Below are positions 1 through 64,000 of a stretch of 64,000 bases of DNA, in pieces. The notes under the pieces are model-generated. The model was not told where the DNA came from. It saw only the letters and a program-made list of their open reading frames with translations, and searched no databases. Both the position numbers and the translations under genes were made by a program. Each line of letters begins with the position of its first letter. The first letter of the stretch is position 1. This DNA comes from Adhaeribacter arboris (GTDB lineage: Bacteria > Bacteroidota > Bacteroidia > Cytophagales > Hymenobacteraceae), in the NCBI RefSeq assembly GCF_003023845.1, contig NZ_PYFT01000001.1:4712001-4776000 (forward strand). Reading direction: 5' to 3'.

Positions 1-2147
1 TGCTTATTCCAAGTTGTAGGGGCGTTTTGAAGAATAGTAGTAGCAAGTTTTATATTCCATTCCTGGTACAAAGTATTCTCTTGCGCGCCACGTTGCTCTA
101 TTCCAGAATTTAATGCTTTGGCTAGCTGGTACTGCTGTTCCAGGTTGTGGGGGTTTTTACTCTGCAAAAAACGAACTACCTGATTTAACTCGGCATCCGG
201 AATATTACGGGCAATGGATTGGGTGTAAATAAGCTGACGCTCGGGCGTTGGTGCGTGCGTTTGAAAATACTGAAAAAGAAACTGTCCGGCAGCTGCTGAA
301 TGAACATCCGCGGTTACCATCGCTAAAATGTCGGCTTCTTTTTCATTCCATTTTTCGGTGGCTACCCGTTGCATAATGTCTGTTTGCGCCAGGTGATTTT
401 TAAGGCTCATTAATACCGTGTACCGCAAATGGGTATCATAATCGGGAATAGCCTGCACCAACGTTATGAGCCTCCGGTAACTTTGCGGACTCGGATGCCG
501 GCTCAGCAGTTCGGCTGCCGCCCGTTGCACGTGCGGATTTGAATTAACCAGACTCTTTAAGGCAATAGTTCGTTGTTCTTCAGATAGGGTTTTAAAATTA
601 GCCAGTACTTTTAAGGCATGCACCTGCACCCGCGCATCTTTATGGTTAATAGCATCAAATAATGCTTTATCGGGCAGCGCATGTAACCGGTATAAAGCCC
701 ATATAGCCTGAATAAGCTGTTCGGGGCTAGTTCTTTTCCTACGAACCACTTTCTTTAAAGCAGGAAGAGCTTTAACACCATAACGGTCCACCAATTCATC
801 GGTAGCGCGCATGCGGGTAGCCAGCACATTGTGATTAAGGGCAGCCACTAATTTAGATAAACTTACTTTAGACCAATCTATTACCGGATTTTCTTTATTG
901 CCCTTGTAGGTAATCTTCCAGATGCGGCCGCTAACCCGGTCCCGGCCCGGATGATTAATAGGTACTTCGTAGTGACCAATTATCCGGTTATAAAAATCGG
1001 CAATGTACAAGGCCCCATCCGGACCTACTTTTAAATCTACCGGCCGGAACCAAGGGTCCCGGCTCACCAAAAAATCTTCTTTGCGGGTAGCTTTAGGGGT
1101 AGAACCATGAAAGGTCATTACATTCCGGCTAATACGGCACGTTACCACATCGCCGGAGTAAAAGCTATTCCGGTATTCTTCCGGAAACTGGGTATCGGTA
1201 TAATAAACCAAGCCGGCTAAAGCAGTAGAATTTAAGTCATAATCCATCATAGTAGGAGCAAAGCCCATGCTTCGTTCTTTCTTTCCCCACTGGGTATAGT
1301 CACCGCCCCAGATTAATTGGTAAATAGGCAGCGTATGGCAATCGGCGGAATACTGGTAGCCCATTTCGTCGTAAGCCGAGCCGAAAGGATTGATGCGACC
1401 ATCAGTAGTTTTCTCAACGCGGCGGCCGTCCGGCGTAAACCGGAACGTATTGCCCGAAAACATAGTAATAGAGTCCTGGTCTTTACCGGCAATTTTAGAA
1501 GTATTCGCGTACCCGTGCGAGGCGTGTATCCAGCCATCAAATCCCCGGATTAAATTATTTACCATGCCGTGCGTATCCTTGTGCCCGAATTTGCCCAATA
1601 ATACTTCGCGTTTATCGGCCTTATCATCACCATCTGAATCAATAAAATGGTAAACGTTAGGAATGCTGTACGCAATTGCCCCGCCTTTTACCGGCATAAT
1701 ACCAATCGGAATATTTAAATCATTCGCGAATTCAATTATTTTATCGGCCCGGCCATCGTGGTTGGTATCTTCCAGAATGCTAATCCGGTCTTTCCCTTGG
1801 CCGGGGCCAGCCGCTACCGGGTATTCCGAAGATTGCGTTACCCACAACCGGCCTTTTTCATCGAAAGCCATGTTAATGGGTTTGGTTATATCCGGCTCCG
1901 AAGCAAAGAGGGTAGCTTCAAATCCCGGGGGCAATACAAAACTTAAACGTTCTTCGGCGGGAGTTTTAAAAGCTGTAGTGCGCACATGTTCCGCGTAAAT
2001 ATCGGTAGCGGTATCCATCGGAGTTTTTGTTTGCTCTGATGCCGACTGCGTAAGCAATTGTTTACCTGTTTTACCCGGCTTTAAACAGCCTTGCGCGAGT
2101 AGGACTAAGGCAATCAGAAAAATGAGATCTTTCCTGTTTTTATTCAT
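1..2147 (-). CDS. Membrane-bound dehydrogenase-type lipoprotein with beta-propeller and HEAT repeats (3' end outside window)
   Basis: The reading frame starts at ATG 2147 and stays open to base 1, giving about 715 codons with the C-terminus missing. The N-terminus is a lipoprotein signal: charged MNKNRKD, a hydrophobic run, then LLAQGC with Cys as the lipidation site. About 60 residues later a PVC-type membrane-bound dehydrogenase/glucose-sorbosone dehydrogenase-like beta-propeller begins. Typical blade motifs include FDEKGRLWVTQSSEYP, DTNHDGRADK, SDGDDKADKREVLLG and VGPDGALYIADFYNRIIGHY. The propeller is followed by HEAT-like helical repeats, for example DARVQVHALKVLANF and NPHVQRAAAELLSRHPSP. 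In the family a c-type cytochrome domain often follows, which cannot be checked here. It is probably anchored in the periplasm or on the outer membrane and takes part in sugar or polyol oxidation; the substrate is unknown. It stands alone in this window, with about 510 bp of non-coding sequence upstream. Confidence 0.85.
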   Translation of the reverse strand, partial: MNKNRKDLIFLIALVLLAQGCLKPGKTGKQLLTQSASEQTKTPMDTATDIYAEHVRTTAFKTPAEERLSFVLPPGFEATLFASEPDITKPINMAFDEKGRLWVTQSSEYPVAAGPGQGKDRISILEDTNHDGRADKIIEFANDLNIPIGIMPVKGGAIAYSIPNVYHFIDSDGDDKADKREVLLGKFGHKDTHGMVNNLIRGFDGWIHASHGYANTSKIAGKDQDSITMFSGNTFRFTPDGRRVEKTTDGRINPFGSAYDEMGYQYSADCHTLPIYQLIWGGDYTQWGKKERSMGFAPTMMDYDLNSTALAGLVYYTDTQFPEEYRNSFYSGDVVTCRISRNVMTFHGSTPKATRKEDFLVSRDPWFRPVDLKVGPDGALYIADFYNRIIGHYEVPINHPGRDRVSGRIWKITYKGNKENPVIDWSKVSLSKLVAALNHNVLATRMRATDELVDRYGVKALPALKKVVRRKRTSPEQLIQAIWALYRLHALPDKALFDAINHKDARVQVHALKVLANFKTLSEEQRTIALKSLVNSNPHVQRAAAELLSRHPSPQSYRRLITLVQAIPDYDTHLRYTVLMSLKNHLAQTDIMQRVATEKWNEKEADILAMVTADVHSAAAGQFLFQYFQTHAPTPERQLIYTQSIARNIPDAELNQVVRFLQSKNPHNLEQQYQLAKALNSGIEQRGAQENTLYQEWNIKLATTILQNAPTTWNK

Positions 2148-2364
2148 CTGGCTGCTATTTTATTCATAAATTTTCCTGATTAGGGGACCTGATAAATCCA
2201 ATGCATCAAAAAAATTATTGTAAACTAAAAATAAAAGTTTGTCTGAACTATACTTCGTATGATTGAAGAAAGATAATCGAAAGTTGTGAAAAATGAAGTA
2301 AATCATTGATCAAGAAATGCCGCATGAAGGTATTTATTTTAAATAAGTTATTAATTTTAATTAG

Positions 2365-2585
2365 CTAGCTACTACTCGTTTTTATATACTAAGGCATGCG
2401 TTCACGGGTACGGGTATATTCAACGATGCAGTATTTGCCTGGGTAAATAAAAGATTCCTCCCCGGAGAAAGTAGGGCCTTAACTTAAACAATGGTACTTA
2501 TGCTGAAAACTCAGCTTTCTACGGGCATCAGGTAAGTAATTCAAAGCTGGATTTGACTTTTAAGGTTAGTAAGTATATGAAATAA
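2365..2585 (+). pseudogene. Possible decayed gene fragment in the 2148-2659 intergenic stretch
   Basis: The 510 bp between the divergent neighbours contains no intact gene. One reading frame is open from 2365 and ends at a TAA at 2485-2487 with a protein-like tail (NDAVFAWVNKRFLPGESRAL). The next frame continues from about 2484 to TAA 2583-2585 (NNGTYAENSAFYGH, then LDLTFKVSKYMK). Joined by a single frameshift near 2484, the two would read as one C-terminal fragment. No family is recognised and no start codon is seen. Chance coding potential is a real alternative. Confidence 0.25.
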
Positions 2586-2659
2586 TTAGCTTTATGTTAT
2601 TCTCACCGGAGTGATCATCCAAATTATCTGAATTTAAAAAGTAAAAGCATTAAATAATA

Positions 2660-3334
2660 ATGGATAAATTAGTATCAGTGGGTAAGGGTTGGCGTTGCGG
2701 CGAAATAATTACGCAGAGAACCATGGCAGCGCATTTTAAAAAGCACTTGGCGCAACTAGAAAAAGAGCAATCCGCGACTGGGCAGTCTGCCTTCCATTTG
2801 TATGTAAAAGCGGCCGAAATGTTTTTGCACATATTGGTAAAAGGCAGTGCTACATTTAAAACATTAGATACTTTTTTGCGAGCTATCTGGTTGGAATGCG
2901 GCGGTCACTTGAGTGAGTGTACGCAGCAAAACGCCAAAATAAGTTTTACTAAGAGATTAGAACAGGTGTTAACACCAAAAATGAAATTAGAGCACGACTA
3001 TGATTTTGGTAGTACTACCACCGTCAGCATTCAGGTGATGGGTGCTTACCAGCTAATTATGCCAGAAAAAATCGTATTGCTATCGAGGAACGAGCTCCTA
3101 CCCATTATGTGTTCGTCGTGCAATAAGCAAGCAGCTACGTCTATCTGCATCATCCACATAGAAGAAGGAGAAGGCTTTTATTGTGAGGATTGCGCGGCGG
3201 CCCACGCCGAAGAGTGCGAAGATTTTGCAGATTACGCAAACATGCCGGTAGTTAATTCGCCTGTAATGGGCGTTTGTGGTTACGTGGGAGGTACCATTGA
3301 TACCGAAAGAGATGGTGTGTATCGGGCAAGATAA
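2660..3334 (+). CDS. pRiA4b ORF-3-like protein with C-terminal zinc-binding cysteines
   Basis: A 224-residue cytoplasmic protein with no signal peptide. The central part matches the plasmid pRiA4b ORF-3-like family, also called the IS1096 passenger TnpR-like family. A segment around residues 45-85 (FHLYVKAAEMFLHILVKG, then LRAIWLECGGHLSEC) precedes the hallmark YDFGSTTTVSIQV near residue 115. The C-terminal third has a likely zinc site: CSSC at residues 151-154 and CEDC further on, plus nearby His and Cys. It ends in the sub-family signature PVVNSPVMGVCGY. Biochemical function is unknown. The ATG is preceded only by an AT-rich stretch with no clear ribosome site. The next gene starts 5 bp after its stop, so the two are probably co-transcribed. 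No transposase is seen nearby despite the family's historical name. Confidence 0.7.
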   Translation: MDKLVSVGKGWRCGEIITQRTMAAHFKKHLAQLEKEQSATGQSAFHLYVKAAEMFLHILVKGSATFKTLDTFLRAIWLECGGHLSECTQQNAKISFTKRLEQVLTPKMKLEHDYDFGSTTTVSIQVMGAYQLIMPEKIVLLSRNELLPIMCSSCNKQAATSICIIHIEEGEGFYCEDCAAAHAEECEDFADYANMPVVNSPVMGVCGYVGGTIDTERDGVYRAR

Positions 3335-3339
3335 CACGC

Positions 3340-3609
3340 ATGGAATTATCTAAACAAGACAAAAAAGCGGAGCGTCTTATTATTGAAAATAGAATTATTG
3401 AAAATGGGTTACAGCAAGAATTTACCCAAGGATTAGCGGAGATAGAGACTATTTTACAGACCTGGAAAACCAAGGGGATGAATAATCGGGAAGCCTACCA
3501 TTTGATATATCAAAAAATTACCAGTTGCGACAAACACACTGCTACTTCCTACGACCTCATGACAGGGGGTAGTTACTTCTTTAATTATGGCGATGCAGTT
3601 AAGTTATAA
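3340..3609 (+). CDS. Small hypothetical protein, partner of the pRiA4b ORF-3-like gene
   Basis: An 89-residue soluble, charged protein beginning MELSKQDKKAERL. The first 55 residues are strongly helix-prone (RLIIENRIIENGLQQEF, then LAEIETILQTWK). The tail YDLMTGGSYFFNYGDAVKL is more compact. I do not recognise a family. Its start lies 5 bp after the upstream stop and it reads the same way, which supports translation in one operon. A strong inverted repeat terminator follows 150 bp downstream. It could be a partner of the upstream zinc protein, but the only support is adjacency. Confidence 0.6.
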   Translation: MELSKQDKKAERLIIENRIIENGLQQEFTQGLAEIETILQTWKTKGMNNREAYHLIYQKITSCDKHTATSYDLMTGGSYFFNYGDAVKL

Positions 3610-3757
3610 GCCTAAGCGATCTAGAAACACTTTCTCCGGCTGTTCGCGAAAAGTTGCAGACTTACCTTAATTTTAAAATTGATTTTTAGACAAGCTTTGT
3701 GAAATTACTAAACAGATAGTAGCCTTTATCAGACATCCATTTAGATTCATTTACATT

Positions 3758-3807
3758 ATTTTCTAACAAAAAGAGCTGCCATTTGGCAGCTCTTTTTGTT
3801 AGAAAAT
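3758..3807. terminator. Bidirectional intrinsic terminator (23-bp perfect inverted repeat)
   Basis: The arms at 3758-3780 and 3785-3807 are perfectly complementary with a 4-base loop. The GC core agctgcc/ggcagct is flanked by A and T runs on both sides. It sits between the rightward small gene ending at 3609 and the leftward giant gene ending at 3825, so it can terminate both. Confidence 0.85.
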
Positions 3808-3824
3808 AAATTAGTTAGGTTATT

Positions 3825-6800
3825 CTATCGAACTATTAAGCGGGTAGTAGCTTTAGTAGTTTTAGAACTTACCACGATCATGTATACTCCCGGACTTAAT
3901 CTATTCGTAAAGGCCAGGTTGGTATGGATGGTACCGTTGGTATCCGTAACAGCTAATTTAGATTGAATAACACTTCCCTGTACATCGTATACCTGAATAG
4001 TTACTTCTTCGTTCGCTTTGAATTGACTTGCTTCCAGATTTACCTGATCACCAGGGTTTGGATTCGGATAAACTGTAAGAGCAATTTTAACCTCTTCGGT
4101 AACACTATTTTTACTCAAAGTGCCAACATTGATTCTAGCGGCTGTAGCTGTTTGCGGCAGCACTTCAATCGCTGATACTGACGGCATATCCGCAGCCCCG
4201 GAAGTGAAGTTGATAGTCAGCACACCATCAGTTACCGTTACTGGAATAGTTTCCTGAACTAAACGCATGGCACCTCCCGCTCTAGCAAAGACATCATAGT
4301 TGGTCAGTTTGCGGCTGCCTTCCACATCTACGTTGAACTGGCGGCGACCAGTAGCAGTGTGATAAACCTCAACAAAATGTAGCACAACATTGAAGGTTCC
4401 ATTTGTTACCGGAATGCTGTAGTTAAACGAAGCGGCTGAACGTTCATTCCGATACATCACATCATCCGTGGTATTCAAGATATCACCAGTGGCAATTGAG
4501 TAGGTCCGGTTCGTTCCTCCGAAGTATTGGTCAGCGCTGAACGGCCGGTTACCCGAAGCTAAGAAGGCTGTACCACCCGCATTGAGGCGGATTGCGTTTG
4601 CCGTTACCACATTGTTCACGGTTACGGTAATCTGCTCGTCATCGGTCATTACCGGCGTACCATTATCGGTTACTCGCACCGTGAAGGTGTAAGTTCCGGC
4701 CGTGGTTGGTGTCCAGGTGAATACGCCGGTAGAAGCGTTGATAGTGGCGCCAGTTGGTTGTCCTACTAAAGAGTAAGCTTTCGTTTGGTTGGTGTTGGCA
4801 TCGGTAGCCGTAGCCGTGAAAGTTAAGGCTTGGTTCACGGTTACCGTTTTGTTGCCAATGGCTGCCAATACTGGCGCTACGTTGGTCGGTGTTACTGGCA
4901 GTACTTCAATGGCCGAGATGGTAGGCTGGTTGGCTGTTCCCGTGGTAAAGTTGATGTTCAACACACCATCAGTTACCGTTACCGGAATAGTTTCCAACAC
5001 TGGCCGCAGGGCACCACCGGCTCTAGCGAAGATGTCGTAGTTGGTCAGCTTGCGGCTGCCTTCTACATCGACGTTAAACATCCGGCGACCAGTACCCGCT
5101 AGGCCACGACCCGTCTCACCCGTAAACCAGATTTCGGCAAAGTGCAGCACAACGTTTACTTGCCCATTCTGCACGGGTATGCTGTAGGTAAACGAAGCGG
5201 CTGAACGTTCGTTCCGATACAGCTCATCATCGGTCGTGTTCAGAATATCACCGCTGGCGATAGACGAAGTACCGGCTGTTCCTCCGAAGTATTGGTCGGC
5301 GCTGAACGGCCGGTTACCCGAAGCTAAGAAGGCTGTGCCACCCGCATTGAGGCGGATTGCGTTTGCCGTTACCACATTGTTCACGGTTACGGTAATCTGC
5401 TCGTCATCGGTCATTACCGGCGTACCATTATCGGTTACTCGCACCGTGAAGGTGTAAGTTCCGGCCGTGGTTGGTGTCCAGGTGAATACGCCGGTAGAAG
5501 CGTTGATAGTGGCGCCAGTTGGTTGTCCTACTAAAGAGTAAGCTTTCGTTTGGTTGGTGTTGGCATCGGTAGCCGTAGCCGTGAAAGTTAAGGCTTGGTT
5601 CACGGTTACCGTTTTGTTGCCAATGGCTGCCAATACTGGCGCTACGTTGGTCGGTGTTACTGGCAGTACTTCAATGGCCGAGATGGTAGGCTGGTTGGCT
5701 GTTCCCGTGGTAAAGTTGATGTTCAACACACCATCAGTTACCGTTACCGGAATAGTTTCCAACACTGGCCGCAGGGCACCACCGGCTCTAGCGAAGATGT
5801 CGTAGTTGGTCAGCTTGCGGCTGCCTTCTACATCGACGTTAAACATCCGGCGACCAGTACCCGCTAGGCCACGACCCGTCTCACCCGTAAACCAGATTTC
5901 GGCAAAGTGCAGCACAACGTTTACTTGCCCATTCTGCACGGGTATGCTGTAGGTAAACGAAGCGGCTGAACGTTCGTTCCGATACAGCTCATCATCGGTC
6001 GTGTTCAGAATATCACCGCTGGCGATAGACGAAGTACCGGCTGTTCCTCCGAAGTATTGGTCGGCGCTGAACGGCCGGTTACCCGAAGCTAAGAAGGCTG
6101 TGCCACCCGCATTGAGGCGAATTCCGCTTACTACAGGACAATTCTGTTCACGGGTTACGGTTACCTGTTGCGTTTTGCTGCAACCTGAGGCATCTAACAC
6201 TGTTACGGTATACACACCCGGCTGAAGGTTAGTAGCAGTAGCACCGGTTTGTACGGGAGTAGTACTCCAAGTAATCGTGTAATTACCTGTGCCACCGGTT
6301 ATATTACTCACTGTAGCTGTACCAGATGTTGCGGCACACGTCATAACAGGAGCAGTAACCGTAAAGGCTAAGTTATTGCGTTCTGGGATGGTAAACACCT
6401 GAGCGGTTTCGCAGCCACCGGTTACATTTTCTTTTACATAGAAAGTATAAGAACCTGAGGCAAGATTAGCAAATACCGGCGAAGTTTGGTAGCTACCATT
6501 TGGTCCCATTTTGTACAAGTAAGAACCAGCCGTAGAGTTAGTTACACCAAAGGTGATAGAACCATTCGTTAAACCACATTCTGCCCCTACTACTGCTTGT
6601 TGCGTTAGAGTAACCGCGTTCGGGTTGGCAGAGGCAGCGAAGATTTCCATACCGGCTAATGCTACGCGGTTTGCAGTTGGATTAAATCTCACATCCAGTT
6701 TCCCATCAGTTATGCTCACCGCGAAATCTTTTACCAGAGCGGCTTTATAGCCAACTTCCCGGAAGATATCGAAGTTTGATTGACGGTTTTGGTTTTCCAG

Positions 6801-9800
6801 GTTAATACTAAATACCCGGGAACCTTCGGTAGTAAAGAAATTCTCTACAAAGTGCATCCGCACCATATAATTGCCATTTGCTACGGGCACTGAATAGCGT
6901 GTTTCGGCTAAATCAGCGGCCGCTGACAAGTAAGTCTGGTACAAGGCATCTTCATCGGTACCCGCAATTGGGGTAGCAGCAGGCTTGTCTAATTGTACAG
7001 ATCCCAGGCGGTAAGCTTTATCTGCTTCCCATACCTTACCGTTAATGGTAACATTGGCATCTGCGCCACCTTTTATGCGTTTCACAGCGGTAATCACGTT
7101 GCAATTATCATCGGCAATGCCGTACAGCGGAATCCGGAGCGGCGATAAGCCATTGTTGTAATGCACCAGTAAAGCGGCATTCTTAATTCCTTGGCTGTTC
7201 GACCGGAAAGCTACGGAAAGGTTAAGGGTTCCCTGAGGAGCAATGGTAGTTGCAACTGGTGCGGCAACGGTAAACTCATTCAGGTTAGTGCCCACTATTT
7301 CCAGGCTCTTGATGGTAATGTCCGGATCAGTAGTGCCATTGGCATACGTTTGTCCCAGATTCTTCAGTTCAATGGTGCGGTTGATAGTTGCCCCAATTTG
7401 CCGGGAGCCAAAATCAACTGCCGAAGGAGCAGCAACTAACTCCGAGTAGTTTAAAGAACCAGCTTCTGGTTTAATGTTACTCACGTAGAAAACATTGTCC
7501 TGATAGTCGTAGTTGGTTACATCCGGGTTACCAATGTAATCGTGGCCAATTATATAAGCATTCGGAATAATGTTACCGTTGGCATCTACGGCTTTCCAAA
7601 CACGCATACCAATCTTGCCTTCGGAGTTGCGGGTGCGGTCAGAATAAGAGCCACTCACTTTAAATCCAAAGCTACCAGTCGGGTTAAAAGTGCCATCTGC
7701 TAAAGTTCCGGCTGTGCCATTTCTTAACGGTAGCAAAGATTGTCCATCTAACGGATGATGCGTAAACACGGTAGCGTTGCTGGTAGAACCTTTCACGTAA
7801 TACTGGAAGGATTCAGTTGCGGCGCAGCAGCCATGATAAGCTCCCATTTGCACGACATACACCGGTTTACTGGCATCTGCTCGGGTAAAGAAAGAAGAAA
7901 GGATTTCGTCGGAATTTAAAACCAGACTATTACCTGTATTGGTACCATCGTTGGTGTTAAAACCTACTTTCGTTTTAAAGCCGAATGCCTGAATGATTTC
8001 TTGTGCATGCGGTTCGTTACTACCTTCTCCTTTGGCTTGCCACATACCGTGCAATACAATTTTCTTTTTCGGATTCAGGTCATCGTTCGAAGCAATTTGC
8101 AGGGTATCATTTAGAATTCTGATCCGGCCGGAAGTAAATTGGGCGATAAACTGAACGCTAACTTCTACGGAGCTGCCGGCGTTAACCGAAATAGGAGCAG
8201 CAGTAGTGGCATCGTAGTCTACATTATTTACCTTGGTTACTTTCCAGCCGCTTGGGTTAGATAAGGTTAAACCGTTTATGGTAAGTGCGCCGGTGCCTTT
8301 GTTGCTAATTCGCATTCTAACCACATCATGATTCCGGTTGTAAGGCGTAAATGTACCATCTTCGTTGGTTCTCCGCCAAGGTGTCTGAATCAGAGATGCT
8401 ACCAGATGATCGTTAGCCGGGAATTTATCCAAGTTCTCCACTATCATGTTGGCGTTACTTAACTCTGGCTGAACAATGGTAAATAAAACGGGATTCGTAG
8501 TAATCTCATTTTTATTGCCATCGATAGCTTTCGCTCGCAAAGTGTAAGTTCCCGCCGTATTTACTAAAACTGGTGCGTAGTACTCCTTAAACGGTTCGTT
8601 ATTGAGGCTATATAATACTTGCGCTAAATTAGAACCTCCGGCATCCGAAGCAGTAACAGTAGCAATTACCTGGTTCCGGTATACACCTGGTGTTTGTAAA
8701 GTACCTTTTAATTGTACGGAAGCAACAGGTGGTAAGAAATCGCCTTCAGCCGTTGCCGGATCTACAATCACAAAGGTAATTTTGGTGTTGGTACCACCCG
8801 TAGCATCAATAGTAAGTTTACCATCCGTTACGTTCACAGTAGTGGTAACTATTTGGTGATGTACTTGAGCAGTAGGTACGAAATTATTGATAGCTGTTAC
8901 TCCTTCCACATTAATGCGGTGGTTACTGTCAATAAAATCGTTATCACCGGCTCCAACTGTTACATTGTACTGGCCATTCGCCACCTTTAATTCCCAGGTA
9001 CCCGGGGTTTGCGGGGCGGAGCCTTGCATTAAGGCTAAGGTTTTCAGGCGAACATCCGCATTGGCAGAGGTACGTTCGCGCATGCTTTCCGTATGATCTT
9101 TTGGCTCTTTCGTAGTTGGATTTACCCAACCAAACCCGCGGGTGTCATTGTAAGGTAAACCTGTATCGGCGGTATAGCCGGCAGGAGTAGCAGAGGTAGC
9201 TAACTGGAAGTTTACTTTAACGGCGTTGGCGCTAACATCTGTTAAACGTAAGTTAATCGTCATAACGGCGTTAGTAAAGCCAGGAGCTGTTGCTGTAACT
9301 GTCGCGGTGTATACGCCGGCGGTTAGGCCGTTGGTATTTACCCCGAAGGTCAAGTTTCCTAAAGCTGGATTTGGCATTATTAACCAGTTGCTGTTAGCTG
9401 ATTTAGTTAAGTTAATGCTAGTTGGCGTACCATTGTTAGCGGCTAAGCTCGCGGTTTTCGCGGCAACAGTACCACCTACCGGAGCAATAAAATCCACACT
9501 CGCCGAGTTGAAAGCCAATGTTTTACGAGTTCCGGCAGCTACTACATTTTTCAGAACGAACATGTAATCCTGGTAGTCGCCGTTAGAGGCATCTTCGAAG
9601 CAGACCAGGTAACTGTTAGGTACCAGTTCGCCCTGACGGTTTTTCAAAGGATAAGTACGTACTGCGTGTACGGCCGGACCACTGGCATTCAGCTGATCTT
9701 CGGTGTAAGAAAGGCGGTTTTCTAAACCAACTACGTAAATACCAAAGGCAGCAGTTGCTGGATTGAACTGATCGGAGCCAGCCACAATCTGTGGGTATAA

Positions 9801-12800
9801 AGCATTATGTTGCCCAAATACACCGGATAGGGTGCCTACAGATGAACGTACCGGAGTATTGTTATTTTTAGTGTAATACCCGAACGGTAATTCTTGATTG
9901 GGCGAATAACGGGCTACCGGAGTAATCGTTACCTGACCTTCACCGGCTTTTTCGAATAGCTGTACAGCAACCTCTTCTCCCTTCAGGGTAGTTTGAATGC
10001 CGCCGGCTAAAGTATTCCAGCCCACGTTAATGTTATATCCTAAGGTATTTACTACCGTTTGTAAAGGGGGTTCGTTATTGCCTTCGTAACCATTCAACGA
10101 CATGGCATATAAACCAACGTTAAGGGCTGGTGCGTTAACGGCATTGCTGTTAATTGTTAAGGCCGCATTAAAAGTACTCACTACACTTAAGTTGCCGGGA
10201 GCAAATGCTACTTGCAAAGTCTTCGTTTCATCCGGGGCCAGGGAGTTGCCGGTTGGCTCGTTTTCCATGGTCAAGGTCTGCACGGCAAAATTGCTCGCAT
10301 TTACCCCGCCAATAGTAATAGTACCCAAGTTAAGGGTGCTGGTACCGGTATTGGTAATAGTCAGGCGTTTGGTTACTGTGGTATTTTTAAGCGCATCGAA
10401 CACCAGTTCTGCATTGCTTACCGCAATTGTAGCCGATGCGACTGGGCTATTTACCTGTAAAGTTACCGGGAGAGTGGCACTGTTATAACCGTCAGCGGAT
10501 ACCGTAACTGTAGCATTGTAGGTGCCAGGGAGTAATCCGGCTTCGTTGATACCAAAAGTTAAGGAACCAAGAGCAGCAGTTGGTAAAGTTAACCAAGAGC
10601 TGTTTGCTGATTTAGTTATAGTTAAAGCTGGCGTGCCGCTGCTGGCAGAAAGAGTTACTGTCTGCGGCGCAGTAGTAGTACCTGGCGTATAATTGAACGC
10701 TAAGGATTGGCTGGAGAAGGAAAGTTCTTTTGCCACAACTTGTCCAAAAGGTTTCACGTTGCGCACAATTACTACCACATCCTGGTAGTCAAAGCCGCTT
10801 ACATGCTCTTCGGTAGCTATCACGTACGCATTCTCAATTACTGTTCCTTCGGCATCTTTCAGCGGATACACGCGAACATGATGCGGTACAGCACCCGTAA
10901 AGTTATTCAAAGCATCTTCGCTGTACAAGTGGCGGTTAGCAAAGAACGGCCAGCGGGAATAGAAACCAAACGAGGCAACACCCGGGTCAAAAGAAAGTGA
11001 TCCGTTTGTTTGTACGTCTACAGTTTGATAGTTATTGTTATCTACCGTGAATAGTTCATTCTTCGCGTTGGCATCACCGGTAGTATACCAGCCAAAACCT
11101 GCTACAATACCACCCGCATCCTGCGGTCCGAATACAGACAAAGGCTCAATAGTTACAAGGCCGTCTGTTGCCCGTTGGAAAGCCTGAATAGCTACTTCTT
11201 CCCCTAACAAAGGTGCTTTGAAGTTGGTACTGTGAATAATGTTAGTAGACTTATTATCGTCTCCTACGTTTACTTTTATACCATGTACATCCAGCACTGC
11301 TTGTAAAGATGGTTCGTTGGTGCCAGATAAACCGACCGTTCCTAAACCGCTTATCTTCACTTCTTTCACCGGGTTATTAGTGCTGTTTACTAATAAGCTG
11401 GCGGTCTTAACTCCGGTGGTGGTTGGGTTAAATGCCACATTAAAGGTTATAGCGCTACCGCGGGAAATGGTAACCGGAGCATTTACACTTGGAGTAGGAG
11501 CGCCTACTAATTGGAACTGACCTTTGTCTACCCCATCGAGAGTAATGCCCGTTACAGTTAAGTTGCTGTTCCCGGTGTTTGCAATGGTAATGGTATGGTT
11601 TTTACCGGCAGCCCCGCCTACCACATCATTATCCACTATTTCACTTGGGCTTACGTTGGCGATACCAACTTGCGCCGAAGGAGCAGTAGCTTTTAGTAAT
11701 ACAATTTGGGCGGTTTTACCGCTGATATTGTTCCAGTTATACTCAATTAGGTATAAATTACCGGTTTCCACATCTTCGGTTATATCCAGCGGATTGGTAA
11801 ATCCGGATAGGCCTGTGATGCCGTCGGTACCGGAACCTGTTTGCGCTCCGATAATGTCGTATATTTTATCATCGCTATCGGCGGAATTAACAGATGGGTC
11901 TTTCGCCATAGAACCTGGTTCCAACACGATAATATCACTGCCGCCGCTGAACCGACACACTAATAATCTGCCTTTTAAAGCGCCACCGAATGCGTTGCTC
12001 TTGTATTCAATGGCTCCGTTAGGCGATTTGTTCAACTCAAAGTTGTAAGCTGCTCCGCGGTAATTAACGTCTGGACCTTGAGTAGTGGCATATTTCGGAT
12101 TATCCAGATAGCCCCGGTTAGCTACATACTCGCCCCGAAGTGGGTTAGGATGGCCATAGAAACCTACTGGTTTCAGCGGATTAATACGGAATAACCAGTC
12201 GTTCTGCACTTTAATTCCGGTAGTGGCCGGTACAACTGGTCCATTATAGAAGGTTCCATTTGGCCGGCGCGTACCCGCTACGGAAGCAGGAGAGTTTCCA
12301 CCAGCGGCCGAACCGTTGGCTGGTACATACAACTGACCATTAGAATGCCACACCAGGTCAACTGCATTGCGAACGCCTGAAGCATAAATTGTTAAAGGCG
12401 AATTAGTAGCATAAGGGTTATAAGTACCATCGGAGAAACGAATATTATCCGCAGGCGCGTTATTGATTAAAGCTTGATTAGCCGTTGTCCGTACATCCAA
12501 AGGCAACGTCAGGCCAGTTAACTTATTTAAATCTAAACGCAATACCGTAGCTGACAATAAACTTTCATCCCGTTGCCAGGTGCCATCGTAGCTTCCCATG
12601 GAGCTCAAGCTACCCTGGTTGAAATACAAGGCGCCATCTGGGCCAAAAGCAATACTATTTACCAGGTGATCCGCTTTAGAACGTGGCAATTTGGTTAAAA
12701 TTAATTCTTCGGTTCCTAAATCCGGACCACTCAGGCGGGAAATGTTACCATCAAATTCCGGCGCGTTGGTAAGACCCGCACTACAATGTGACACGTAAGC

Positions 12801-15800
12801 AATTAGGTTAGTAGCCGTTGCATTAGGCGCAAAAGTTAAACCTACCGAAGAACGTAAGCCGTACTTGTTGGTTAACGATTTAATTTCTACCACTCCCGAC
12901 AGCATGCCGGTTGTATGATCTACGGTAAAGCGCTCAATAACCCCGTCTAAACGCAAAGCATAGAATTTACCATCTGGACCAAACGTTAAGCAGGTATATT
13001 TTTTACCTACTGTTCCCGGAATAACCTGTTTTGGAGCAAATTCTGCCGCCACTGGGTTCGGAGTTCCGGTGGTGGTACCACCCGTTGTAAAGTTTGCTTC
13101 GTAAGGCAGGAACGCCGCGCCGCTGTGCGATTTAACCTGATTAGTAACTACAAACCGGTACTTGGTATTTGGCTCTAAGGCAAAGGCTGGGGAGAAGCTG
13201 ATGGCATCACCGCCACCCGTGCCTTGTACCACCCCTTGAATTTCGGTGGTAGTAGTGCCGCTCACTTTTAACAGCTTAACCGTATTTACCGTTAACGTAG
13301 AATTGTCTACCCCACCTTTAAAACCAGCTACTTCTGGTACATACAAACTATTGGCAGCAATGCTGGCGGTATTTACACTAACATTAACGGCTCCATTAGC
13401 CGGCGTAGAAGAAATAACGTAAGGCTGATTGCTGCCAGGAGCTAAAACAGTAACCTGAATCATCGTGCTAGCGCTGGTATACCCAGAGGTAGCTGCCGTA
13501 ATAGTAGCCGTATAGGTGCCTACCGCGAGCGATTTAGCGGCGGTATAATCAAAGGTTACGTTCGGTTCGCTGCTGTTATGGGTAGCATCGAAGCTTAACC
13601 AATTGGTGGCTCCCGCTCCATAAGTAGCTGTTAAAGAAATAGGCAGATTGTCCAGATCGGCAGAGTTGCCTAAATCCAACGAGAAGGTTTTGTTAGTCTC
13701 AGTGGTTCCTCTTTCAATAACTAAGCTATGATCACTTGCCGACCAGATCAAATAAGGAGCTACACTAATCGGAGTAATTAAAGCAGAGTTGATTTTGGTG
13801 TTGATACCGCCATCGGCATTAATAGTTAAGAGGCCATCGGCTACCGTTACCCGTACTTTTGCTGATTTAAAGCGAGTAGCTGTTCCGGATGTTCCGGTAG
13901 GAACAAAGTTAGAGAAAGCATTAAAACCCTCTACGTTCAAGGTATGACTTTCTGGTACGGTTCCCGGGTCAGAATCACCGGCCGAGACCGTAACATCATA
14001 CGTACCATTCGGAACTTTAATTTCCCAATAACCTTCAGTCTTGGTACCGTTAAAGGTGCCTTCAATCGTGTTGGCCTGCATGTGCATTAACGTAGCTTGC
14101 AGCACATCGGCAGGAGTGGTACGTTTACGACCATTTCCTGGCGTAGTTCCGCCTACTGATAAATCCAGCGGAGTGCCATCGGCGCGTTTTTTCCAGCCGT
14201 ACTCTAGGTTGGTACCTTGATTAGCGCCTGTTCTTAAGCCAAAAGGCTGACCGTAATCTTTTACCCAGCCGGTAGGTGGTACCGTGGCCGGATCCTGGAA
14301 GTTTACTTTGATTTCCTGCGCTACAACAGGAGCATTAATCGTTAAATTAATCAATAGAGTAGCGGGCTGATATCCTTCGGCGGTTGCTGTTACAGTGGCC
14401 TCGTAGATACCAGGAGCCAGAGTAGAACTAAAATTATTAGCTCCAAAAGCAATATTACCTAAACTAGCAGTGGGCAAGGTTAACCAGCTAGCCGGGGTGC
14501 TACTGAAAGTAACTGCCGGAGTGCCTTCACTCGCGGATAAAACTGTTAGTTTAGAGGCAACAGCTTGTCCTTGAGTAGCGGTAAAATCTAGTGCATTTGG
14601 CGCAAAAGCTAATACCTTACCAGCAGAATTATCGGAAGTTAAAGAGAAATTCTCGAAGGTAAAGGTAACTGGCGTGGTGGCATTACGATGCGTAGCATAA
14701 ATACCGGCATACGTTACTTTTCCGGCCAAAGCCAAATTAGCAATATCAATAGCTGCAGTAGCATAACGTGCTCCTACATTCAGGTAAGTAATGCCATCGG
14801 TAGAGTAGAATCCTTCTAATCTGTTATTAACTAAATCTACTACCAAACGCAAACGCAAAGTTTGGTTGTTCAGTCCGGTAACAGCATTTAGTAATATACG
14901 CTGATCAGGGTTGTTCAGGCCATTATTTACGGCATCGGTAGAAGAAATATCGTTTAATTCCTTCCGCATTTCTACTTTATTGCCCGATACGGCCAGTTTT
15001 ACGAAGGTTTTATCGTTCAAACCTAACCACAAGCCAGCTTGTTCTGATAAAGTGCCGTTGTAAGGATTAATGATGGTTGTTTCGAGAGTGATTTTTCCGG
15101 TAGCCAGAACTCCCACCCCTAAAGTATTTACCTGATTATTATTAGCCAGGAAGGAAATGCCTTTATTGGTTTGGATGCTTAATCTGCCATTAGCTACTGT
15201 TAACTTAGATGGTTCAAAACCTGTTACTGCGGTAGATGATGTGCCATCTGCTGTCAGGCGAGTACCCGTGTGAGCATCTACCATTGTAAAGCCAGTTGCT
15301 ACATTATTCTTATCAGTTAAACCACCTTCGGTGCCGTCAAAGTTAAGGACAAATGGCACAGGTACATTAATCTGTTCGCAAGGCAAGGTGCTGATAGGCG
15401 AGCAAGGTACTACAACGGGAGCATCTTCTACGTTAATAGTAAATGATACACTTATTGCGGCAAGCGCTTTATCGGTAGCGGTCAGGCGAATAGCAACACT
15501 AGTAGCAGTGGCCGGAGCAGTGCCGCTAAAAGTTTGCGTATTGGCATTAAACTGTAGCCAGCTTGGTAAGGCACTGCCATTTGCTAAAGAAGCAGTATAG
15601 CTAAGCACATCTCCAACGTTTGGATCGGAGAAAGATCCAGTTATGAAAGAGAAGATCTGACCAGCCGTAATGGTTTGAGTTTCCGGCGCAGATACTACTA
15701 TTGGTGCGGCATTAACGGTATTTACGGTAAGAGTAAACTCTGTACTGGTGGTTGCCTGTCCATCGCTCGCGCTTACTTTAATGGGGTAAACTGCGGCGCT

Positions 15801-18800
15801 TATGGGGGTACCACTAAACGTTTTAGTTGCAGCATTAAAAGTTAACCAGGCTGGTAAGGCACTGCCATCCGTTAAGGTAGCAGTCAGCGTTAGGCCATCG
15901 CCATCGGCGTCGGTAAAAGTAGTGGCTGGTACAGCGAAGGAGAAACTGCTTCCTACCGGAGTGTTTCTATTTTCAATAACTGTGGCTACTACTGGAGCTT
16001 GGTTAACTGGAGTGGTTTGCGGCTTGATCGAGAAATTATCAAAAGTATAAGTAACTGAACTAGCTCCATTCCGATGAGTACCAAAAATTCCAGCGTAAAC
16101 ATTGCTGCCCGTTAAGCCCATGCCTTCAATGCTTAAGCTTTTTACCGGGTATCCATCGCCCACGTTAACGTAGGTGGTTCCATTAACAGAATAATACGCT
16201 TCTACGGTGTTGGCGATTGGATCAACCACCATCCGTAGATGTACGGTTTGTCTGTCTAAGCCACTAATTACACTAGTGTTGCGGCGGCTTGGATCCGTCA
16301 GGTCCGAAGTGATAGGAGATTGATCGTTGAATTCCTTACGTAATACTACCCGGTTGTTATTAATAGCTAACCGGACAAAGGTTTTATCATTTAATCCGTA
16401 CCACAAGCCAGCTTGTTCATCGTTACTGCCCCGGAAAGGATTAACCATTGTAGTTTCCAGAATAAACCGGCCGGCACTAGCATTAAATGCTACACCTAAG
16501 CTATTTAGCTGGTTATTGTTGCCTACAATAGCAATACCTTTATTCGTTACAAGAGCAAGTTTGTCGTTTGCTACGGTTAACTGGGCCGGCTCATATCCTC
16601 TGATGGCAGAAGAGGCAGTTCCATCGGTGTTTACCCGGGTGCCGGTATAAGCATCGGCCATAGTAAAGCCGGTTCCTTTGCCGCTTTTGTCAACTAATCC
16701 GCCTTCGTTGCCGTTGAAAGTTAAATTAAAAGGCAAAGTAGCGGCAATTTGGTTGCATGGTAAAGTACTATTAGGCGGGCAGCCTACTACCGGAGCCGCT
16801 TCAACGGCTATATTAAATTCAGTACTTACAGTAGCTTTACTATCACTTGCTGTTAACTTAATCACATAACTGGACGCACTAACCGGTGTTCCGGTAAACG
16901 TTTTAGCTGTTGTGCTAAAAGTTAACCAAGAAGGGAGAACATTGCCATTTGCGAGAGTAGCCGTTAAAGTGAGTGGGTCATTATCCGCATCGGAGAAAGT
17001 GGTAGCGGGCACTTCAAAAGAGAAAGCAGTACCCACGGTTGCCGTTTTATTGCTGATAGTATTAGCCACAACCGGAGCCACGTTGGCTGGTACCACATCG
17101 TTTACGGTAATGGTTACCGGAACCGTAGTAGATTGTACGGGCGAACCATTATCCGTTGCCTGCACCGTTAAGGTGTAAGCTGGAGTAATAGCAAAATCTA
17201 ATCCGCCGGCCAAAGTAATAATTCCGGAAGAGGGGTTAATAGCAAACTTACCGGCTTCGTTGCCGGCAGTAATGCTGTAGGTTAACGCATGATTGTCCGC
17301 ATCCGTAGCCGATACTGTTCCTACTTCGGTGCCAACGCTGGCGTTCTCATCTTTATTGAAGGAATAACTAGAACTGGCAAATACCGGGGCTTGATTAACG
17401 GGCGTTACTGCTTCTACAGATAAATTAAACTCGGTACTAACAGATACTTGACCATCGTTGGCAGTTACTTTAATCGAATAAGTAGTTGCGGTTTCGGGAG
17501 TACCGTTAAATACACTACCGTTAAAGCTTAACCAAGTAGGTAAAGCGTTGCCATCAGCTAAAGTAGCGGTTAGCATTAAGGCATCATTATCAGTGTCTGT
17601 AAAAGTATTTGCAGGAACTTCCAGTGAGAAGGCAGTACCTACGGTAGCGTTTTTATTGCCAATAGCATTCGCCACTGTGGGAGCAGCGTTTCCGGGTACT
17701 TCCTCGTTTATGGTAATAGTTACCTGGGTAGTAGCAGACAGTGCGGGCGAACCATTATCGGTGGCTTGCACCGTTAACGTGTAGGCTGGAGCAGAAACAT
17801 CCATCAAACTGGCAGCTAATTTTATTTCACCACTAACTGCATCAATGGCAAATTTAGCCGCGTCATTCCCGGCTGTAATGCTATAAGAAACGGTTTGTTC
17901 CGGAGCATCAATAGCTTTTACGGTGCCTATAAGGGCATTAACGGGCGTGCTTCTAACCTGATTAAATGAATAGGCGGCACTTGCAAATACGGGTGCCTGG
18001 TTTACCGGAGCCGCTGCTTCTACAGATAAGCTAAATTCAGTGCTAACCGAAGCTTTGCCGTCGCTGGCACTTAATTTTAGGGTATAATCTGCCGCACTTT
18101 CTGGGGTGCCACTAAACAAACTACCGTTAAAAGTTAACCAAGAGGGTAGCGCATCGCCATTTGCGAGAGTAGCCGTTAAAGTGAGTGGGTCATTATCCGC
18201 ATCGGAGAAAGTGGCAGCGGGCACTTCAAAAGAGAAAGCAGTACCCACGGTTGCCGTTTTATTGCTGATAGTATTAGCCACAACCGGAGCCACGTTGGCT
18301 GGTACCACATCGTTTACGGTAATGGTTACCGGAATCGTAGTAGATTGTACGGGCGAACCATTATCCGTTGCCTGCACCGTTAAGGTGTAAGCTGGAGTAA
18401 TAGCAAAATCTAATCCGCCGGCCAAAGTAATAATTCCGGAAGAGGGGTTAATAGCAAATTTACCGGCTTCGTTGCCGGCAGTAATGCTGTAGGTTAACGC
18501 ATGATTGTCCGCATCCGTAGCCGATACTGTTCCTACTTCGGTGCCAACGCTGGCGTTCTCATCTTTATTGAAGGAATAACTAGAACTGGCAAATACCGGC
18601 GGCGTGTTTACTGCGGCAGGTAAAATTTCAATTGCATTAATGATGGCTTTATCTTTAGACGCAGCGAAATCTATGTTTAGCGCATCATCGGTTACGTCTA
18701 CATCAAAAGTACGGGTAACAATTACTTTGTTTTTATTGCCGCCGGCAACGTATAAATCTAAATCATCTATAACATTGTTTCCTTCAATGGCAACATCAAA

Positions 18801-20165
18801 CACTCTATTGTTAGCAGCAGTATGAAAATTTTCTACCATGTGTAATTTCACGGTGTATTTACCAGCAGCTATCGGAATTTTATAGCCTAGATTAACGCCA
18901 AAACGCCGCTCATGATATAAATCAGGAACGGGAACACCCGTCATGCCGAAGCTTACTGCACTAACTTCTCCGGGAATAAGGGCATAGTAGGTGTCAGCAT
19001 TAAAAACATCCGCACCCACAGTCCGCTGAATACCGCCGGCATTGATTTGGTAGGGAGCAGTTACCAATGGAAGTTGAATTGCCTCTCTGCTAACCGAGAA
19101 ATTATCGAAAGTATAAGTAGGCGGAACAGCAGGAGAAGTAAAGGTGGCGTTCCGGTAAGTACTATAAACCCCGCCATAAGTTGCTTTGCCGGAGAATTCC
19201 ATGCTGGCAATGTTTATGTACGAGGGGTTAGTAGTAGTGGTATAACGCGCTCCCGCGTTCAGGTAAGTAATACCATCCGTAGAATAAAATCCTTCTAGCT
19301 TACCATTTAGTAAATCTACCACCATCCGTAACCGTACGGTTTGCGCGTTTAATCCGGATATAACAGTAGTTACCCGCAAATCCGGGTTTGTTAAATCGCT
19401 AGAAGCCGTAGTGTTAGAGACATCTGCCGCTTCCCGGCGCATTTCTATTTTGTTACCGGTAACAGACAGTTTAAAGTAATTCTTGTCGTTTATTCCAAAC
19501 CACAAACCTCCTTGTTCTGAGTTTGGCCCGTTGTAAGGGTTGATCAGGGTTGTTTCTAAAGTAAGCTTACCCATTGAAGGAATGGCTACTCCTAGAGCGT
19601 TGATTTGGTTATTGTTGGTGTTAAACGCAATACCTTTATTGGCAACAATACTCAACTTGCCATTGGTTACCGTTAATTTAGAAGGCTCATAACTTGGCCG
19701 GTTAGCATCGCTTGGAGTGCCATCTGCTGAGCTACGGGTACCCGAATAAGGATCTACCATTGTAAAACCAGTACCAGCAGTTCCGGTCTTATCGGCTAAA
19801 CCTCCTTCGGTGCCATCAAATGTCAGGTTAAAGGGCAAAGCCACCTCATCCGCCACAGCGGCTTCTTCGGTGTATAAAGGAATTAAATTGTTTTTATCGC
19901 TCCTTTTGCGAACAGGGTTTACCTTAAGCTTAGAATCCTTTTCGGCCTGCTTCAGGGCAGTAGGCAAAAGCTCTACAGGTGAGGTTAAAGTAAATAGATC
20001 GCTCTTTAAGAGATCTTTCCTTAGCCAGGTAAAAAGGCCGGCATCCTGCATATAGCTGAAAGCATACGTTTGTAGACTTACTACTAGACCTATTAGAATT
20101 AAAATAGGCCACGAACGTGCTAGTAAGCTACCTTGCCAATAAGGGGAGTTGTATTTCTTCTCCAT
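3825..20165 (-). CDS. Giant (5446-residue) T9SS-secreted multidomain adhesin/lectin-like protein
   Basis: One uninterrupted frame. Residues 20-36 form an N-terminal hydrophobic export segment. Modules in rough order: concanavalin-like domains (~107-362, 1143-1380, 1605-1845, each opening like FDGTEGGL); malectin 1 (~367-515); alternating cadherin-like and dystroglycan-type Ig modules (~520-1125); more Ig; BACON-like Ig; a KVNF-type carbohydrate-binding-like module (~1950-2140); SbsA-type Ig (~2245-2370); a sugar-dehydrogenase/NHL-like beta-propeller (~2375-2825); ASPM-type Ig with a thrice-repeated ~190-residue unit ending in a DYQD motif (~2952, 3364, 4048); malectin 2 (~4355-4512); SprB-like repeats (~4515-4680); three malectin units, the first two each followed by an Ig (~4683-5346); and a T9SS type A sorting domain over the last ~80 residues (VYPNPNPGDQ to TTRLIVR). 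I infer a cell-surface or secreted polysaccharide-binding or gliding/adhesion protein. An enzymatic role for the propeller is possible. It appears monocistronic. Confidence 0.9.
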   Translation of the reverse strand: MEKKYNSPYWQGSLLARSWPILILIGLVVSLQTYAFSYMQDAGLFTWLRKDLLKSDLFTLTSPVELLPTALKQAEKDSKLKVNPVRKRSDKNNLIPLYTEEAAVADEVALPFNLTFDGTEGGLADKTGTAGTGFTMVDPYSGTRSSADGTPSDANRPSYEPSKLTVTNGKLSIVANKGIAFNTNNNQINALGVAIPSMGKLTLETTLINPYNGPNSEQGGLWFGINDKNYFKLSVTGNKIEMRREAADVSNTTASSDLTNPDLRVTTVISGLNAQTVRLRMVVDLLNGKLEGFYSTDGITYLNAGARYTTTTNPSYINIASMEFSGKATYGGVYSTYRNATFTSPAVPPTYTFDNFSVSREAIQLPLVTAPYQINAGGIQRTVGADVFNADTYYALIPGEVSAVSFGMTGVPVPDLYHERRFGVNLGYKIPIAAGKYTVKLHMVENFHTAANNRVFDVAIEGNNVIDDLDLYVAGGNKNKVIVTRTFDVDVTDDALNIDFAASKDKAIINAIEILPAAVNTPPVFASSSYSFNKDENASVGTEVGTVSATDADNHALTYSITAGNEAGKFAINPSSGIITLAGGLDFAITPAYTLTVQATDNGSPVQSTTIPVTITVNDVVPANVAPVVANTISNKTATVGTAFSFEVPAATFSDADNDPLTLTATLANGDALPSWLTFNGSLFSGTPESAADYTLKLSASDGKASVSTEFSLSVEAAAPVNQAPVFASAAYSFNQVRSTPVNALIGTVKAIDAPEQTVSYSITAGNDAAKFAIDAVSGEIKLAASLMDVSAPAYTLTVQATDNGSPALSATTQVTITINEEVPGNAAPTVANAIGNKNATVGTAFSLEVPANTFTDTDNDALMLTATLADGNALPTWLSFNGSVFNGTPETATTYSIKVTANDGQVSVSTEFNLSVEAVTPVNQAPVFASSSYSFNKDENASVGTEVGTVSATDADNHALTYSITAGNEAGKFAINPSSGIITLAGGLDFAITPAYTLTVQATDNGSPVQSTTVPVTITVNDVVPANVAPVVANTISNKTATVGTAFSFEVPATTFSDADNDPLTLTATLANGNVLPSWLTFSTTAKTFTGTPVSASSYVIKLTASDSKATVSTEFNIAVEAAPVVGCPPNSTLPCNQIAATLPFNLTFNGNEGGLVDKSGKGTGFTMADAYTGTRVNTDGTASSAIRGYEPAQLTVANDKLALVTNKGIAIVGNNNQLNSLGVAFNASAGRFILETTMVNPFRGSNDEQAGLWYGLNDKTFVRLAINNNRVVLRKEFNDQSPITSDLTDPSRRNTSVISGLDRQTVHLRMVVDPIANTVEAYYSVNGTTYVNVGDGYPVKSLSIEGMGLTGSNVYAGIFGTHRNGASSVTYTFDNFSIKPQTTPVNQAPVVATVIENRNTPVGSSFSFAVPATTFTDADGDGLTLTATLTDGSALPAWLTFNAATKTFSGTPISAAVYPIKVSASDGQATTSTEFTLTVNTVNAAPIVVSAPETQTITAGQIFSFITGSFSDPNVGDVLSYTASLANGSALPSWLQFNANTQTFSGTAPATATSVAIRLTATDKALAAISVSFTINVEDAPVVVPCSPISTLPCEQINVPVPFVLNFDGTEGGLTDKNNVATGFTMVDAHTGTRLTADGTSSTAVTGFEPSKLTVANGRLSIQTNKGISFLANNNQVNTLGVGVLATGKITLETTIINPYNGTLSEQAGLWLGLNDKTFVKLAVSGNKVEMRKELNDISSTDAVNNGLNNPDQRILLNAVTGLNNQTLRLRLVVDLVNNRLEGFYSTDGITYLNVGARYATAAIDIANLALAGKVTYAGIYATHRNATTPVTFTFENFSLTSDNSAGKVLAFAPNALDFTATQGQAVASKLTVLSASEGTPAVTFSSTPASWLTLPTASLGNIAFGANNFSSTLAPGIYEATVTATAEGYQPATLLINLTINAPVVAQEIKVNFQDPATVPPTGWVKDYGQPFGLRTGANQGTNLEYGWKKRADGTPLDLSVGGTTPGNGRKRTTPADVLQATLMHMQANTIEGTFNGTKTEGYWEIKVPNGTYDVTVSAGDSDPGTVPESHTLNVEGFNAFSNFVPTGTSGTATRFKSAKVRVTVADGLLTINADGGINTKINSALITPISVAPYLIWSASDHSLVIERGTTETNKTFSLDLGNSADLDNLPISLTATYGAGATNWLSFDATHNSSEPNVTFDYTAAKSLAVGTYTATITAATSGYTSASTMIQVTVLAPGSNQPYVISSTPANGAVNVSVNTASIAANSLYVPEVAGFKGGVDNSTLTVNTVKLLKVSGTTTTEIQGVVQGTGGGDAISFSPAFALEPNTKYRFVVTNQVKSHSGAAFLPYEANFTTGGTTTGTPNPVAAEFAPKQVIPGTVGKKYTCLTFGPDGKFYALRLDGVIERFTVDHTTGMLSGVVEIKSLTNKYGLRSSVGLTFAPNATATNLIAYVSHCSAGLTNAPEFDGNISRLSGPDLGTEELILTKLPRSKADHLVNSIAFGPDGALYFNQGSLSSMGSYDGTWQRDESLLSATVLRLDLNKLTGLTLPLDVRTTANQALINNAPADNIRFSDGTYNPYATNSPLTIYASGVRNAVDLVWHSNGQLYVPANGSAAGGNSPASVAGTRRPNGTFYNGPVVPATTGIKVQNDWLFRINPLKPVGFYGHPNPLRGEYVANRGYLDNPKYATTQGPDVNYRGAAYNFELNKSPNGAIEYKSNAFGGALKGRLLVCRFSGGSDIIVLEPGSMAKDPSVNSADSDDKIYDIIGAQTGSGTDGITGLSGFTNPLDITEDVETGNLYLIEYNWNNISGKTAQIVLLKATAPSAQVGIANVSPSEIVDNDVVGGAAGKNHTITIANTGNSNLTVTGITLDGVDKGQFQLVGAPTPSVNAPVTISRGSAITFNVAFNPTTTGVKTASLLVNSTNNPVKEVKISGLGTVGLSGTNEPSLQAVLDVHGIKVNVGDDNKSTNIIHSTNFKAPLLGEEVAIQAFQRATDGLVTIEPLSVFGPQDAGGIVAGFGWYTTGDANAKNELFTVDNNNYQTVDVQTNGSLSFDPGVASFGFYSRWPFFANRHLYSEDALNNFTGAVPHHVRVYPLKDAEGTVIENAYVIATEEHVSGFDYQDVVVIVRNVKPFGQVVAKELSFSSQSLAFNYTPGTTTAPQTVTLSASSGTPALTITKSANSSWLTLPTAALGSLTFGINEAGLLPGTYNATVTVSADGYNSATLPVTLQVNSPVASATIAVSNAELVFDALKNTTVTKRLTITNTGTSTLNLGTITIGGVNASNFAVQTLTMENEPTGNSLAPDETKTLQVAFAPGNLSVVSTFNAALTINSNAVNAPALNVGLYAMSLNGYEGNNEPPLQTVVNTLGYNINVGWNTLAGGIQTTLKGEEVAVQLFEKAGEGQVTITPVARYSPNQELPFGYYTKNNNTPVRSSVGTLSGVFGQHNALYPQIVAGSDQFNPATAAFGIYVVGLENRLSYTEDQLNASGPAVHAVRTYPLKNRQGELVPNSYLVCFEDASNGDYQDYMFVLKNVVAAGTRKTLAFNSASVDFIAPVGGTVAAKTASLAANNGTPTSINLTKSANSNWLIMPNPALGNLTFGVNTNGLTAGVYTATVTATAPGFTNAVMTINLRLTDVSANAVKVNFQLATSATPAGYTADTGLPYNDTRGFGWVNPTTKEPKDHTESMRERTSANADVRLKTLALMQGSAPQTPGTWELKVANGQYNVTVGAGDNDFIDSNHRINVEGVTAINNFVPTAQVHHQIVTTTVNVTDGKLTIDATGGTNTKITFVIVDPATAEGDFLPPVASVQLKGTLQTPGVYRNQVIATVTASDAGGSNLAQVLYSLNNEPFKEYYAPVLVNTAGTYTLRAKAIDGNKNEITTNPVLFTIVQPELSNANMIVENLDKFPANDHLVASLIQTPWRRTNEDGTFTPYNRNHDVVRMRISNKGTGALTINGLTLSNPSGWKVTKVNNVDYDATTAAPISVNAGSSVEVSVQFIAQFTSGRIRILNDTLQIASNDDLNPKKKIVLHGMWQAKGEGSNEPHAQEIIQAFGFKTKVGFNTNDGTNTGNSLVLNSDEILSSFFTRADASKPVYVVQMGAYHGCCAATESFQYYVKGSTSNATVFTHHPLDGQSLLPLRNGTAGTLADGTFNPTGSFGFKVSGSYSDRTRNSEGKIGMRVWKAVDANGNIIPNAYIIGHDYIGNPDVTNYDYQDNVFYVSNIKPEAGSLNYSELVAAPSAVDFGSRQIGATINRTIELKNLGQTYANGTTDPDITIKSLEIVGTNLNEFTVAAPVATTIAPQGTLNLSVAFRSNSQGIKNAALLVHYNNGLSPLRIPLYGIADDNCNVITAVKRIKGGADANVTINGKVWEADKAYRLGSVQLDKPAATPIAGTDEDALYQTYLSAAADLAETRYSVPVANGNYMVRMHFVENFFTTEGSRVFSINLENQNRQSNFDIFREVGYKAALVKDFAVSITDGKLDVRFNPTANRVALAGMEIFAASANPNAVTLTQQAVVGAECGLTNGSITFGVTNSTAGSYLYKMGPNGSYQTSPVFANLASGSYTFYVKENVTGGCETAQVFTIPERNNLAFTVTAPVMTCAATSGTATVSNITGGTGNYTITWSTTPVQTGATATNLQPGVYTVTVLDASGCSKTQQVTVTREQNCPVVSGIRLNAGGTAFLASGNRPFSADQYFGGTAGTSSIASGDILNTTDDELYRNERSAASFTYSIPVQNGQVNVVLHFAEIWFTGETGRGLAGTGRRMFNVDVEGSRKLTNYDIFARAGGALRPVLETIPVTVTDGVLNINFTTGTANQPTISAIEVLPVTPTNVAPVLAAIGNKTVTVNQALTFTATATDANTNQTKAYSLVGQPTGATINASTGVFTWTPTTAGTYTFTVRVTDNGTPVMTDDEQITVTVNNVVTANAIRLNAGGTAFLASGNRPFSADQYFGGTAGTSSIASGDILNTTDDELYRNERSAASFTYSIPVQNGQVNVVLHFAEIWFTGETGRGLAGTGRRMFNVDVEGSRKLTNYDIFARAGGALRPVLETIPVTVTDGVLNINFTTGTANQPTISAIEVLPVTPTNVAPVLAAIGNKTVTVNQALTFTATATDANTNQTKAYSLVGQPTGATINASTGVFTWTPTTAGTYTFTVRVTDNGTPVMTDDEQITVTVNNVVTANAIRLNAGGTAFLASGNRPFSADQYFGGTNRTYSIATGDILNTTDDVMYRNERSAASFNYSIPVTNGTFNVVLHFVEVYHTATGRRQFNVDVEGSRKLTNYDVFARAGGAMRLVQETIPVTVTDGVLTINFTSGAADMPSVSAIEVLPQTATAARINVGTLSKNSVTEEVKIALTVYPNPNPGDQVNLEASQFKANEEVTIQVYDVQGSVIQSKLAVTDTNGTIHTNLAFTNRLSPGVYMIVVSSKTTKATTRLIVR
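4573..6119. repeat. Tandem 765-bp direct repeat (two apparently identical copies) inside the giant gene
   Basis: Bases 4573-5354 and 5338-6119 match base for base as far as I could align by eye, at an exact offset of 765 bp (255 codons). The first difference on one side is 4572/5337 and on the other 5355/6120. Each unit encodes one malectin domain plus one Ig domain. A third, clearly diverged malectin copy lies at about 4129-4572. The complete identity implies very recent duplication or ongoing gene conversion. Confidence 0.9.
16944..17387. repeat. Direct repeat copy 1 (444 bp) within the cadherin/Ig region of the giant gene
   Basis: This pairs with 18156-18599 at an offset of 1212 bp (404 codons). 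I count only about three single-base differences over the 444 bp. It encodes most of an Ig module plus a whole cadherin-like module. The in-frame spacing allows gain or loss of modules by recombination. Confidence 0.85.
18156..18599. repeat. Direct repeat copy 2 (444 bp) within the cadherin/Ig region of the giant gene
   Basis: Partner of 16944-17387. The two copies flank a more diverged Ig/cadherin pair, so the arrangement is a dispersed repeat, not an immediate tandem. Confidence 0.85.
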
Positions 20166-21107
20166 TTTTGATTTTTTAGTGGTAGATGTTAATCGGTTGT
20201 TTTAGATTGATGTTATTGTTTTTTATTAGTTGTTTGCCTCATCTTTAATGGAATCCATTAGAGATGTAAGCCGGATTTTAATGGTGATTTTGAAATATTA
20301 GGGCAAAAGAATCTTAGGTAAGTACCAAAAGTGTTTGGCTTACTGCTTAATTAGTCGGAAAGATGTTAGCGTTTTAGCTAGCTAGAGAATTGCTTTAGTT
20401 GAATAGTATAAATTTTTATTTTTAGGTTGATATATTAGTTAGTATTTAGCAATAGAATTTCTGTCGCCTTTAAAAAAGGCGTTAACAATCAACCAGTAGA
20501 TATTTTTAACGAGCGGGTTTATCTAAATAAGAATACCTATGTGTTAGATATTCTAAGGTGAAGCCTTTTATGAAAGCTTTTTAATGGAATATTTCCATTT
20601 AATGGAAGTATGGATTTATTCTTTGTTCAAATACTACACTTGTTCCGTAAATGGGTTTAAATTAAACTGTTTATTAGTTATATTCTATCTATACACAAAC
20701 ATAATGCCTTTTCAATATATAAAGCAAATAATATATATAAATATTTGATAATATTTTTTGATTTAAAATAGACTAGATAAAAAATGCCCCTGCTTGGCTT
20801 AAAATAAGATTTATGAAAATTAATGTTTTGTGTATAAATTAAGTAGGAGATATTTTTAGTGAAGTAAATTAGGAAGTAACAGAATTGCCTGGAATTACCG
20901 TTTATATACCTGAATAATATACGGCTTTGTAGCAATTGTTTTTCTGGAATGGCAATAGGGCACAATCGACTGCTTTCAACTATCTTCGTTGTGTTGATTT
21001 AGAGTAAGGTGGGAGTTCTGGTGCCAGAATAAAATAGATACGTACACAACCATCAGCAAGAAAGTAATTTTGTGAGCTGGTGCCTTATTACTTACATTTA
21101 TAATGCT
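20166..21107. other. Long AT-rich intergenic region upstream of the giant gene
   Basis: About 940 bp with no convincing gene. It must hold the promoter of the leftward giant gene and perhaps that of the rightward membrane protein, but I could not find a clean TAnnTTTG match for either. A small perfect hairpin (cgccttt/aaaggcg) lies at 20465-20481. A leftward open frame at 20678-20965 has AT-driven composition and no family features, and is not called. Confidence 0.5.
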
Positions 21108-21437
21108 ATGCTACTGCTCCTGATACTAGTAATTTCTTTTGTTTTACAGTTTTTTTTACCCTGGTGGATTGTTGCTCCGGTAAGTTTTGGTTTGGCGGCT
21201 TGGCGCGGCCGAACGAACAGCAACGCTTTCTGGGCCGGTTTTGCGGGTATTGGTGGGGGTTGGCTATTATTAAGTACTTTCATTCATATCAACACCGAAG
21301 GTATTTTATCTGATAAGATAATTAAGCTTTTCAGTTTGCCGCATCCAACCTTATTACTTCTTATCACTGCTTTAGTCGGAGGCTTAGTAGGAGGAGTATC
21401 CGCCTGGGCCGGGTACTGTTGCCGCCAATTAGTATAA
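21108..21437 (+). CDS. Small conserved integral membrane protein
   Basis: About 109 residues from ATG 21108. A GTG at 21072 would add 12 residues, but the ATG starts directly on the first membrane helix (MLLLLILVISFVLQFFLPWW) and is preferred. Three hydrophobic segments are visible: residues 1-20; a Gly/Trp-rich one around 38-58 (FWAGFAGIGGGWLLLSTF); and a C-terminal one around 80-105 (LLLITALVGGLVGGVSAWAG). The glycine-rich last helix and the loop SDKIIKLFSLPHP resemble an uncharacterised inner-membrane family common in Bacteroidota. Function is unknown. It lies 73 bp upstream of the S9 peptidase on the same strand and may be co-transcribed with it. Confidence 0.65.
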   Translation: MLLLLILVISFVLQFFLPWWIVAPVSFGLAAWRGRTNSNAFWAGFAGIGGGWLLLSTFIHINTEGILSDKIIKLFSLPHPTLLLLITALVGGLVGGVSAWAGYCCRQLV

Positions 21438-21510
21438 CGTACTTATTTTTACCTGGCCAGCATCCGCAAACCATTTTATCATTGATAATAAATTTATCCT
21501 TTCCAATTAC

Positions 21511-23895
21511 TTGCACCAAATGCTTTTCCTGAATAACACTGCTGTTTTACAAAAAATAAAACAATTTTTTTTTCTGATTGTGCTTTTTGCTGGCTCTATC
21601 AACAGCTTTGCTCAAGATGCCAAGGTTCAGCTTACCATCGATAAAATTATGCAAGGTACCGGTTTTACCGGCACATCGCCGAGCACTATTTCGTGGTCGG
21701 AAGATGGAAGCCACCTTTACTTTAACTGGAATCCGGAAAAAGCCAGGAAAGATTCGCTGTATGTAGCAGCCGCATCGGGTAAAGAAATTCGTAAGGTAAA
21801 CCGTCAGGAAAGAGAAAATCTACCAACCCAGAATGGTACCTATAATCGGGCCTTTACCCGAAAAGTGTACGAGAAAGAAGGCGATATTTACTTGTACGAA
21901 AGTAAAACGGGTAACAGCCGGCAACTTACTAAAACGCTGGAACAAGAAACTAATCCTGTTTTCAGCGGCGATGAACAACTAGTAATTTTTACCCAAAACT
22001 CTAATTTGTTTGCCCTGCATTTAATTACGAGCCAGCTTGAACAGATAACCAATTTTATAAAAGGCACTAAAAAATCTGAAGATAAAAACAAGCAAGAAGC
22101 ATGGCTGGAGCAACAACAATTAGCTTTATTTGATATTGTTAAAAAACGTACCGAAGAGAAAAAAATACAAGAGCAGGAAAAACTAAAAAAACAGCGCCAG
22201 AAACCAAAAGAAATATTTACCGGCGAAAAATGGGTGGATAATGCTGTCCTTAGCCCGGACGGAAAATTTGTCACGTATAATTTAATACTGCGGCCAACTA
22301 ATGCAGAAAAAACGATTGTGCCTAATTACGTTACGGCATCCGGTTTTACCGAGGATATTCCTTCCCGCACCAAAGTAGGTGCCCCTTTGGCTGCTTCCGA
22401 GATGGGCTTGTACGATATAAAAAAAGATACTACCTACCAGATTTATTTTAAAGATATAAAAGGTATAACCGATCAGCCCGCTTTTCTTAAAAAAACAAAG
22501 CAGCCTCAAACTCCCCGGCCGGTAGTATTTTACGGCCCATTTTGGTCCGATAACGGGAAAAATGCTGTGTTGGTACTTCGGTCACAGGATAACAAAGACC
22601 GTTGGTTAGTACAATTTAACCCCGTAACCCGTAACCTGAAAGTAATAGAACGCCAGCACGATGAAGCTTGGATTGACGGACCCGGTATCGACTCCGAAGC
22701 CGGCGATTTAGGTTGGTTACCGGATAATGAAACTATCTGGTTTCAGTCGGAAGAAACAGGTTACTCGCATTTATATACGATTAATACCCGGACCAACCAG
22801 AAAAAAGCTTTAACTAAAGGCAAATACGAAGTATCGGCGGTTCGGCTCGCCAGAGATAAAAAGTACTGGTATTTCCAGGCCAATAAAGTGCATCCGGGCG
22901 AATTGCATTTCTACCGTTTACCCTTAAATGGCGGGGAACCGGAGCAGCTTACTTCCGGTGCGGGTAACCACGAAGTAATTCTTTCACCGGACGAAAAAAC
23001 ACTGGCTATTCGCTATTCTTACACGAATAAACCCTGGGAATTATATGTGATGGCAAACCGTAAAGGGGCGAAACCTTTTCAGGTAACACACTCCTTAACC
23101 GAAGAATTTAAAGCATATCCGTGGCGCGACCCGGAAGTAATTAGTTTTAAAGCCCGCGACGGGGCTGAGGTATTTGCCCGTATTTACCGTCCGGCAGCAG
23201 CTATTCCCAATAGCCCAGCCGTAATATTTGTACATGGCGCCGGCTACCTGCAAAATGCGCATAAATGGTGGAGTTACTATTTCCGGGAGTACATGTTTCA
23301 TAACTTTTTGGTAGATCAGGGCTATACCGTAATGGACATTGATTACCGCGGCAGTGCCGGTTACGGCCGCGACGTACGCACCGGCATTTACCAGTTTATG
23401 GGGGGCAAAGATCTCACCGACCAAGTGGATGGAGCTAGTTATTTGGTGCAGAAATACGGCGTGAACCCCAAGAAAATCGGAATTTACGGCGGATCGTACG
23501 GCGGTTTTATTACGCTTATGGCCTTATTTACGCAACCCGATGTATTTGCGGCTGGGGCGGCTCTCCGTTCTGTTACGGATTGGGCGCATTATAACCACGA
23601 GTATACTTCTAATATTTTAAATGAACCCTTTACCGATTCCACGGCTTACATAAAAAGTTCGCCAATTTACCACGCGGCCGGTTTAAAAGGTGCTTTACTC
23701 ATGTGCCATGGCTTAGCAGATACCAACGTGCATTTTCAGGATATTATCCGCCTGACCCAGCGATTAATCGAACTTAAAAAAGAAAATTGGGAATTAGCCG
23801 TTTACCCCGTCGAAGACCATGCTTTTACCGAACCTAGTAGTTGGGCCGATGAGTATAAACGCATCTTTAAACTTTTTGAGAAAAATCTAAAGTAA
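21511..23895 (+). CDS. S9 family (prolyl oligopeptidase/DPP IV-like) secreted serine peptidase
   Basis: A 794-residue protein. An N-terminal signal (FFFLIVLFAGSINSFAQ) precedes a WD40-like beta-propeller, with blades such as FTGTSPSTISWSEDGSHLYF and GEKWVDNAVLSPDGKFVTYN, up to about residue 540. The C-terminal alpha/beta-hydrolase domain carries the catalytic triad: Ser662 in GIYGGSYGGF, Asp737 in HGLADTNVHF and His770 in VEDHAFTEPSSW. It should cleave short, often proline-containing peptides in the periplasm or outside the cell. Length and motif order are normal for the family. The first ATG is used; a second ATG three codons on is equally possible. There is a Lys/Glu/Gln-rich, probably coiled insertion around residues 195-235 (EEKKIQEQEKLKKQRQ), somewhat unusual in an early propeller blade. 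Confidence 0.92.
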   Translation: MHQMLFLNNTAVLQKIKQFFFLIVLFAGSINSFAQDAKVQLTIDKIMQGTGFTGTSPSTISWSEDGSHLYFNWNPEKARKDSLYVAAASGKEIRKVNRQERENLPTQNGTYNRAFTRKVYEKEGDIYLYESKTGNSRQLTKTLEQETNPVFSGDEQLVIFTQNSNLFALHLITSQLEQITNFIKGTKKSEDKNKQEAWLEQQQLALFDIVKKRTEEKKIQEQEKLKKQRQKPKEIFTGEKWVDNAVLSPDGKFVTYNLILRPTNAEKTIVPNYVTASGFTEDIPSRTKVGAPLAASEMGLYDIKKDTTYQIYFKDIKGITDQPAFLKKTKQPQTPRPVVFYGPFWSDNGKNAVLVLRSQDNKDRWLVQFNPVTRNLKVIERQHDEAWIDGPGIDSEAGDLGWLPDNETIWFQSEETGYSHLYTINTRTNQKKALTKGKYEVSAVRLARDKKYWYFQANKVHPGELHFYRLPLNGGEPEQLTSGAGNHEVILSPDEKTLAIRYSYTNKPWELYVMANRKGAKPFQVTHSLTEEFKAYPWRDPEVISFKARDGAEVFARIYRPAAAIPNSPAVIFVHGAGYLQNAHKWWSYYFREYMFHNFLVDQGYTVMDIDYRGSAGYGRDVRTGIYQFMGGKDLTDQVDGASYLVQKYGVNPKKIGIYGGSYGGFITLMALFTQPDVFAAGAALRSVTDWAHYNHEYTSNILNEPFTDSTAYIKSSPIYHAAGLKGALLMCHGLADTNVHFQDIIRLTQRLIELKKENWELAVYPVEDHAFTEPSSWADEYKRIFKLFEKNLK

Positions 23896-23996
23896 GTTTT
23901 CTATTCTATAAGCGCGCTGTTTTAGCTTCTAATAAATATTTTTACTAAGAAGAATCTTGAATTTAAAAGACAAAGTCAATTCAATTAAACCTTAAA

Positions 23997-24458
23997 ATGT
24001 ACGACGAATACACCCAAGGTGACTACACTATTTCTACTAATCCTGCAAAATTAAATCTGGACATTATCCATCGTTATTTAACCGAAGAGTCTTATTGGGC
24101 GCAGAACATTTCGCGCGCACTCGTGGAAAAATCTATCCGGCATTCCTTTAATTTTGGCGTATACCACCAGCAAGAACTGGTAGGTTTTGCCCGGGTAGTA
24201 ACCGATTACGCTACTTTTGCTTTATTGTGCGATGTATTTATTCTGTTGCCTTACCGAGGTCAAGGTTTATCAAAATGGTTAGTGAGCGTAATTGTGGCGC
24301 ATCCGGAACTACAAGGATTGCGCCGCTTTGCTTTATACACCAAAGATGCCCATTCTCTATACGCGGCTTACGGTTTTCAGCAAATTGCCGATCCTTCCCG
24401 GGCTATGGAAATTAAAAATCCTAATCCATACCGAAATCTGGCGACCCACAACTACTAA
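23997..24458 (+). CDS. GNAT family N-acetyltransferase
   Basis: A 153-residue cytoplasmic protein with the GCN5-related acetyltransferase fold. The acetyl-CoA binding motif A is visible as DVFILLPYRGQGLSKWLV (residues ~80-97). The preceding strand is ELVGFARVVTDYATFALL, and a C-terminal strand/helix pair has the typical LYAAYGFQQI. The acceptor is unknown; relatives act on small amines or protein N-termini. The gene begins 101 bp after the S9 peptidase on the same strand. It converges with the PAP2 gene, with only 17 bp between the stop codons. Confidence 0.85.
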   Translation: MYDEYTQGDYTISTNPAKLNLDIIHRYLTEESYWAQNISRALVEKSIRHSFNFGVYHQQELVGFARVVTDYATFALLCDVFILLPYRGQGLSKWLVSVIVAHPELQGLRRFALYTKDAHSLYAAYGFQQIADPSRAMEIKNPNPYRNLATHNY

Positions 24459-24475
24459 CTGCCTTTAGTACAAGC

Positions 24476-25285
24476 TTATTTAAACGTATACGATACGGCT
24501 ACTCCGTTTCCTGCGATGGGATCGTAGGTTGGCGTAATAGAAAGGCCTAGATTATTGTTTTTCTTGTGCAGGTGAGGCACTAATATGCCTACAGTAGCTC
24601 CAATGCCATAACCCAAAATTACGTCACTTAAAAAATGTTTACCGGCTTCCAGTCGCAGGTAACCAACCGAAGCGGGTAAAGCGGCCGCAACTCCCCAAAC
24701 TACCGGGCGTAAACGGGAATCCGGGTTAAAATCGTTGAAGACTTTTGCCGCGAAAAAAGTAGCACTAGCGGTAGCCGCCACGTGGCCGGCAAAAAAAGAA
24801 TTACTCGCATTTTTGGTGGTTCGGGTGCGTATAGGTGCTTCCGTACCGTAAACTAACGGGCGTTTCCGGTAAACCAGGCCGGCTGTCATGGCATAAATAG
24901 AACCGGTAATAGCCATTGTTTCGGTGTATAATAAAAATATTTGCGGTCCCGACTGAAACGCTTTTTTATCAATTATTAAAGCAAGAGGTAAAGCAAAAGA
25001 AGTATAAAGGGGAATATCACTTAAATTGTTGGCGCTTTCGGAATAATTTCCGGCCGTAAACCGATCAAAACCATTTACATCCGATTTAGTTAAGCCAGCT
25101 ACCTCCTCCGGCTTTAAACCGTGTTTGTTACTAATCAGGTACAAGCCTAAACCACTTACCGCCACTCCGCCACCCACAATGGGCGCATCTATTTTAAATG
25201 AAGTTTTATACGGCGATTGACTCTGACCAAAACCAGCTAAAGAAATTTGAAAGAATACAAATACAAGTACAAATTGATTTTTCAT
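24476..25285 (-). CDS. PAP2 superfamily phosphatase (lipid phosphatase-like)
   Basis: A 269-residue protein. An N-terminal signal (FVLVFVFFQISLAGFGQ) precedes several hydrophobic segments and the three type-2 phosphatidic acid phosphatase motifs. Motif one is the KRPLVYG segment; motif two is the SFFAGHVA segment (equivalent to PSGH); motif three is YLRLEAGKHFLSDV, with the catalytic His and Asp. The C-terminus ends in a beta-strand-like GNGVAVSYTFK. It is predicted to dephosphorylate lipid or undecaprenyl phosphates in the periplasm. Motif two has Phe-Ala in place of Pro-Ser before Gly-His, a mild deviation seen in many Bacteroidota members. Confidence 0.85.
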   Translation of the reverse strand: MKNQFVLVFVFFQISLAGFGQSQSPYKTSFKIDAPIVGGGVAVSGLGLYLISNKHGLKPEEVAGLTKSDVNGFDRFTAGNYSESANNLSDIPLYTSFALPLALIIDKKAFQSGPQIFLLYTETMAITGSIYAMTAGLVYRKRPLVYGTEAPIRTRTTKNASNSFFAGHVAATASATFFAAKVFNDFNPDSRLRPVVWGVAAALPASVGYLRLEAGKHFLSDVILGYGIGATVGILVPHLHKKNNNLGLSITPTYDPIAGNGVAVSYTFK

Positions 25286-25476
25286 CCTTAGTTTATACCC
25301 TCGTTTAGTCTTTCCGCACTCTACTTTTAAGCATGCTTTTCAAACGCTAAAACTCAGTAAAAGTTATTTTAGCGGTTATACAACATTATTGCCTGGCTTA
25401 AAGCTCTTAGCATAGTTTAGTATAGCATTGCTTTGCCCGGTAAATCTGAATTTCCATAATTATTATTTAGCACTAC

Positions 25477-26583
25477 TTACTTCGGGAAGCCGGTAGCATC
25501 CAGGCGGGGAATAATCTTTAGCGCATTTTTATAGTAAAGCTTCTTTAGAACTTCGTCGGGTAAATTTAAACCGTACATTTTCCAGAAGGCGTGGCGTTTG
25601 CGGTAATAATTAAAGTATTCGTCGTCGGTTTCGAGTACCCGGAAATAAGTATGGTATTCGGTAGGTTCGTAAGCGTCTTTGCCAAATAAAACCCGGTCTT
25701 GGTATTTAATGAACCATTCGCGGGCAAAATGCGGCTGCCGGCCCAATTCTGCTAGTACGGCCCCAATTTCGGTGTACATATTGGGCATTTTATCCATCAA
25801 TTTTCCCAAGGTAGCTAAGTCACCCCCTAACCAACCCAGGTGGGCATTAATAAAAATGGTTTTGGGATGTTTCGCGAATAAATTATGCTGCTCCTGCATT
25901 ACTTGCTGCCAACTCGGGTATTCGCTGCTGGGGCGGGCCCGGTTCGGAAACTGAGTTAACTCCAGCCAGCGTTCGTTGTATTTATCTATCGGGTCGAAGA
26001 AAGAACGGGGTTCGCCGGTATGAATGAGAACGGGTATTTTTAACTCGGCGCATTTCTGCCAGATAGGATTGAGCCGCGGGTCGTCGGTAGGTACGCGTTT
26101 GCCGTTTTTATCTTTTACGGTCATACCCAAATTTTTAAATATTTTCAAGCCCTGGGCGCCATTTCTTACGTCTTGTTCCAGTTGCGCCGCCGCTTTCTCG
26201 CCAAAGTTTGGGTCATCCATCTTGCTGAAATCGACATTGGCAAACACCACAAAACGATTGGGATAATTGTTTTTTAAATTAGCTACTCCGCTCTTAAGTT
26301 CACTGCCGCTGCCCCCGCTTAAGTTTATCATGGTGCGCATGTTCAGAGCATCCATTTCTTTAACCAGTTTGTTTAGCGCTTCTTTGCTCATGCTGGAATT
26401 TTGGTGATTATGCACGTCAATAAACGGGTATTTGGCTTTGGTTACCGGATGTTGGGGCACCACCAACGTAGATTTAGGCTCGTATTCTTCAATCGTCATG
26501 GTTTGCTGCGCACGGGCAGCAGGCAAAATAATAGGCAGAAAGGTGCTAGCGAGGAGTAGAAAAAGTTGGGTGGTTCGGGTCAT
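25477..26583 (-). CDS. Amidohydrolase family 2 protein, secreted
   Basis: 368 residues from ATG 26583. An upstream in-frame start at 26628 is less likely because the signal peptide (FLLLASTFLPIILPAARAQ) begins just after the 26583 Met. This is a TIM-barrel metal-dependent hydrolase of the amidohydrolase-2 family. H58 and H60 form the FIDVHNHQ metal site. Further likely ligands are His in PVLIHTGEP, His in INAHLGWLGGDL and Asp in VLFGKDAY. These proteins are often annotated as predicted TIM-barrel hydrolases; substrates include hydroxy-acids and lactones, and none can be assigned here. It reads leftward, 190 bp upstream of the PAP2 gene. Confidence 0.88.
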   Translation of the reverse strand: MTRTTQLFLLLASTFLPIILPAARAQQTMTIEEYEPKSTLVVPQHPVTKAKYPFIDVHNHQNSSMSKEALNKLVKEMDALNMRTMINLSGGSGSELKSGVANLKNNYPNRFVVFANVDFSKMDDPNFGEKAAAQLEQDVRNGAQGLKIFKNLGMTVKDKNGKRVPTDDPRLNPIWQKCAELKIPVLIHTGEPRSFFDPIDKYNERWLELTQFPNRARPSSEYPSWQQVMQEQHNLFAKHPKTIFINAHLGWLGGDLATLGKLMDKMPNMYTEIGAVLAELGRQPHFAREWFIKYQDRVLFGKDAYEPTEYHTYFRVLETDDEYFNYYRKRHAFWKMYGLNLPDEVLKKLYYKNALKIIPRLDATGFPK

Positions 26584-26893
26584 ACAATTAACGATGGAGT
26601 AGGAGCTAAATATAAGAAAGAGTGACAAATTTTTTGTTTTTGCAAGGGGCTTCTACACCCGAGTCTTCTTGGCATCGCTCTCAGAAGCAATTACAATCGA
26701 TAGACATATATTTATAGACACTATTGCCTCGTAGCTTAAGAGGCTCACGCAGCCACAAAGCAATGCATTAGCCAGTCTTTATTATAGAAATAAGATAAGC
26801 ATGGTTTTACAATGCAGTCCAGAACCCAGGATTATAATGGTCTTTTTCAGTGCTATTCAAATCAACAGTTTTTAAATGTATACCCGCTATTCC

Positions 26894-27571
26894 CTAAACC
26901 TCATCGCGATTATCTTCCATAGTTAGTCCCATGGTATCCAGATTTAGCGCTACGAGTTTGCCTAAGCCGGGTGGCCAACTATACACGCAGCCCCCATCGA
27001 TGTTAATAACCGGGGAAATGGGTCGGGTAATGCTATTTAGAATGAGGTTAACTCCCGTAGGGGTATGCCCGTGCACAATGCGGCGACCGTTGGTAAATTT
27101 ACTGTTTAATTTAAAATTCCGAATCCAGACCATTGCTTCGTATTCCGTAAATGGGTTTGAAGATTGAAAATCAAAACCGGCGTGTACCAGTAAATAATCA
27201 TTTAGCGGTTTATAATATTCCAGTTGTTTCATAAAGTTGAGGTAAGTAACCGGAATATCCGTTACCTGCTGCACCTTAAAACTGGCTAAGGTAGCCTGAC
27301 CACCATTGCGCAGCCAGGTAGTTAAATACTTGTCGCTTTTTAAAGATTCCAACAGCATTAACTCATGGTTGCCCATTAAAGTAGTAATGGCAAACCCTTG
27401 CGCCCGCAATTCCAGAATAAAATCAATTACTCCTTTTGAGTCCGGGCCCCGGTCAATGTAATCACCGAGCAGGAAAAGCTGGTCGGTAGGTTGGAGCTTA
27501 AGGCTTTCTTCCACCAGGCAGCGAAAAGTTTTAGCACAACCGTGCACGTCAGAAATAGCGTATCGGCTCAA
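26894..27571 (-). CDS. Metallophosphoesterase (PrpA/ApaH-like serine/threonine phosphatase)
   Basis: A 225-residue cytoplasmic protein with all the binuclear metallophosphatase motifs: D8-V-H10-G, G36-D37-Y-I-D-R-G, GNHE, HAGF, HGHTP and a terminal DGG. Length and motif spacing match bacterial PP1-like or symmetrical diadenosine tetraphosphatase-like enzymes. It would dephosphorylate phosphoproteins or Ap4A-type nucleotides; sequence alone does not decide. The aldo/keto reductase gene ends 42 bp upstream on the same strand, so the two may share a transcript. Confidence 0.88.
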   Translation of the reverse strand: MSRYAISDVHGCAKTFRCLVEESLKLQPTDQLFLLGDYIDRGPDSKGVIDFILELRAQGFAITTLMGNHELMLLESLKSDKYLTTWLRNGGQATLASFKVQQVTDIPVTYLNFMKQLEYYKPLNDYLLVHAGFDFQSSNPFTEYEAMVWIRNFKLNSKFTNGRRIVHGHTPTGVNLILNSITRPISPVINIDGGCVYSWPPGLGKLVALNLDTMGLTMEDNRDEV

Positions 27572-27613
27572 TTTTTAAAGTTTAGTTTATTTTTAAAGTA
27601 CGAAAAGTAGAGT

Positions 27614-28564
27614 TTAGATAAGTTTCTCTATGTATTGTTCCATGCGTTTGCGGGTTGCCGCATCGGGCAAACGGCCATAACCCGCGCCCATGTTGTCGGT
27701 AAGATGCTTAATTTTTGAAGTAGCCGGAATAACGCAGGTAATAGCCGGATGTGCCAAAATATATTTAAGAAAAAACTGTCCCCAACTAGCGCAGTCAAAC
27801 TCGCGGGCCCACTCCGGTAAGGGTTTGTCTTTTACTGCGCTAAATAAACTCCCACTCTCAAAAGGCCGGTTTACAATTACGGCAATATTCTTATCTTGCG
27901 CCAAGGGCAACAACCGGTTAGCCGCCTCACGGGTAGTAATATTATAGTTTAGTTGCACAAAATCGATGGATTCCGAACGCATAATTTTTTCTAAGTTATC
28001 AAAAGCACTTACCAGATAGTGGGTAATACCAATGTAGCGAATCCGGCCGACGGCTTTCCATTGGCGTAAAGTGGCTAAATGCGTTTGCCAGTCTACCAGG
28101 TTATGAATCTGCATCAAGTCTAAAGGATTACGGCGCATTTCGCGCATAGATGTTTCCATTTGGGTAATGCCTTGCTGCCGCCCTTGCGTCCAGACTTTGG
28201 TGGCCATAAATAATTTTTTAATTACTTTCAGCTCATCTGCCAAATCACCCACTACAACTTCCGACTCGCCGTACATCGGCGACGAATCAATTAATTTACC
28301 GCCCATTGCCACGAACTGCCGCAGCACTTCTTTTAAGGGAGCCCGTACCGTGGGCGACGGACTTACGTCAAAAGTTTGCCAGGTGCCCAATCCAACAACC
28401 GGTAGTGGCTCGTTGGTGGACGGTATTTTACGGACCAGCATGTTGGCCGGTGCTCCCAGACTATCAATAGGCGTATTTAAAAAGGCCGAAGCGCCGGCTG
28501 CCGCAATAAGCTTGGTGGCATCGCGGCGGGAGTAGCTTTGAGGTTTATGCGGGTAGTCTTCCAT
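27614..28564 (-). CDS. Aldo/keto reductase with Tat-type signal
   Basis: A 316-residue protein. A twin-arginine motif (SRRDATKLIAAAGASAF) indicates export by the Tat pathway, usual for folded cofactor-containing oxidoreductases in this group. The AKR barrel has the catalytic tetrad D93 and Y98 (KLIDSSPMYGES), K123 (MATKVW) and H154 (LMQIHN). The C-terminal NADP site is near VIPATSKIKHLTDNM. It should reduce or oxidise a carbonyl/alcohol substrate, perhaps a sugar, in the periplasm. It lies directly upstream of the phosphatase gene. The next gene upstream is the divergent rtcB unit. Confidence 0.88.
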   Translation of the reverse strand: MEDYPHKPQSYSRRDATKLIAAAGASAFLNTPIDSLGAPANMLVRKIPSTNEPLPVVGLGTWQTFDVSPSPTVRAPLKEVLRQFVAMGGKLIDSSPMYGESEVVVGDLADELKVIKKLFMATKVWTQGRQQGITQMETSMREMRRNPLDLMQIHNLVDWQTHLATLRQWKAVGRIRYIGITHYLVSAFDNLEKIMRSESIDFVQLNYNITTREAANRLLPLAQDKNIAVIVNRPFESGSLFSAVKDKPLPEWAREFDCASWGQFFLKYILAHPAITCVIPATSKIKHLTDNMGAGYGRLPDAATRKRMEQYIEKLI

Positions 28565-28857
28565 TGTTTTTACAAAAATAAAATTACTCGGATGTTGCTA
28601 CCCATGTACGTAGATTTTAGCTAGTCAGGTTGATTTACCTTTACTCGAAATATGGGTAATAGTCGTAAAGTATGGGTACTATAAATAACAAGCAGGTGCT
28701 TTTTACTTGCCAATAATGCTTTCATGCAGAATAAATCCTTATTCCAAATAAATAGCCGTTTTCAAATAGCGGGTAAAAAAATAACTTGTTTATTCAAAAT
28801 AATAGGTAAATTTAAGGGAGTGCCTTTAAAAATAATCAAGGATAATCTTGTTTTATT

Positions 28858-28886
28858 TTGAAATTAGAAAATAAGGTTTATATTTG
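28858..28886 (+). promoter_or_regulatory. Bacteroidota-type promoter of the rtcB leader
   Basis: TTG at 28858-28860, an 18-base spacer, then TATATTTG at 28879-28886. The latter matches TAnnTTTG exactly. Predicted transcription start is about 28892, some 20 bases before the leader ORF. Confidence 0.7.
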
Positions 28887-28911
28887 TTGCAAGTATTTCA
28901 ATCAAGAAGAA

Positions 28912-28986
28912 ATGATTTATTCAACCGTCCTGCCTATTGTTAACCAAAATTGGAAGCTAGACCAACTGGTTCGGGGCGTGTGTTGA
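28912..28986 (+). CDS. Putative 24-codon leader peptide upstream of rtcB
   Basis: A short ORF runs from ATG 28912 to TGA 28984-28986. A purine-rich aagaagaa stretch directly before the ATG could serve as ribosome site. It encodes 24 residues beginning MIYSTVLP and ending LVRGVC. Codons 3, 11, 13 and 17 are Tyr, Asn, Asn and Asp, and codon 14 is Trp. It lies between a consensus promoter and an intrinsic terminator, in front of rtcB. Codons 19-22 contain ggttcggg (28968-28975), which repeats the distal arm of the terminator and can pair with its proximal arm. I infer a regulatory leader peptide, not a functional protein. It could instead be a non-translated part of a small RNA. Confidence 0.5.
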   Translation: MIYSTVLPIVNQNWKLDQLVRGVC

Positions 28987-29040
28987 TATTTTTATACCCA
29001 GCATAACAGAAAACCCGAACCGTAAACGTTCGGGTTTTTT
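28968..29040 (+). promoter_or_regulatory. Candidate antiterminator/terminator switch upstream of rtcB
   Basis: Antiterminator helix: ggttcggg (28968-28975) with cccgaacc (29014-29021), 8 bp. It is mutually exclusive with the terminator helix aaacccgaac (29011-29020) with gttcgggttt (29028-29037), 10 bp, followed by Ts. A ribosome at the leader stop codon would cover 28968-28975 and allow the terminator to form. A ribosome stalled around codons 11-13 would leave it free. The geometry is that of a translation-coupled attenuator. This is inference from sequence only. Confidence 0.5.
29011..29040 (+). terminator. Intrinsic terminator between leader ORF and rtcB
   Basis: A 10-bp perfect stem (29011-29020/29028-29037) with a 7-base loop and a run of Ts. 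It ends 31 bp before the rtcB ATG, so transcription of rtcB from the upstream promoter needs readthrough. Confidence 0.85.
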
Positions 29041-29071
29041 ATTTAGTAGTAGTTTGTAATTTAATCGTATA

Positions 29072-30496
29072 ATGAGTACGGAAGTTTATGCGCCCAACAT
29101 GGCCAGTAAAAAGTTAACGGGACATGACCTGATGGAGTTAGGTTTTCCCGCCGGCAGAAGTATTAGCTTAGCCATTAGCTTAATGCAGAAACACTATGCC
29201 CATCTGTCGCCCGCAGCACAGTTAGATTTACTCAAGCAAGTGCTGCTGGCACCGGATAAGTTTGTTACCCACACGGTACTAGGCGAAATTCTGGCGGCGC
29301 TAACAAAACAAAATAATTCTACCGGAGCCATACACCTGCACGAGCAGCCCAAGCCATACGCCATTTTTGGCGATAATTTGATTGAAACCGATGCCAAAGA
29401 GCAGATGGATTTAGCTATGCGCTTGCCGGTAACGGTAAACGGCGCCCTGATGCCCGATACACACAAAGGCCACGGTTTACCTATCGGCGGTGTTCTCGCC
29501 ACAGATGGGGCAGTTATTCCGTACGCGGTAGGAATGGATATTGCCTGCCGGATGCACTTTACTTTATACAATGTGCCGGCTACTATACTGGAAAAACAAA
29601 AGTACCAACTAAAACAAGTTTTACAGGACCAGACCCGGTTTGGCGTAAATACGGGTTTTGAAAAACCGCAGGCGCACGAGGTGTTTGACCGGCCGGAGTT
29701 TAATCAGATAAAAGTATTGCAGCAACTAAAAACCCGGGCAGCATACCAGTTAGGCAGCTCGGGTACAGGTAACCACTTCGTAGAGTTTGGGGCGGTAACA
29801 TTGGATACCAACGACAACGCTTTTAACTTACCCGCCGGGGAGTACGTGGGAATCTTATCGCATTCGGGAGCCCGCAGTTTAGGCAAAAACATTGCGGCGC
29901 ATTACACCCAAATTGCTATGGATACTTGTCGGCTGCCGGTAGAAGCAAAATACTTAGCCTGGTTAAATCTGCAAACTCAGGCGGGTCAGGAATACTGGCA
30001 GGCCATGCAAGTAGCTAACGACTACGCCTTAGCTTGCCATGAGCGCATTCACGAACGCTTAAGTGTCAGTTTCGGGGAAGAGCCGGTAGCTCGTTTTGAT
30101 AACCCGCATAATTTTGCCTGGAAAGAGCAATGCCAGGGGCAAGAAGTAATTGTGCACCGCAAAGGAGCGGCCCGGGCAACTGCTGATAACTTTAATGTTA
30201 TTCCGGGTTCCATGACGCAGCCCGGCTACCTGGTACGGGGATTAGGGAACGTAGCAGCTCTTTATTCATCATCGCACGGCGCCGGACGGGCCATGTCCGC
30301 GAAAAAGGCCGCGCAGGTTTTATATCAAACCGAAATGAATGGCTTAATTAAGGCATTCGGCATAGAACTAATTGGCGGCAGTTTGCAGGAATCGCCGGTG
30401 GCGTATAAAAACATGCATTACGTGATGGAAAGCCAGCAGCAGCAAGTAGAAATTTTAGGCAAGTTTACTCCAAAATTAGTTCGGATGGACCGGTAG
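29072..30496 (+). CDS. rtcB: RtcB family RNA-splicing/repair ligase
   Basis: A 474-residue cytoplasmic protein. RtcB joins RNA 2',3'-cyclic phosphate or 3'-phosphate ends to 5'-OH ends using GTP and Mn2+. All signature motifs are present: D129-T-H131-K-G-H-G; metal-binding D156-I-A-C159; GTGN234-H235; H264 in LSHSGARSLG; H362 in VHRKGAA; and the guanylylated His402 in YSSSHGAGR. The protein is intact. In-frame ATG 29072 is used; a second ATG at 29099 is possible. No archease, PrfH or RtcR gene is adjacent, so this is a stand-alone repair ligase. Upstream lies the promoter/leader/terminator arrangement described separately, which suggests control by attenuation. Confidence 0.95.
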   Translation: MSTEVYAPNMASKKLTGHDLMELGFPAGRSISLAISLMQKHYAHLSPAAQLDLLKQVLLAPDKFVTHTVLGEILAALTKQNNSTGAIHLHEQPKPYAIFGDNLIETDAKEQMDLAMRLPVTVNGALMPDTHKGHGLPIGGVLATDGAVIPYAVGMDIACRMHFTLYNVPATILEKQKYQLKQVLQDQTRFGVNTGFEKPQAHEVFDRPEFNQIKVLQQLKTRAAYQLGSSGTGNHFVEFGAVTLDTNDNAFNLPAGEYVGILSHSGARSLGKNIAAHYTQIAMDTCRLPVEAKYLAWLNLQTQAGQEYWQAMQVANDYALACHERIHERLSVSFGEEPVARFDNPHNFAWKEQCQGQEVIVHRKGAARATADNFNVIPGSMTQPGYLVRGLGNVAALYSSSHGAGRAMSAKKAAQVLYQTEMNGLIKAFGIELIGGSLQESPVAYKNMHYVMESQQQQVEILGKFTPKLVRMDR

Positions 30497-30785
30497 TAAC
30501 GGACTTGGTTAAATTATATTTGCAAAAACCTTCTTTTAAGAACCTGCAAAAGAGAAAAAGTAGTTAGGAAATTAGCAAATTTAGGCTCCAGATAGATTGC
30601 GGAATTGATAAATTTCAAAATTTTAAGCAAAACAATAAATTTTATCCAGATAAGTAGCAGATAATTTAATTTTTTACTTAAAATTGAATTTCATTGTATA
30701 ACTTGGTAGTTACGATACCGTTGTATAATAAATAGTGTAGATTAATAGAATTAATGGGCGGAGGCATATAGCTGCTGTTTAAAAT

Positions 30786-31736
30786 ATGAAAATTGTTACC
30801 TTAACTATAAACCCAGCTTTAGATAAAAGCACCCAGGTAGAAAAGCTTGAGCCGGAGCATAAATTACGGTGTAACGCACCCGTATTTGAGCCAGGTGGGG
30901 GAGGAATAAATGTGTCGCGGGGCATCCGAAATCTGGGCGGCGATTCTTTAGCGTATTACTTATCGGGGGGTGCCACCGGTCAGGTATTACAACAATTGCT
31001 CGACGATGAAGGCATCACGCACATGCCTATTCCCTCGGTAAAATGGACCCGCGAAAATTTCTCCGTAATTGAAACTTCCACTGATAAGCAATACCGGTTT
31101 GGTATGCCAGGTTCTATTATTCCGGAGTACGAGTGGCAATACAGTTTAATTAAATTAGAGAAAACTTTTCCGAAACCCGAGTATATTGTAGCCAGTGGCT
31201 CTTTACCGCGCGGCGTTCCCAACGATTTTTACGCCCGCGTAGCTACTATCGCTAAAAAAATTGGCGCAAAATTAATTCTGGATACTTCCGGCGAAGCCTT
31301 AAAACAAGCTGCGGGTATTGGGGTGTATCTTTTAAAACCGAATTTGAGCGAATTGGCCATGCTGGCGGGTAAGACTGATATTCAAGACTCCGAAATAGAA
31401 CAATTTGGGAAACAACTGCTCGCCAACGGCATGTGCGAAGTAATGGTCGTTTCTATGGGGAGTCAAGGTGCGATGCTAATTACGAAAGATCAGGTAGAGC
31501 AAATTCCGGCACCTACCGTAAAAGCCCGCAGTACCGTTGGCGCCGGCGATAGTATGGTGGCCGGTTTGGTTTACAAAATGTCCTTAGGTTGGTCGCTGAG
31601 CGATTCGGTAAAATATGGGGTAGCCGCAGGAGCCGCCGCGGTTATGTCGCCGGGTTCTGAGTTATGCAAGCGCGACGACGTGGAAGAATTGTTTAAATGG
31701 ATTAAAGCCCAGCAATTAGTAGAAACCAACGAATAA
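30786..31736 (+). CDS. PfkB-family hexose-phosphate kinase (6-phosphofructokinase 2/1-phosphofructokinase type)
   Basis: A 316-residue cytoplasmic ribokinase-fold enzyme of the Pfk-2/FruK/LacC subgroup. It opens with the typical NPALDKSTQVEKLEP. It has the N-terminal glycine-rich substrate motif FEPGGGGINVSRG, a GSLPRGVP segment, the KPNLSEL motif and the ATP/anion-hole motif STVGAGDSMVAG, with catalytic base D255. It phosphorylates fructose-6-phosphate or a related phosphosugar; the KPN and SLPRG motifs favour phosphofructokinase-2-like activity, but tagatose-6-phosphate or fructose-1-phosphate cannot be excluded. It is single, followed by a terminator at 31766-31797. Confidence 0.87.
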   Translation: MKIVTLTINPALDKSTQVEKLEPEHKLRCNAPVFEPGGGGINVSRGIRNLGGDSLAYYLSGGATGQVLQQLLDDEGITHMPIPSVKWTRENFSVIETSTDKQYRFGMPGSIIPEYEWQYSLIKLEKTFPKPEYIVASGSLPRGVPNDFYARVATIAKKIGAKLILDTSGEALKQAAGIGVYLLKPNLSELAMLAGKTDIQDSEIEQFGKQLLANGMCEVMVVSMGSQGAMLITKDQVEQIPAPTVKARSTVGAGDSMVAGLVYKMSLGWSLSDSVKYGVAAGAAAVMSPGSELCKRDDVEELFKWIKAQQLVETNE

Positions 31737-31765
31737 CAAGAACTTATCTTTAAACGGAAATAAAC

Positions 31766-31797
31766 AAACGGCCGGATGTTATTATCCGGTCGTTTTT
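31766..31797 (+). terminator. Intrinsic terminator after the PfkB-family kinase
   Basis: A 12-bp stem (31766-31777/31784-31795, one G-U pair) with a 6-base loop and a T run. The following ~400 bp up to 32198 hold no gene I can support. Confidence 0.8.
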
Positions 31798-32198
31798 ATT
31801 TTCAATTGATTCAAACTCTTCTTGCCAATTTTCTTCTTACCAAAGCTTCAATATTCCTTTTTGCGTACCTTCTGGTAATTAAAGCAGATAAGATTGTATA
31901 TCTTTTTAGAATTAGCTGAACCATACTTGTTTCTTTTTAAATAGCTCGGTCAAAGCATTTCCGGTGTTGACTTTTTATTAAAATTAAGTTTTTAAGCATT
32001 TAACTGTGTAAAAGAAAAACTCACGTACCCAAAAAACGGTACATCTATTTATTCGGAGCCAAAATGCCCTTTTCTATTCTGGATAGCGCCTAAAACTACT
32101 CATTTGATTTATTTTCGTAAAAAAGAAATTAGATGATAGACGTTGCAAAATAAGATCATGGGAAAGTTATCTTATTGCTTAACAGTTATTTAGGTAAG

Positions 32199-32229
32199 TT
32201 GTAAGTTGCCTTCATTTTATGTATATTTG
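32199..32229 (+). promoter_or_regulatory. Bacteroidota-type promoter of the Panacea-domain gene
   Basis: TTG at 32199-32201, 20-base spacer, TATATTTG at 32222-32229 (exact TAnnTTTG). The expected start of transcription is around 32235. That leaves a very short leader before ATG 32248 and argues against a GTG start at 32242. Confidence 0.65.
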
Positions 32230-32247
32230 GACTAATAACAGGTGATT

Positions 32248-32700
32248 ATGGGTAATTACGACAGTGTAACGGTAGCGAATTATTTGTTGGCCTTGGCTTA
32301 TAAAAAAGGCATTGTGCTAAATGTTACCAAGGTGCAAAAACTGCTCTTTATTGCCTATGGTTATTTCCTGGCTAAGTACAACCAACACTTGCTGAACGAG
32401 CCGCCTCGCGCCTGGCCTTTTGGTCCTGTATTTCCGAAAACCCGCAAACAGGTAGATTACAGTAAAATTATTGGGGTAGAAGATGCTTCTTTACAGGAAA
32501 TAGCGGCGGACCCAATAGTAACAGATACGCTAAGCCGCATTATTGATAGATATTCTAAATTCAGTGCTAGCCAGTTGTCTGATTGGTCGCATATGCCGGG
32601 TAGCCCTTGGGATAAAACTACGAAAGAAGCTTCTTTTACCTGGGATTATCCTATTCCTGACGAGTACATTAAAGAGTACTTCTCGGGCATTGAAATTTAA
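32248..32700 (+). CDS. Panacea domain (DUF4065, SocA/GepA-like) protein, putative antitoxin
   Basis: 150 residues from ATG 32248; a GTG two codons earlier is possible. The whole protein is a Panacea/DUF4065 domain: VANYLLALAYKKGIVLNVTK, KVQKLLFIAYGYFLAKY, the conserved PRAWPFGPVFPKTRKQV, and the C-terminal LSDWSHMPGSPWDKT. Panacea proteins neutralise diverse toxins as antitoxins, including small membrane-acting ones, and related SocA acts as a proteolytic adaptor. Here the next gene, 17 bp downstream, encodes a small two-helix membrane protein, matching the PanA-PanT layout with the antitoxin first. A strong promoter lies upstream and a terminator closes the unit at 33153-33183. That it acts as an antitoxin is inference. 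Confidence 0.8.
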   Translation: MGNYDSVTVANYLLALAYKKGIVLNVTKVQKLLFIAYGYFLAKYNQHLLNEPPRAWPFGPVFPKTRKQVDYSKIIGVEDASLQEIAADPIVTDTLSRIIDRYSKFSASQLSDWSHMPGSPWDKTTKEASFTWDYPIPDEYIKEYFSGIEI

Positions 32701-32717
32701 AGGCTAAAAAATTTAAC

Positions 32718-33047
32718 TTGCAGAGTTTAGAAGAAATTATTCAGTCGCGCGCAACCCCTATTGGCAGAGATACCGATATTGACGCCGATGACTTAACGGC
32801 CCAACGTCGGCGCTTCGAAAATCAACGTTATAAAGAAGATACCTCTCACCGGAAATGGCTTGCCGTCTGGACGGCCATTGTGGTAACGTGTTGGCTAGGA
32901 GCCGTGTTGTACATCTTAATTATGAACGAACGCTTTATTTGTTTAAGCGACACGGTGCTTACTTCTTTACTGGCTACAACTACCTTAAATGTATTAGGTT
33001 TATCATTTATTGTGCTTCGGGGGCATTTTCTGTTGCCGGGTAAATAA
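32718..33047 (+). CDS. Small membrane protein, candidate toxin partner of the Panacea gene
   Basis: A 109-residue protein. The N-terminal half (about 48 residues) is soluble and charged, with IQSRATPIGRDTDIDADDL and RRRFENQRYKEDTSHRKWL. Two transmembrane helices follow, around residues 50-70 (AVWTAIVVTCWLGAVLYILI) and 78-98 (DTVLTSLLATTTLNVLGLSF). The only plausible start is TTG at 32718: a frame-matching stop lies at 32691-32693 and no ATG or GTG lies near. A weak start would keep this protein less abundant than its upstream partner. No enzymatic motif is visible. A membrane-disturbing toxin is the working idea; an accessory membrane anchor for the Panacea protein is an alternative. Confidence 0.65.
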   Translation: MQSLEEIIQSRATPIGRDTDIDADDLTAQRRRFENQRYKEDTSHRKWLAVWTAIVVTCWLGAVLYILIMNERFICLSDTVLTSLLATTTLNVLGLSFIVLRGHFLLPGK

Positions 33048-33152
33048 CCCGAAATTTTACAGATTTCGGTGGTAAGAACTTCTACCAGAATCAAGATGCC
33101 AATGAATTTACTAATTTTTCATTCGCGTGAGTCCGTTCAACTTGGTCATAAA

Positions 33153-33183
33153 AAAAAGAGCTGCTCATTAAGCAGCTCTTTTT
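33153..33183. terminator. Bidirectional intrinsic terminator
   Basis: Perfect 13-bp arms (33153-33165/33171-33183) around the core agctgct/agcagct, with a 5-base loop. A and T tracts lie on both sides. It separates the rightward Panacea pair from the leftward 38-residue gene. Confidence 0.85.
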
Positions 33184-33204
33184 CAATTATTACAGGTAAA
33201 TCTT

Positions 33205-33321
33205 TTAATCTTTCTTAACGCAATTCGGTACTTTTTTACCGGCTTTATCCTTCATGCCTTCTTTCTCATAACCATTCCAGCACGGATCTTTCTTTTCGGC
33301 AGCTTTCTTTTTCGTTGGCAT
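33205..33321 (-). CDS. 38-residue conserved small protein (DPCWxGYE...KKVPNC type)
   Basis: A very short gene on the minus strand from ATG 33321 to TAA 33205-33207. It begins MPTKKKAAEKKDPCWNGYEK and continues with GMKDKAGKKVPNC. The DPCWxGYE and GKKVPNC motifs are shared by a family of tiny lysine-rich proteins that I recognise from Bacteroidota and phage genomes; function is unknown. The two Cys residues, about 20 apart, could form a disulfide or take part in metal binding. It converges with the Panacea pair on a shared terminator. The ~400 bp on its upstream side hold no other gene. Confidence 0.7.
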   Translation of the reverse strand: MPTKKKAAEKKDPCWNGYEKEGMKDKAGKKVPNCVKKD

Positions 33322-33550
33322 TTAATTATTTCCTTGGTTTGTGGGGTTTACGCAATCACTTAAAAATAAGTTGGTTGATATAAAAAAGTTGCAATAGAAA
33401 TATTTTATAATACTATCTTACGCCATTGGTGAACGTTCTAAATCTTTTTGTTGATTCTGTTTTTAAGGCTTATGTCCATTGAACTTTTATCCTTTAGTCT
33501 TTGAGATAACTGTATCTTGTTTGGTACTGCTACTTAACTGCTTTAGCGGG

Positions 33551-33584
33551 TTATTTTAAACGACCTTTTATTTTAAACGACCTT
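33551..33584. repeat. 17-bp perfect tandem repeat upstream of feoA
   Basis: ttattttaaacgacctt occurs at 33551-33567 and again, without a gap, at 33568-33584. It lies 143 bp before the feoA start in the 400-bp intergenic stretch. It could be a regulator binding site for the iron-uptake genes or a simple replication slippage product. Confidence 0.6.
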
Positions 33585-33726
33585 TGGTGGTTTGGTGAAA
33601 TTATTTGTAAGACAAAGGCATTGAAGTAGGAGAAAGTCAAACGGATCAGCTAACTTATTTGGAATAACCCGGAACACATTGTATCTTGCAACTGTTTATA
33701 ATAAGTCTAAATAAGGATAAAACCAG

Positions 33727-33954
33727 GTGCAGAAACGCAAAAGTGTTCGGGATTTGAAAGTTGGTGAGAGCGGCACAATTTGCTGCCTCAACGATCCGGA
33801 AATGTCTTTAAAACTCCTGGAAATGGGTTGTATTCCGGGTACACCAGTAAAACTAAACAGCAAAGCTCCACTTGGCGACCCTATTACCATAATTGTAAAC
33901 GATTATACCCTCTCCTTACGTTTAGACGAAGCAGGCACCATCCTGCTAAAATAA
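33727..33954 (+). CDS. feoA: FeoA, ferrous iron transport accessory protein
   Basis: A 75-residue SH3-like protein starting at GTG 33727. The sequence SVRDLKVGESGTICCL, the conserved LLEMGCIPGTPVKL turn and the C-terminal LSLRLDEAGTILL are characteristic of FeoA. It is a cytosolic partner that supports FeoB in Fe(II) uptake. Its stop codon is 8 bp before the feoB ATG, so they form an operon. The non-ATG start is typical for a small weakly translated subunit. Iron-dependent repression is expected from the family, but no clear Fur box was identified. A 17-bp tandem repeat lies upstream. Confidence 0.92.
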   Translation: MQKRKSVRDLKVGESGTICCLNDPEMSLKLLEMGCIPGTPVKLNSKAPLGDPITIIVNDYTLSLRLDEAGTILLK

Positions 33955-33962
33955 TATCGTCT

Positions 33963-36116
33963 ATGGCAGAATTGATTCATCCGGAAGAAAAAATAGAGAT
34001 AAAAGCAGCGGTTACTAAACCGATTACCAAGATTGCTTTAATTGGTAATCCTAATTCCGGAAAATCATCGTTATTTAATCAATTAACCGGTCTAAATCAG
34101 AAAGTAGGTAATTTCCCCGGCGTTACCGTTGATAAAAAAACCGGTATTTGCCAGCTGGCGCCGCAACAAAAAGCCCGCATTATTGACTTACCGGGAACGT
34201 ACAGCCTTTATCCGAAATCGCTCGACGAAAAGGTAATTATTGATTTGCTCTATAATCAGCAATCGGATCTTTACCCGGATTTGGTTATCGTTACCGCGGA
34301 TGCCTCTAATTTAAAACGCAACTTGTTGCTATTTACCCAACTCGTAGATCTGCAAATTCCGGCCGTTCTGGCGCTTAATATGATGGACGTTGCCGAAAAA
34401 GACGGCGTCAAAATTAATATGGAGCAATTGCAGCAGGATTTAGGCGTGCCCATTATTCCAGTTAATGCCCGCACCGGAAGCGGAATCGCGGCCTTAAAGA
34501 TTGTTATTTCCCAGCAGTTGCCGGTGCCAAATCGTGCCTTTTTTCAGATTCCGGAAGAATTTTCCGGGTTAATAAAGCCAATCCGGCAGTATTTTAATTT
34601 ACAGACCGATTACCTGGCTTGGCATTTTGCGCATCAATACAAAAATTTAACTTTTTTATCTGAAACCGATAAGAGATTTCTCTCGGATTTATTAGGGCAG
34701 TATTCCTTTAATTCCAATACCTTACAGGCTAGCGAAACCATAAATCGTTATACGCTCATCAACGAATTACTGCTTGATTCGGTTCGCGTAGAAAAAGCAG
34801 ATACGAACGAAAAATTCAGTAATCGTCTGGATCAAATTCTAACCCATAAAATATGGGGGTATTTAATCTTTTTTGGGGTATTGTTCATGATGTTTCAGGC
34901 AATTTTTGCCTGGGCCACTTACCCCATGGACTTGATTGACGAAGGAATAACGGCTATTAATAATTTTATTCAAGCTCGTTTTGATGGCCCGCTCATTAAT
35001 TTACTCACCGAAGGGGTCATTGCCGGTTTGGGTGGAATTTTAATTTTTATTCCGCAGATAGCGCTTTTATTTGCCTTTATCGCCATTCTGGAAGAAACCG
35101 GCTATATGGCCCGGGTTACTTTTATGATGGATAAGATTATGCGCAAGTTTGGGTTAAACGGGAAAAGTATTGTGCCGCTTATCTCGGGGGTGGCGTGCGC
35201 GGTGCCGGCCGTAATGGCCGCCCGTAACATTGATAATTGGAAAGATCGCATGATCACCATTTTTGTTACCCCGCTCATGAGTTGCTCCGCCCGTATTCCG
35301 GTATATACCGTATTAATTGCCTTGGTGGTGCCCGAAAAATATTACCTCGGCTTTTTGAATTTACAAGGCATGGTGCTGATGGGCTTGTATTTGCTGGGTT
35401 TTACCGCGGCGGTTTTATCGGCGTGGGTAATGAAATTAATCTTAAAAGCCCGGGAACGCAGCTACTTTATTATGGAGTTTCCGGTGTACAAAATGCCGCG
35501 CTGGAAAAATGTAGGCCTTACTATTATCGAAAAAGTAAAAGCCTTTGTATTTGAAGCCGGTAAAGTAATTATTGCTATTTCTATTATTCTGTGGGTAATG
35601 GCCTCTTATGGCCCGGGTAATCGTGTGGCTCAGGCCGAACAAACCGTGCAACAACAAGCGCAGCAATACAACTGGACTCCCGCAGAAACCAGTCTTCATC
35701 TTTCTACCCAAAAGCTGGAAGCCTCCTACGCCGGAGTATTGGGCCGGGCCATGGAGCCGGTTATCCGGCCATTGGGTTTTGATTGGAAAATTGGTATTGC
35801 CTTGCTGACTTCTTTTGCGGCCCGTGAAGTTTTTGTGGGTACTATTTCTACCATTTACAGCGTGGGCGACGAAGAAAACATTAAAACCATTAAAGAAAAG
35901 CTGCTCTCGGAAAAAGATGAAGCCGGACAAATTTTCTTCACCCCGGCCCGGGCTTTCTCCTTGCTTATTTTTTACGTATTTGCTATGCAGTGCATGAGTA
36001 CCTTAGCCGTAGTATACCGCGAAACCAAATCCTGGAAATGGCCGATTATGCAATTATTTTACATGAGCGGATTAGCCTACGTTTGCTCGTTTATTGTGTA
36101 TCAGATTTTTAAGTAA
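33963..36116 (+). CDS. feoB: FeoB, ferrous iron transporter with N-terminal G domain
   Basis: 717 residues from ATG 33963. The open frame extends upstream into feoA, but those codons are out of frame with feoA and are not part of the protein. The G domain has G1 G28-NPNSGKSS, G2 near NFPGVTVD, G3 DLPGTYSL and G4 NMMD. The membrane part has two Gate segments with the FeoB signatures GYMARVTFMMDKIM, LISGVACAVPAVMAAR and SCSARIPVYTVL, and ends in helices up to LAYVCSFIVYQIFK. It imports Fe2+ across the inner membrane driven by nucleotide hydrolysis. Length is normal. No feoC is present, as usual outside Gammaproteobacteria. Confidence 0.95.
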   Translation: MAELIHPEEKIEIKAAVTKPITKIALIGNPNSGKSSLFNQLTGLNQKVGNFPGVTVDKKTGICQLAPQQKARIIDLPGTYSLYPKSLDEKVIIDLLYNQQSDLYPDLVIVTADASNLKRNLLLFTQLVDLQIPAVLALNMMDVAEKDGVKINMEQLQQDLGVPIIPVNARTGSGIAALKIVISQQLPVPNRAFFQIPEEFSGLIKPIRQYFNLQTDYLAWHFAHQYKNLTFLSETDKRFLSDLLGQYSFNSNTLQASETINRYTLINELLLDSVRVEKADTNEKFSNRLDQILTHKIWGYLIFFGVLFMMFQAIFAWATYPMDLIDEGITAINNFIQARFDGPLINLLTEGVIAGLGGILIFIPQIALLFAFIAILEETGYMARVTFMMDKIMRKFGLNGKSIVPLISGVACAVPAVMAARNIDNWKDRMITIFVTPLMSCSARIPVYTVLIALVVPEKYYLGFLNLQGMVLMGLYLLGFTAAVLSAWVMKLILKARERSYFIMEFPVYKMPRWKNVGLTIIEKVKAFVFEAGKVIIAISIILWVMASYGPGNRVAQAEQTVQQQAQQYNWTPAETSLHLSTQKLEASYAGVLGRAMEPVIRPLGFDWKIGIALLTSFAAREVFVGTISTIYSVGDEENIKTIKEKLLSEKDEAGQIFFTPARAFSLLIFYVFAMQCMSTLAVVYRETKSWKWPIMQLFYMSGLAYVCSFIVYQIFK

Positions 36117-36368
36117 GCTGTAAAAAGCGTAAAAAATCCAGGCTGGCTATCAGCGAAGAAGTTTAAATAAGCTCGTCATATTTCGCTAAATGGCGTTCTT
36201 TACGGCTTAATGGAGAATCTTTATAGACGCTTTCTTTATTAGTCTGAATACTTATAAAAGCTAGGGAGGAGCTGGAGCCGAAGGGAAGGGTAGTTAAGTC
36301 CTCTAGTATGAACAGTAACATTATCTCTTATTATCTTACCATTTAGGAACGAGCCGAAGAATCAGTAA

Positions 36369-37853
36369 TTACGCTAAAATTGCCTTCACAACTTTGCCTT
36401 CTACATCTGTTAACCGGAAACGGCGGCCCTGGTATTTATAGGTTAATTGTTCATGATCTACGCCCATTAAATGCAGCAAAGTCGCCTGGAAATCATGCAC
36501 GTGCACCGGGTCTTTCACAATGTTATAACTGAAATCGTCGGTTTGGCCGTAGGAAAATCCGGCTTTTACCCCCGCGCCGGCCATCCACATGGTAAAACAC
36601 CGCGGGTGATGGTCGCGACCATAATCGTTGGCAGTAAGTTTTCCCTGAGAATATACGGTTCGGCCAAATTCTCCTCCCCAAACTACCAGGGTGTCCTCCA
36701 GCAGCCCCCGGCGTTTGAGATCTACAATTAGCCCGGCCGTGGCCCGGTCAATTTGTTTGCATTGTTTGTCCATACCTTTCGGGAGGGAACCGTGATGATC
36801 CCAGCCTTGGTGATACAACTGCACAAACCGCACGTCTTTTTCTAACAGTTTTCGGGCTAGCAAACAATTGGCGGCGTAAGTACCTTTATCGCGGCTTTCC
36901 GGGCCATACAGCTCAAATACTTCGTCGGGTTCGTGCGAGGTGTCCATTACCTCTGGTACCGACGTTTGCATTCGGAAGGCCATCTCGTACTGCGCCATCC
37001 GGGCATTTACTTCCGGGTCGCCCCAACTTTCGTTCTGCAATTTATTCAATTGGGTAAGATAGTCGAGCATTTCTTTACGGTCAGTACCTTCGTAGCCTTC
37101 GGGATTATTCAGAAACAGAACCGGATCTTTCCCGGAACGAAACTGTACTCCCTGGTACTCCGACGGCAAAAAGCCATTACCCCACAGCCGGGCATAAAGC
37201 GGTTGATCTTTCGCAGCATCCTTCGATACCAAAACAATAAAGGCCGGCAAATTCTGGTTTTCCGATCCTAAACCATAGCTTACCCAAGCACCAATGGATG
37301 GACGACCGGGCAACTGGTGTCCCGTCTGAAAGAAGGTAATGGCCGGATCGTGGTTAATTTGCTCGGTATACAACGATTTAATAAGGCACAATTCGTCTAT
37401 TACTTTGGCCGTATAAGGTAATAATTCGCTTACCCAAGTTTGATTTCTGCCGTGTTGCCCAAATTTATACAGCGAAGGAGCAACGGGTAAGATCGCCTGA
37501 TTGGCACTCATGCCGGTGAGTCGTTGCCCTTTCCGCACGGAATCTGGCAAACCTTTGCCCAGCATATTTTGTAGTTGGGGTTTGTAATCGAAGGTTTCCA
37601 GTTGCGAAGGTCCGCCCGCCATAAACAGATAAACTATTCTTTTCGCTTTTGGCGCTACTCGTTGGCGAATGGCTTCCAGTTCCTGTTGACGCGGAGCGGC
37701 TCCCAGCGCCCAGTTACCCAGCAATCCGCCTAAAGCCACGGCCCCCAGACCGGAGGCCGTGCGCATCAGAAAATCGCGCCGGTCGAGTTTGCGGTTTAAC
37801 TCCGCAAATTCGGGCGTTTGCAAACGGAACGGTTCGTCGTGGTGCGGTTTCAT
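36369..37853 (-). CDS. DUF1501 domain protein (sulfatase-like fold), Tat-exported
   Basis: A 494-residue protein with a twin-arginine signal at R25-R26 (LDRRDFLMRTASGLGAVAL). The DUF1501 domain follows, with typical motifs IVYLFMAGGPSQLETFDYKP, NHDPAITFFQTGH, YHQGWDHHG and GGEFGRTVYSQG. The family resembles alkaline phosphatase/sulfatase folds and is strongly associated with DUF1553 cytochrome proteins. It starts 5 bp after the DUF1553 gene and must form an operon with it. Exact activity is unknown; a periplasmic role in complex-polysaccharide use is the common inference. Nothing is truncated. Confidence 0.88.
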   Translation of the reverse strand: MKPHHDEPFRLQTPEFAELNRKLDRRDFLMRTASGLGAVALGGLLGNWALGAAPRQQELEAIRQRVAPKAKRIVYLFMAGGPSQLETFDYKPQLQNMLGKGLPDSVRKGQRLTGMSANQAILPVAPSLYKFGQHGRNQTWVSELLPYTAKVIDELCLIKSLYTEQINHDPAITFFQTGHQLPGRPSIGAWVSYGLGSENQNLPAFIVLVSKDAAKDQPLYARLWGNGFLPSEYQGVQFRSGKDPVLFLNNPEGYEGTDRKEMLDYLTQLNKLQNESWGDPEVNARMAQYEMAFRMQTSVPEVMDTSHEPDEVFELYGPESRDKGTYAANCLLARKLLEKDVRFVQLYHQGWDHHGSLPKGMDKQCKQIDRATAGLIVDLKRRGLLEDTLVVWGGEFGRTVYSQGKLTANDYGRDHHPRCFTMWMAGAGVKAGFSYGQTDDFSYNIVKDPVHVHDFQATLLHLMGVDHEQLTYKYQGRRFRLTDVEGKVVKAILA

Positions 37854-37858
37854 AGGGC

Positions 37859-40800
37859 TTAACGTTTAGTTAAAGTAGCATCGGAATTTAAAATAGTACT
37901 GGCTACTACCGCATTAGCGGCAACCTGGGCGGGATCTAATTTCTTACTAATAGCGTACAGCCCAGCTTTTAGCCAACCTTGAGTTTTACTTTCCTTATTT
38001 TTAAATTTTTTATATTGATTCTCTTGCAGACTCAGCAGCAAGGTTATTTCCGGCTCCTGTGGCGTTCGGCCCGTTAAGCTTCGATACGTTTGGATAATGG
38101 CTTGCCGGGAATTGGCTTCTTTGCTCATGCGCTCGCCCAGAACTTTGGCGGCTTCCAAAAAAGTAGGGTCGTTGAGAGTAACCAGGGCTTGCAAAGGAGT
38201 GTTGGTACGCTGCCGCCGCACCATGCAACTGCTTCGGGTGGGAGCATCGAAAGTGGCTAGTGTGGGATTCGGCACGGATCGTTTCACTACTACGTAAAGG
38301 CTCCGGCGATATACCTCCGCCGTTGAATCGGGTTGATAAGTCATGCTGTTGATTTCCCACAATCCTTCGGGTTGATAGGGTTTTATACTCTTGCCGCCAA
38401 TTTTTGTATTTAACAACCCGCTAGCCACTAAGGCGTTGTCGCGCATCATTTCGGCGGAAAGACGGGCAGCCGGCCCACGGGCCAATAACCGGTTCTCGGG
38501 GTCTCGTTCCCGTAGTTCCGGACGGGTATGCGAATCTTGCCGGTACGTCGCCGATAGCACCATTAATTTAACCAATTGCTTCACATCCCACTTATAATCC
38601 TGCTGAAAAGTCACCGCCAGCCAGTCGAGTAATGCCGGGTGACTCGGCATTTCGCCTTGGTTGCCAAAATCTTCGGCAGTCTTTACCAGCCCTACCCCAA
38701 AGAAGTTCTGCCAGTAACGGTTCACGGCTACCCGGGCCGTTAGCGGGTGATTTTTATCGGTGAGCCACTGGGCTAAACCCAGCCGGTTTTTAGGCCGCTT
38801 CGCTCCAAACGGCAAAATAGCATTGGGAGTATTCGGGAACACTTCCGGGCCGGGATTATCGTATTGGCCACGTTGTAAAAGATACGTTTTTTTAGGCTTG
38901 GGCATTTCCTGCATCACCATAATCTCGGGTATCCGACGAGTAGAATCACTTAAGATTTTACGTTGTTTTTGTAATATTAACCGGCTGGCTTTTACGCCGG
39001 CATCTTCCGTAGCTAAATAATACGCTTGTAAAATTTCTTTATCGGTTGGCGTAAGTTCGGCTGGGGTTTTGTTGGCCAGAGTTGCCCAATTTGCCTGTTT
39101 AGCTAGTATTTTTATTTCAAAAGGTGTTAAGGTCCGGTTATACACTACCACATCATCTACTTTGCCGCCTTTAAAGCCCAGCCCCCGCCACCAGCCCCCA
39201 ATTTGTAAGGCAGGTTCATTGTCTTGGTAAAATATAATATCTTTATACAATTGGTCGATGCTAGTTTCCAGGGTCAGTTCGGCACCATCGAGGTAAAGTT
39301 TAAAGCCATTGGCTTTGGAAGAGCCATCGTAGGTTAGGGTAAGCTGCACCCATTTTTCGCGTGGTATTGGTTGTAAACTCTGCCTGGTAATAGCATTAGA
39401 CGGCGCTGTATGGGCCATGTTAATTTCCAGCCGGTTGTTTTTTAGCATCAAGTGATAGCCTTTAAAGTTGTACAACCGCTCGGCGTTACTTTTATGAAAA
39501 ATAACCCCTTCTTTTAAGCTTTTGGGAATCCAGGCCCAGATTCCAATTGAAAACGGGTCGGACTGCCGGAAAACTCCTACGTGCTTTAAATCGGCGTAGG
39601 AATCACCGTTAAGTAGTAACACGTGTCCCCGGTTGTCTTGCGTAAAAACAGCTTTGTCGGGTTCACCCGCATCGCGCTTCATCTCGCCTTTTTGTTTAGA
39701 ATTTAAGCTGTTTACCAACGATTGCTCGAACGAGTAAAGGCCCTGCAAACCCATTTGCGGTATTACTTGATTTTCCAGTTTCCGGTAAGCGCCCGCTGCC
39801 AGCCATTGGTTAACGGCTTTCTTCGCCACCTCTTCGGCTTTAATTACCTTTGCTTCTTGTGCTGCTATTAAGGCTTTCATGTACCGAATCAGTTCCTCTT
39901 GTTTTTCGGTAGGAAGCATCAGGGTGGGGGTGGGTAAATCGTCGTTCCAGGAAATTTGGCCGGCCTCCCGCACATTGTTAAAAAAGCCGTATAACTCGTA
40001 ATAATTTTTCTGAGAAATAGGGTCGAACTTATGGTCGTGGCAACGCGCACAGCCTACCGAAACTGCCATAAAAGCATCGCCTAAAGTATTAGTCCGATCT
40101 ATCACGTATTCGTTCTGAAACTCTTCTTCTACTATGCCGCCTTCCATATTTTGCGGATGCAGTCGGTTAAAGGCAGTAGCAATGAGCCTATCGCGCGTGG
40201 GTGAGCTGTTTTTTGGTCCTTTCATTAAGTCGCCCGCTAATTGCTGATGAATAAAAGTACTATAGGGCATGTTCTGGTTAAACGCCCGAATTACCCAATC
40301 GTGGTACGGCGACATATCCCGCAATCGATCGACGGTATAGCCGTGCGAATCGGCAAAGCGGGCCACATCGAGCCAGTCGGTAGCCATTTTTTCGCCGTAA
40401 TGCGGTGATGCCAACAGCCGGTCCACTTGCTTTTCGTAAGCGTTGGCGCTCTTATCGGCAATAAATGCGTCCAGTTCAGCCAAAGTCGGGGGCAATCCTG
40501 TTAAATCAAGCGACAACCGGCGGAGTAGTAATTCTTTGGACGCTTCCGGAGCGGGTTTTAAGTTTTCCTGTTCTAACCGGCTTAAAACAAAGTTATCAAT
40601 AAGGTTACCACGCGAAAATTTCTGTAATTGCTTCAGTTGCGGGATGGGTTTCTTTTCTGGTTTCACAAAGGCCCAATGCGGTTTATAAACAGCTCCTTCT
40701 TTAATCCATTTTAATAATACCGCTTTTTCTGCCGCTGCCAGCGTTAAGTGCGATTCGGGAGCCGGCATCTGGTATTCGGGGTCACTGGACAAAATACGGG

Positions 40801-41122
40801 AGACTACTTCGCTTTTTCGCCAATTGCCGGGTTTTATGGCTACTTTACCCGGACTTTCGGGCAAAGAACCGTAAGCCGATTGAACTAAATCCAGCCGTAA
40901 GCCGGCTTTTTGTTTGGATTTATCGGGGCCGTGGCAGGCAAAACACTTATCGGAAAGAATGGGCTTTACGTGCTGGTTGTAATCCAGTTGGTCGGGCAGT
41001 TTCTCGTAAGCCGTGACTACTTCGGCCGGCAGTTCTACGCTATTATTCGACTGGCATCGCGAAAGCCCCAACAGCCCACTTACACTAACCCAAAATAAAA
41101 ACCAATAACGTAACGGTAACAT
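37859..41122 (-). CDS. DUF1553/DUF1549 c-type cytochrome lipoprotein with LamG-like insertion
   Basis: A 1087-residue protein. The signal ends at a lipobox-like LSRC, with Cys23 lipidated. A planctomycete-type cytochrome c domain carries CFACH (C60, C63, H64) in DKCFACHGPDKSK. DUF1549 follows (~170-380) and includes a second heme motif, CARCH (C358-H362). A concanavalin/LamG-like lectin domain is inserted at ~500-660 (SDPFSIGIWAWIPKSL, EPALQIGGWWRGLGF). DUF1553 forms the C-terminal third (NRYWQNFFGVGLVKTAEDFG, TNTPLQALVTLNDPTFLEAA). It is probably a periplasmic electron-transfer protein working with the DUF1501 partner translated 5 bp downstream. Both domain order and length fit the family. 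Confidence 0.9.
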   Translation of the reverse strand: MLPLRYWFLFWVSVSGLLGLSRCQSNNSVELPAEVVTAYEKLPDQLDYNQHVKPILSDKCFACHGPDKSKQKAGLRLDLVQSAYGSLPESPGKVAIKPGNWRKSEVVSRILSSDPEYQMPAPESHLTLAAAEKAVLLKWIKEGAVYKPHWAFVKPEKKPIPQLKQLQKFSRGNLIDNFVLSRLEQENLKPAPEASKELLLRRLSLDLTGLPPTLAELDAFIADKSANAYEKQVDRLLASPHYGEKMATDWLDVARFADSHGYTVDRLRDMSPYHDWVIRAFNQNMPYSTFIHQQLAGDLMKGPKNSSPTRDRLIATAFNRLHPQNMEGGIVEEEFQNEYVIDRTNTLGDAFMAVSVGCARCHDHKFDPISQKNYYELYGFFNNVREAGQISWNDDLPTPTLMLPTEKQEELIRYMKALIAAQEAKVIKAEEVAKKAVNQWLAAGAYRKLENQVIPQMGLQGLYSFEQSLVNSLNSKQKGEMKRDAGEPDKAVFTQDNRGHVLLLNGDSYADLKHVGVFRQSDPFSIGIWAWIPKSLKEGVIFHKSNAERLYNFKGYHLMLKNNRLEINMAHTAPSNAITRQSLQPIPREKWVQLTLTYDGSSKANGFKLYLDGAELTLETSIDQLYKDIIFYQDNEPALQIGGWWRGLGFKGGKVDDVVVYNRTLTPFEIKILAKQANWATLANKTPAELTPTDKEILQAYYLATEDAGVKASRLILQKQRKILSDSTRRIPEIMVMQEMPKPKKTYLLQRGQYDNPGPEVFPNTPNAILPFGAKRPKNRLGLAQWLTDKNHPLTARVAVNRYWQNFFGVGLVKTAEDFGNQGEMPSHPALLDWLAVTFQQDYKWDVKQLVKLMVLSATYRQDSHTRPELRERDPENRLLARGPAARLSAEMMRDNALVASGLLNTKIGGKSIKPYQPEGLWEINSMTYQPDSTAEVYRRSLYVVVKRSVPNPTLATFDAPTRSSCMVRRQRTNTPLQALVTLNDPTFLEAAKVLGERMSKEANSRQAIIQTYRSLTGRTPQEPEITLLLSLQENQYKKFKNKESKTQGWLKAGLYAISKKLDPAQVAANAVVASTILNSDATLTKR

Positions 41123-41564
41123 ACCTAAACAGTAAAGTTTACTTTGCTTTATTCCTTTCCGGTCGCGCTTTTAGCAGTACCCGTATCCTGGTTCCGGATT
41201 AAAATTAAATTTTCCTCACAGATTGGTGTGCGCCTGCCAACTTATATTCATCATTCATCCGTTTAGCACCTTAACTGGAGAGTTTATACCAACATCCGCT
41301 TACCTAAAATTAGGCCCAGTAACAAGCTTTTCTTAAAGCTACGTTCCTACTTTATAAAACCGACAATATTCCGAAAAAAGATGTACTAAATTTAATTCCT
41401 TTGGGCTATTCTAAAAATAGAGAGAATTGTTCTATTTTTAGATAAATCCGACTTTTAATTCGTAAATAGTCAGTTGCTATCTATTTTTCAAGCCATTCGC
41501 TCACTTACATAAAGCCGGATACCTTTAGGTAGGGAAATTGCCTGCTTTTGCCAACGAAATTGTT
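41123..41564. other. Divergent intergenic region with an inverted repeat
   Basis: About 440 bp between the leftward DUF1553 gene and the rightward AraC-type regulator. It contains a perfect 11-bp inverted repeat, ctaaaaataga (41411-41421) and tctatttttag (41431-41441), with a 9-base spacer, some 125 bp before the regulator start. The repeat could be an operator or an RNA hairpin. No gene is seen. Confidence 0.5.
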
Positions 41565-42488
41565 ATGCTCGATTCTTTCTTAAAACTGAAAATGAGCCTT
41601 TTACATATTGGTCATATTACTTTAGGCACCGAGTGGCAGTTTGAAGGAGTTATTAGCCCTTTCAGCCGACTTTATCTTATTACCAAAGGAGAAGCCTGGG
41701 TGTGGCACCACCAGCAAAAGTTTTATCTCCAACCAGGAAATCTTTATCTGATTCCGAGCTTCACCTTGAGCCGTTATTATTGTAATAGCTTAATGACGCA
41801 GTACTATATTTCTTTTCTGGAAGAAACGGAGAATGGCTCTTCTGTTTTTGATTTACTGCCTTTTTACTACGAAGTGCCGGCCTTGAATTTAGATAAAAAG
41901 CTGTTCAAGCGGTTACTGGAAATTAATCCGGGGCGAAGTTTGCCGAATATCGACCCGAAAGTATACGATAACCAATCGAACCTGCTCAGCTTTAATCGAA
42001 CTTCCCAGGACCAACCTATTGCACAATTGATGGAAACTCAGGGTATTTTATTACAACTGCTTTCCCGGTTTCTGCAAAACGCAACCGAGGCAACATCCCG
42101 TCAGGCTCAAGGGCATATTCAATTACGCCCGGTTTTAAATTACATTCACGCGCATTTGCACGAGAAAATTACGGTAGAACAACTGGCAGCTCTTCAGCGG
42201 CTGAACGTGGATTATTTTTCGCGGCAATTTCAGAACCAATTAGGCATCCGGCCTATTCATTATATCACCAACAAGCGGCTGGAGCGGGCCCAGTTGTTAA
42301 TTACTACTTCCTCGCTCTCGTTACAAGAAATTGCTGAACGGGTAGGGATTGCCGACATTTATTATTTCTCCCGGCTTTTAAACGCCGTTTTGGTATACCA
42401 CCGGCCCGGTACCGAAAAGCGAATGGGCAGTATCATTAATTTATCGTCGGTATTTTCTGAACGGTTAATACAAGAGTCAGCAAGCTAA
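41565..42488 (+). CDS. AraC family transcriptional regulator
   Basis: 307 residues from ATG 41565. A TTG nine codons upstream exists but is not favoured. The N-terminal half is a cupin-like sensor region, with FSRLYLITKGEAWVWHH and FYLQPGNLYLIPSFTLSRYY typical of AraC effector domains. The C-terminal 100 residues hold two helix-turn-helix motifs: ITVEQLAALQRLNVDYFSRQ, followed by RPIHYITNKRLERAQLL and LSLQEIAERVGIADIYYFSR. The ligand is unknown; the cupin region suggests a small sugar-like effector. It is divergent from the DUF1553/DUF1501 operon, which makes that operon a plausible target. Downstream YciI is 240 bp away and probably separate. Confidence 0.88.
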   Translation: MLDSFLKLKMSLLHIGHITLGTEWQFEGVISPFSRLYLITKGEAWVWHHQQKFYLQPGNLYLIPSFTLSRYYCNSLMTQYYISFLEETENGSSVFDLLPFYYEVPALNLDKKLFKRLLEINPGRSLPNIDPKVYDNQSNLLSFNRTSQDQPIAQLMETQGILLQLLSRFLQNATEATSRQAQGHIQLRPVLNYIHAHLHEKITVEQLAALQRLNVDYFSRQFQNQLGIRPIHYITNKRLERAQLLITTSSLSLQEIAERVGIADIYYFSRLLNAVLVYHRPGTEKRMGSIINLSSVFSERLIQESAS

Positions 42489-42728
42489 AGTATTTCCCTC
42501 TTAAACTCCTTACTTACTCTTTAACATTAAGGCAGAATTGCCTATTTTAAAATTAGTAAGTTTTAAAATTTATTGCCGCTAAACGATAACTTAAAAAGGT
42601 CGCTATCGCTCAATAAATACTATACTTAGAGCTTATTACCTTCCAATTTCGTTCTTACTTTAACTATCTTCGCCAAGGCTTTTATACTTTCTGCCGCCAT
42701 TTAAAGAACTAACCAAACCACTTATAAA

Positions 42729-43019
42729 ATGCAACAATACCTCATTACTGCCTACGATTTTACCGATGCCGAAGCTCTAAACCGCCGGATGGCCGTACGC
42801 CCGACACACCTGGAAGGCGTTCGTAAACTGAAACAAACGGGTAATTTTCTTATTGGCGGGGCCATTCTCAATTCGGCTAGTCAAATGATGGGTTCTTCGC
42901 TGATTGTGGCCTTTGCCACTCCCGAAGAATTAGAAGCTTATCTAAAATCGGAGCCTTACATAACCGGAAAAGTTTGGGATAAAGTAGAAATTAAACCCTT
43001 CCGGGTAGCGGATGTATAA
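42729..43019 (+). CDS. YciI family protein
   Basis: A 96-residue single-domain protein with the ferredoxin-like YciI fold: MQQYLITAYDFTDAEALNRR, then RPTHLEGVRKL, FLIGGAIL and EELEAYLKSEPYITGKVWDK. YciI proteins are small dehydratase- or hydrolase-like enzymes with a conserved His-Asp pair. Here the His in RPTHLEG and acidic residues in the last helix are the candidates. Substrate and pathway are unknown. The gene stands alone in an intergenic-rich stretch. Confidence 0.85.
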   Translation: MQQYLITAYDFTDAEALNRRMAVRPTHLEGVRKLKQTGNFLIGGAILNSASQMMGSSLIVAFATPEELEAYLKSEPYITGKVWDKVEIKPFRVADV

Positions 43020-43148
43020 GTTCCTGGGTTCTTTTTAAGTGTTATACCTTTTATATTATATGTCTAAAAGCAAGCATTGCTTACTAAAGTAGATATACAG
43101 GTAATAAGGACAGAGACAAACTAGTTGGGCAACATTTAAAAGACGGAA

Positions 43149-43598
43149 ATGAAATTTAATAAAACAATAAGAACAATATTCCCACCAATAGTTGGCTACT
43201 TAACATACCTACTTTTTGATGGACTGTTTGAAAAAATATTTTCACTTGAACCTGTTGAAGAGTCTTGGGTGCCAGGAACGGTTGTTATATTAGAGAACCT
43301 TGGTGCTTTGGCATGTATTGGATTATGTTTTGCTTTTCAATACAAAGTAATTGTTCCAAAGACAACCAATTCTACAATAGCAATAACCATTAGAGCAACA
43401 TTTCTTGGGCTTATACTTGGGTTGTTTTTTTCTTTTATAGATTCATTTTATAGAACTAGTATAAAAGTTATATTAATAGAGTTTTCAAGATTTCTGGTAG
43501 ATTATGAAAGCTTTGTAATAGGAAACTTAGCCCTTCTAACAATCTTCAACTTAATTGAAAACAAGAAAATGTTAAAGGAGGTAAGAAACAAAACTTAA
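43149..43598 (+). CDS. AT-rich hypothetical four-helix membrane protein
   Basis: A 149-residue protein with no recognised family. Hydrophobic helices are at about residues 12-30, 45-65, 80-100 and 120-140 (TVVILENLGALACIGLCFAF, ATFLGLILGLFFSFIDSF, VIGNLALLTIFNLI). It is visibly more AT-rich than its neighbours and uses ATA and AGA codons that they avoid, which suggests recent acquisition. Immediately downstream lies a frameshifted lipoprotein remnant of similar composition, so both may come from the same insertion. No mobile-element gene or flanking repeat was found. Confidence 0.65.
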   Translation: MKFNKTIRTIFPPIVGYLTYLLFDGLFEKIFSLEPVEESWVPGTVVILENLGALACIGLCFAFQYKVIVPKTTNSTIAITIRATFLGLILGLFFSFIDSFYRTSIKVILIEFSRFLVDYESFVIGNLALLTIFNLIENKKMLKEVRNKT

Positions 43599-43641
43599 AT
43601 CACACCAAGGCCCGCCATAGCCCATTATGCCTAATTAAAAA

Positions 43642-43817
43642 ATGAAAAAGCTTCTGCCAATTTTTATGCTTTCAATAGTTTTTTAGCATGTGGAGAAACA
43701 AAAGTTAAGCCCCAAGTTAAAGAAGCTTCACCTTTAACAACCGGAGATTACTACTTAGGCATACACAACCTAAAAAGCATTGAAAAACTTTTTAGCAAAG
43801 ATGTTAAGAACCATTGA
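43642..43817 (+). pseudogene. Frameshifted small lipoprotein remnant
   Basis: ATG 43642 opens a signal-peptide-like frame (MKKLLPIFMLSIVF) that stops at TAG 43684-43686, right at a run of six Ts (43679-43684). In the next frame the sequence continues without interruption to TGA 43815-43817: LACGETKVKPQ, then SPLTTGDYYLGIHNL and SIEKLFSKDVKNH. Restoring one T gives a signal peptide with a perfect lipobox (VFLAC). The gene is either inactivated by a 1-base deletion, read by slippage at the T run, or affected by a sequence error. The product would be only about 58 residues. Confidence 0.6.
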
Positions 43818-43932
43818 ACTAAAGCTATAACTTAAAATTCGTTTAAAATTTAGGAAGGCGATGCTCTAAATCAGCTTTAATTACCATAACAATAAATATA
43901 TTTAACGTTTAAATAGAAAACATTCCTACGTT

Positions 43933-44298
43933 ATGAGCCCTTTAAGAATCTTTTGTTTAGTAATGACAGTAGCCTTCTTGTACGCTACGGCGGTTCAGTA
44001 CAACGATCCGGATCCTTATTATTGGATGCCGATTTATCTTATTCCCGCAACTATATCGATGTTAATTTTCTTTGGACGAGGTAATAGCCTCAAACCCATA
44101 CTTTTAATTTTAGCCCTGATATATCTGGCAGGAACGTATTACATGTGGCCGGCCCATTGGGAAGGGGTGGCTTTACAACACGGCATGAAAACGATAAACA
44201 TTGAAGAAGGCCGTGAATCGTTGGGTTTGGCAATTGTGGGTTTTACCCTGATAGTTTATTTTCTGGCCTTAAACCGGCACAAGCGTATTATCACGTAA
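43933..44298 (+). CDS. TMEM220-like transmembrane protein
   Basis: A 121-residue membrane protein. Its sequence matches the TMEM220 helix family: VQYNDPDPYYWMPIYLIPA after the first helix, and the C-terminal NIEEGRESLGLAIVGFTLIV. Four hydrophobic segments fit residues 3-19, 33-48, 55-68 and 98-114. Function is unknown in all organisms. It is monocistronic, with a terminator 13 bp after the stop codon. Confidence 0.8.
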   Translation: MSPLRIFCLVMTVAFLYATAVQYNDPDPYYWMPIYLIPATISMLIFFGRGNSLKPILLILALIYLAGTYYMWPAHWEGVALQHGMKTINIEEGRESLGLAIVGFTLIVYFLALNRHKRIIT

Positions 44299-44310
44299 TT
44301 CTATTAATTT

Positions 44311-44337
44311 AAAAAGCCGGTAATCACCGGCTTTTTT
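44311..44337 (+). terminator. Intrinsic terminator after the TMEM220-like gene
   Basis: An 11-bp stem, aaaaagccggt (44311-44321) and accggcttttt (44326-44336), with a 4-base loop and T run. Confidence 0.85.
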
Positions 44338-44435
44338 ATGAAGAGCAATTGGTAAAAAACTCTAATCGGCTCCCTAACATCTTTATTGTTTTTTATTCGT
44401 ACGCGTAGGCGGCCGTTCATCCATCCTATTTACTT

Positions 44436-45242
44436 ATGAAGCATACTTTACTAGTAACTTTTTTGTCAGTAGTGTTACCCTGCATTTGTTTCGCGCAAAC
44501 CACTGAAGAAGCGCCGGAGCTGGAATCGGATCGGCCTACTTTTACCCAAGGCGCTACTGTGGTGCCATCCAAAACCATTCAGATAGAAACCGGACTGGAA
44601 TACCGGAAAGATCAAACGGAGGAACAGCAGGAGAAAGATTTCATTTATCCTACAACTTTAATCCGGATGGGAATTCTAAAAAAAGTAGAATTACGGGTAA
44701 ATGTAGATTTTGAAAAACAAAAACATCACTATGCGGCAAGTTCCAGTTTACCGGGACCACAAACCAAACTGCAAGGTTTTGATAATGTGCGGGTAGGTAC
44801 GAAAATAGAATTAGTAAAAGGCGAGGGTGCCCTGCCCACTATAGGAATTTTAGGTAATGTAACGTTACCAGTCGGCAATAAAGATTTGCGGCCGCCGCAC
44901 ACGGCACCGGAAGGCCGGTTGCTTTTTAAAAACGAATTATCCGAAAAGCTGAATTTACAATACAATTTTGGTTACCATAAGCATAAAGAAGAAGAAGAAT
45001 ATCGGGGCGAAATGATTTACACGGTTAATGCTAATTTTAAAGTTGCCGATACCTTCCAGGCCTTTGCCGAATACGAAGCCACGAAAGCGGTCCATCAATC
45101 CGTTGATAGCAGTATAAATGGTGGTTTTATGTTTAAAATATTACCTAACCTGCAAGTAGATGTATTTGGGGGAACCAGCGTATCCGAAGCTGCACCTGAT
45201 TTTTACACGGGAGCCGGTGTTACCTGGCGCATACCTCGTTAA
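44436..45242 (+). CDS. Outer-membrane beta-barrel transporter (phenol-degradation MetA family type)
   Basis: A 268-residue protein with a cleavable signal (LLVTFLSVVLPCICFAQ) and a mature N-terminus rich in acid residues. The family signature ESDRPTFTQGATVVPSKTIQ is characteristic of Bacteroidota proteins in the Phenol_MetA_deg/transporter group. Alternating amphipathic strands follow, including IQIETGLEYRKDQ, LQYNFGYHKHK and LQVDVFGGTSVSEAAPDFY, ending in VTWRIPR. It is probably a small outer-membrane channel; the substrate is not known. It converges on the M28 peptidase through a very long hairpin. Confidence 0.8.
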   Translation: MKHTLLVTFLSVVLPCICFAQTTEEAPELESDRPTFTQGATVVPSKTIQIETGLEYRKDQTEEQQEKDFIYPTTLIRMGILKKVELRVNVDFEKQKHHYAASSSLPGPQTKLQGFDNVRVGTKIELVKGEGALPTIGILGNVTLPVGNKDLRPPHTAPEGRLLFKNELSEKLNLQYNFGYHKHKEEEEYRGEMIYTVNANFKVADTFQAFAEYEATKAVHQSVDSSINGGFMFKILPNLQVDVFGGTSVSEAAPDFYTGAGVTWRIPR

Positions 45243-45299
45243 TATCCGCTTTTTTAGTTGAAGCAAGTAGCTTAATCTGTGTTAGTAGGATATATTATA

Positions 45300-45372
45300 A
45301 AAACAGTATTCTTATAAAAAGTCCGAATTTCTAAAACTTAGAAATTCGGACTTTTTATAAGAATACTGTTTT
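45300..45372. terminator. Very long bidirectional hairpin (35-bp perfect inverted repeat)
   Basis: Arms 45300-45334 and 45338-45372 are perfectly complementary over 35 bp with a loop of only 3 bases. It lies between convergent genes, and its right arm overlaps the stop codon (45371-45373) of the M28 peptidase. It works as a terminator in both directions. It is far longer than the other terminators here. Confidence 0.85.
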
Positions 45373-47017
45373 ACTTTTTATTACTATCTACTTTAATTCG
45401 GTCGTCGCGGTTGGCTAGTTCCCAGGCGGTATAAAAAACCAGCCGGCCGATTTTTTCAATTTTATCGAATAAAATTTTGTCTACTTCGTCGGTTTCCTGG
45501 TGGTAATCGTCGTGCACGCCGTTAAAGAAAAAAGCGACCGGAATGTTATTTTTAGCAAAATTATAATGGTCGGAGCGGTAGTAAAATCGGTTCGGATCTT
45601 CGGGATCGTTGAAACGGTAATCCAACTTTAATTGCGTGTATTGCTTATTGGCAGCTTCATTAATGGCGTGCAACTCCGACGATAATTTGTCGGAACCAAT
45701 CACGTACACGTAGTTTTTGTCGTTGTCGTGCTCTTTATCCAGACGCCCAATCATATCAATATTTAAATCTACTACGGTGTTTTCCAAAGGTAATACCGGA
45801 TGGTCGGTGTAATACTCCGAACCCAATAAACCTTTTTCTTCCCCGGTTACGGTCATAAACAACATGCTACGCCGCGGCCCGAAACCGTCTTTTTTAGCTT
45901 GCGCAAAAGCTTGGGCCAATTCCATTACGGTTACGGTGCCGGAACCATCGTCGTCGGCCCCATTGTACACTTTTCCGTTTTGCACGCCTACGTGGTCGTA
46001 ATGCGCGGTTACTACTACAATTTCGTCTTTTTTATCGGTGCCTTCTACCAAGCCCAGTACGTTTTCGGTGGGCAATAATTCGCGCTTACGGGCTAGTTTT
46101 ACCTGAATGGTTTTAATAGGTTTAAACGGAGAAGTAATAGCTTGACCAGCTTTGCTAACCTGACCATGATAGTTTACCAAATTACGCGAGGTAGCATTCA
46201 ATAGGCGGCCACCCATTTCCGGACCAATAAAAATGCCGGGAACTTCGGGCGTTTCGGCCTTTTCTTTCGGGAACTTCACCGAAGCACGTTCGGCAACCGC
46301 TTTAATCCGGGCCACGTACTGATCAAATTCGTCCTGGCTGGTCCGGCTGCCAATTAAAATAATGGCTACTGCCCCCTTCTGAGCGGCTACCGTACTTTTT
46401 CTTTTCCAGTCAGTGGACCACGCGGAGGGTTTACTGGTTTGGGTAATAATAGATTTGCCTTGCCGGTTAGTAGGTTCACCGACAAACATTACCGCTACTT
46501 TCCCGGTAACATCTACATTGTTATAATCGGTGTAAGCGGAGTCTTCAATACCGTAACCTACAAATACTGTTTCCAGATTTTGCTCCGTAGTAAAAGTCGG
46601 ATCGCCCTGCACGTAAAAATCGGTTAGAAAGATAAAACGTTTGCCATCGATGGTTACGTAGCCCTCGTCCCAGGAGGTTTTTTCGAGGTTAAAGGTTTGA
46701 TAATAGGGGTTATTGCCTTCTTTTACCGGGCCGGTCAGGCCATCGGCCTTAAACTGATTCGAGATATACTCGGCTGCCATTTTCTGGCCTTTTTCACCGG
46801 TTTCCCGGCCTTCGTATGCATCCGAAGCAATGGTAGTTAAATGTTTGGTTAAGTCGGCTACGGTAATGGTGGAAGCATAGGTAGGAGCAGCCGCGCGTAA
46901 TTTGGTAACATCCGTTAAAACTTCCGTTTTAGGAATAACAGTAGAGGTTTTTTGCCGGGTGCAGCTTCCGGCGAGTATAATTGTTGCTAAAGCTATGGCA
47001 TACAGGTTTTTATTCAT
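45371..47017 (-). CDS. M28 family zinc aminopeptidase lipoprotein with PA domain
   Basis: A 548-residue protein. The signal ends in LAGSC, with Cys19 as lipidation site. A PA (protease-associated) domain is inserted at about residues 130-290 (NLETVFVGYGIEDSAYTDYN, GKVAVMFVGEPTN). The M28 catalytic part contains H339 in TAHYDHVG, Asp in YNGADDDGSG, Glu-Glu in TVTGEEKGLLGS, Asp in LNIDMIGR and His in YRSDHYNF. This is the complete set of co-catalytic zinc ligands. It should remove N-terminal residues from peptides in the periplasm or on the surface. It is monocistronic, ending within the long hairpin. Confidence 0.92.
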   Translation of the reverse strand: MNKNLYAIALATIILAGSCTRQKTSTVIPKTEVLTDVTKLRAAAPTYASTITVADLTKHLTTIASDAYEGRETGEKGQKMAAEYISNQFKADGLTGPVKEGNNPYYQTFNLEKTSWDEGYVTIDGKRFIFLTDFYVQGDPTFTTEQNLETVFVGYGIEDSAYTDYNNVDVTGKVAVMFVGEPTNRQGKSIITQTSKPSAWSTDWKRKSTVAAQKGAVAIILIGSRTSQDEFDQYVARIKAVAERASVKFPKEKAETPEVPGIFIGPEMGGRLLNATSRNLVNYHGQVSKAGQAITSPFKPIKTIQVKLARKRELLPTENVLGLVEGTDKKDEIVVVTAHYDHVGVQNGKVYNGADDDGSGTVTVMELAQAFAQAKKDGFGPRRSMLFMTVTGEEKGLLGSEYYTDHPVLPLENTVVDLNIDMIGRLDKEHDNDKNYVYVIGSDKLSSELHAINEAANKQYTQLKLDYRFNDPEDPNRFYYRSDHYNFAKNNIPVAFFFNGVHDDYHQETDEVDKILFDKIEKIGRLVFYTAWELANRDDRIKVDSNKK

Positions 47018-47332
47018 GGAGTTAGGTGCTGGTGGAAAATATAATAGGTAATACGTTCTGAATCAGGTGTTATGTTTTAAGCTATACGATTTAAGCTTCT
47101 CGGAGGAAAAATAATAGCTTTAACTATAACTATTTATTTAAAAAACAATCAGGAGAGATTTTACAAATTACGGGCATTTACATGGCAAACTTTCGTTGTT
47201 CTACTTCTTAAGTAGTTCCTGCTTTTATTTATCCTTTTAGCTATGCTGGCTTTCCTGCTATTATTTTACTGTTAAAGACTGTTAGTCAAGTAGTTTATTT
47301 GCATAAACGTTAAATAGTGGGCGGTAATTATA
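47018..47332. other. Intergenic region between M28 peptidase and ispF
   Basis: 315 bp of AT-rich sequence that must contain the promoter of the leftward M28 gene. I saw no gene and no clear repeat or hairpin. Confidence 0.5.
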
Positions 47333-47812
47333 TCACGATTTATAAATTAATACCGTGGCATAAGCGGCCACCCCTTCTTTTTTGCCCACAAAGCCCAATT
47401 TTTCGGTGGTAGTTGCTTTAATCGAAATATCTTCCTCGGGTAGTTGCATTACTTCGGCCAGGCAGGTTTTCATGGCCGGAATGTGCGGGTTTACTTTGGG
47501 TTCCTGGAGGCAAACGGTAGAATCAATATTACTAACCTCGAAGCCGGCGTTCCGGATTAATTTTAAAACTTCCCGGAGTAAAATTTTACTGTCGATGCCT
47601 TTGTACTGCGGATCAGTATCGGCAAAATGGTAGCCAATATCGCGCATATTAGCTGCACCCAGTAAAGCATCGCAGATCACGTGAATGAGTACATCCGCAT
47701 CGGAATGGCCTAAAGCGCCGTGCGTATGCGGAATTTTAATGCCGCCCAACCAAAAGTCGAGACCTTCCCGTAATTGGTGAACATCGTAGCCGAAACCAGT
47801 TCTTATTTTCAT
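47333..47812 (-). CDS. ispF: 2-C-methyl-D-erythritol 2,4-cyclodiphosphate synthase
   Basis: 159 residues from ATG 47812; a TTG three codons upstream is ignored. IspF converts CDP-methylerythritol 2-phosphate into the cyclic diphosphate with release of CMP, in the MEP isoprenoid pathway. The zinc ligands D10, H12 and H44 sit in FGYDVHQ and SDADVLIH. Other signatures are DIGYHFADTDPQYKG, DSTVCLQEPK and the C-terminal IKATTTEKLGFVGKKEG. Length is standard for this trimeric cytosolic enzyme. No other MEP gene is adjacent. Confidence 0.96.
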   Translation of the reverse strand: MKIRTGFGYDVHQLREGLDFWLGGIKIPHTHGALGHSDADVLIHVICDALLGAANMRDIGYHFADTDPQYKGIDSKILLREVLKLIRNAGFEVSNIDSTVCLQEPKVNPHIPAMKTCLAEVMQLPEEDISIKATTTEKLGFVGKKEGVAAYATVLIYKS

Positions 47813-48018
47813 AAAGAACAATTAATAGTTTATATAATTGCCGGCAAAAATAAGGATTGTTAAACGGATGCCCGTATAAATTTTGTAATTCTTCGCTTGC
47901 CGGAAATTTTGTTCGCTACCAGTACTATAATCCAGAGCTTAAACTAACCTTATTGTTTCAAGGGTAAACAATGTAGGTACCTAATTTAGAAATGAAATTA
48001 CCACCTAGAGAATTTTGC

Positions 48019-49488
48019 TTACGCTTTTTCAGCTTGCCGTAATTTTAAAATAATATCTATTTTCTGATTATATAAATTTTCTTCCAGGCCTACCGGATAC
48101 ACGTGCGGATTTAAAAAACGGCGGATAGTTTCGTGTAATTGCTGTACTTGCTGTTGCGCGTGCTGTTGAATAGTGCGTAAATCCGGGGTTTGGTAAATAA
48201 GCTGACCTTGCCGGAAAATTGGAACGAGTAAGTCCTGGCATTGAATGCTGGATGCCATAGTTTTACGGCGGGTAGCATCATTCGGGTCGATGAGCGTGGA
48301 AGTAGGCGCGGTTTCTTCTGAATAAATCATATCGGCCAGAAAGCCTTGTTCGTTAAAAAAGCGACGTACCTGCTGAATACCCGGGGTAGATATTTTGGCC
48401 AATTGCTCTGACAGTTTTAATTTGTATTCCCACTCGCCGGTAACTGGGTGGCGGAGCGCTCCTAACTTATACACGCCGCCCAAGGCCGGTTGATCGTAAG
48501 CGGTTACTAATTTGGTACCAATTCCCCAGGTATCAATGCGGGCACCCTGTCGTTTTAAGCTCTCGATCAAATACTCGTCTAAGTCGTTGCTGGCCACAAT
48601 GGATACCGCCGGGAAACCAGCCTCATCGAAAAGGCGACGACCTTCCTTACTTAAATAAGCTAAATCACCGGAGTCCAGCCGGACACCTTGTAATTCATGC
48701 CCGCGAGCCCGCAGATCTTTCGCAACTGTCACGGCTTTTTTAATTCCGGCTAGGGTATTATAGGTATCTACCAGAAATACCGAATCATCCGGAAATACCT
48801 CGGCGTAAGCGGTAAAGGCAGCTTGTTCTTCCGTAAAACTCATTACCCAACTGTGCGCGTGCGTGCCTTTTACCGGAATAGTAAATAATCGCCCAGCCAG
48901 CAGGTTAGAAGTAGCTCCTATTCCGCCGATAAAGGCCGCTCGGGTAGCAGATAAGGCCCCATCCGGTCCCTGCGCCCGGCGCATACCAAACTCAATCACC
49001 CGATCACCTTGGGCTGCTTCCACAATGCGCGCGGCTTTGGTAGCTACCAGCGTCTGGAAATTAATGATGGTGAGTAAAGGAGTCTCGACGAGCTGACATT
49101 GTAAAATAGGGCCGGAGATACGCAATAAAGGTTCATTTGGAAATACCACCGTACCTTCGGGCACCGCGGCTACATCGCAGGTAAAACGCATTTGCAGCAA
49201 GTAATCCAGAAAGCCTTGTTCGAATAAAGGTTGATTTTTACTGCCGCGTAAGCTGCCTAAATAAGCGGTATCTTCCGGCGTAAATTGCAGGTGCTGTAAC
49301 AAATCTATGGCATCCGCCAGACCAGCCATTACGGTATAACCTCCTTTAAATGGGTTCTTCCGGAAGTATAAATGAAAAACAGCTTCCTGTTCGGCCATTC
49401 CTTTTTTCCAATATCCTTGAGCCATCGTTAATTGGTACAAATCGGTTAGTAATGCCAAGGAGGTTTGGAAGCGATCGGATATATTCAT
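48019..49488 (-). CDS. pncB: Nicotinate phosphoribosyltransferase
   Basis: A 489-residue cytosolic enzyme that makes nicotinate mononucleotide from nicotinate and PRPP in NAD salvage. Family motifs are LTDLYQLTMAQGYWKKGM at the N-terminus, VIEFGMRRAQGPDGALSATR, GTHAHSWVMSF with the functional His, GVRLDSGDLAYLSKEGR, and IDTWGIGTKLVTAYDQPALG. Length fits the longer bacterial/eukaryote-like subgroup. It is monocistronic. The gap to ispF (206 bp) holds no gene. Confidence 0.94.
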   Translation of the reverse strand: MNISDRFQTSLALLTDLYQLTMAQGYWKKGMAEQEAVFHLYFRKNPFKGGYTVMAGLADAIDLLQHLQFTPEDTAYLGSLRGSKNQPLFEQGFLDYLLQMRFTCDVAAVPEGTVVFPNEPLLRISGPILQCQLVETPLLTIINFQTLVATKAARIVEAAQGDRVIEFGMRRAQGPDGALSATRAAFIGGIGATSNLLAGRLFTIPVKGTHAHSWVMSFTEEQAAFTAYAEVFPDDSVFLVDTYNTLAGIKKAVTVAKDLRARGHELQGVRLDSGDLAYLSKEGRRLFDEAGFPAVSIVASNDLDEYLIESLKRQGARIDTWGIGTKLVTAYDQPALGGVYKLGALRHPVTGEWEYKLKLSEQLAKISTPGIQQVRRFFNEQGFLADMIYSEETAPTSTLIDPNDATRRKTMASSIQCQDLLVPIFRQGQLIYQTPDLRTIQQHAQQQVQQLHETIRRFLNPHVYPVGLEENLYNQKIDIILKLRQAEKA

Positions 49489-49672
49489 TTTAGCTTTTGA
49501 TTAAGGAGAATGCTGGTTCCTACGATAGTTACTATAGTTGGTTTATAAGGGTTAGCTAAAGGTTAGCATTAAGGCTACTCATCTAAATAAAGGAATAAAT
49601 AATAAGCGTATACTGGCTTGATTTAGCGTCTTACTTATTTTAACTTTCCATCCATAAATACTCGTCTGATTA

Positions 49673-50344
49673 ATGTTTCTTTATGCTGATTTATTCATGA
49701 AATATTTTAGATTTTTAAAATATATTATTTGGTTTTCACTCATTAGTTTGTTTCCAGGGCGAACAGTTTACGCCCAAAATCCGCATGGGGATAAAGATAA
49801 ACAAACGTTTAAAAGCCTTTTTAATGGTCTTACTTTAGACGGCTGGCATATTATTCCGGGTGGCAATTGGCAGGTAATAAACGGAGCTATTGTTGGAACC
49901 AGTAGCAAAGAAGAAAAACGCCACGGTTTGCTGGTAAGCGATAAAGTATACAAAGATTTTACCGTAAAATTAAAATTTCGACCCATTACAGGTAATAGCG
50001 GCTTTTACTTCCGCTGCGAAGAAACCAACGACGAGGTGGGCGTGCACGGCTTTCAAGCGGAGATAGATCCCGAGAAAGATTCCGGGGGCTTGTACGAAAC
50101 GGGTAGCCGCGAATGGGTAGTTCAACCCAAGCCGGAAGACGTTAAAAGATGGTTGAAGCCCGGTCTCTGGAACGACATGACGGTTATTGCCCGGGGCGGG
50201 AACATTGTGGTTTTTATTAACGGCTACAAAACGGCCGCCCTGAGCAATGATGCCGGCCGCCCGGAAGGCCATTTAGCGCTGCAACTACACGGTGGCATGG
50301 ATATGAACGTGCTTTTTAAAGATATTCAAATTTCCGAAGAGTAA
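49673..50344 (+). CDS. DUF1080 (3-keto-disaccharide hydrolase-like) secreted protein
   Basis: A 223-residue protein; ATG 49697 is an alternative start nearer the signal sequence (FLKYIIWFSLISLFPGRTVYAQ). The mature part is a single DUF1080 concanavalin-like domain: FKSLFNGLTLDGWHI, GNWQVINGAIVGT, LKFRPITGNSGFYFR, GFQAEIDPEKDSGGLYETG, WNDMTVIARGGNIVVFING and GHLALQLHGGMDMNVLFKDI. Members hydrolyse 3-keto-glycosides formed by sugar dehydrogenases. Partner-like genes occur elsewhere in this window (Gfo/Idh, sugar isomerase), not next to it. Confidence 0.88.
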   Translation: MFLYADLFMKYFRFLKYIIWFSLISLFPGRTVYAQNPHGDKDKQTFKSLFNGLTLDGWHIIPGGNWQVINGAIVGTSSKEEKRHGLLVSDKVYKDFTVKLKFRPITGNSGFYFRCEETNDEVGVHGFQAEIDPEKDSGGLYETGSREWVVQPKPEDVKRWLKPGLWNDMTVIARGGNIVVFINGYKTAALSNDAGRPEGHLALQLHGGMDMNVLFKDIQISEE

Positions 50345-50403
50345 ATATTTTATACCTTATCGGCTAAATACGTAGGAGATAGAAAAGCTCAATAAACCTG
50401 TTA

Positions 50404-51465
50404 TCACGCGTAAAATCCTGGTTCCGGTTTCCAGTTCAGTGAAGAACTGGGGCTCTTTAATTCAAAGGCCTGCGCCAATAATTCGTAGCTGCGCAGCCGG
50501 TCGGCAAAATCATAAGTAATGGTTACAATTACGAGCTCGTCTATGTCGTAGTCCGTAGCCATTTGGGTTAGTTTTTCTTTTACCTGCTCGGGTGTACCGG
50601 CTACCATTCTTTGGCGGTTATATTGAATACGGGCTAGTTCTGATTCAGTATATTCCTGGGCATTGGCATCTTCGTAAGGGGGTACACCCGCCCGGATACC
50701 TTTCTCAATCCGAAGCATAAGTAAGTCCATTACGGCTTGTAGTTCTTGTGCCTTTTTTTCGGTTTCGGCGCATAAAACAAAAACACTGGCATTGGCTACC
50801 GGAGCGGGTAAGTTTTCGGAGGCTTGAAAATGAGTACGGTATGATTTTACCATTTCCGGACCACCGTTTGGATTGATGAAATGAGCAAATGAAAAACCAA
50901 AACCAAAATGAGCCGCGAAAACGCCACTCTGCCCGCTGGAACTAAGCAACCAGACCGGCGGTACGGTTTCGGCACTGGGAATAGCCTTAATGCGGGCTAA
51001 GTCGGTGCCGGGTTCAAAGGTATCGTTCAGGTAGTGGCCTAAATCGGTGAGTTGCTGAAAAAAGTCTTGTTCACTGAAGGTATTATACGGATTTAAGGCT
51101 TGAGCCGTCAGTCGGTCGGAACCGGGCGCCCGGCCAATTCCTAAATCAATCCGGCCCGGGAAAAGAGTTTCGAGCATCCGGAAATTTTCTGCCACTTTTA
51201 AAGCGCTGTAGTGCGGGAGCATCACGCCACCCGACCCTACCCGGATATACTGCGTTTTATTAGCTAAATGCGCCATTAATACCTCGGGGGTGGAGCCGGC
51301 TAAGCCTCGGGTGTTATGGTGTTCCGATACCCAAAAACGGGTATAGCCTAACTTATCGGCCATCTTAGCGAGTTGTACGGTTTCCTGCAGGGCTTGGCGA
51401 GCAGTGCCGCTCTTCCGAATCGGCGATTGATCGAGTACACTTAGCCGAATTGATTTTACACTCAT
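50404..51465 (-). CDS. LLM class flavin-dependent oxidoreductase (luciferase-like)
   Basis: A 353-residue cytosolic TIM-barrel of the bacterial luciferase-like superfamily. Its features are those of the MsnO8-type group: LSVLDQSPIRKSGTARQAL, YTRFWVSEHHNTRGLAGSTP, RVGSGGVMLPHYSALKVAE, ETLFPGRIDLGIGRAPGSD and PPVWLLSSSGQSGVFAAHFG. It binds FMN or F420; the substrate is unknown. It is a single gene with no linked flavin reductase. Confidence 0.88.
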   Translation of the reverse strand: MSVKSIRLSVLDQSPIRKSGTARQALQETVQLAKMADKLGYTRFWVSEHHNTRGLAGSTPEVLMAHLANKTQYIRVGSGGVMLPHYSALKVAENFRMLETLFPGRIDLGIGRAPGSDRLTAQALNPYNTFSEQDFFQQLTDLGHYLNDTFEPGTDLARIKAIPSAETVPPVWLLSSSGQSGVFAAHFGFGFSFAHFINPNGGPEMVKSYRTHFQASENLPAPVANASVFVLCAETEKKAQELQAVMDLLMLRIEKGIRAGVPPYEDANAQEYTESELARIQYNRQRMVAGTPEQVKEKLTQMATDYDIDELVIVTITYDFADRLRSYELLAQAFELKSPSSSLNWKPEPGFYA

Positions 51466-52077
51466 GATCCGCTAACTTATTTATAAGACCTGGATTTTAG
51501 CCCGGTGATAGTTCTTGCCGCTGGCTTTCAGAAGCAATATAAATAGCCTAACGTTTCAATGTATGCTGTAGCATATTTTCCATTTAAGTTTCAATATTAT
51601 TTTTTAAATGAAACCCGGATTAAAAACTTTTTTTCTGAAAAGATGCAAATGCAATTATTTTTTGCCTCACGTAAAGTTGCTCCGGTGAATTGTTTTTTTC
51701 TTACGAATAGTAAAAACGGCTCATTAAAAGATACTTTCTGATGTAAGTCTTTTAATGAAATACTTTACTGTTTTTTTACTAATTATTCATCGTGCTCGTA
51801 TTAATCTTATGTGATTCTAAGAATAATGATATATGTTTCTAATTTGTATTATTCTATTAGAATTTAATAAAATAATCTAAATTTTTAGGCGTTATTTTTG
51901 ACTTGTATTGAACAAAATGCATTGATACTTTGTAATTAGTAAAACTGAAATTGATAGATATAATTTGATTTGCATTTTTTATTTATTTGATTTTTTGGAT
52001 TAAATTAATTTGTGTTTACGTATTGTCTAAACTCTTTTATATAACAAAAATAATAATTTCAATTAATTTAAAATTAC
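51466..52077. other. AT-rich intergenic region with inverted repeat
   Basis: About 610 bp without a convincing gene. A perfect 11-bp inverted repeat lies at tcattaaaaga (51721-51731) and tcttttaatga (51748-51758), with a 16-base spacer. The last 200 bp are strongly AT-rich and probably carry the promoter of the following AhpD-like gene; I found no exact TAnnTTTG with a matching TTG. Confidence 0.5.
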
Positions 52078-52665
52078 ATGCAAACCTTTACCACCTTACG
52101 TACTCCCCGTTTTAAAACAGTTCCTTACAGCGATGCTACTCCCGAGGTACAAGCTATTTACAACGAAACCATGCAGGTTTTGCAGTTGCCTTTTGTACTA
52201 AACTGGTTTAAGTGCCAGGGCAGCAACGATGTGTTGCTTCGCGGCAATTGGACGAAGTTGAAATCTACTCTCATCGAAGGGCAAGTGCCTAATATCCTGA
52301 AGCAACTAATTATCTATAATGTGTCGAAGATTCGGGGTTGTGAGTACTGTGCCAAAGCCCACGGTATTTTTGCTGATAGCATGAGCCAATTAATCAGCGA
52401 TGAAGAAAATTTTAAAGTTACCGAAAATATGGATTCGGCGGCGTTACCTAATAGCTACAAAGCGGCAATCCGGTTAGTTACGAAAGCGGCGCTGCAAACG
52501 GAAACCGTTACTAACGAGGATTTTGAAGAATTAGCAAAGGAAGGCTTTAACGACGAAGAAATTCAGGAGTTAATGGCCCAAGCCGATTTAGTAAACATGC
52601 TGAATACAATTGCTACTATCTCCGGCATAAAAGTAGATAATGAGTTACTGGAAGCCGAATTTTAA
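52078..52665 (+). CDS. Carboxymuconolactone decarboxylase/AhpD-like protein
   Basis: A 195-residue all-helical protein with the AhpD redox motif C88-E-Y-C91-A-K-A-H95, inside IRGCEYCAKAHG. The N-terminal part (VPYSDATPEVQAIYNETMQV) is a common lead-in of the family. AhpD-type proteins reduce peroxidase partners or remove peroxides through the Cys pair. The pathway here is unknown. The two-component-like genes follow 30 bp later on the same strand, so co-transcription and an oxidative or redox input to that pair are plausible. Confidence 0.85.
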   Translation: MQTFTTLRTPRFKTVPYSDATPEVQAIYNETMQVLQLPFVLNWFKCQGSNDVLLRGNWTKLKSTLIEGQVPNILKQLIIYNVSKIRGCEYCAKAHGIFADSMSQLISDEENFKVTENMDSAALPNSYKAAIRLVTKAALQTETVTNEDFEELAKEGFNDEEIQELMAQADLVNMLNTIATISGIKVDNELLEAEF

Positions 52666-52695
52666 TTTTTGATTCAACCATAAGCTGCTACCTGC

Positions 52696-53556
52696 TTGAT
52701 CGCCGCCGAGAACCAGATTTTCCGGATAACGTACGAGGCTTTTTCCAAGTTCTCGAATAACTTAAGTAAATGTCGCTCGCTGGACGATGTAGCGGCTTGC
52801 TTTAAAATAAATTTAAAATACCTTTTTAATTTTCACGTTTTCCGGGCCAGTTACCAGCGGGGCAACCGATACATACATTTAATGGTAACCGCCGAAGACT
52901 GCAGTATTGTACTGCAGTCTACCAGCGGTTATTTCGCTTATGAAACAGTACTCTTAGAAAAAGGTATACCGTTGCACTACAATCTGGACATAGATACTAT
53001 CCCTCTGCCCGAAGTATATCGCTCCTTGACAATAGCTGAACCCGAACTTTGGGGTTGGAATTTTAAACAAGCCCAAGACCGGCAAATTATTGTTTCCTTA
53101 TTATCGGGTAAAAGCCAGGTTTTCACCAAAAAAGATATCTCGTTTTTGAAAATGGTAGCAGAGAGTTTGGAATCAAAACTGCTGGAAGTATGTCTGTTTC
53201 TGGAATTAGACGCTAAAAATCAGGAACTAGGAAACGCAGTTACGACTATCCATGAAAAAAACGGGGTAATTACCTCTATTATGGAGCACCAGAAAGAAAT
53301 CATTGAACAAAGAACTCAGGAAATCGCAACTAAAAATGCTCGCTTACTCGAAATTTCGGTTTTAAACGCGCATCACGTTCGCGAGCCTCTCAGCCGTATA
53401 TTAGGCCTTATTTCGGTATTTGATTATTACGACTCTTTAGCTGACATTCAAAGGGAAGTTTTACCAAAGTTAAAAATTTCTTCGGCTGATTTAGACTCTG
53501 CTTTACAAGATGTTATAAACAAAGCTACCTCTGATTTAATTGAACTAAAAGCTTAA
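52696..53556 (+). CDS. GAF-like/DHp histidine phosphotransfer protein lacking an ATPase domain
   Basis: 286 residues from TTG 52696, the best visible start. Residues ~1-170 look like a GAF-type sensor domain (NLSKCRSLDDVAACFKI, FTKKDISFLKMVAESLES). A coiled coil follows (~172-220, rich in Glu, Gln and Lys). The DHp segment has the H-box AHHVREPLSRILGL, with His226 in the position of the phospho-accepting His of SHELRTPL. The protein ends about 60 residues later (DLIELKA) with no N, G1 or G2 boxes of a HATPase domain, so it cannot autophosphorylate. A receiver-only regulator starts 6 bp downstream. I infer a phosphotransfer or phosphatase partner fed by another kinase. Confidence 0.75.
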   Translation: MIAAENQIFRITYEAFSKFSNNLSKCRSLDDVAACFKINLKYLFNFHVFRASYQRGNRYIHLMVTAEDCSIVLQSTSGYFAYETVLLEKGIPLHYNLDIDTIPLPEVYRSLTIAEPELWGWNFKQAQDRQIIVSLLSGKSQVFTKKDISFLKMVAESLESKLLEVCLFLELDAKNQELGNAVTTIHEKNGVITSIMEHQKEIIEQRTQEIATKNARLLEISVLNAHHVREPLSRILGLISVFDYYDSLADIQREVLPKLKISSADLDSALQDVINKATSDLIELKA

Positions 53557-53561
53557 ATAAT

Positions 53562-53921
53562 ATGAAAAAGATTGTGTTGGTTGATGACATGGATATTTTC
53601 AATTTCATCATGAAGAAAGTAATATCCAATGTTGATCCTGTTCATCAGGTGCACGATTTTACGAATGGTCAGCAGGCTCTGGATCAGTTAGAAGACCTGG
53701 AGCCAAACCTAATTTTTCTGGATTTAAATATGCCGGAAGTGAATGGGTGGGATTTTCTGGAAACTATGCGGGCTCGAAATTTACCACACAAAGTGTATAT
53801 TCTTACCTCGTCTACCAGCGAACTGGATCGACAGCGTTCGGAAAAGTATCAGAACGTGGTTAATTTTTTAACTAAACCAGTGGCCCAGGATAAGGTTGCC
53901 GAGATTTTAAAAGAAGTTTAG
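53562..53921 (+). CDS. CheY-like single-domain response regulator
   Basis: A 119-residue receiver domain without an output domain. Acidic pocket VDDMD, phospho-acceptor D54 (FLDLNMPEVNGWDF), the Thr/Ser switch in ILTSSTSE and conserved K105 in LTKPV are all present. It follows the ATPase-less histidine protein by 6 bp and is clearly its cognate partner. It must act by protein-protein interaction or by passing phosphate on. A terminator follows at 54007. Confidence 0.92.
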   Translation: MKKIVLVDDMDIFNFIMKKVISNVDPVHQVHDFTNGQQALDQLEDLEPNLIFLDLNMPEVNGWDFLETMRARNLPHKVYILTSSTSELDRQRSEKYQNVVNFLTKPVAQDKVAEILKEV

Positions 53922-54006
53922 GCGCTTGCGTACTATACAGATAATAAGAATTAAGCTATTTGTTTACGGAAACATACATTTCCATTCGAAAATCAGGATA
54001 GGATAA

Positions 54007-54037
54007 AAAGGCTGCTAATAAGGCAGCCTTTCTTGTT
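54007..54037 (+). terminator. Intrinsic terminator after the receiver gene
   Basis: A 9-bp stem, aaaggctgc (54007-54015) and gcagccttt (54023-54031), with a 7-base loop and a T-rich tail. Confidence 0.8.
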
Positions 54038-54239
54038 TTTAGTGAGTTCGGTATTCTGGAAATAAAATCTTATTAAGCAAGCGCACTAAATTTAGATTTT
54101 ACTGTTGTTTTAACAATATAGTGCTCTCCTTGGTCTATTTTGTTAAATAATCTGCCTAAATTACAACCAATTTCATAATACTTTAATCAAACTGCATTGT
54201 GCTTGATTTCCGCGTTTTTATTTGTTAATTACTTGTTCC

Positions 54240-57200
54240 ATGTCCTTCAAAACCTCTTTACGCAAACATTTTTTTACCACAATTTACGGGAGCTTGTTGT
54301 TCCTGGCTACGTATGCGTGTACCAATATTGGGCACGAAAAAAAAGTTTTAGTATTTACTCCGGCTAAAACGAATCCCGAAACGACTGCTGCTGGGGTGGC
54401 TGCTTTACAAGAATTAGGAGCAGAACATAAATTTAAGGTAGACACGGCTTTTACTGCTGCGCGCCTCACTGAAGACTCCCTGAAAAAATATGCGGCGGTG
54501 GTATTATTAAATACTGCTCCGGATGAATTAGGCCATAGTCAGCAGGTAGATCTGCAGCGGTTTGAGCAGGCAGGTGGAAAAATTATTAAACCTGAACCGG
54601 TAACTAGCCCCGAAAAATTTAAAGATGCCTCTTACCAGAGACAGTTAGGCAGCAATATCGAAACGGAAGTTGCTAAAGCTAGTAAGCTTGATTATAGTAA
54701 AGCTACTATTGCGCGTGTACCCGAAGAAAGCCGTTTTGTGCAAATGGTACTCGACCAAAACCTGGATGAGCCCATGCAAATGACCATTCTGGAACAAGGT
54801 AAAGTATTATTTATTGAGCGCCGGGGTAACGTAAAACTTTATGACCCGGCTAAAAGAGCAACCCGCGTTATTTCTAAATTTAACGTGCACACCGAAGGGA
54901 ACTACGAAGATGGTCTATTGGGAGTAACCAAAGATCCTAAGTTTTCGGAGAACCATTGGGTGTATTTTTATTACTCGCCGGAAGTAAAAGAATCGAAACA
55001 AAATCTTTCGCGCTTTACCATGATCGGCGATAGCCTGGATATGAAGTCGGAAACGCTGATTATGGAAGTGCCGGTGCAACGCGAAACTTGCTGCCACTCG
55101 GCTGGTGGTTTAGTGTTTGGTCCGGAAGGTTATTTGTACATTTCTACCGGCGATAATACCAGTTCCAAAGAATCAGATGGCTTTTCGCCGCTGGATGAGC
55201 GGCCGGGTCGTGGTCCTTTCGATTCCCAAAAATCATCGGGTAATACCAACGATTTACGCGGTAAAATTCTGCGGATTATTCCCAAACCGGAAGGTGGCTA
55301 CGATATTCCGGAAGGCAACTTATTCCCGAAAGGAACTCCTAAAACCCGCCCTGAAATTTACGTAATGGGTACCCGCAATGCCTTCCGGTTCTCGATAGAT
55401 GCGAAAACCAAATATTTGTACTGGGGCGATGTTGGTCCGGATGGGGGTAGCGATGGCCCGCAAGGCCCGCGCAGTTACGATGAGTTTAACCAAGCTCGTC
55501 AGGCGGGTAACCATGGTTGGCCGTATTTTGTGGCGGATAACAAAGCTTATTCTGACTGGGACTTTGCCACGAACAAGCCCGGCCCTTTATTCGATCCAAA
55601 CCGGCCGGTAAACAAATCGCCGAATAATACCGGTTTAGAAGTACTGCCACCCGCGCAAAAACCTTTAATGTGGTACCCTTACGATGTGTCCAAAGAGTTT
55701 CCGTTTTTGGGGAAAGGTTCCCGCAGTGCCATGGCTGGTCCGGTGTATTATTCCGAAATGTACGGCGATAGCAAAAAGAAATTCCCGGCGTATTATGATG
55801 GCAAATTATTCATTTACGAGTGGGCCCGCAGCTGGGTAAAGGTAGTAAGCTTCCACCCTGATGGTTCATTAAACAAAGTAGAGCCTTTCCTGCCGAGTAT
55901 GGAAGTATTTAAACCGATTGATATGCAATTTGGTCCGGACGGCGCCATGTATTTGCTGCAATACGGCGAAAATTACTTTGCCCGTAACCCTGATGCTCGT
56001 TTGGTGCGCATCGAATACACCGAGGGCAACCGGGCACCAGTTGCGACTATTACCGCTGATAAACAAGTAGGCGCTGCTCCTTTACAAGTAAAAGTTTCGG
56101 CCAAAGAATCTTACGACTACGATAAAACCGATAAATTAACCTATGAGTGGCGTTTAACCTCGGGAGGAGAAGTAATATCCCGGGAAGCAGAAACCACTTT
56201 AAATTTTGATAAGCCGGGCGTTTACAAACCTGAACTTACCGTGAAAGATGATAAAGGCGAAGTTACGACTACGCAAACCGAAATTAAAGTAGGTAACGAG
56301 CCGCCGCAAGTAGCCATTGATATTACCGGTAACCGTTCGTTTTTCTTTGATAACAATACTTTTAATTATAAAGTGAGTGTGTCTGATAAAGAAGAAGGAA
56401 CCGTAGGACAAGGAATAGATCCTAGCCAGGTAATGCTTGCCTTTGATTATTTACCCCAAGGCAAAGACTACGCGCTTATTTCGGCGGCTTCCAAATCGGG
56501 TAACGTAGCTACTAAATTTTTAAAAGGTAAATCTTTGATTGATGGCAGCGATTGTAAGTCGTGTCACGATTTAGAAAAGAAATCCATCGGACCAAGCTAC
56601 AAAATGGTAGCCGAACGTTATGCGGCGGCCGGCGAGAATTCGGTGGGTTTCTTAGCGGAAAAAATTATTAAAGGTGGTAATGGCAATTGGGGGCATAGCT
56701 TAATGGCCGCGCACCCGCAGCACAGCAAAGCCGAAACATCCGAAATGGTGCGTTATATTTTATCGCTGTCGGCTACGAATAACGCGGGTGGCAGCATGCC
56801 GCTGCAAGGTAAATTTACCACCAAAGAGCACCTTGGTACCGGCGAAGAAGGTTCGTATATTATTACTGTAAGCTACCGCGATAAAGGCAACGCATTTACC
56901 GGGCCACTTACCGATCGTAAAACCTTGGTTCTGCGTCATCCCAAAGTGCAAGCGGAAGATTACGATGGCTACCAGCAAATTAATACGCAACGTCCGCCCA
57001 ATTCCGGTGGTTTAGGTTACGTTGATAATATCCGGAACGGTTCCTGGATATCTTTCAAAAATATTGATTTAACTGGTATAGAAACTTTAACCTTCCGGGT
57101 AAATGCGAATGGTAACAGATATCCGGGTGGTACCATTGAAGTACGCAGCGGTTCGGTAAGCGGCCCGGTTGTAGCCACGGCTACCGTGAAAACAACTAAT

Positions 57201-57407
57201 ATCGAAGGTAAAGGTCAACTAATGTCTAACGACCCGCGCTGGTCAGAAGTAACTGCCTCCGTAACGAATGCCGTTACTAAGCCGCAGGATTTATACCTAG
57301 TGTTCCAGAATAATCAAAGCCCAAACCGCAATTTGTTCCTGCTCGACTGGATTAACTTTGGTAACTTTAGTAAAAAATCCTGGGTCGTAATTAAAAATAA
57401 TTGCTAA
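54240..57407 (+). CDS. Multidomain sugar dehydrogenase-like protein (partial ThuA, propeller, PKD, cytochrome c, CBM6)
   Basis: 1055 residues from ATG 54240; an earlier TTG is unlikely. The N-terminus is hydrophobic and ends in ATYAC, possibly a non-standard lipobox. Domains: a ThuA-like N-terminal half (~37-125: VLVFTPAKTNPE, YAAVVLLNTAPDELGHSQQ, FEQAGGKI) whose second half is missing; a glucose/sorbosone dehydrogenase propeller (~165-590: GLLGVTKDPKFSENHWVYF, TCCHSAGGLVFGPEGYLYIS, GTRNAFRFSIDAKTKYLYW); PKD (~595-690); cytochrome c with C772-KSC-H776 and downstream Met ligand candidates; CBM6-like (~900-1040: VQAEDYDGY, LFLLDWINF). It probably oxidises a sugar and passes electrons to its own heme in the periplasm. 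Terminator at 57413. Confidence 0.9.
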   Translation: MSFKTSLRKHFFTTIYGSLLFLATYACTNIGHEKKVLVFTPAKTNPETTAAGVAALQELGAEHKFKVDTAFTAARLTEDSLKKYAAVVLLNTAPDELGHSQQVDLQRFEQAGGKIIKPEPVTSPEKFKDASYQRQLGSNIETEVAKASKLDYSKATIARVPEESRFVQMVLDQNLDEPMQMTILEQGKVLFIERRGNVKLYDPAKRATRVISKFNVHTEGNYEDGLLGVTKDPKFSENHWVYFYYSPEVKESKQNLSRFTMIGDSLDMKSETLIMEVPVQRETCCHSAGGLVFGPEGYLYISTGDNTSSKESDGFSPLDERPGRGPFDSQKSSGNTNDLRGKILRIIPKPEGGYDIPEGNLFPKGTPKTRPEIYVMGTRNAFRFSIDAKTKYLYWGDVGPDGGSDGPQGPRSYDEFNQARQAGNHGWPYFVADNKAYSDWDFATNKPGPLFDPNRPVNKSPNNTGLEVLPPAQKPLMWYPYDVSKEFPFLGKGSRSAMAGPVYYSEMYGDSKKKFPAYYDGKLFIYEWARSWVKVVSFHPDGSLNKVEPFLPSMEVFKPIDMQFGPDGAMYLLQYGENYFARNPDARLVRIEYTEGNRAPVATITADKQVGAAPLQVKVSAKESYDYDKTDKLTYEWRLTSGGEVISREAETTLNFDKPGVYKPELTVKDDKGEVTTTQTEIKVGNEPPQVAIDITGNRSFFFDNNTFNYKVSVSDKEEGTVGQGIDPSQVMLAFDYLPQGKDYALISAASKSGNVATKFLKGKSLIDGSDCKSCHDLEKKSIGPSYKMVAERYAAAGENSVGFLAEKIIKGGNGNWGHSLMAAHPQHSKAETSEMVRYILSLSATNNAGGSMPLQGKFTTKEHLGTGEEGSYIITVSYRDKGNAFTGPLTDRKTLVLRHPKVQAEDYDGYQQINTQRPPNSGGLGYVDNIRNGSWISFKNIDLTGIETLTFRVNANGNRYPGGTIEVRSGSVSGPVVATATVKTTNIEGKGQLMSNDPRWSEVTASVTNAVTKPQDLYLVFQNNQSPNRNLFLLDWINFGNFSKKSWVVIKNNC

Positions 57408-57412
57408 ATAGG

Positions 57413-57447
57413 AAAAAGCCGCTGCCCGAATCAGGCAGCGGCTTTTT
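57413..57447 (+). terminator. Intrinsic terminator after the sugar dehydrogenase fusion
   Basis: A perfect 14-bp stem, aaaaagccgctgcc (57413-57426) and ggcagcggcttttt (57434-57447), with a 7-base loop. It lies between convergent genes and also serves the leftward gene ending at 57491. Confidence 0.88.
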
Positions 57448-57490
57448 GCTTTAATTAAATTGTGAGACAATGAAGGCTATCACCTAAAAC

Positions 57491-58135
57491 TTAATCATTA
57501 GCTAAAAAAGGAGCTTGCCTTACATAGGTATTTGAATCCAACTGCTCGATCAAAAAATACGCTAAGTCGGTAGCGCAAATCTTCTCACCCGGGCAATCTT
57601 CCAGGCTCACGTGTATTCCTCTTCTTTCGTCCGTTTGCTCAATTAGGGGCAATCTAACCAAAGTCCAATCAATTTTACTGTCAGATAAAATCTCGTACTC
57701 TAATTGTTTATCCTGGGTACTTTTTGGAAAATGCGTGTGCATCCAATCCGTAGCAAACTGGGTTTTGGTACCTTTTTTATCAAGGGGAGTGTTTACATTC
57801 AAACCGGTTATCAATAGGTACCGCGAAATTTGATGCGCTTGCATGGCCCGTAAAATATGAGTGGTAGCTTGGCTGAACAAGGTAGGTTCGCTGGGTGGCT
57901 GACCTAAGCCTAAAGTGCTGATTACGGTTTGGCAACCTTCTAGTAAAGTATGTATACTTTTGTAATCCCGGGCATCACCAAGCACAACTTCTATTAAAGG
58001 GTTCACTATTTTAAATTTTTCCGGGTTCCGGACAAGAATTTTAAAAGGCAGGCTTTGCTTTAGGAGTTGCTCAACCAGGTATTTCCCGGCTTTACCGGTA
58101 CCGCCCAACAGGGCTGTTTTTATTTTTGATTTCAT
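57491..58135 (-). CDS. NAD(P)-binding atypical SDR protein
   Basis: 214 residues from ATG 58135; an open frame extends 9 codons upstream without need. The nucleotide-binding motif is ALLGGTGKAGKYLVEQLL. Further SDR-a5/NmrA-like features are ILVRNPEKF, EVVLGDARDYKSIHTLLEGC, VISTLGLGQPP, RYLLITGLNV and DWTLVRLPLI. Such proteins act as NADPH-dependent reductases or as redox-sensing regulators; this one is too short to assign. It is monocistronic and faces the dehydrogenase gene. Confidence 0.85.
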   Translation of the reverse strand: MKSKIKTALLGGTGKAGKYLVEQLLKQSLPFKILVRNPEKFKIVNPLIEVVLGDARDYKSIHTLLEGCQTVISTLGLGQPPSEPTLFSQATTHILRAMQAHQISRYLLITGLNVNTPLDKKGTKTQFATDWMHTHFPKSTQDKQLEYEILSDSKIDWTLVRLPLIEQTDERRGIHVSLEDCPGEKICATDLAYFLIEQLDSNTYVRQAPFLAND

Positions 58136-58300
58136 GGCTACTTTATAAAATAGTAAATACAAAATTGTTCGAACTTTTTATGATAAGTCCGAAGGCCCCA
58201 GAACCTTGGTGGTTGCTGGATGATAAGTACTATTTTATAAGGCAGTTTTAATGGAACAAATCTATACTTTTATCCCATCCAAGCAAATACAATCAGGTAA

Positions 58301-58368
58301 AAGTCTCCATAAATAAAACAGCCAACTCTCGCATAATGGAAAGCTGGCTGTTTTATTTATGGAGACTT
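58301..58368. terminator. Long inverted repeat (24-bp perfect arms)
   Basis: Arms 58301-58324 and 58345-58368 are perfectly complementary, with a 20-base loop. It lies downstream of the leftward isomerase gene (stop at 58505) and upstream of the SDR gene. A terminator of the isomerase transcript is the simplest reading, although the distance to the stop is about 135 bp. Confidence 0.6.
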
Positions 58369-58504
58369 GTTAATCTTTACTTAATAAATATTTCAGTGAA
58401 TCAATCTATTTGATAGAATTGAAATTAGCACAATTACAATAGCAAGAAATAACTAAACAGAAATAAATCTTGTGTCTAACATCTGGATACTTATGCCTCA
58501 TTAA

Positions 58505-59350
58505 TTATGCTTTTAACTTCTGTAAGTAATTAAAATTATGTTTTACACTTTCTATGGGGTCACCGGAATATTCTTCCTGCTCCACAAAATAATATTTTAA
58601 ACCTGATTTATCGGCGTTCTGGAAAAGCTTGGCAATATCCAGACCGCCCTTCCCAAATTCGGTGCTTACCGGCTCGTTTTTCTTCATGTCTTTTAAATGC
58701 CACAACGGAAAGCGACGGGGATAACGGGTAAAATAATCAATTGGATCGTGGCCCGTAGCTACTACCCAGCCTAAATCTAATTCCCAAGCTACCAGTTTCG
58801 GATCGGTTTCGGCCAAAAGCAAATCATACAGTACTTTGCCTTCTGCTTTTTCAAATTCGTATTCGTGGTTATGATAGCCAAATTGCAAACCTGCTTTTTT
58901 ACATTCTTCGCCGGCTTTATTAAATTGTTCAGCCACTTTTTGATAATTACTAATAGTTTGCCCTTCGGTGGGCAGCGAGGAACAAATTAGGTATGTCTGA
59001 CCGGTTTCAGCGGCATCAGCGACGGTTTTTTGCCAATCTTTATCCAGGTGCACATGGCCACTGCGCAGGTTCATGCCTAAATCCTGAATAACTTTTTTAA
59101 ATTCTTTCGGAGCAAAGCCATAGTAATTACCTTTGGCACTGCGCGCTGATTCCAGTTCTTTGTAGCCAATAGTAGCCAGTTTTTTCAAAGTGCCTTTTAC
59201 ATCCGCTTCTAGTTCTTTCCGGACAGTATATAATTGAATACCGGCGCTTTTAGGTTTAGCCAGGGAACCGGCTTGGGCTAATAAGGGGAGGGCAGCTGCT
59301 CCTAAAGTAAGGGAGCCGGCTTGTTTCAAAAAATCCCGACGATTAATCAT
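58505..59350 (-). CDS. Sugar phosphate isomerase/epimerase (xylose isomerase-like TIM barrel), Tat-exported
   Basis: 281 residues from ATG 59350 (INRRDFLKQAG), a clean twin-arginine signal followed by a hydrophobic stretch ending near LLAQAGSLA. The barrel begins SAGIQLYTVRKELE. Metal/substrate motifs typical of the AP-endonuclease-2 family are present: FGYHNHEYEFE, VAWELDLGWVVATGHDPIDY, LWHLKDMKKNE and YYFVEQEEYSGDP. Sugar or keto-sugar isomerisation in the periplasm is expected; exact substrate unknown. These proteins co-occur with Gfo/Idh oxidoreductases such as the one at 60832. Confidence 0.87.
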   Translation of the reverse strand: MINRRDFLKQAGSLTLGAAALPLLAQAGSLAKPKSAGIQLYTVRKELEADVKGTLKKLATIGYKELESARSAKGNYYGFAPKEFKKVIQDLGMNLRSGHVHLDKDWQKTVADAAETGQTYLICSSLPTEGQTISNYQKVAEQFNKAGEECKKAGLQFGYHNHEYEFEKAEGKVLYDLLLAETDPKLVAWELDLGWVVATGHDPIDYFTRYPRRFPLWHLKDMKKNEPVSTEFGKGGLDIAKLFQNADKSGLKYYFVEQEEYSGDPIESVKHNFNYLQKLKA

Positions 59351-59681
59351 ATGTAACAATTAAAAGTAAATTTATGGTTTAGGAATATATACAATTCTTA
59401 AAGGTACAATAACTAGCGAATTGCGCTAAACTTATTTTAAGGTAAATTTTCGCCGGTAAAGATGAAGAGTCTCTTGTAGAAAATGGATAGATGGTTAGTA
59501 AAAATATTTATAACAAAATAGGAAAATGATTGATAATCCTGTAAGGAAAATTTACGCTTATTAAAAATTTAAAAAATATTAAAAGTTTAAGCCTACTTAC
59601 TGTTTAAATTACAATAAAAAAGGATTAACTTCGGTTGATTTTGTCAGCAACTGACAGGCTATCAATGCCTTTTATTACAAG
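59351..59681. other. Divergent intergenic region
   Basis: About 330 AT-rich bases between the leftward isomerase gene and the rightward FGE-like gene. It holds a small perfect hairpin tgtcag/ctgaca (59642-59647/59651-59656) 26 bp before the rightward ATG. No exact TAnnTTTG promoter was found and no gene. Confidence 0.45.
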
Positions 59682-60722
59682 ATGAATTTACACAAATTTA
59701 TAACATCCGGAGCAGTAACCGTAATTTTGCTGGTAGCTGCCGGGTTTACAAACAAGCAACCTCTTCCTAATTCTGTTGCCAACTCTTTTCAAGAAGATAA
59801 ATTTGATCCTTATCGCGAAACCATTCCGGGTACTAAAGTATCCTTTGAACTAGTACCTATAAAAGGGGGGGAATTTAGGATGGGTAGCCCGGCTACCGAA
59901 GCAAAACGTAAACCCGACGAAGGCCCCCAACACAAAGTTAAAATTGAGCCGTTCTGGATGGGAAAATACGAAGTAACCTGGGATGAGTTTGAAATTTTTG
60001 TGTACAAAGAAATTGAAAAACAATCCATGAACGCTTCCTCTATGGCGGCAACGGGCCCTTCTGATGCGGTTTCGCGGCCTAGCCCCCCGTACCTGGATAT
60101 GACTTTTGGGATGGGCAAAAGCGGCTTTCCGGCCATAAACATGACCCAGTTTGGAGCACTTACTTATTGTAAATGGTTAACTGCTAAAACCGGGCATTTT
60201 TACCGTTTGCCCACCGAAGCAGAATGGGAGTATGCCTGCCGGGCCGGTGCAACAACGGCTTATTCTTTCGGTGATGATCCCACTGGACTGGACGAATACA
60301 GCTGGAATTTTAACAACAGCAACGCCGGCACTAAAAAAGTAGGGAGTAAAAAACCAAATGCCTGGGGATTATACGACATGCACGGTAACGTAGCCGAATG
60401 GACTTTAGACCAGTACGATCCTAATTTTTACGCTCAGTTTGCCAAAGCAACTGCTACTAATCCTTGGTTAAAGCCAACAAAATTGTACGCGCATACGCTA
60501 CGGGGTGGTTCCTGGGACGATGATCCGGATGCTTTACGCAGTGCGGCCCGTCAGTTCTCGAAACCCGTATGGAAGCAACGTGATCCGCAAATTCCTAAGA
60601 GCCAGTGGTGGTTTACCGATGCCTCTTTTGTGGGTTTCCGGGTAGTACGCCCGCTTAAACAGCCCTCCGCCGAAGAAATTGCTAAATATTGGTCAGAGCC
60701 CATTAAAGATTATGGCTCTTGA
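59682..60722 (+). CDS. SUMF1/FGE-sulfatase-domain protein, secreted, without catalytic Cys
   Basis: A 346-residue protein. An N-terminal signal (AVTVILLVAAGF) precedes the formylglycine-generating enzyme-like domain: FELVPIKGGEFRMGSPATEA, PFWMGKYEVTWDEFEIFV, HFYRLPTEAEWEYACRAG, YSFGDDPTG, PNAWGLYDMHGNVAEWTLD and LRGGSWDDDPDALRSAARQF. The redox Cys pair that copper-dependent FGE uses near the RGGSW region is not present; the only Cys residues are in TYCKWL and YACRAG. It is therefore probably a non-FGE member acting in binding or in an unknown periplasmic reaction. The Gfo/Idh gene follows 109 bp downstream on the same strand. Confidence 0.85.
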   Translation: MNLHKFITSGAVTVILLVAAGFTNKQPLPNSVANSFQEDKFDPYRETIPGTKVSFELVPIKGGEFRMGSPATEAKRKPDEGPQHKVKIEPFWMGKYEVTWDEFEIFVYKEIEKQSMNASSMAATGPSDAVSRPSPPYLDMTFGMGKSGFPAINMTQFGALTYCKWLTAKTGHFYRLPTEAEWEYACRAGATTAYSFGDDPTGLDEYSWNFNNSNAGTKKVGSKKPNAWGLYDMHGNVAEWTLDQYDPNFYAQFAKATATNPWLKPTKLYAHTLRGGSWDDDPDALRSAARQFSKPVWKQRDPQIPKSQWWFTDASFVGFRVVRPLKQPSAEEIAKYWSEPIKDYGS

Positions 60723-60831
60723 GCAAATGGTTAAACTACTAAAAGAATCTGTTCATTAAACCTGAATACATTTATTAAAAATATTTTCAAACTTGTAAAT
60801 CATTCTAAAATCTAAAATAGCTACTACTACC

Positions 60832-62181
60832 ATGAGCGAAGAAAAAGACCTCCAAAACACGTTTCCCCATCTATCGCGGCGGGGTTTCTTTAAAGGATCA
60901 GCGGCCCTTTTAGGAGGGGCACTCATTAGCCAACTTCCGTTCGAAACCAATGCCTATGCCCGCTACGGTGCCGACGATACCATTAAAGTAGCCTTAATTG
61001 GCTGCGGTGGCCGGGGTACCGGCGCTGCCATTCAGGCGTTGAGCACCCAAGGCAAAGTGAAATTAGTAGCTATGGCCGATGCTTTCCGCGACCGGCTCGA
61101 CGAAAGTTTTACCGCCGTTTCTACTAAGTTTCCGGATAAAAGCCGGGTTGATGTACCGGAAAAAAATAAGTTTGTTGGCTTCGATGCTTACAAAAAAGCT
61201 ATTCCTTTAGCTGATGTAGTTATCTTAGCAACGCCTCCTGGTTTCCGACCTATTCATTTTGAAGAAGCGGTGAATGCGGGCAAGCACATTTTTATGGAAA
61301 AACCCGTTGCTACCGATGGCCCTGGGGTTCGTAGAGTATTAGCTGCCGCTGAAATAGCCAAAAAGAAAAATTTAAATGTGGTGGTTGGGTTACAGCGTCG
61401 TTACCAGAATGCTTACCTCGAAACTATTAAGCGCATTAACGATGGCGCCATTGGCGATATAACCAGTGCGCAGGCGTATTGGCACAATGCCGGAGTATGG
61501 GTACGTCCCCGGAAAGAAGGCCAAACCGAAATGGAATACCAAATGCGGAATTGGTACTACTTTAACTGGCTTTGCGGCGACCATATTTTAGAGCAGCACA
61601 TTCATAATATCGACGTGGTAAACTGGGTGAAAAATGATTATCCGGTATCGGCCCAAGGAATGGGTGGCCGCCAGGTGCGGAACGGAAAAGACCACGGGGA
61701 GATTTTTGACCACCACTACGTTGAATTTACTTACGCCGATGGTACAATATTTAACAGCCAATGCCGCCACCAGCCGGGCACTATGAACCGCGTTGAAGAA
61801 GTGTTTGTAGGAACAAAAGGTCGCGCTACGCTCTCTGGCGACGGAAAAGGTATTGTTACCGACTTAAAAGGCGGCTCTATTTATAACCACCGTTCTAAAA
61901 ACGATCCGGATCCGTATCAGACCGAGCACGATAAATTGTTCGCGGCTATCCGGAGCGGCAGCGTTATTAATAACGCCGAATACGGCGCAAAAAGCACCAT
62001 GACTGCCATTTTAGGTCGTAATGCTACTTATTCCGGACAAGTAATTAAATGGGACGATGCTTTAAATACCCAAATAAGCATTATGCCGGAAAAATTTGCC
62101 TGGGATGCTCCTACACCTACTAAACCCGATGCCAACGGAAACTATCCTATCCCGACTCCCGGCGTTACCCGTGTTATTTAA
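60832..62181 (+). CDS. Gfo/Idh/MocA family oxidoreductase, Tat-exported
   Basis: A 449-residue protein with a twin-arginine motif (SRRGFFKGSAALLGGALI). The Rossmann domain begins KVALIGCGGRGTGAA; the dinucleotide-linked EKP motif is E156-K157-P158 in FMEKPVATDG. The C-terminal substrate domain has WYYFNWLCGDHILEQHIHNI, with the catalytic-type His, and ends PIPTPGVTRVI. It should oxidise or reduce a sugar carbonyl with NAD(P). In related export-type clusters it forms 3-keto-sugars that an isomerase and a DUF1080 hydrolase process. It is preceded by the FGE-like gene and followed by a terminator. Confidence 0.92.
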   Translation: MSEEKDLQNTFPHLSRRGFFKGSAALLGGALISQLPFETNAYARYGADDTIKVALIGCGGRGTGAAIQALSTQGKVKLVAMADAFRDRLDESFTAVSTKFPDKSRVDVPEKNKFVGFDAYKKAIPLADVVILATPPGFRPIHFEEAVNAGKHIFMEKPVATDGPGVRRVLAAAEIAKKKNLNVVVGLQRRYQNAYLETIKRINDGAIGDITSAQAYWHNAGVWVRPRKEGQTEMEYQMRNWYYFNWLCGDHILEQHIHNIDVVNWVKNDYPVSAQGMGGRQVRNGKDHGEIFDHHYVEFTYADGTIFNSQCRHQPGTMNRVEEVFVGTKGRATLSGDGKGIVTDLKGGSIYNHRSKNDPDPYQTEHDKLFAAIRSGSVINNAEYGAKSTMTAILGRNATYSGQVIKWDDALNTQISIMPEKFAWDAPTPTKPDANGNYPIPTPGVTRVI

Positions 62182-62205
62182 ATTTTATATTTATAGTTTA
62201 TTTAG

Positions 62206-62237
62206 AAAAGCCTTCTCTCATCCGGAAGGTTTTTTTA
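62206..62237 (+). terminator. Intrinsic terminator after the Gfo/Idh gene
   Basis: Imperfect stem aaaagccttc with gaaggttttt (one G-T pair), loop of about 9 bases and a T run at the end. Confidence 0.65.
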
Positions 62238-62401
62238 TGTCAAATATTTTAGCTTGTTCTTGGGTTATTACCTTAGCGGGAGACCGGAGGTTAATAGCAT
62301 TGTTGAACAAGATTCGTTTAAATCAGGAATAAAACTCATCCGGAAACATACTGTATCTAATTTTTAAGTAACATTAAGGCAGGTACTGATTTGTCTTTCT
62401 T

Positions 62402-64000
62402 ATGCAAAATACCCTCTTCTTTTACCTTGCGCTACTCCTGGTAATTCTGTTTTTGGTAATGCTGGCCCGTCGGCTCAAAATCTCGTACCCGATTATTCTG
62501 GTTTTGGGCGGATTGCTATTGAGCTTTATTCCCGGTCTGCCGGTGCTCCACGTAGAGCCTGAACTGATATTCTTGCTTTTTCTACCGCCATTACTGTACG
62601 AAGCGGCCTGGTACACTTCCTGGAAAGAATTCTGGAAGTGGCGCCGGGTAATTGGTTCGTTTGCTTTTTTAATTGTCATTCTTACGGCCAGCGTTATTGC
62701 TTTTATTTCGCAGGCCCTCATTCCGGGTTTTACTTTGGCTTTAGGTTTCTTATTGGGGGCTATAATTTCTCCACCCGATGCGGTTTCGGCTACGTCTATT
62801 TTAAAAGATATATCGGTGCCTAAACGGATTGTTTCTATTCTGGAAGGAGAGAGTTTACTTAATGATGCGTCCAGCTTAATAGTTTTCCGGTTTGCTTTAA
62901 CCGCAGTGGTATCCGGCGGTTTTGTTTTTCACGAAGCGATTACCAGTTTTTTTGTGGTGATTATAATGGGAACGCTTGTCGGTTTAAGTGTGGCTGTTGT
63001 GTTTTACGCTATTCACCGGTGGTTGCCTACTACGCCCAGCATGGATACGGTTCTTACTTTTATAGCGCCCTACATGATGTACATCACCGCCGAAAAATTC
63101 CATTTTTCGGGAGTTTTAGCGGTGGTTAGCGGCGGCTTATTTCTGTCGCATCACAGTCACACTATGCTCAGTCACCTGAGCCGGATACGTGGCGCAAACG
63201 TGTGGGCTACCGTAGGATTTGCGCTCAACGGCTTTATTTTTATGTTAATTGGGTTACAGTTGCCGGTTATTGTGCAACAGTTAGGAGACCATATTTCCCT
63301 GAGTGAAGCCATTATTTATGGTTTGCTTATTTCATTGGTAGTAATAATTACCCGGTTACTATGTGTAATGGGCGCGTCGATTTTTACCAAATTTATTAGC
63401 CGCTACATTACGACGGCCGATAGCAACCCTGGTTGGCGAGGACCTATTATTGTGGGTTGGGCCGGTATGCGCGGCGTAGTTTCTTTAGCTTCCGCTTTAT
63501 CTATTCCATTGGTATTGAGCAACGGCGAAGCTTTCCCGCAGCGAAACCTTATTTTGTTTATCACTTTCACGGTTATCTTGGTTACGTTGGTGTTTCAGGG
63601 TTTAACCTTGCCTTACCTAATCCGCTGGGTAAACGTACAAGAAACCGATTATCCCTTATCTTTAGCCGAACAAGATTTTTTAATACGGCGAAAGTTAAAA
63701 AGAGAAGCTTTAAAATTTATCGAGGAAAAGTATCCCAGCGCAGGCGATACCAACGAATTAATAAAAAGTTTGAAGTTGCGCTTACAAAGCGATATTACCT
63801 TTTTAGATTATTTTCATCAACCCGACGTAGAAGAAAAATGGGAGAGTGAAAACATTTTGAGTTACCGGGAAATTATGACGAATTTGTTTACTCAAGAACG
63901 GCAACTATTACATACCATCAATAAGAAAGCCGAAGTAGACGAAGATGTTGTGCGCAAACACCTGACTCTGCTAGACTTGGAAGAAGAAAAGCTGCGGCAG
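62402..64000 (+). CDS. CPA1-type Na+/H+ antiporter (3' end outside window)
   Basis: Open from ATG 62402 to the window end, 533 codons, C-terminus missing. The protein begins MQNTLFFYLALLLVILFLVM and holds the membrane part of an NhaP-like cation:proton antiporter: LLFLPPLLYEAAWYTS, the ion-binding GAIISPPDAVSATSIL, LEGESLLNDASSLIVF with the conserved Asn-Asp, and the late WAGMRGVVSLASAL. After about residue 400 a soluble charged tail starts (FLIRRKLKREALKFIEEKYP) that extends beyond the edge. It exports Na+ (or K+) in exchange for protons across the inner membrane. No partner genes are visible. Confidence 0.93.
   Translation, partial: MQNTLFFYLALLLVILFLVMLARRLKISYPIILVLGGLLLSFIPGLPVLHVEPELIFLLFLPPLLYEAAWYTSWKEFWKWRRVIGSFAFLIVILTASVIAFISQALIPGFTLALGFLLGAIISPPDAVSATSILKDISVPKRIVSILEGESLLNDASSLIVFRFALTAVVSGGFVFHEAITSFFVVIIMGTLVGLSVAVVFYAIHRWLPTTPSMDTVLTFIAPYMMYITAEKFHFSGVLAVVSGGLFLSHHSHTMLSHLSRIRGANVWATVGFALNGFIFMLIGLQLPVIVQQLGDHISLSEAIIYGLLISLVVIITRLLCVMGASIFTKFISRYITTADSNPGWRGPIIVGWAGMRGVVSLASALSIPLVLSNGEAFPQRNLILFITFTVILVTLVFQGLTLPYLIRWVNVQETDYPLSLAEQDFLIRRKLKREALKFIEEKYPSAGDTNELIKSLKLRLQSDITFLDYFHQPDVEEKWESENILSYREIMTNLFTQERQLLHTINKKAEVDEDVVRKHLTLLDLEEEKLRQ

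Follow-up and report, generated by a model that had tools for sequence, protein, structure and literature searches.

A probable ribosome-mediated transcription attenuator upstream of rtcB in Adhaeribacter arboris, with similar leaders before RNA-repair genes of other Bacteroidota

The analysed stretch of 64,000 nucleotides from Adhaeribacter arboris (hereafter the window; the genome comprises 7.2 Mb in two contigs) carries a gene for the RNA ligase RtcB, which is followed by a pfkB-type kinase gene. An aldo/keto reductase gene is located upstream on the opposite strand, and the terminator at 29010-29040 is thus not the end of that gene. The features preceding rtcB are collected in Table 1. A short ORF lies between the putative promoter, which is defined by consensus only, and an intrinsic terminator ahead of the structural gene rtcB; the T-run of this terminator ends 31 bp before the rtcB start codon. 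The antiterminator (regions 2:3) overlaps the leader and excludes the terminator (regions 3:4). Direct reading confirmed all positions that a first-pass annotation had given for the ORF, the repeats, the terminator and rtcB.

Table 1. Sequence features of the rtcB leader region; positions refer to the window.
Feature	Position	Strand	Remarks
Putative promoter	28856-28886	+	TTTTG 28856-28860, TATATTTG box 28879-28886 (sequence)
Leader ORF	28912-28986	+	ATG 28912; 24 codons, MIYSTVLPIVNQNWKLDQLVRGVC; stop TGA 28984-28986
Region 1	28920-28947	+	Early and middle leader codons able to pair with region 2; duplex -16.9 kcal/mol (leader fold)
Region 2	28966-28986	+	Antiterminator arm in the last leader codons; contains ggttcggg 28968-28975
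Region 3	29004-29023	+	Partner of region 2; includes the 5' arm of the terminator; cccgaacc 29014-29021
Intrinsic terminator (regions 3:4)	29010-29040	+	Hairpin 29010-29038, T-run to 29040 (sequence, fold)
rtcB	29072-30496	+	RNA ligase, 474 aa; Pfam PF01139, 239 bits

We take TTTTG together with the TATATTTG box to be a putative promoter of the Bacteroidota consensus; a promoter scan gave no sigma-70-type match at 28856-28886. The simple terminator scan missed the terminator, in our view because its stem runs into the T-run. A known riboswitch or T-box before rtcB was considered and dropped, as Rfam 15 had no match in the window at gathering score.

The last leader codons had been reported to duplicate one terminator arm and to be able to pair with the other, and this pairing proved to be well beyond chance. 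The duplex of region 2 with 29004-29023 reaches -21.7 kcal/mol compared to -9.0 +/- 2.3 kcal/mol in dinucleotide shuffles, and 1 of 2000 shuffles of the upstream stretch was as good. No other of the 25 terminator-like sites detected on both strands of the window pairs as strongly in this way as the rtcB terminator, and in none of the other sites among the 12 strongest does a short ORF end at the segment that pairs.

Eight genomes of the genus were searched, and an rtcB orthologue with more than 80% identity was found in four: that of the window (G000), G003, G004 and G006, the latter three being 88, 83 and 82% identical, respectively. All four retain the short ORF and the alternative helix that the first-pass interpretation presupposes in related genomes. 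The 24-codon leader occurs in the same place without any indel, codons 10-16 read [IV]NQNWKL, the stop codon TGA is followed by TATTTTT, and the terminator stem is kept while the loops differ. Region 3 (CCCGAAC) and TATATTTGTTGCAA of the putative promoter are identical and the TATATTTG box is common to the four genomes; no promoter-like box conserved among them was seen by eye in the short gap between terminator and rtcB. The three orthologous duplexes amount to -18.8, -18.5 and -17.2 kcal/mol, with 1, 3 and 2 of 2000 shuffles as good. G006 has GGTCCGGG in place of GGTTCGGG, which causes one antiterminator mismatch with the terminator arm, and G004 has lost one end pair; this window-specific comparison comprises four sequences only, one of them with an antiterminator mismatch. 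The aacca/tggtt pairing that had been proposed as a protector hairpin was recovered within a larger leader hairpin (28921-28986), but this fold is not unusually stable, and the leader fold z-scores are weak in all four species (-1.2 in the window, -0.5, -0.1 and -0.9).

No attenuator was found at four loci of the other four genomes (L006, L007, L009 and L010), whose rtcB relatives are about 50% identical. The same holds for the second rtcB-family gene (403 aa) in G000 and for the orthologues of this gene in G003, G004 and G006. The exact leader pattern, which misses distant forms, occurs in 4 of 150 genomes of the family, with one match each and always before rtcB.

For a wider survey, 177 rtcB loci were collected, of which 174 are distinct after removal of L036 (a repeat of L006), L115 (L071) and L160 (L078); L123, L129 and L135 had been omitted as repeats of L029, L015 and L017. 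The sample is not random, since 80 loci are the best of 348 and many come from Tenacibaculum or Hymenobacter. Nearly all are from Bacteroidota; L056 (Rickettsiales) and L084 (Thalassobius), both metagenome bins, are titled otherwise. Up to 4 kb of upstream DNA was scanned per locus (median 1.5 kb; at least 3.9 kb at 68 loci). A match had to show an intrinsic terminator on the coding strand inside this DNA, a duplex of -13 kcal/mol or better between the preceding 100 nt and the terminator 5' arm, and an ORF that starts with ATG, is 8-60 codons long and stops at most 15 nt from the pairing segment. By these criteria, which were fixed only after the first examples, and with loci that are clustered by kinship, 75 of 152 sense terminators are attenuator-like matches. 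They are distributed over 68 of the 174 distinct loci, 61 with one match and seven with two. On the antisense strand of the same stretches, 3 out of 68 terminators qualify. This control replaced an earlier one, in which 37 out of 242 other terminators had qualified and which was contaminated by real leaders upstream in rtcB operons. Some of the 75 matches may be due to chance, e.g. L138, whose duplex only just reaches the energy limit. The remaining 106 loci lack the element by these criteria, and the upstream DNA is short for many of them.

The leader peptides vary by lineage, from MFNYQLNKNIQREPGSFYCLLRDFLHNK in Flavobacteriaceae to MLKQKETYRFELLNSDIRFMPWFFS in an order-level and MFKMQHTYIKLVGRS in a class-level relative. 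In Roseivirga and Marivirga, leaders are located about 3 kb upstream, often two in tandem, ahead of a slipin-TPR-rtcB operon, and in some Tenacibaculum the leader precedes a small gene in front of rtcB. A WYL-type operator was considered as alternative control and dropped as too rare, with 4 of 175 loci by pattern (a count that predates the removal of L036), none of them with an attenuator. ARAGORN detected no tRNA genes in 12 loci, including five with tRNA-like stretches.

Evidence for the RNA structure comes from the Flavobacteriaceae-type leaders. Alignment A4 comprises 39 of the 75 distinct matches, all of this type, and leaves out the near-duplicates L070, L071/L115, L082 and L087 as well as two additional leaders located further upstream at L064 and L094. 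In the 39 leaders, changes in region 2 (CTTCG-x-GAC) are accompanied by changes in region 3 (GTCCGAAG), with the antiterminator partners GAC/GTC, GAT/ATC, GGC/GCC and GGT/ACC. One 2:3 pair is AU in 27 leaders, GC in 11 and unpaired in one, and the next is CG in 28, UA in 8 and UG in 3; for these counts, five rows were re-registered by hand (a gap in L094, L097 and L152, a moved bulge in L151 and L153). In the unaltered alignment, 96.2% of the 2:3 cells pair, and 17 cells are changed on both sides, whereas shuffles yield 5.2 such cells and slid controls 0-3; further pair types, at 5, do not exceed the 5.9 obtained by shuffling. Cognate arms pair better than swapped ones, with means of -11.96 versus -9.59 kcal/mol for 2:3 (z = -7.9) and -9.70 versus -7.46 kcal/mol for 1:2 (z = -8.7); in both cases none of 5000 shuffles was as good, a statistic that ignores kinship, which can inflate covariation scores. 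Furthermore, a partner of region 2 is present within the 14 nt searched 5' of the leader ATG in 39 out of 39 leaders and covaries as well. The variants CGAAGTA, CGAAGAAA, CAAAGCA, CTGAAGTA and CCGAAGTA occur with matching partners. The C to T exchanges in region 2 (GAC/GAT, GGC/GGT) affect third codon positions and leave the peptide unchanged. One of two covarying positions is thus silent, which argues for selection on the RNA. RNAalifold, if unaided, reports the terminator only. These compensatory changes in families of the same architecture support the proposal that rtcB is preceded by an attenuator with a leader ORF.

Such leaders are not confined to rtcB. A covariance model, R1, was built from the 39 leaders and searched in 249 Flavobacteriaceae genomes, 61 of which have matches at E <= 0.01. 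Of 17 matches with at least 78 bits, 16 are located upstream of surveyed rtcB genes, 13 of these being part of the model itself. Eighteen further matches were read, namely all with at least 50.5 bits and one of two at 49.7. In 14 of them, a leader and terminator precede TPR, PrfH, RtcB-like or slipin genes as judged by eye. Single matches stand before a gene that looks GNAT-like by eye (L202) and a PcfJ-like gene (L215), and two (L210, L213) consist of the terminator only. The gene names derive from single tested examples, with other members assigned by eye: PrfH reaches 218 bits with TIGR03072, over the cut-off, Band_7 94 bits and PcfJ 54 bits, while the TPR protein (L205) and the RtcB-like fragment (L208) are below the Pfam cut-offs. 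PrfH over the cut-off was found in 5 of 99 genomes of the class, always adjoining a surveyed rtcB. Three of these five loci have attenuator matches (L116, L121, L131), L184 just misses the energy limit, and none was found at the PrfH-rtcB locus of G245. The elements, their conservation and covariation and the link with RNA-repair genes can be read from the sequences themselves.

In the Adhaeribacter leaders, changes per codon position are 0.25/0.17/0.35, i.e. a third-position excess. Two Flavobacteriaceae-type sets (0.46/0.49/0.44 and 0.47/0.52/0.47) have no ordinary coding signature, which is expected if RNA pairing rules, and equally if the peptide is irrelevant; in these sets, the helices overlap leader codons. 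Gap runs in the ORF columns are multiples of three in 151 cases and not in one (L076), compared to 27 versus 106 in the spacer, but most ORF gap runs trace to a few shared insertions and thus represent few independent events. L076 resembles a natural case of a frame-shifted peptide with the RNA kept. A hairpin in the middle of the leader is common: at p <= 0.05 it was detected in 29 of 68 leaders, the mean z being -1.61, and in 20 of 43 of the Flavobacteriaceae type (mean z = -1.81, near-duplicates included). The four Adhaeribacter leaders do not have it in their codons 3-18 (z from +0.36 to +1.39).

In our reading, the rtcB leader is very probably a ribosome-mediated transcription attenuator. 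Transcription would start from the putative promoter around 28880, with the leader of 24 codons being translated behind the RNA polymerase. Once a ribosome has entered the final third of this leader, it would cover region 2, so that the terminator 3:4 forms and transcription stops before rtcB. If the ribosome is delayed earlier, region 2 would stay open and pair with region 3, and rtcB would be transcribed. In the Flavobacteriaceae type, the segment by the start codon could pair with region 2, and a ribosome-free leader would tend to be off. We infer the translation of the leader, its on/off behaviour and its signal from this arrangement.

The effect of ribosome position was modelled by equilibrium folding of transcripts cut just before region 4, with the P-site codon and about 14 nt to its left and right masked as ribosome footprint. 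For the window leader, the predicted probability of 2:3 is 0.60 without a ribosome, 0.64 with a ribosome at codons 1-15, 0.02 at codon 16 and 0 from codon 17 onwards. In this model, a ribosome finishing the leader would mask 28968-28975, as had been proposed. The first-pass annotation had further placed the antiterminating stall at codons 11-17. Earlier stalls are indeed predicted to leave the antiterminator intact, but the permissive range spans codons 1-15 and the switch point lies at codon 16; in G004, a ribosome at codons 13-14 would hide the antiterminator, too. Averaged over 74 leaders, the antiterminator probability is 0.82 without a ribosome, 0.82 at codons 1-4, 0.77 at 5-12, 0.74 at 13-16 and 0.09 at the last five codons. 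Completion of the leader is, by this model, what permits termination. An untranslated leader is not predicted to be off by equilibrium folding, given the 0.60 in the window.

Attenuators of the trp and his type consist of a promoter, a leader ORF and mutually exclusive antiterminator and terminator structures. The window element has this architecture in common with them; it differs in that its leader lacks a tract of one amino acid and its target is RNA repair, not biosynthesis. Drug-resistance attenuators such as bmrCD are reportedly ribosome-mediated with a general translation block as signal; the signal favoured here is alike, while the targets differ, and the likeness is one of description.

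By analogy, the attenuator that appears functionally closest is PA5471.1-armZ of Pseudomonas aeruginosa. The first-pass statement that no attenuator of this kind was described for rtcB is therefore incomplete. According to one report, PA5471.1 was proposed to control armZ, an RtcB-like gene beside prfH, by attenuation under ribosome-targeting drugs (PMC12057347). A second describes more PA5471.1 RNA on ribosomes and increased armZ expression in a cca mutant, dependent on Gln3 and Phe4, so that loss of a tRNA end-repair enzyme switches on the attenuator (PMC13041342). PA5471.1-armZ (PA5471)-prfH (PA5470) resembles the window in having a leader peptide and a terminator (there proposed as 3:4) before the gene of an RtcB-like ligase; an RtcB-family gene behind leader and terminator is found in both. 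The Pseudomonas attenuator is reported to turn on upon ribosome stalling or if tRNA ends go unrepaired. The likeness is one of architecture, and the phyla differ. The armZ product in Pseudomonas is described as relieving MexZ repression of an efflux pump. Unlike armZ, rtcB of the window does not adjoin prfH, and the genome gave no match to PrfH above the cut-off, so that the window represents a lone-rtcB member of the family. Some relatives do have prfH in the operon. Beyond PA5471.1-armZ, the present analysis adds covariation evidence and a multi-gene family.

As to the signal, the tRNAs usually cut by anticodon nucleases are those for His, Asn, Tyr, Gln and Lys. One rival reading is codon-specific: cleavage or lack of charging of the cognate tRNAs would stall the ribosome at Asn-Gln-Asn-Trp-Lys, which would switch on tRNA repair. 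The NQNWKL motif is indeed invariant in the four Adhaeribacter leaders. For a test across lineages, the 75 leaders (one duplicate) were reduced to 38 clusters, after five peptides had been dropped because their ORFs were weak or had competitors and three had been shortened to an internal start codon. Codons 2-12 of the 38 leaders are enriched over shuffles in Q (8.1 vs 4.5%, z = 3.5) and F (7.2 vs 4.0%, z = 3.6), yet these are two of twenty scores in a codon window of our own choice. They coincide with Gln3 and Phe4, which are implicated in PA5471.1; this match is curious and may be chance. H, N, Y, K and W remain at shuffled levels in the 38 non-redundant leaders (HNYQ z = 0.7, HNYD z = -1.1). 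A richness of the leaders in anticodon-nuclease-target codons, which looks striking at first sight, was thus dropped as an explanation after failing against composition-matched shuffles, and early codons differ freely between related leaders. Codon-specific stalling is not borne out beyond the modest rise in Q, and we consider it unlikely. Neither the window leader nor the surveyed leaders have a codon run for a single amino acid, except the His-rich L028. Since no amino acid tract is shared across lineages, the signal is more probably a general failure or slowness of translation, caused by damaged tRNA or ribosomes or by ribosome-blocking drugs, rather than one amino acid.

TnaC-type leaders stall the ribosome via their C-terminal residues in response to a ligand. 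An arrest of this kind by a conserved leader C-terminus would fit the Adhaeribacter leaders, in which codons 11-24 change less than codons 1-10 and which end in VC-stop in three cases and MC-stop in one. A ribosome arrested on the final leader codons is, however, predicted to mask region 2 and to favour termination, and the Flavobacteriaceae C-termini (LLRDF, LRGF) track the pairing segment without any shared peptide, so that little credence can be given to this reading. It is also very unlikely that the terminator is constitutive, with the leader transcript forming a separate gene for a small RNA or small protein and rtcB depending on fixed readthrough: the terminator is strong, but the covarying antiterminator and start-codon segment of the 39 relatives would be left without a role. 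Finally, a chance repeat of the terminator arm in a spurious ORF could be argued from the fact that short inverted repeats are common and that three of the 68 antisense terminators qualify. The frequency of 1 in 2000 shuffles and the recurrence in orthologues and other lineages speak against it; the chance of such a coincidence is practically negligible, and in our view it is already refuted by the shuffle, covariation and antisense-survey results. Ribosome-mediated attenuation thus remains the preferred reading, and the interpretation of the first-pass annotation is partly supported overall.

A more speculative extension, to which we attach a rather low probability, is that the leader directly senses broken ribosomes and belongs to an RNA-repair regulon across the Bacteroidota, with the damaged ribosome itself acting as the signal. 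A cut ribosome at the leader start codon would cover region 1 and free region 2; the antiterminator would form, and rtcB, prfH and their partners would be switched on to rescue the very ribosome that is damaged. PrfH of E. coli was reported to act on a ribosome with a cut decoding centre and fMet-tRNA bound (PMC9223846).

Control of rtcB by proteins is known from other bacteria. According to the respective studies, rtcBA in Salmonella is under RtcR-sigma54 control, with RtcR sensing tRNA fragments (PMC7790460), and rtcB in Anabaena is repressed by TrcR and relieved under translation stress; the table of TrcR-affected genes also names slipin and TIGR02452 genes (PMC10272220). Slipin and TIGR02452 genes are located close to rtcB at some of the loci surveyed here. 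In what these sources describe, rtcB is likewise induced by RNA damage or translation stress, but by protein regulators acting on promoters versus an RNA switch here. A Bacteroidota leader family before RNA-repair genes was not found in the published literature searched, which mostly did not extend to subscription papers, and among the matches listed the Pseudomonas case is the only leader attenuator for an RtcB-like gene.

By monitoring translation itself, a leader of this kind would give the Bacteroidota a means of noticing RNA damage without RtcR. A shared control element would group the TPR, slipin, 231-aa and PcfJ-like genes of unknown role with RNA repair. The Bacteroidota leaders would also tie armZ of Pseudomonas to a wider theme, in which RtcB-family genes of two phyla are preceded by leader attenuators.

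The leader type found in front of rtcB is not confined to this gene. Among the loci matched by the covariance model of Flavobacteriaceae-type leaders, the same type precedes a PcfJ-like gene in G615 (L215) and a gene in G484 (L202) which was named GNAT-like by eye.

Upstream of rtcB itself, the arrangement can be duplicated. Marivirga and Roseivirga carry a tandem pair of leader-terminators in five loci (see table), and the ORF of the second leader is ambiguous in several of them; in L041, L042 and L046 the gene order slipin-TPR-rtcB was read. A second leader-terminator that differs from the rtcB leader occurs in L064 and L094, with peptides starting MNIFKTHKTDA... and MNLFLTHKTDA..., respectively, and no obvious gene of its own lies between it and the rtcB leader. 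The leader peptide of L028 is rich in His at its start and in this respect resembles the leader of a his operon.

Positions of leader-terminators and associated features in rtcB loci
Feature	Locus	Position	Basis
Leader with one-base deletion	L076	3126-3212	sequence, alignment
231-aa protein (..YVKIPKGAYRIRFKR..) between attenuator and rtcB	L097	1590-2285	sequence
Leader with terminator, peptide MHLHLHHQFETLLNPRRTTMLELSHISPRMTERR	L028 (G051)	about 240-134 nt before rtcB	sequence
Tandem leader-terminators	L041	about 1144 and 1342	
Tandem leader-terminators	L042	about 902 and 1099	
Tandem leader-terminators	L046	about 891 and 1085	
Tandem leader-terminators	L048	about 948 and 1148	
Tandem leader-terminators	L053	about 962 and 1148	
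Second, differing leader-terminator upstream of rtcB leader	L064	3390-3520	
Second, differing leader-terminator upstream of rtcB leader	L094	about 633 nt before rtcB	
15-codon ORF (MTNPLSMTLCRPFQD) in rtcB2-prfH operon, E. coli plasmid	L255	2191-2238	sequence
10-codon ORF (MLVYHSNIAL) of rtcB-prfH, Aureibacter plasmid	L256	3345-3377	sequence

Short ORFs behind an AGGAGG were also observed on two plasmids that carry rtcB or rtcB2 together with prfH. The E. coli ORF, where this motif is strong, lies 120 nt before rtcB2; GCAGAC/GTCTGC and CCAGG/CCTGG could pair across its end, and the terminator finder reported no intrinsic terminator in this locus. In Aureibacter, the inverted repeat TTTCAGAC/GTCTGAAA follows the ORF.

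Other rtcB loci exhibit different upstream elements. No attenuator was found upstream of rtcB in L012, L016, L037 and L101. These loci share CTGCGCA-AAAAnn-CTGCGCA, a direct repeat located 61-85 nt upstream of the rtcB match; beside it, the other strand of L016 and L101 resembles, by eye, the start of a WYL-type regulator. Stretches resembling pieces of tRNA precede rtcB in five loci of one genus of the window's family (L014, L015, L017, L018, L019), and ARAGORN called no gene in them. Since a TROVE/Ro60 gene is located upstream of rtcB in Hymenobacter (L089), these stretches are possibly Y-RNA-like.

The 231-aa protein encoded behind the attenuator of L097 matches neither Pfam nor NCBIfam models, and shorter relatives occur in Tenacibaculum (L062, L076). 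In L076, the loss of a single base alters the end of the leader peptide and leaves the pairing RNA intact, a natural case which hints that the RNA weighs more than the leader peptide.
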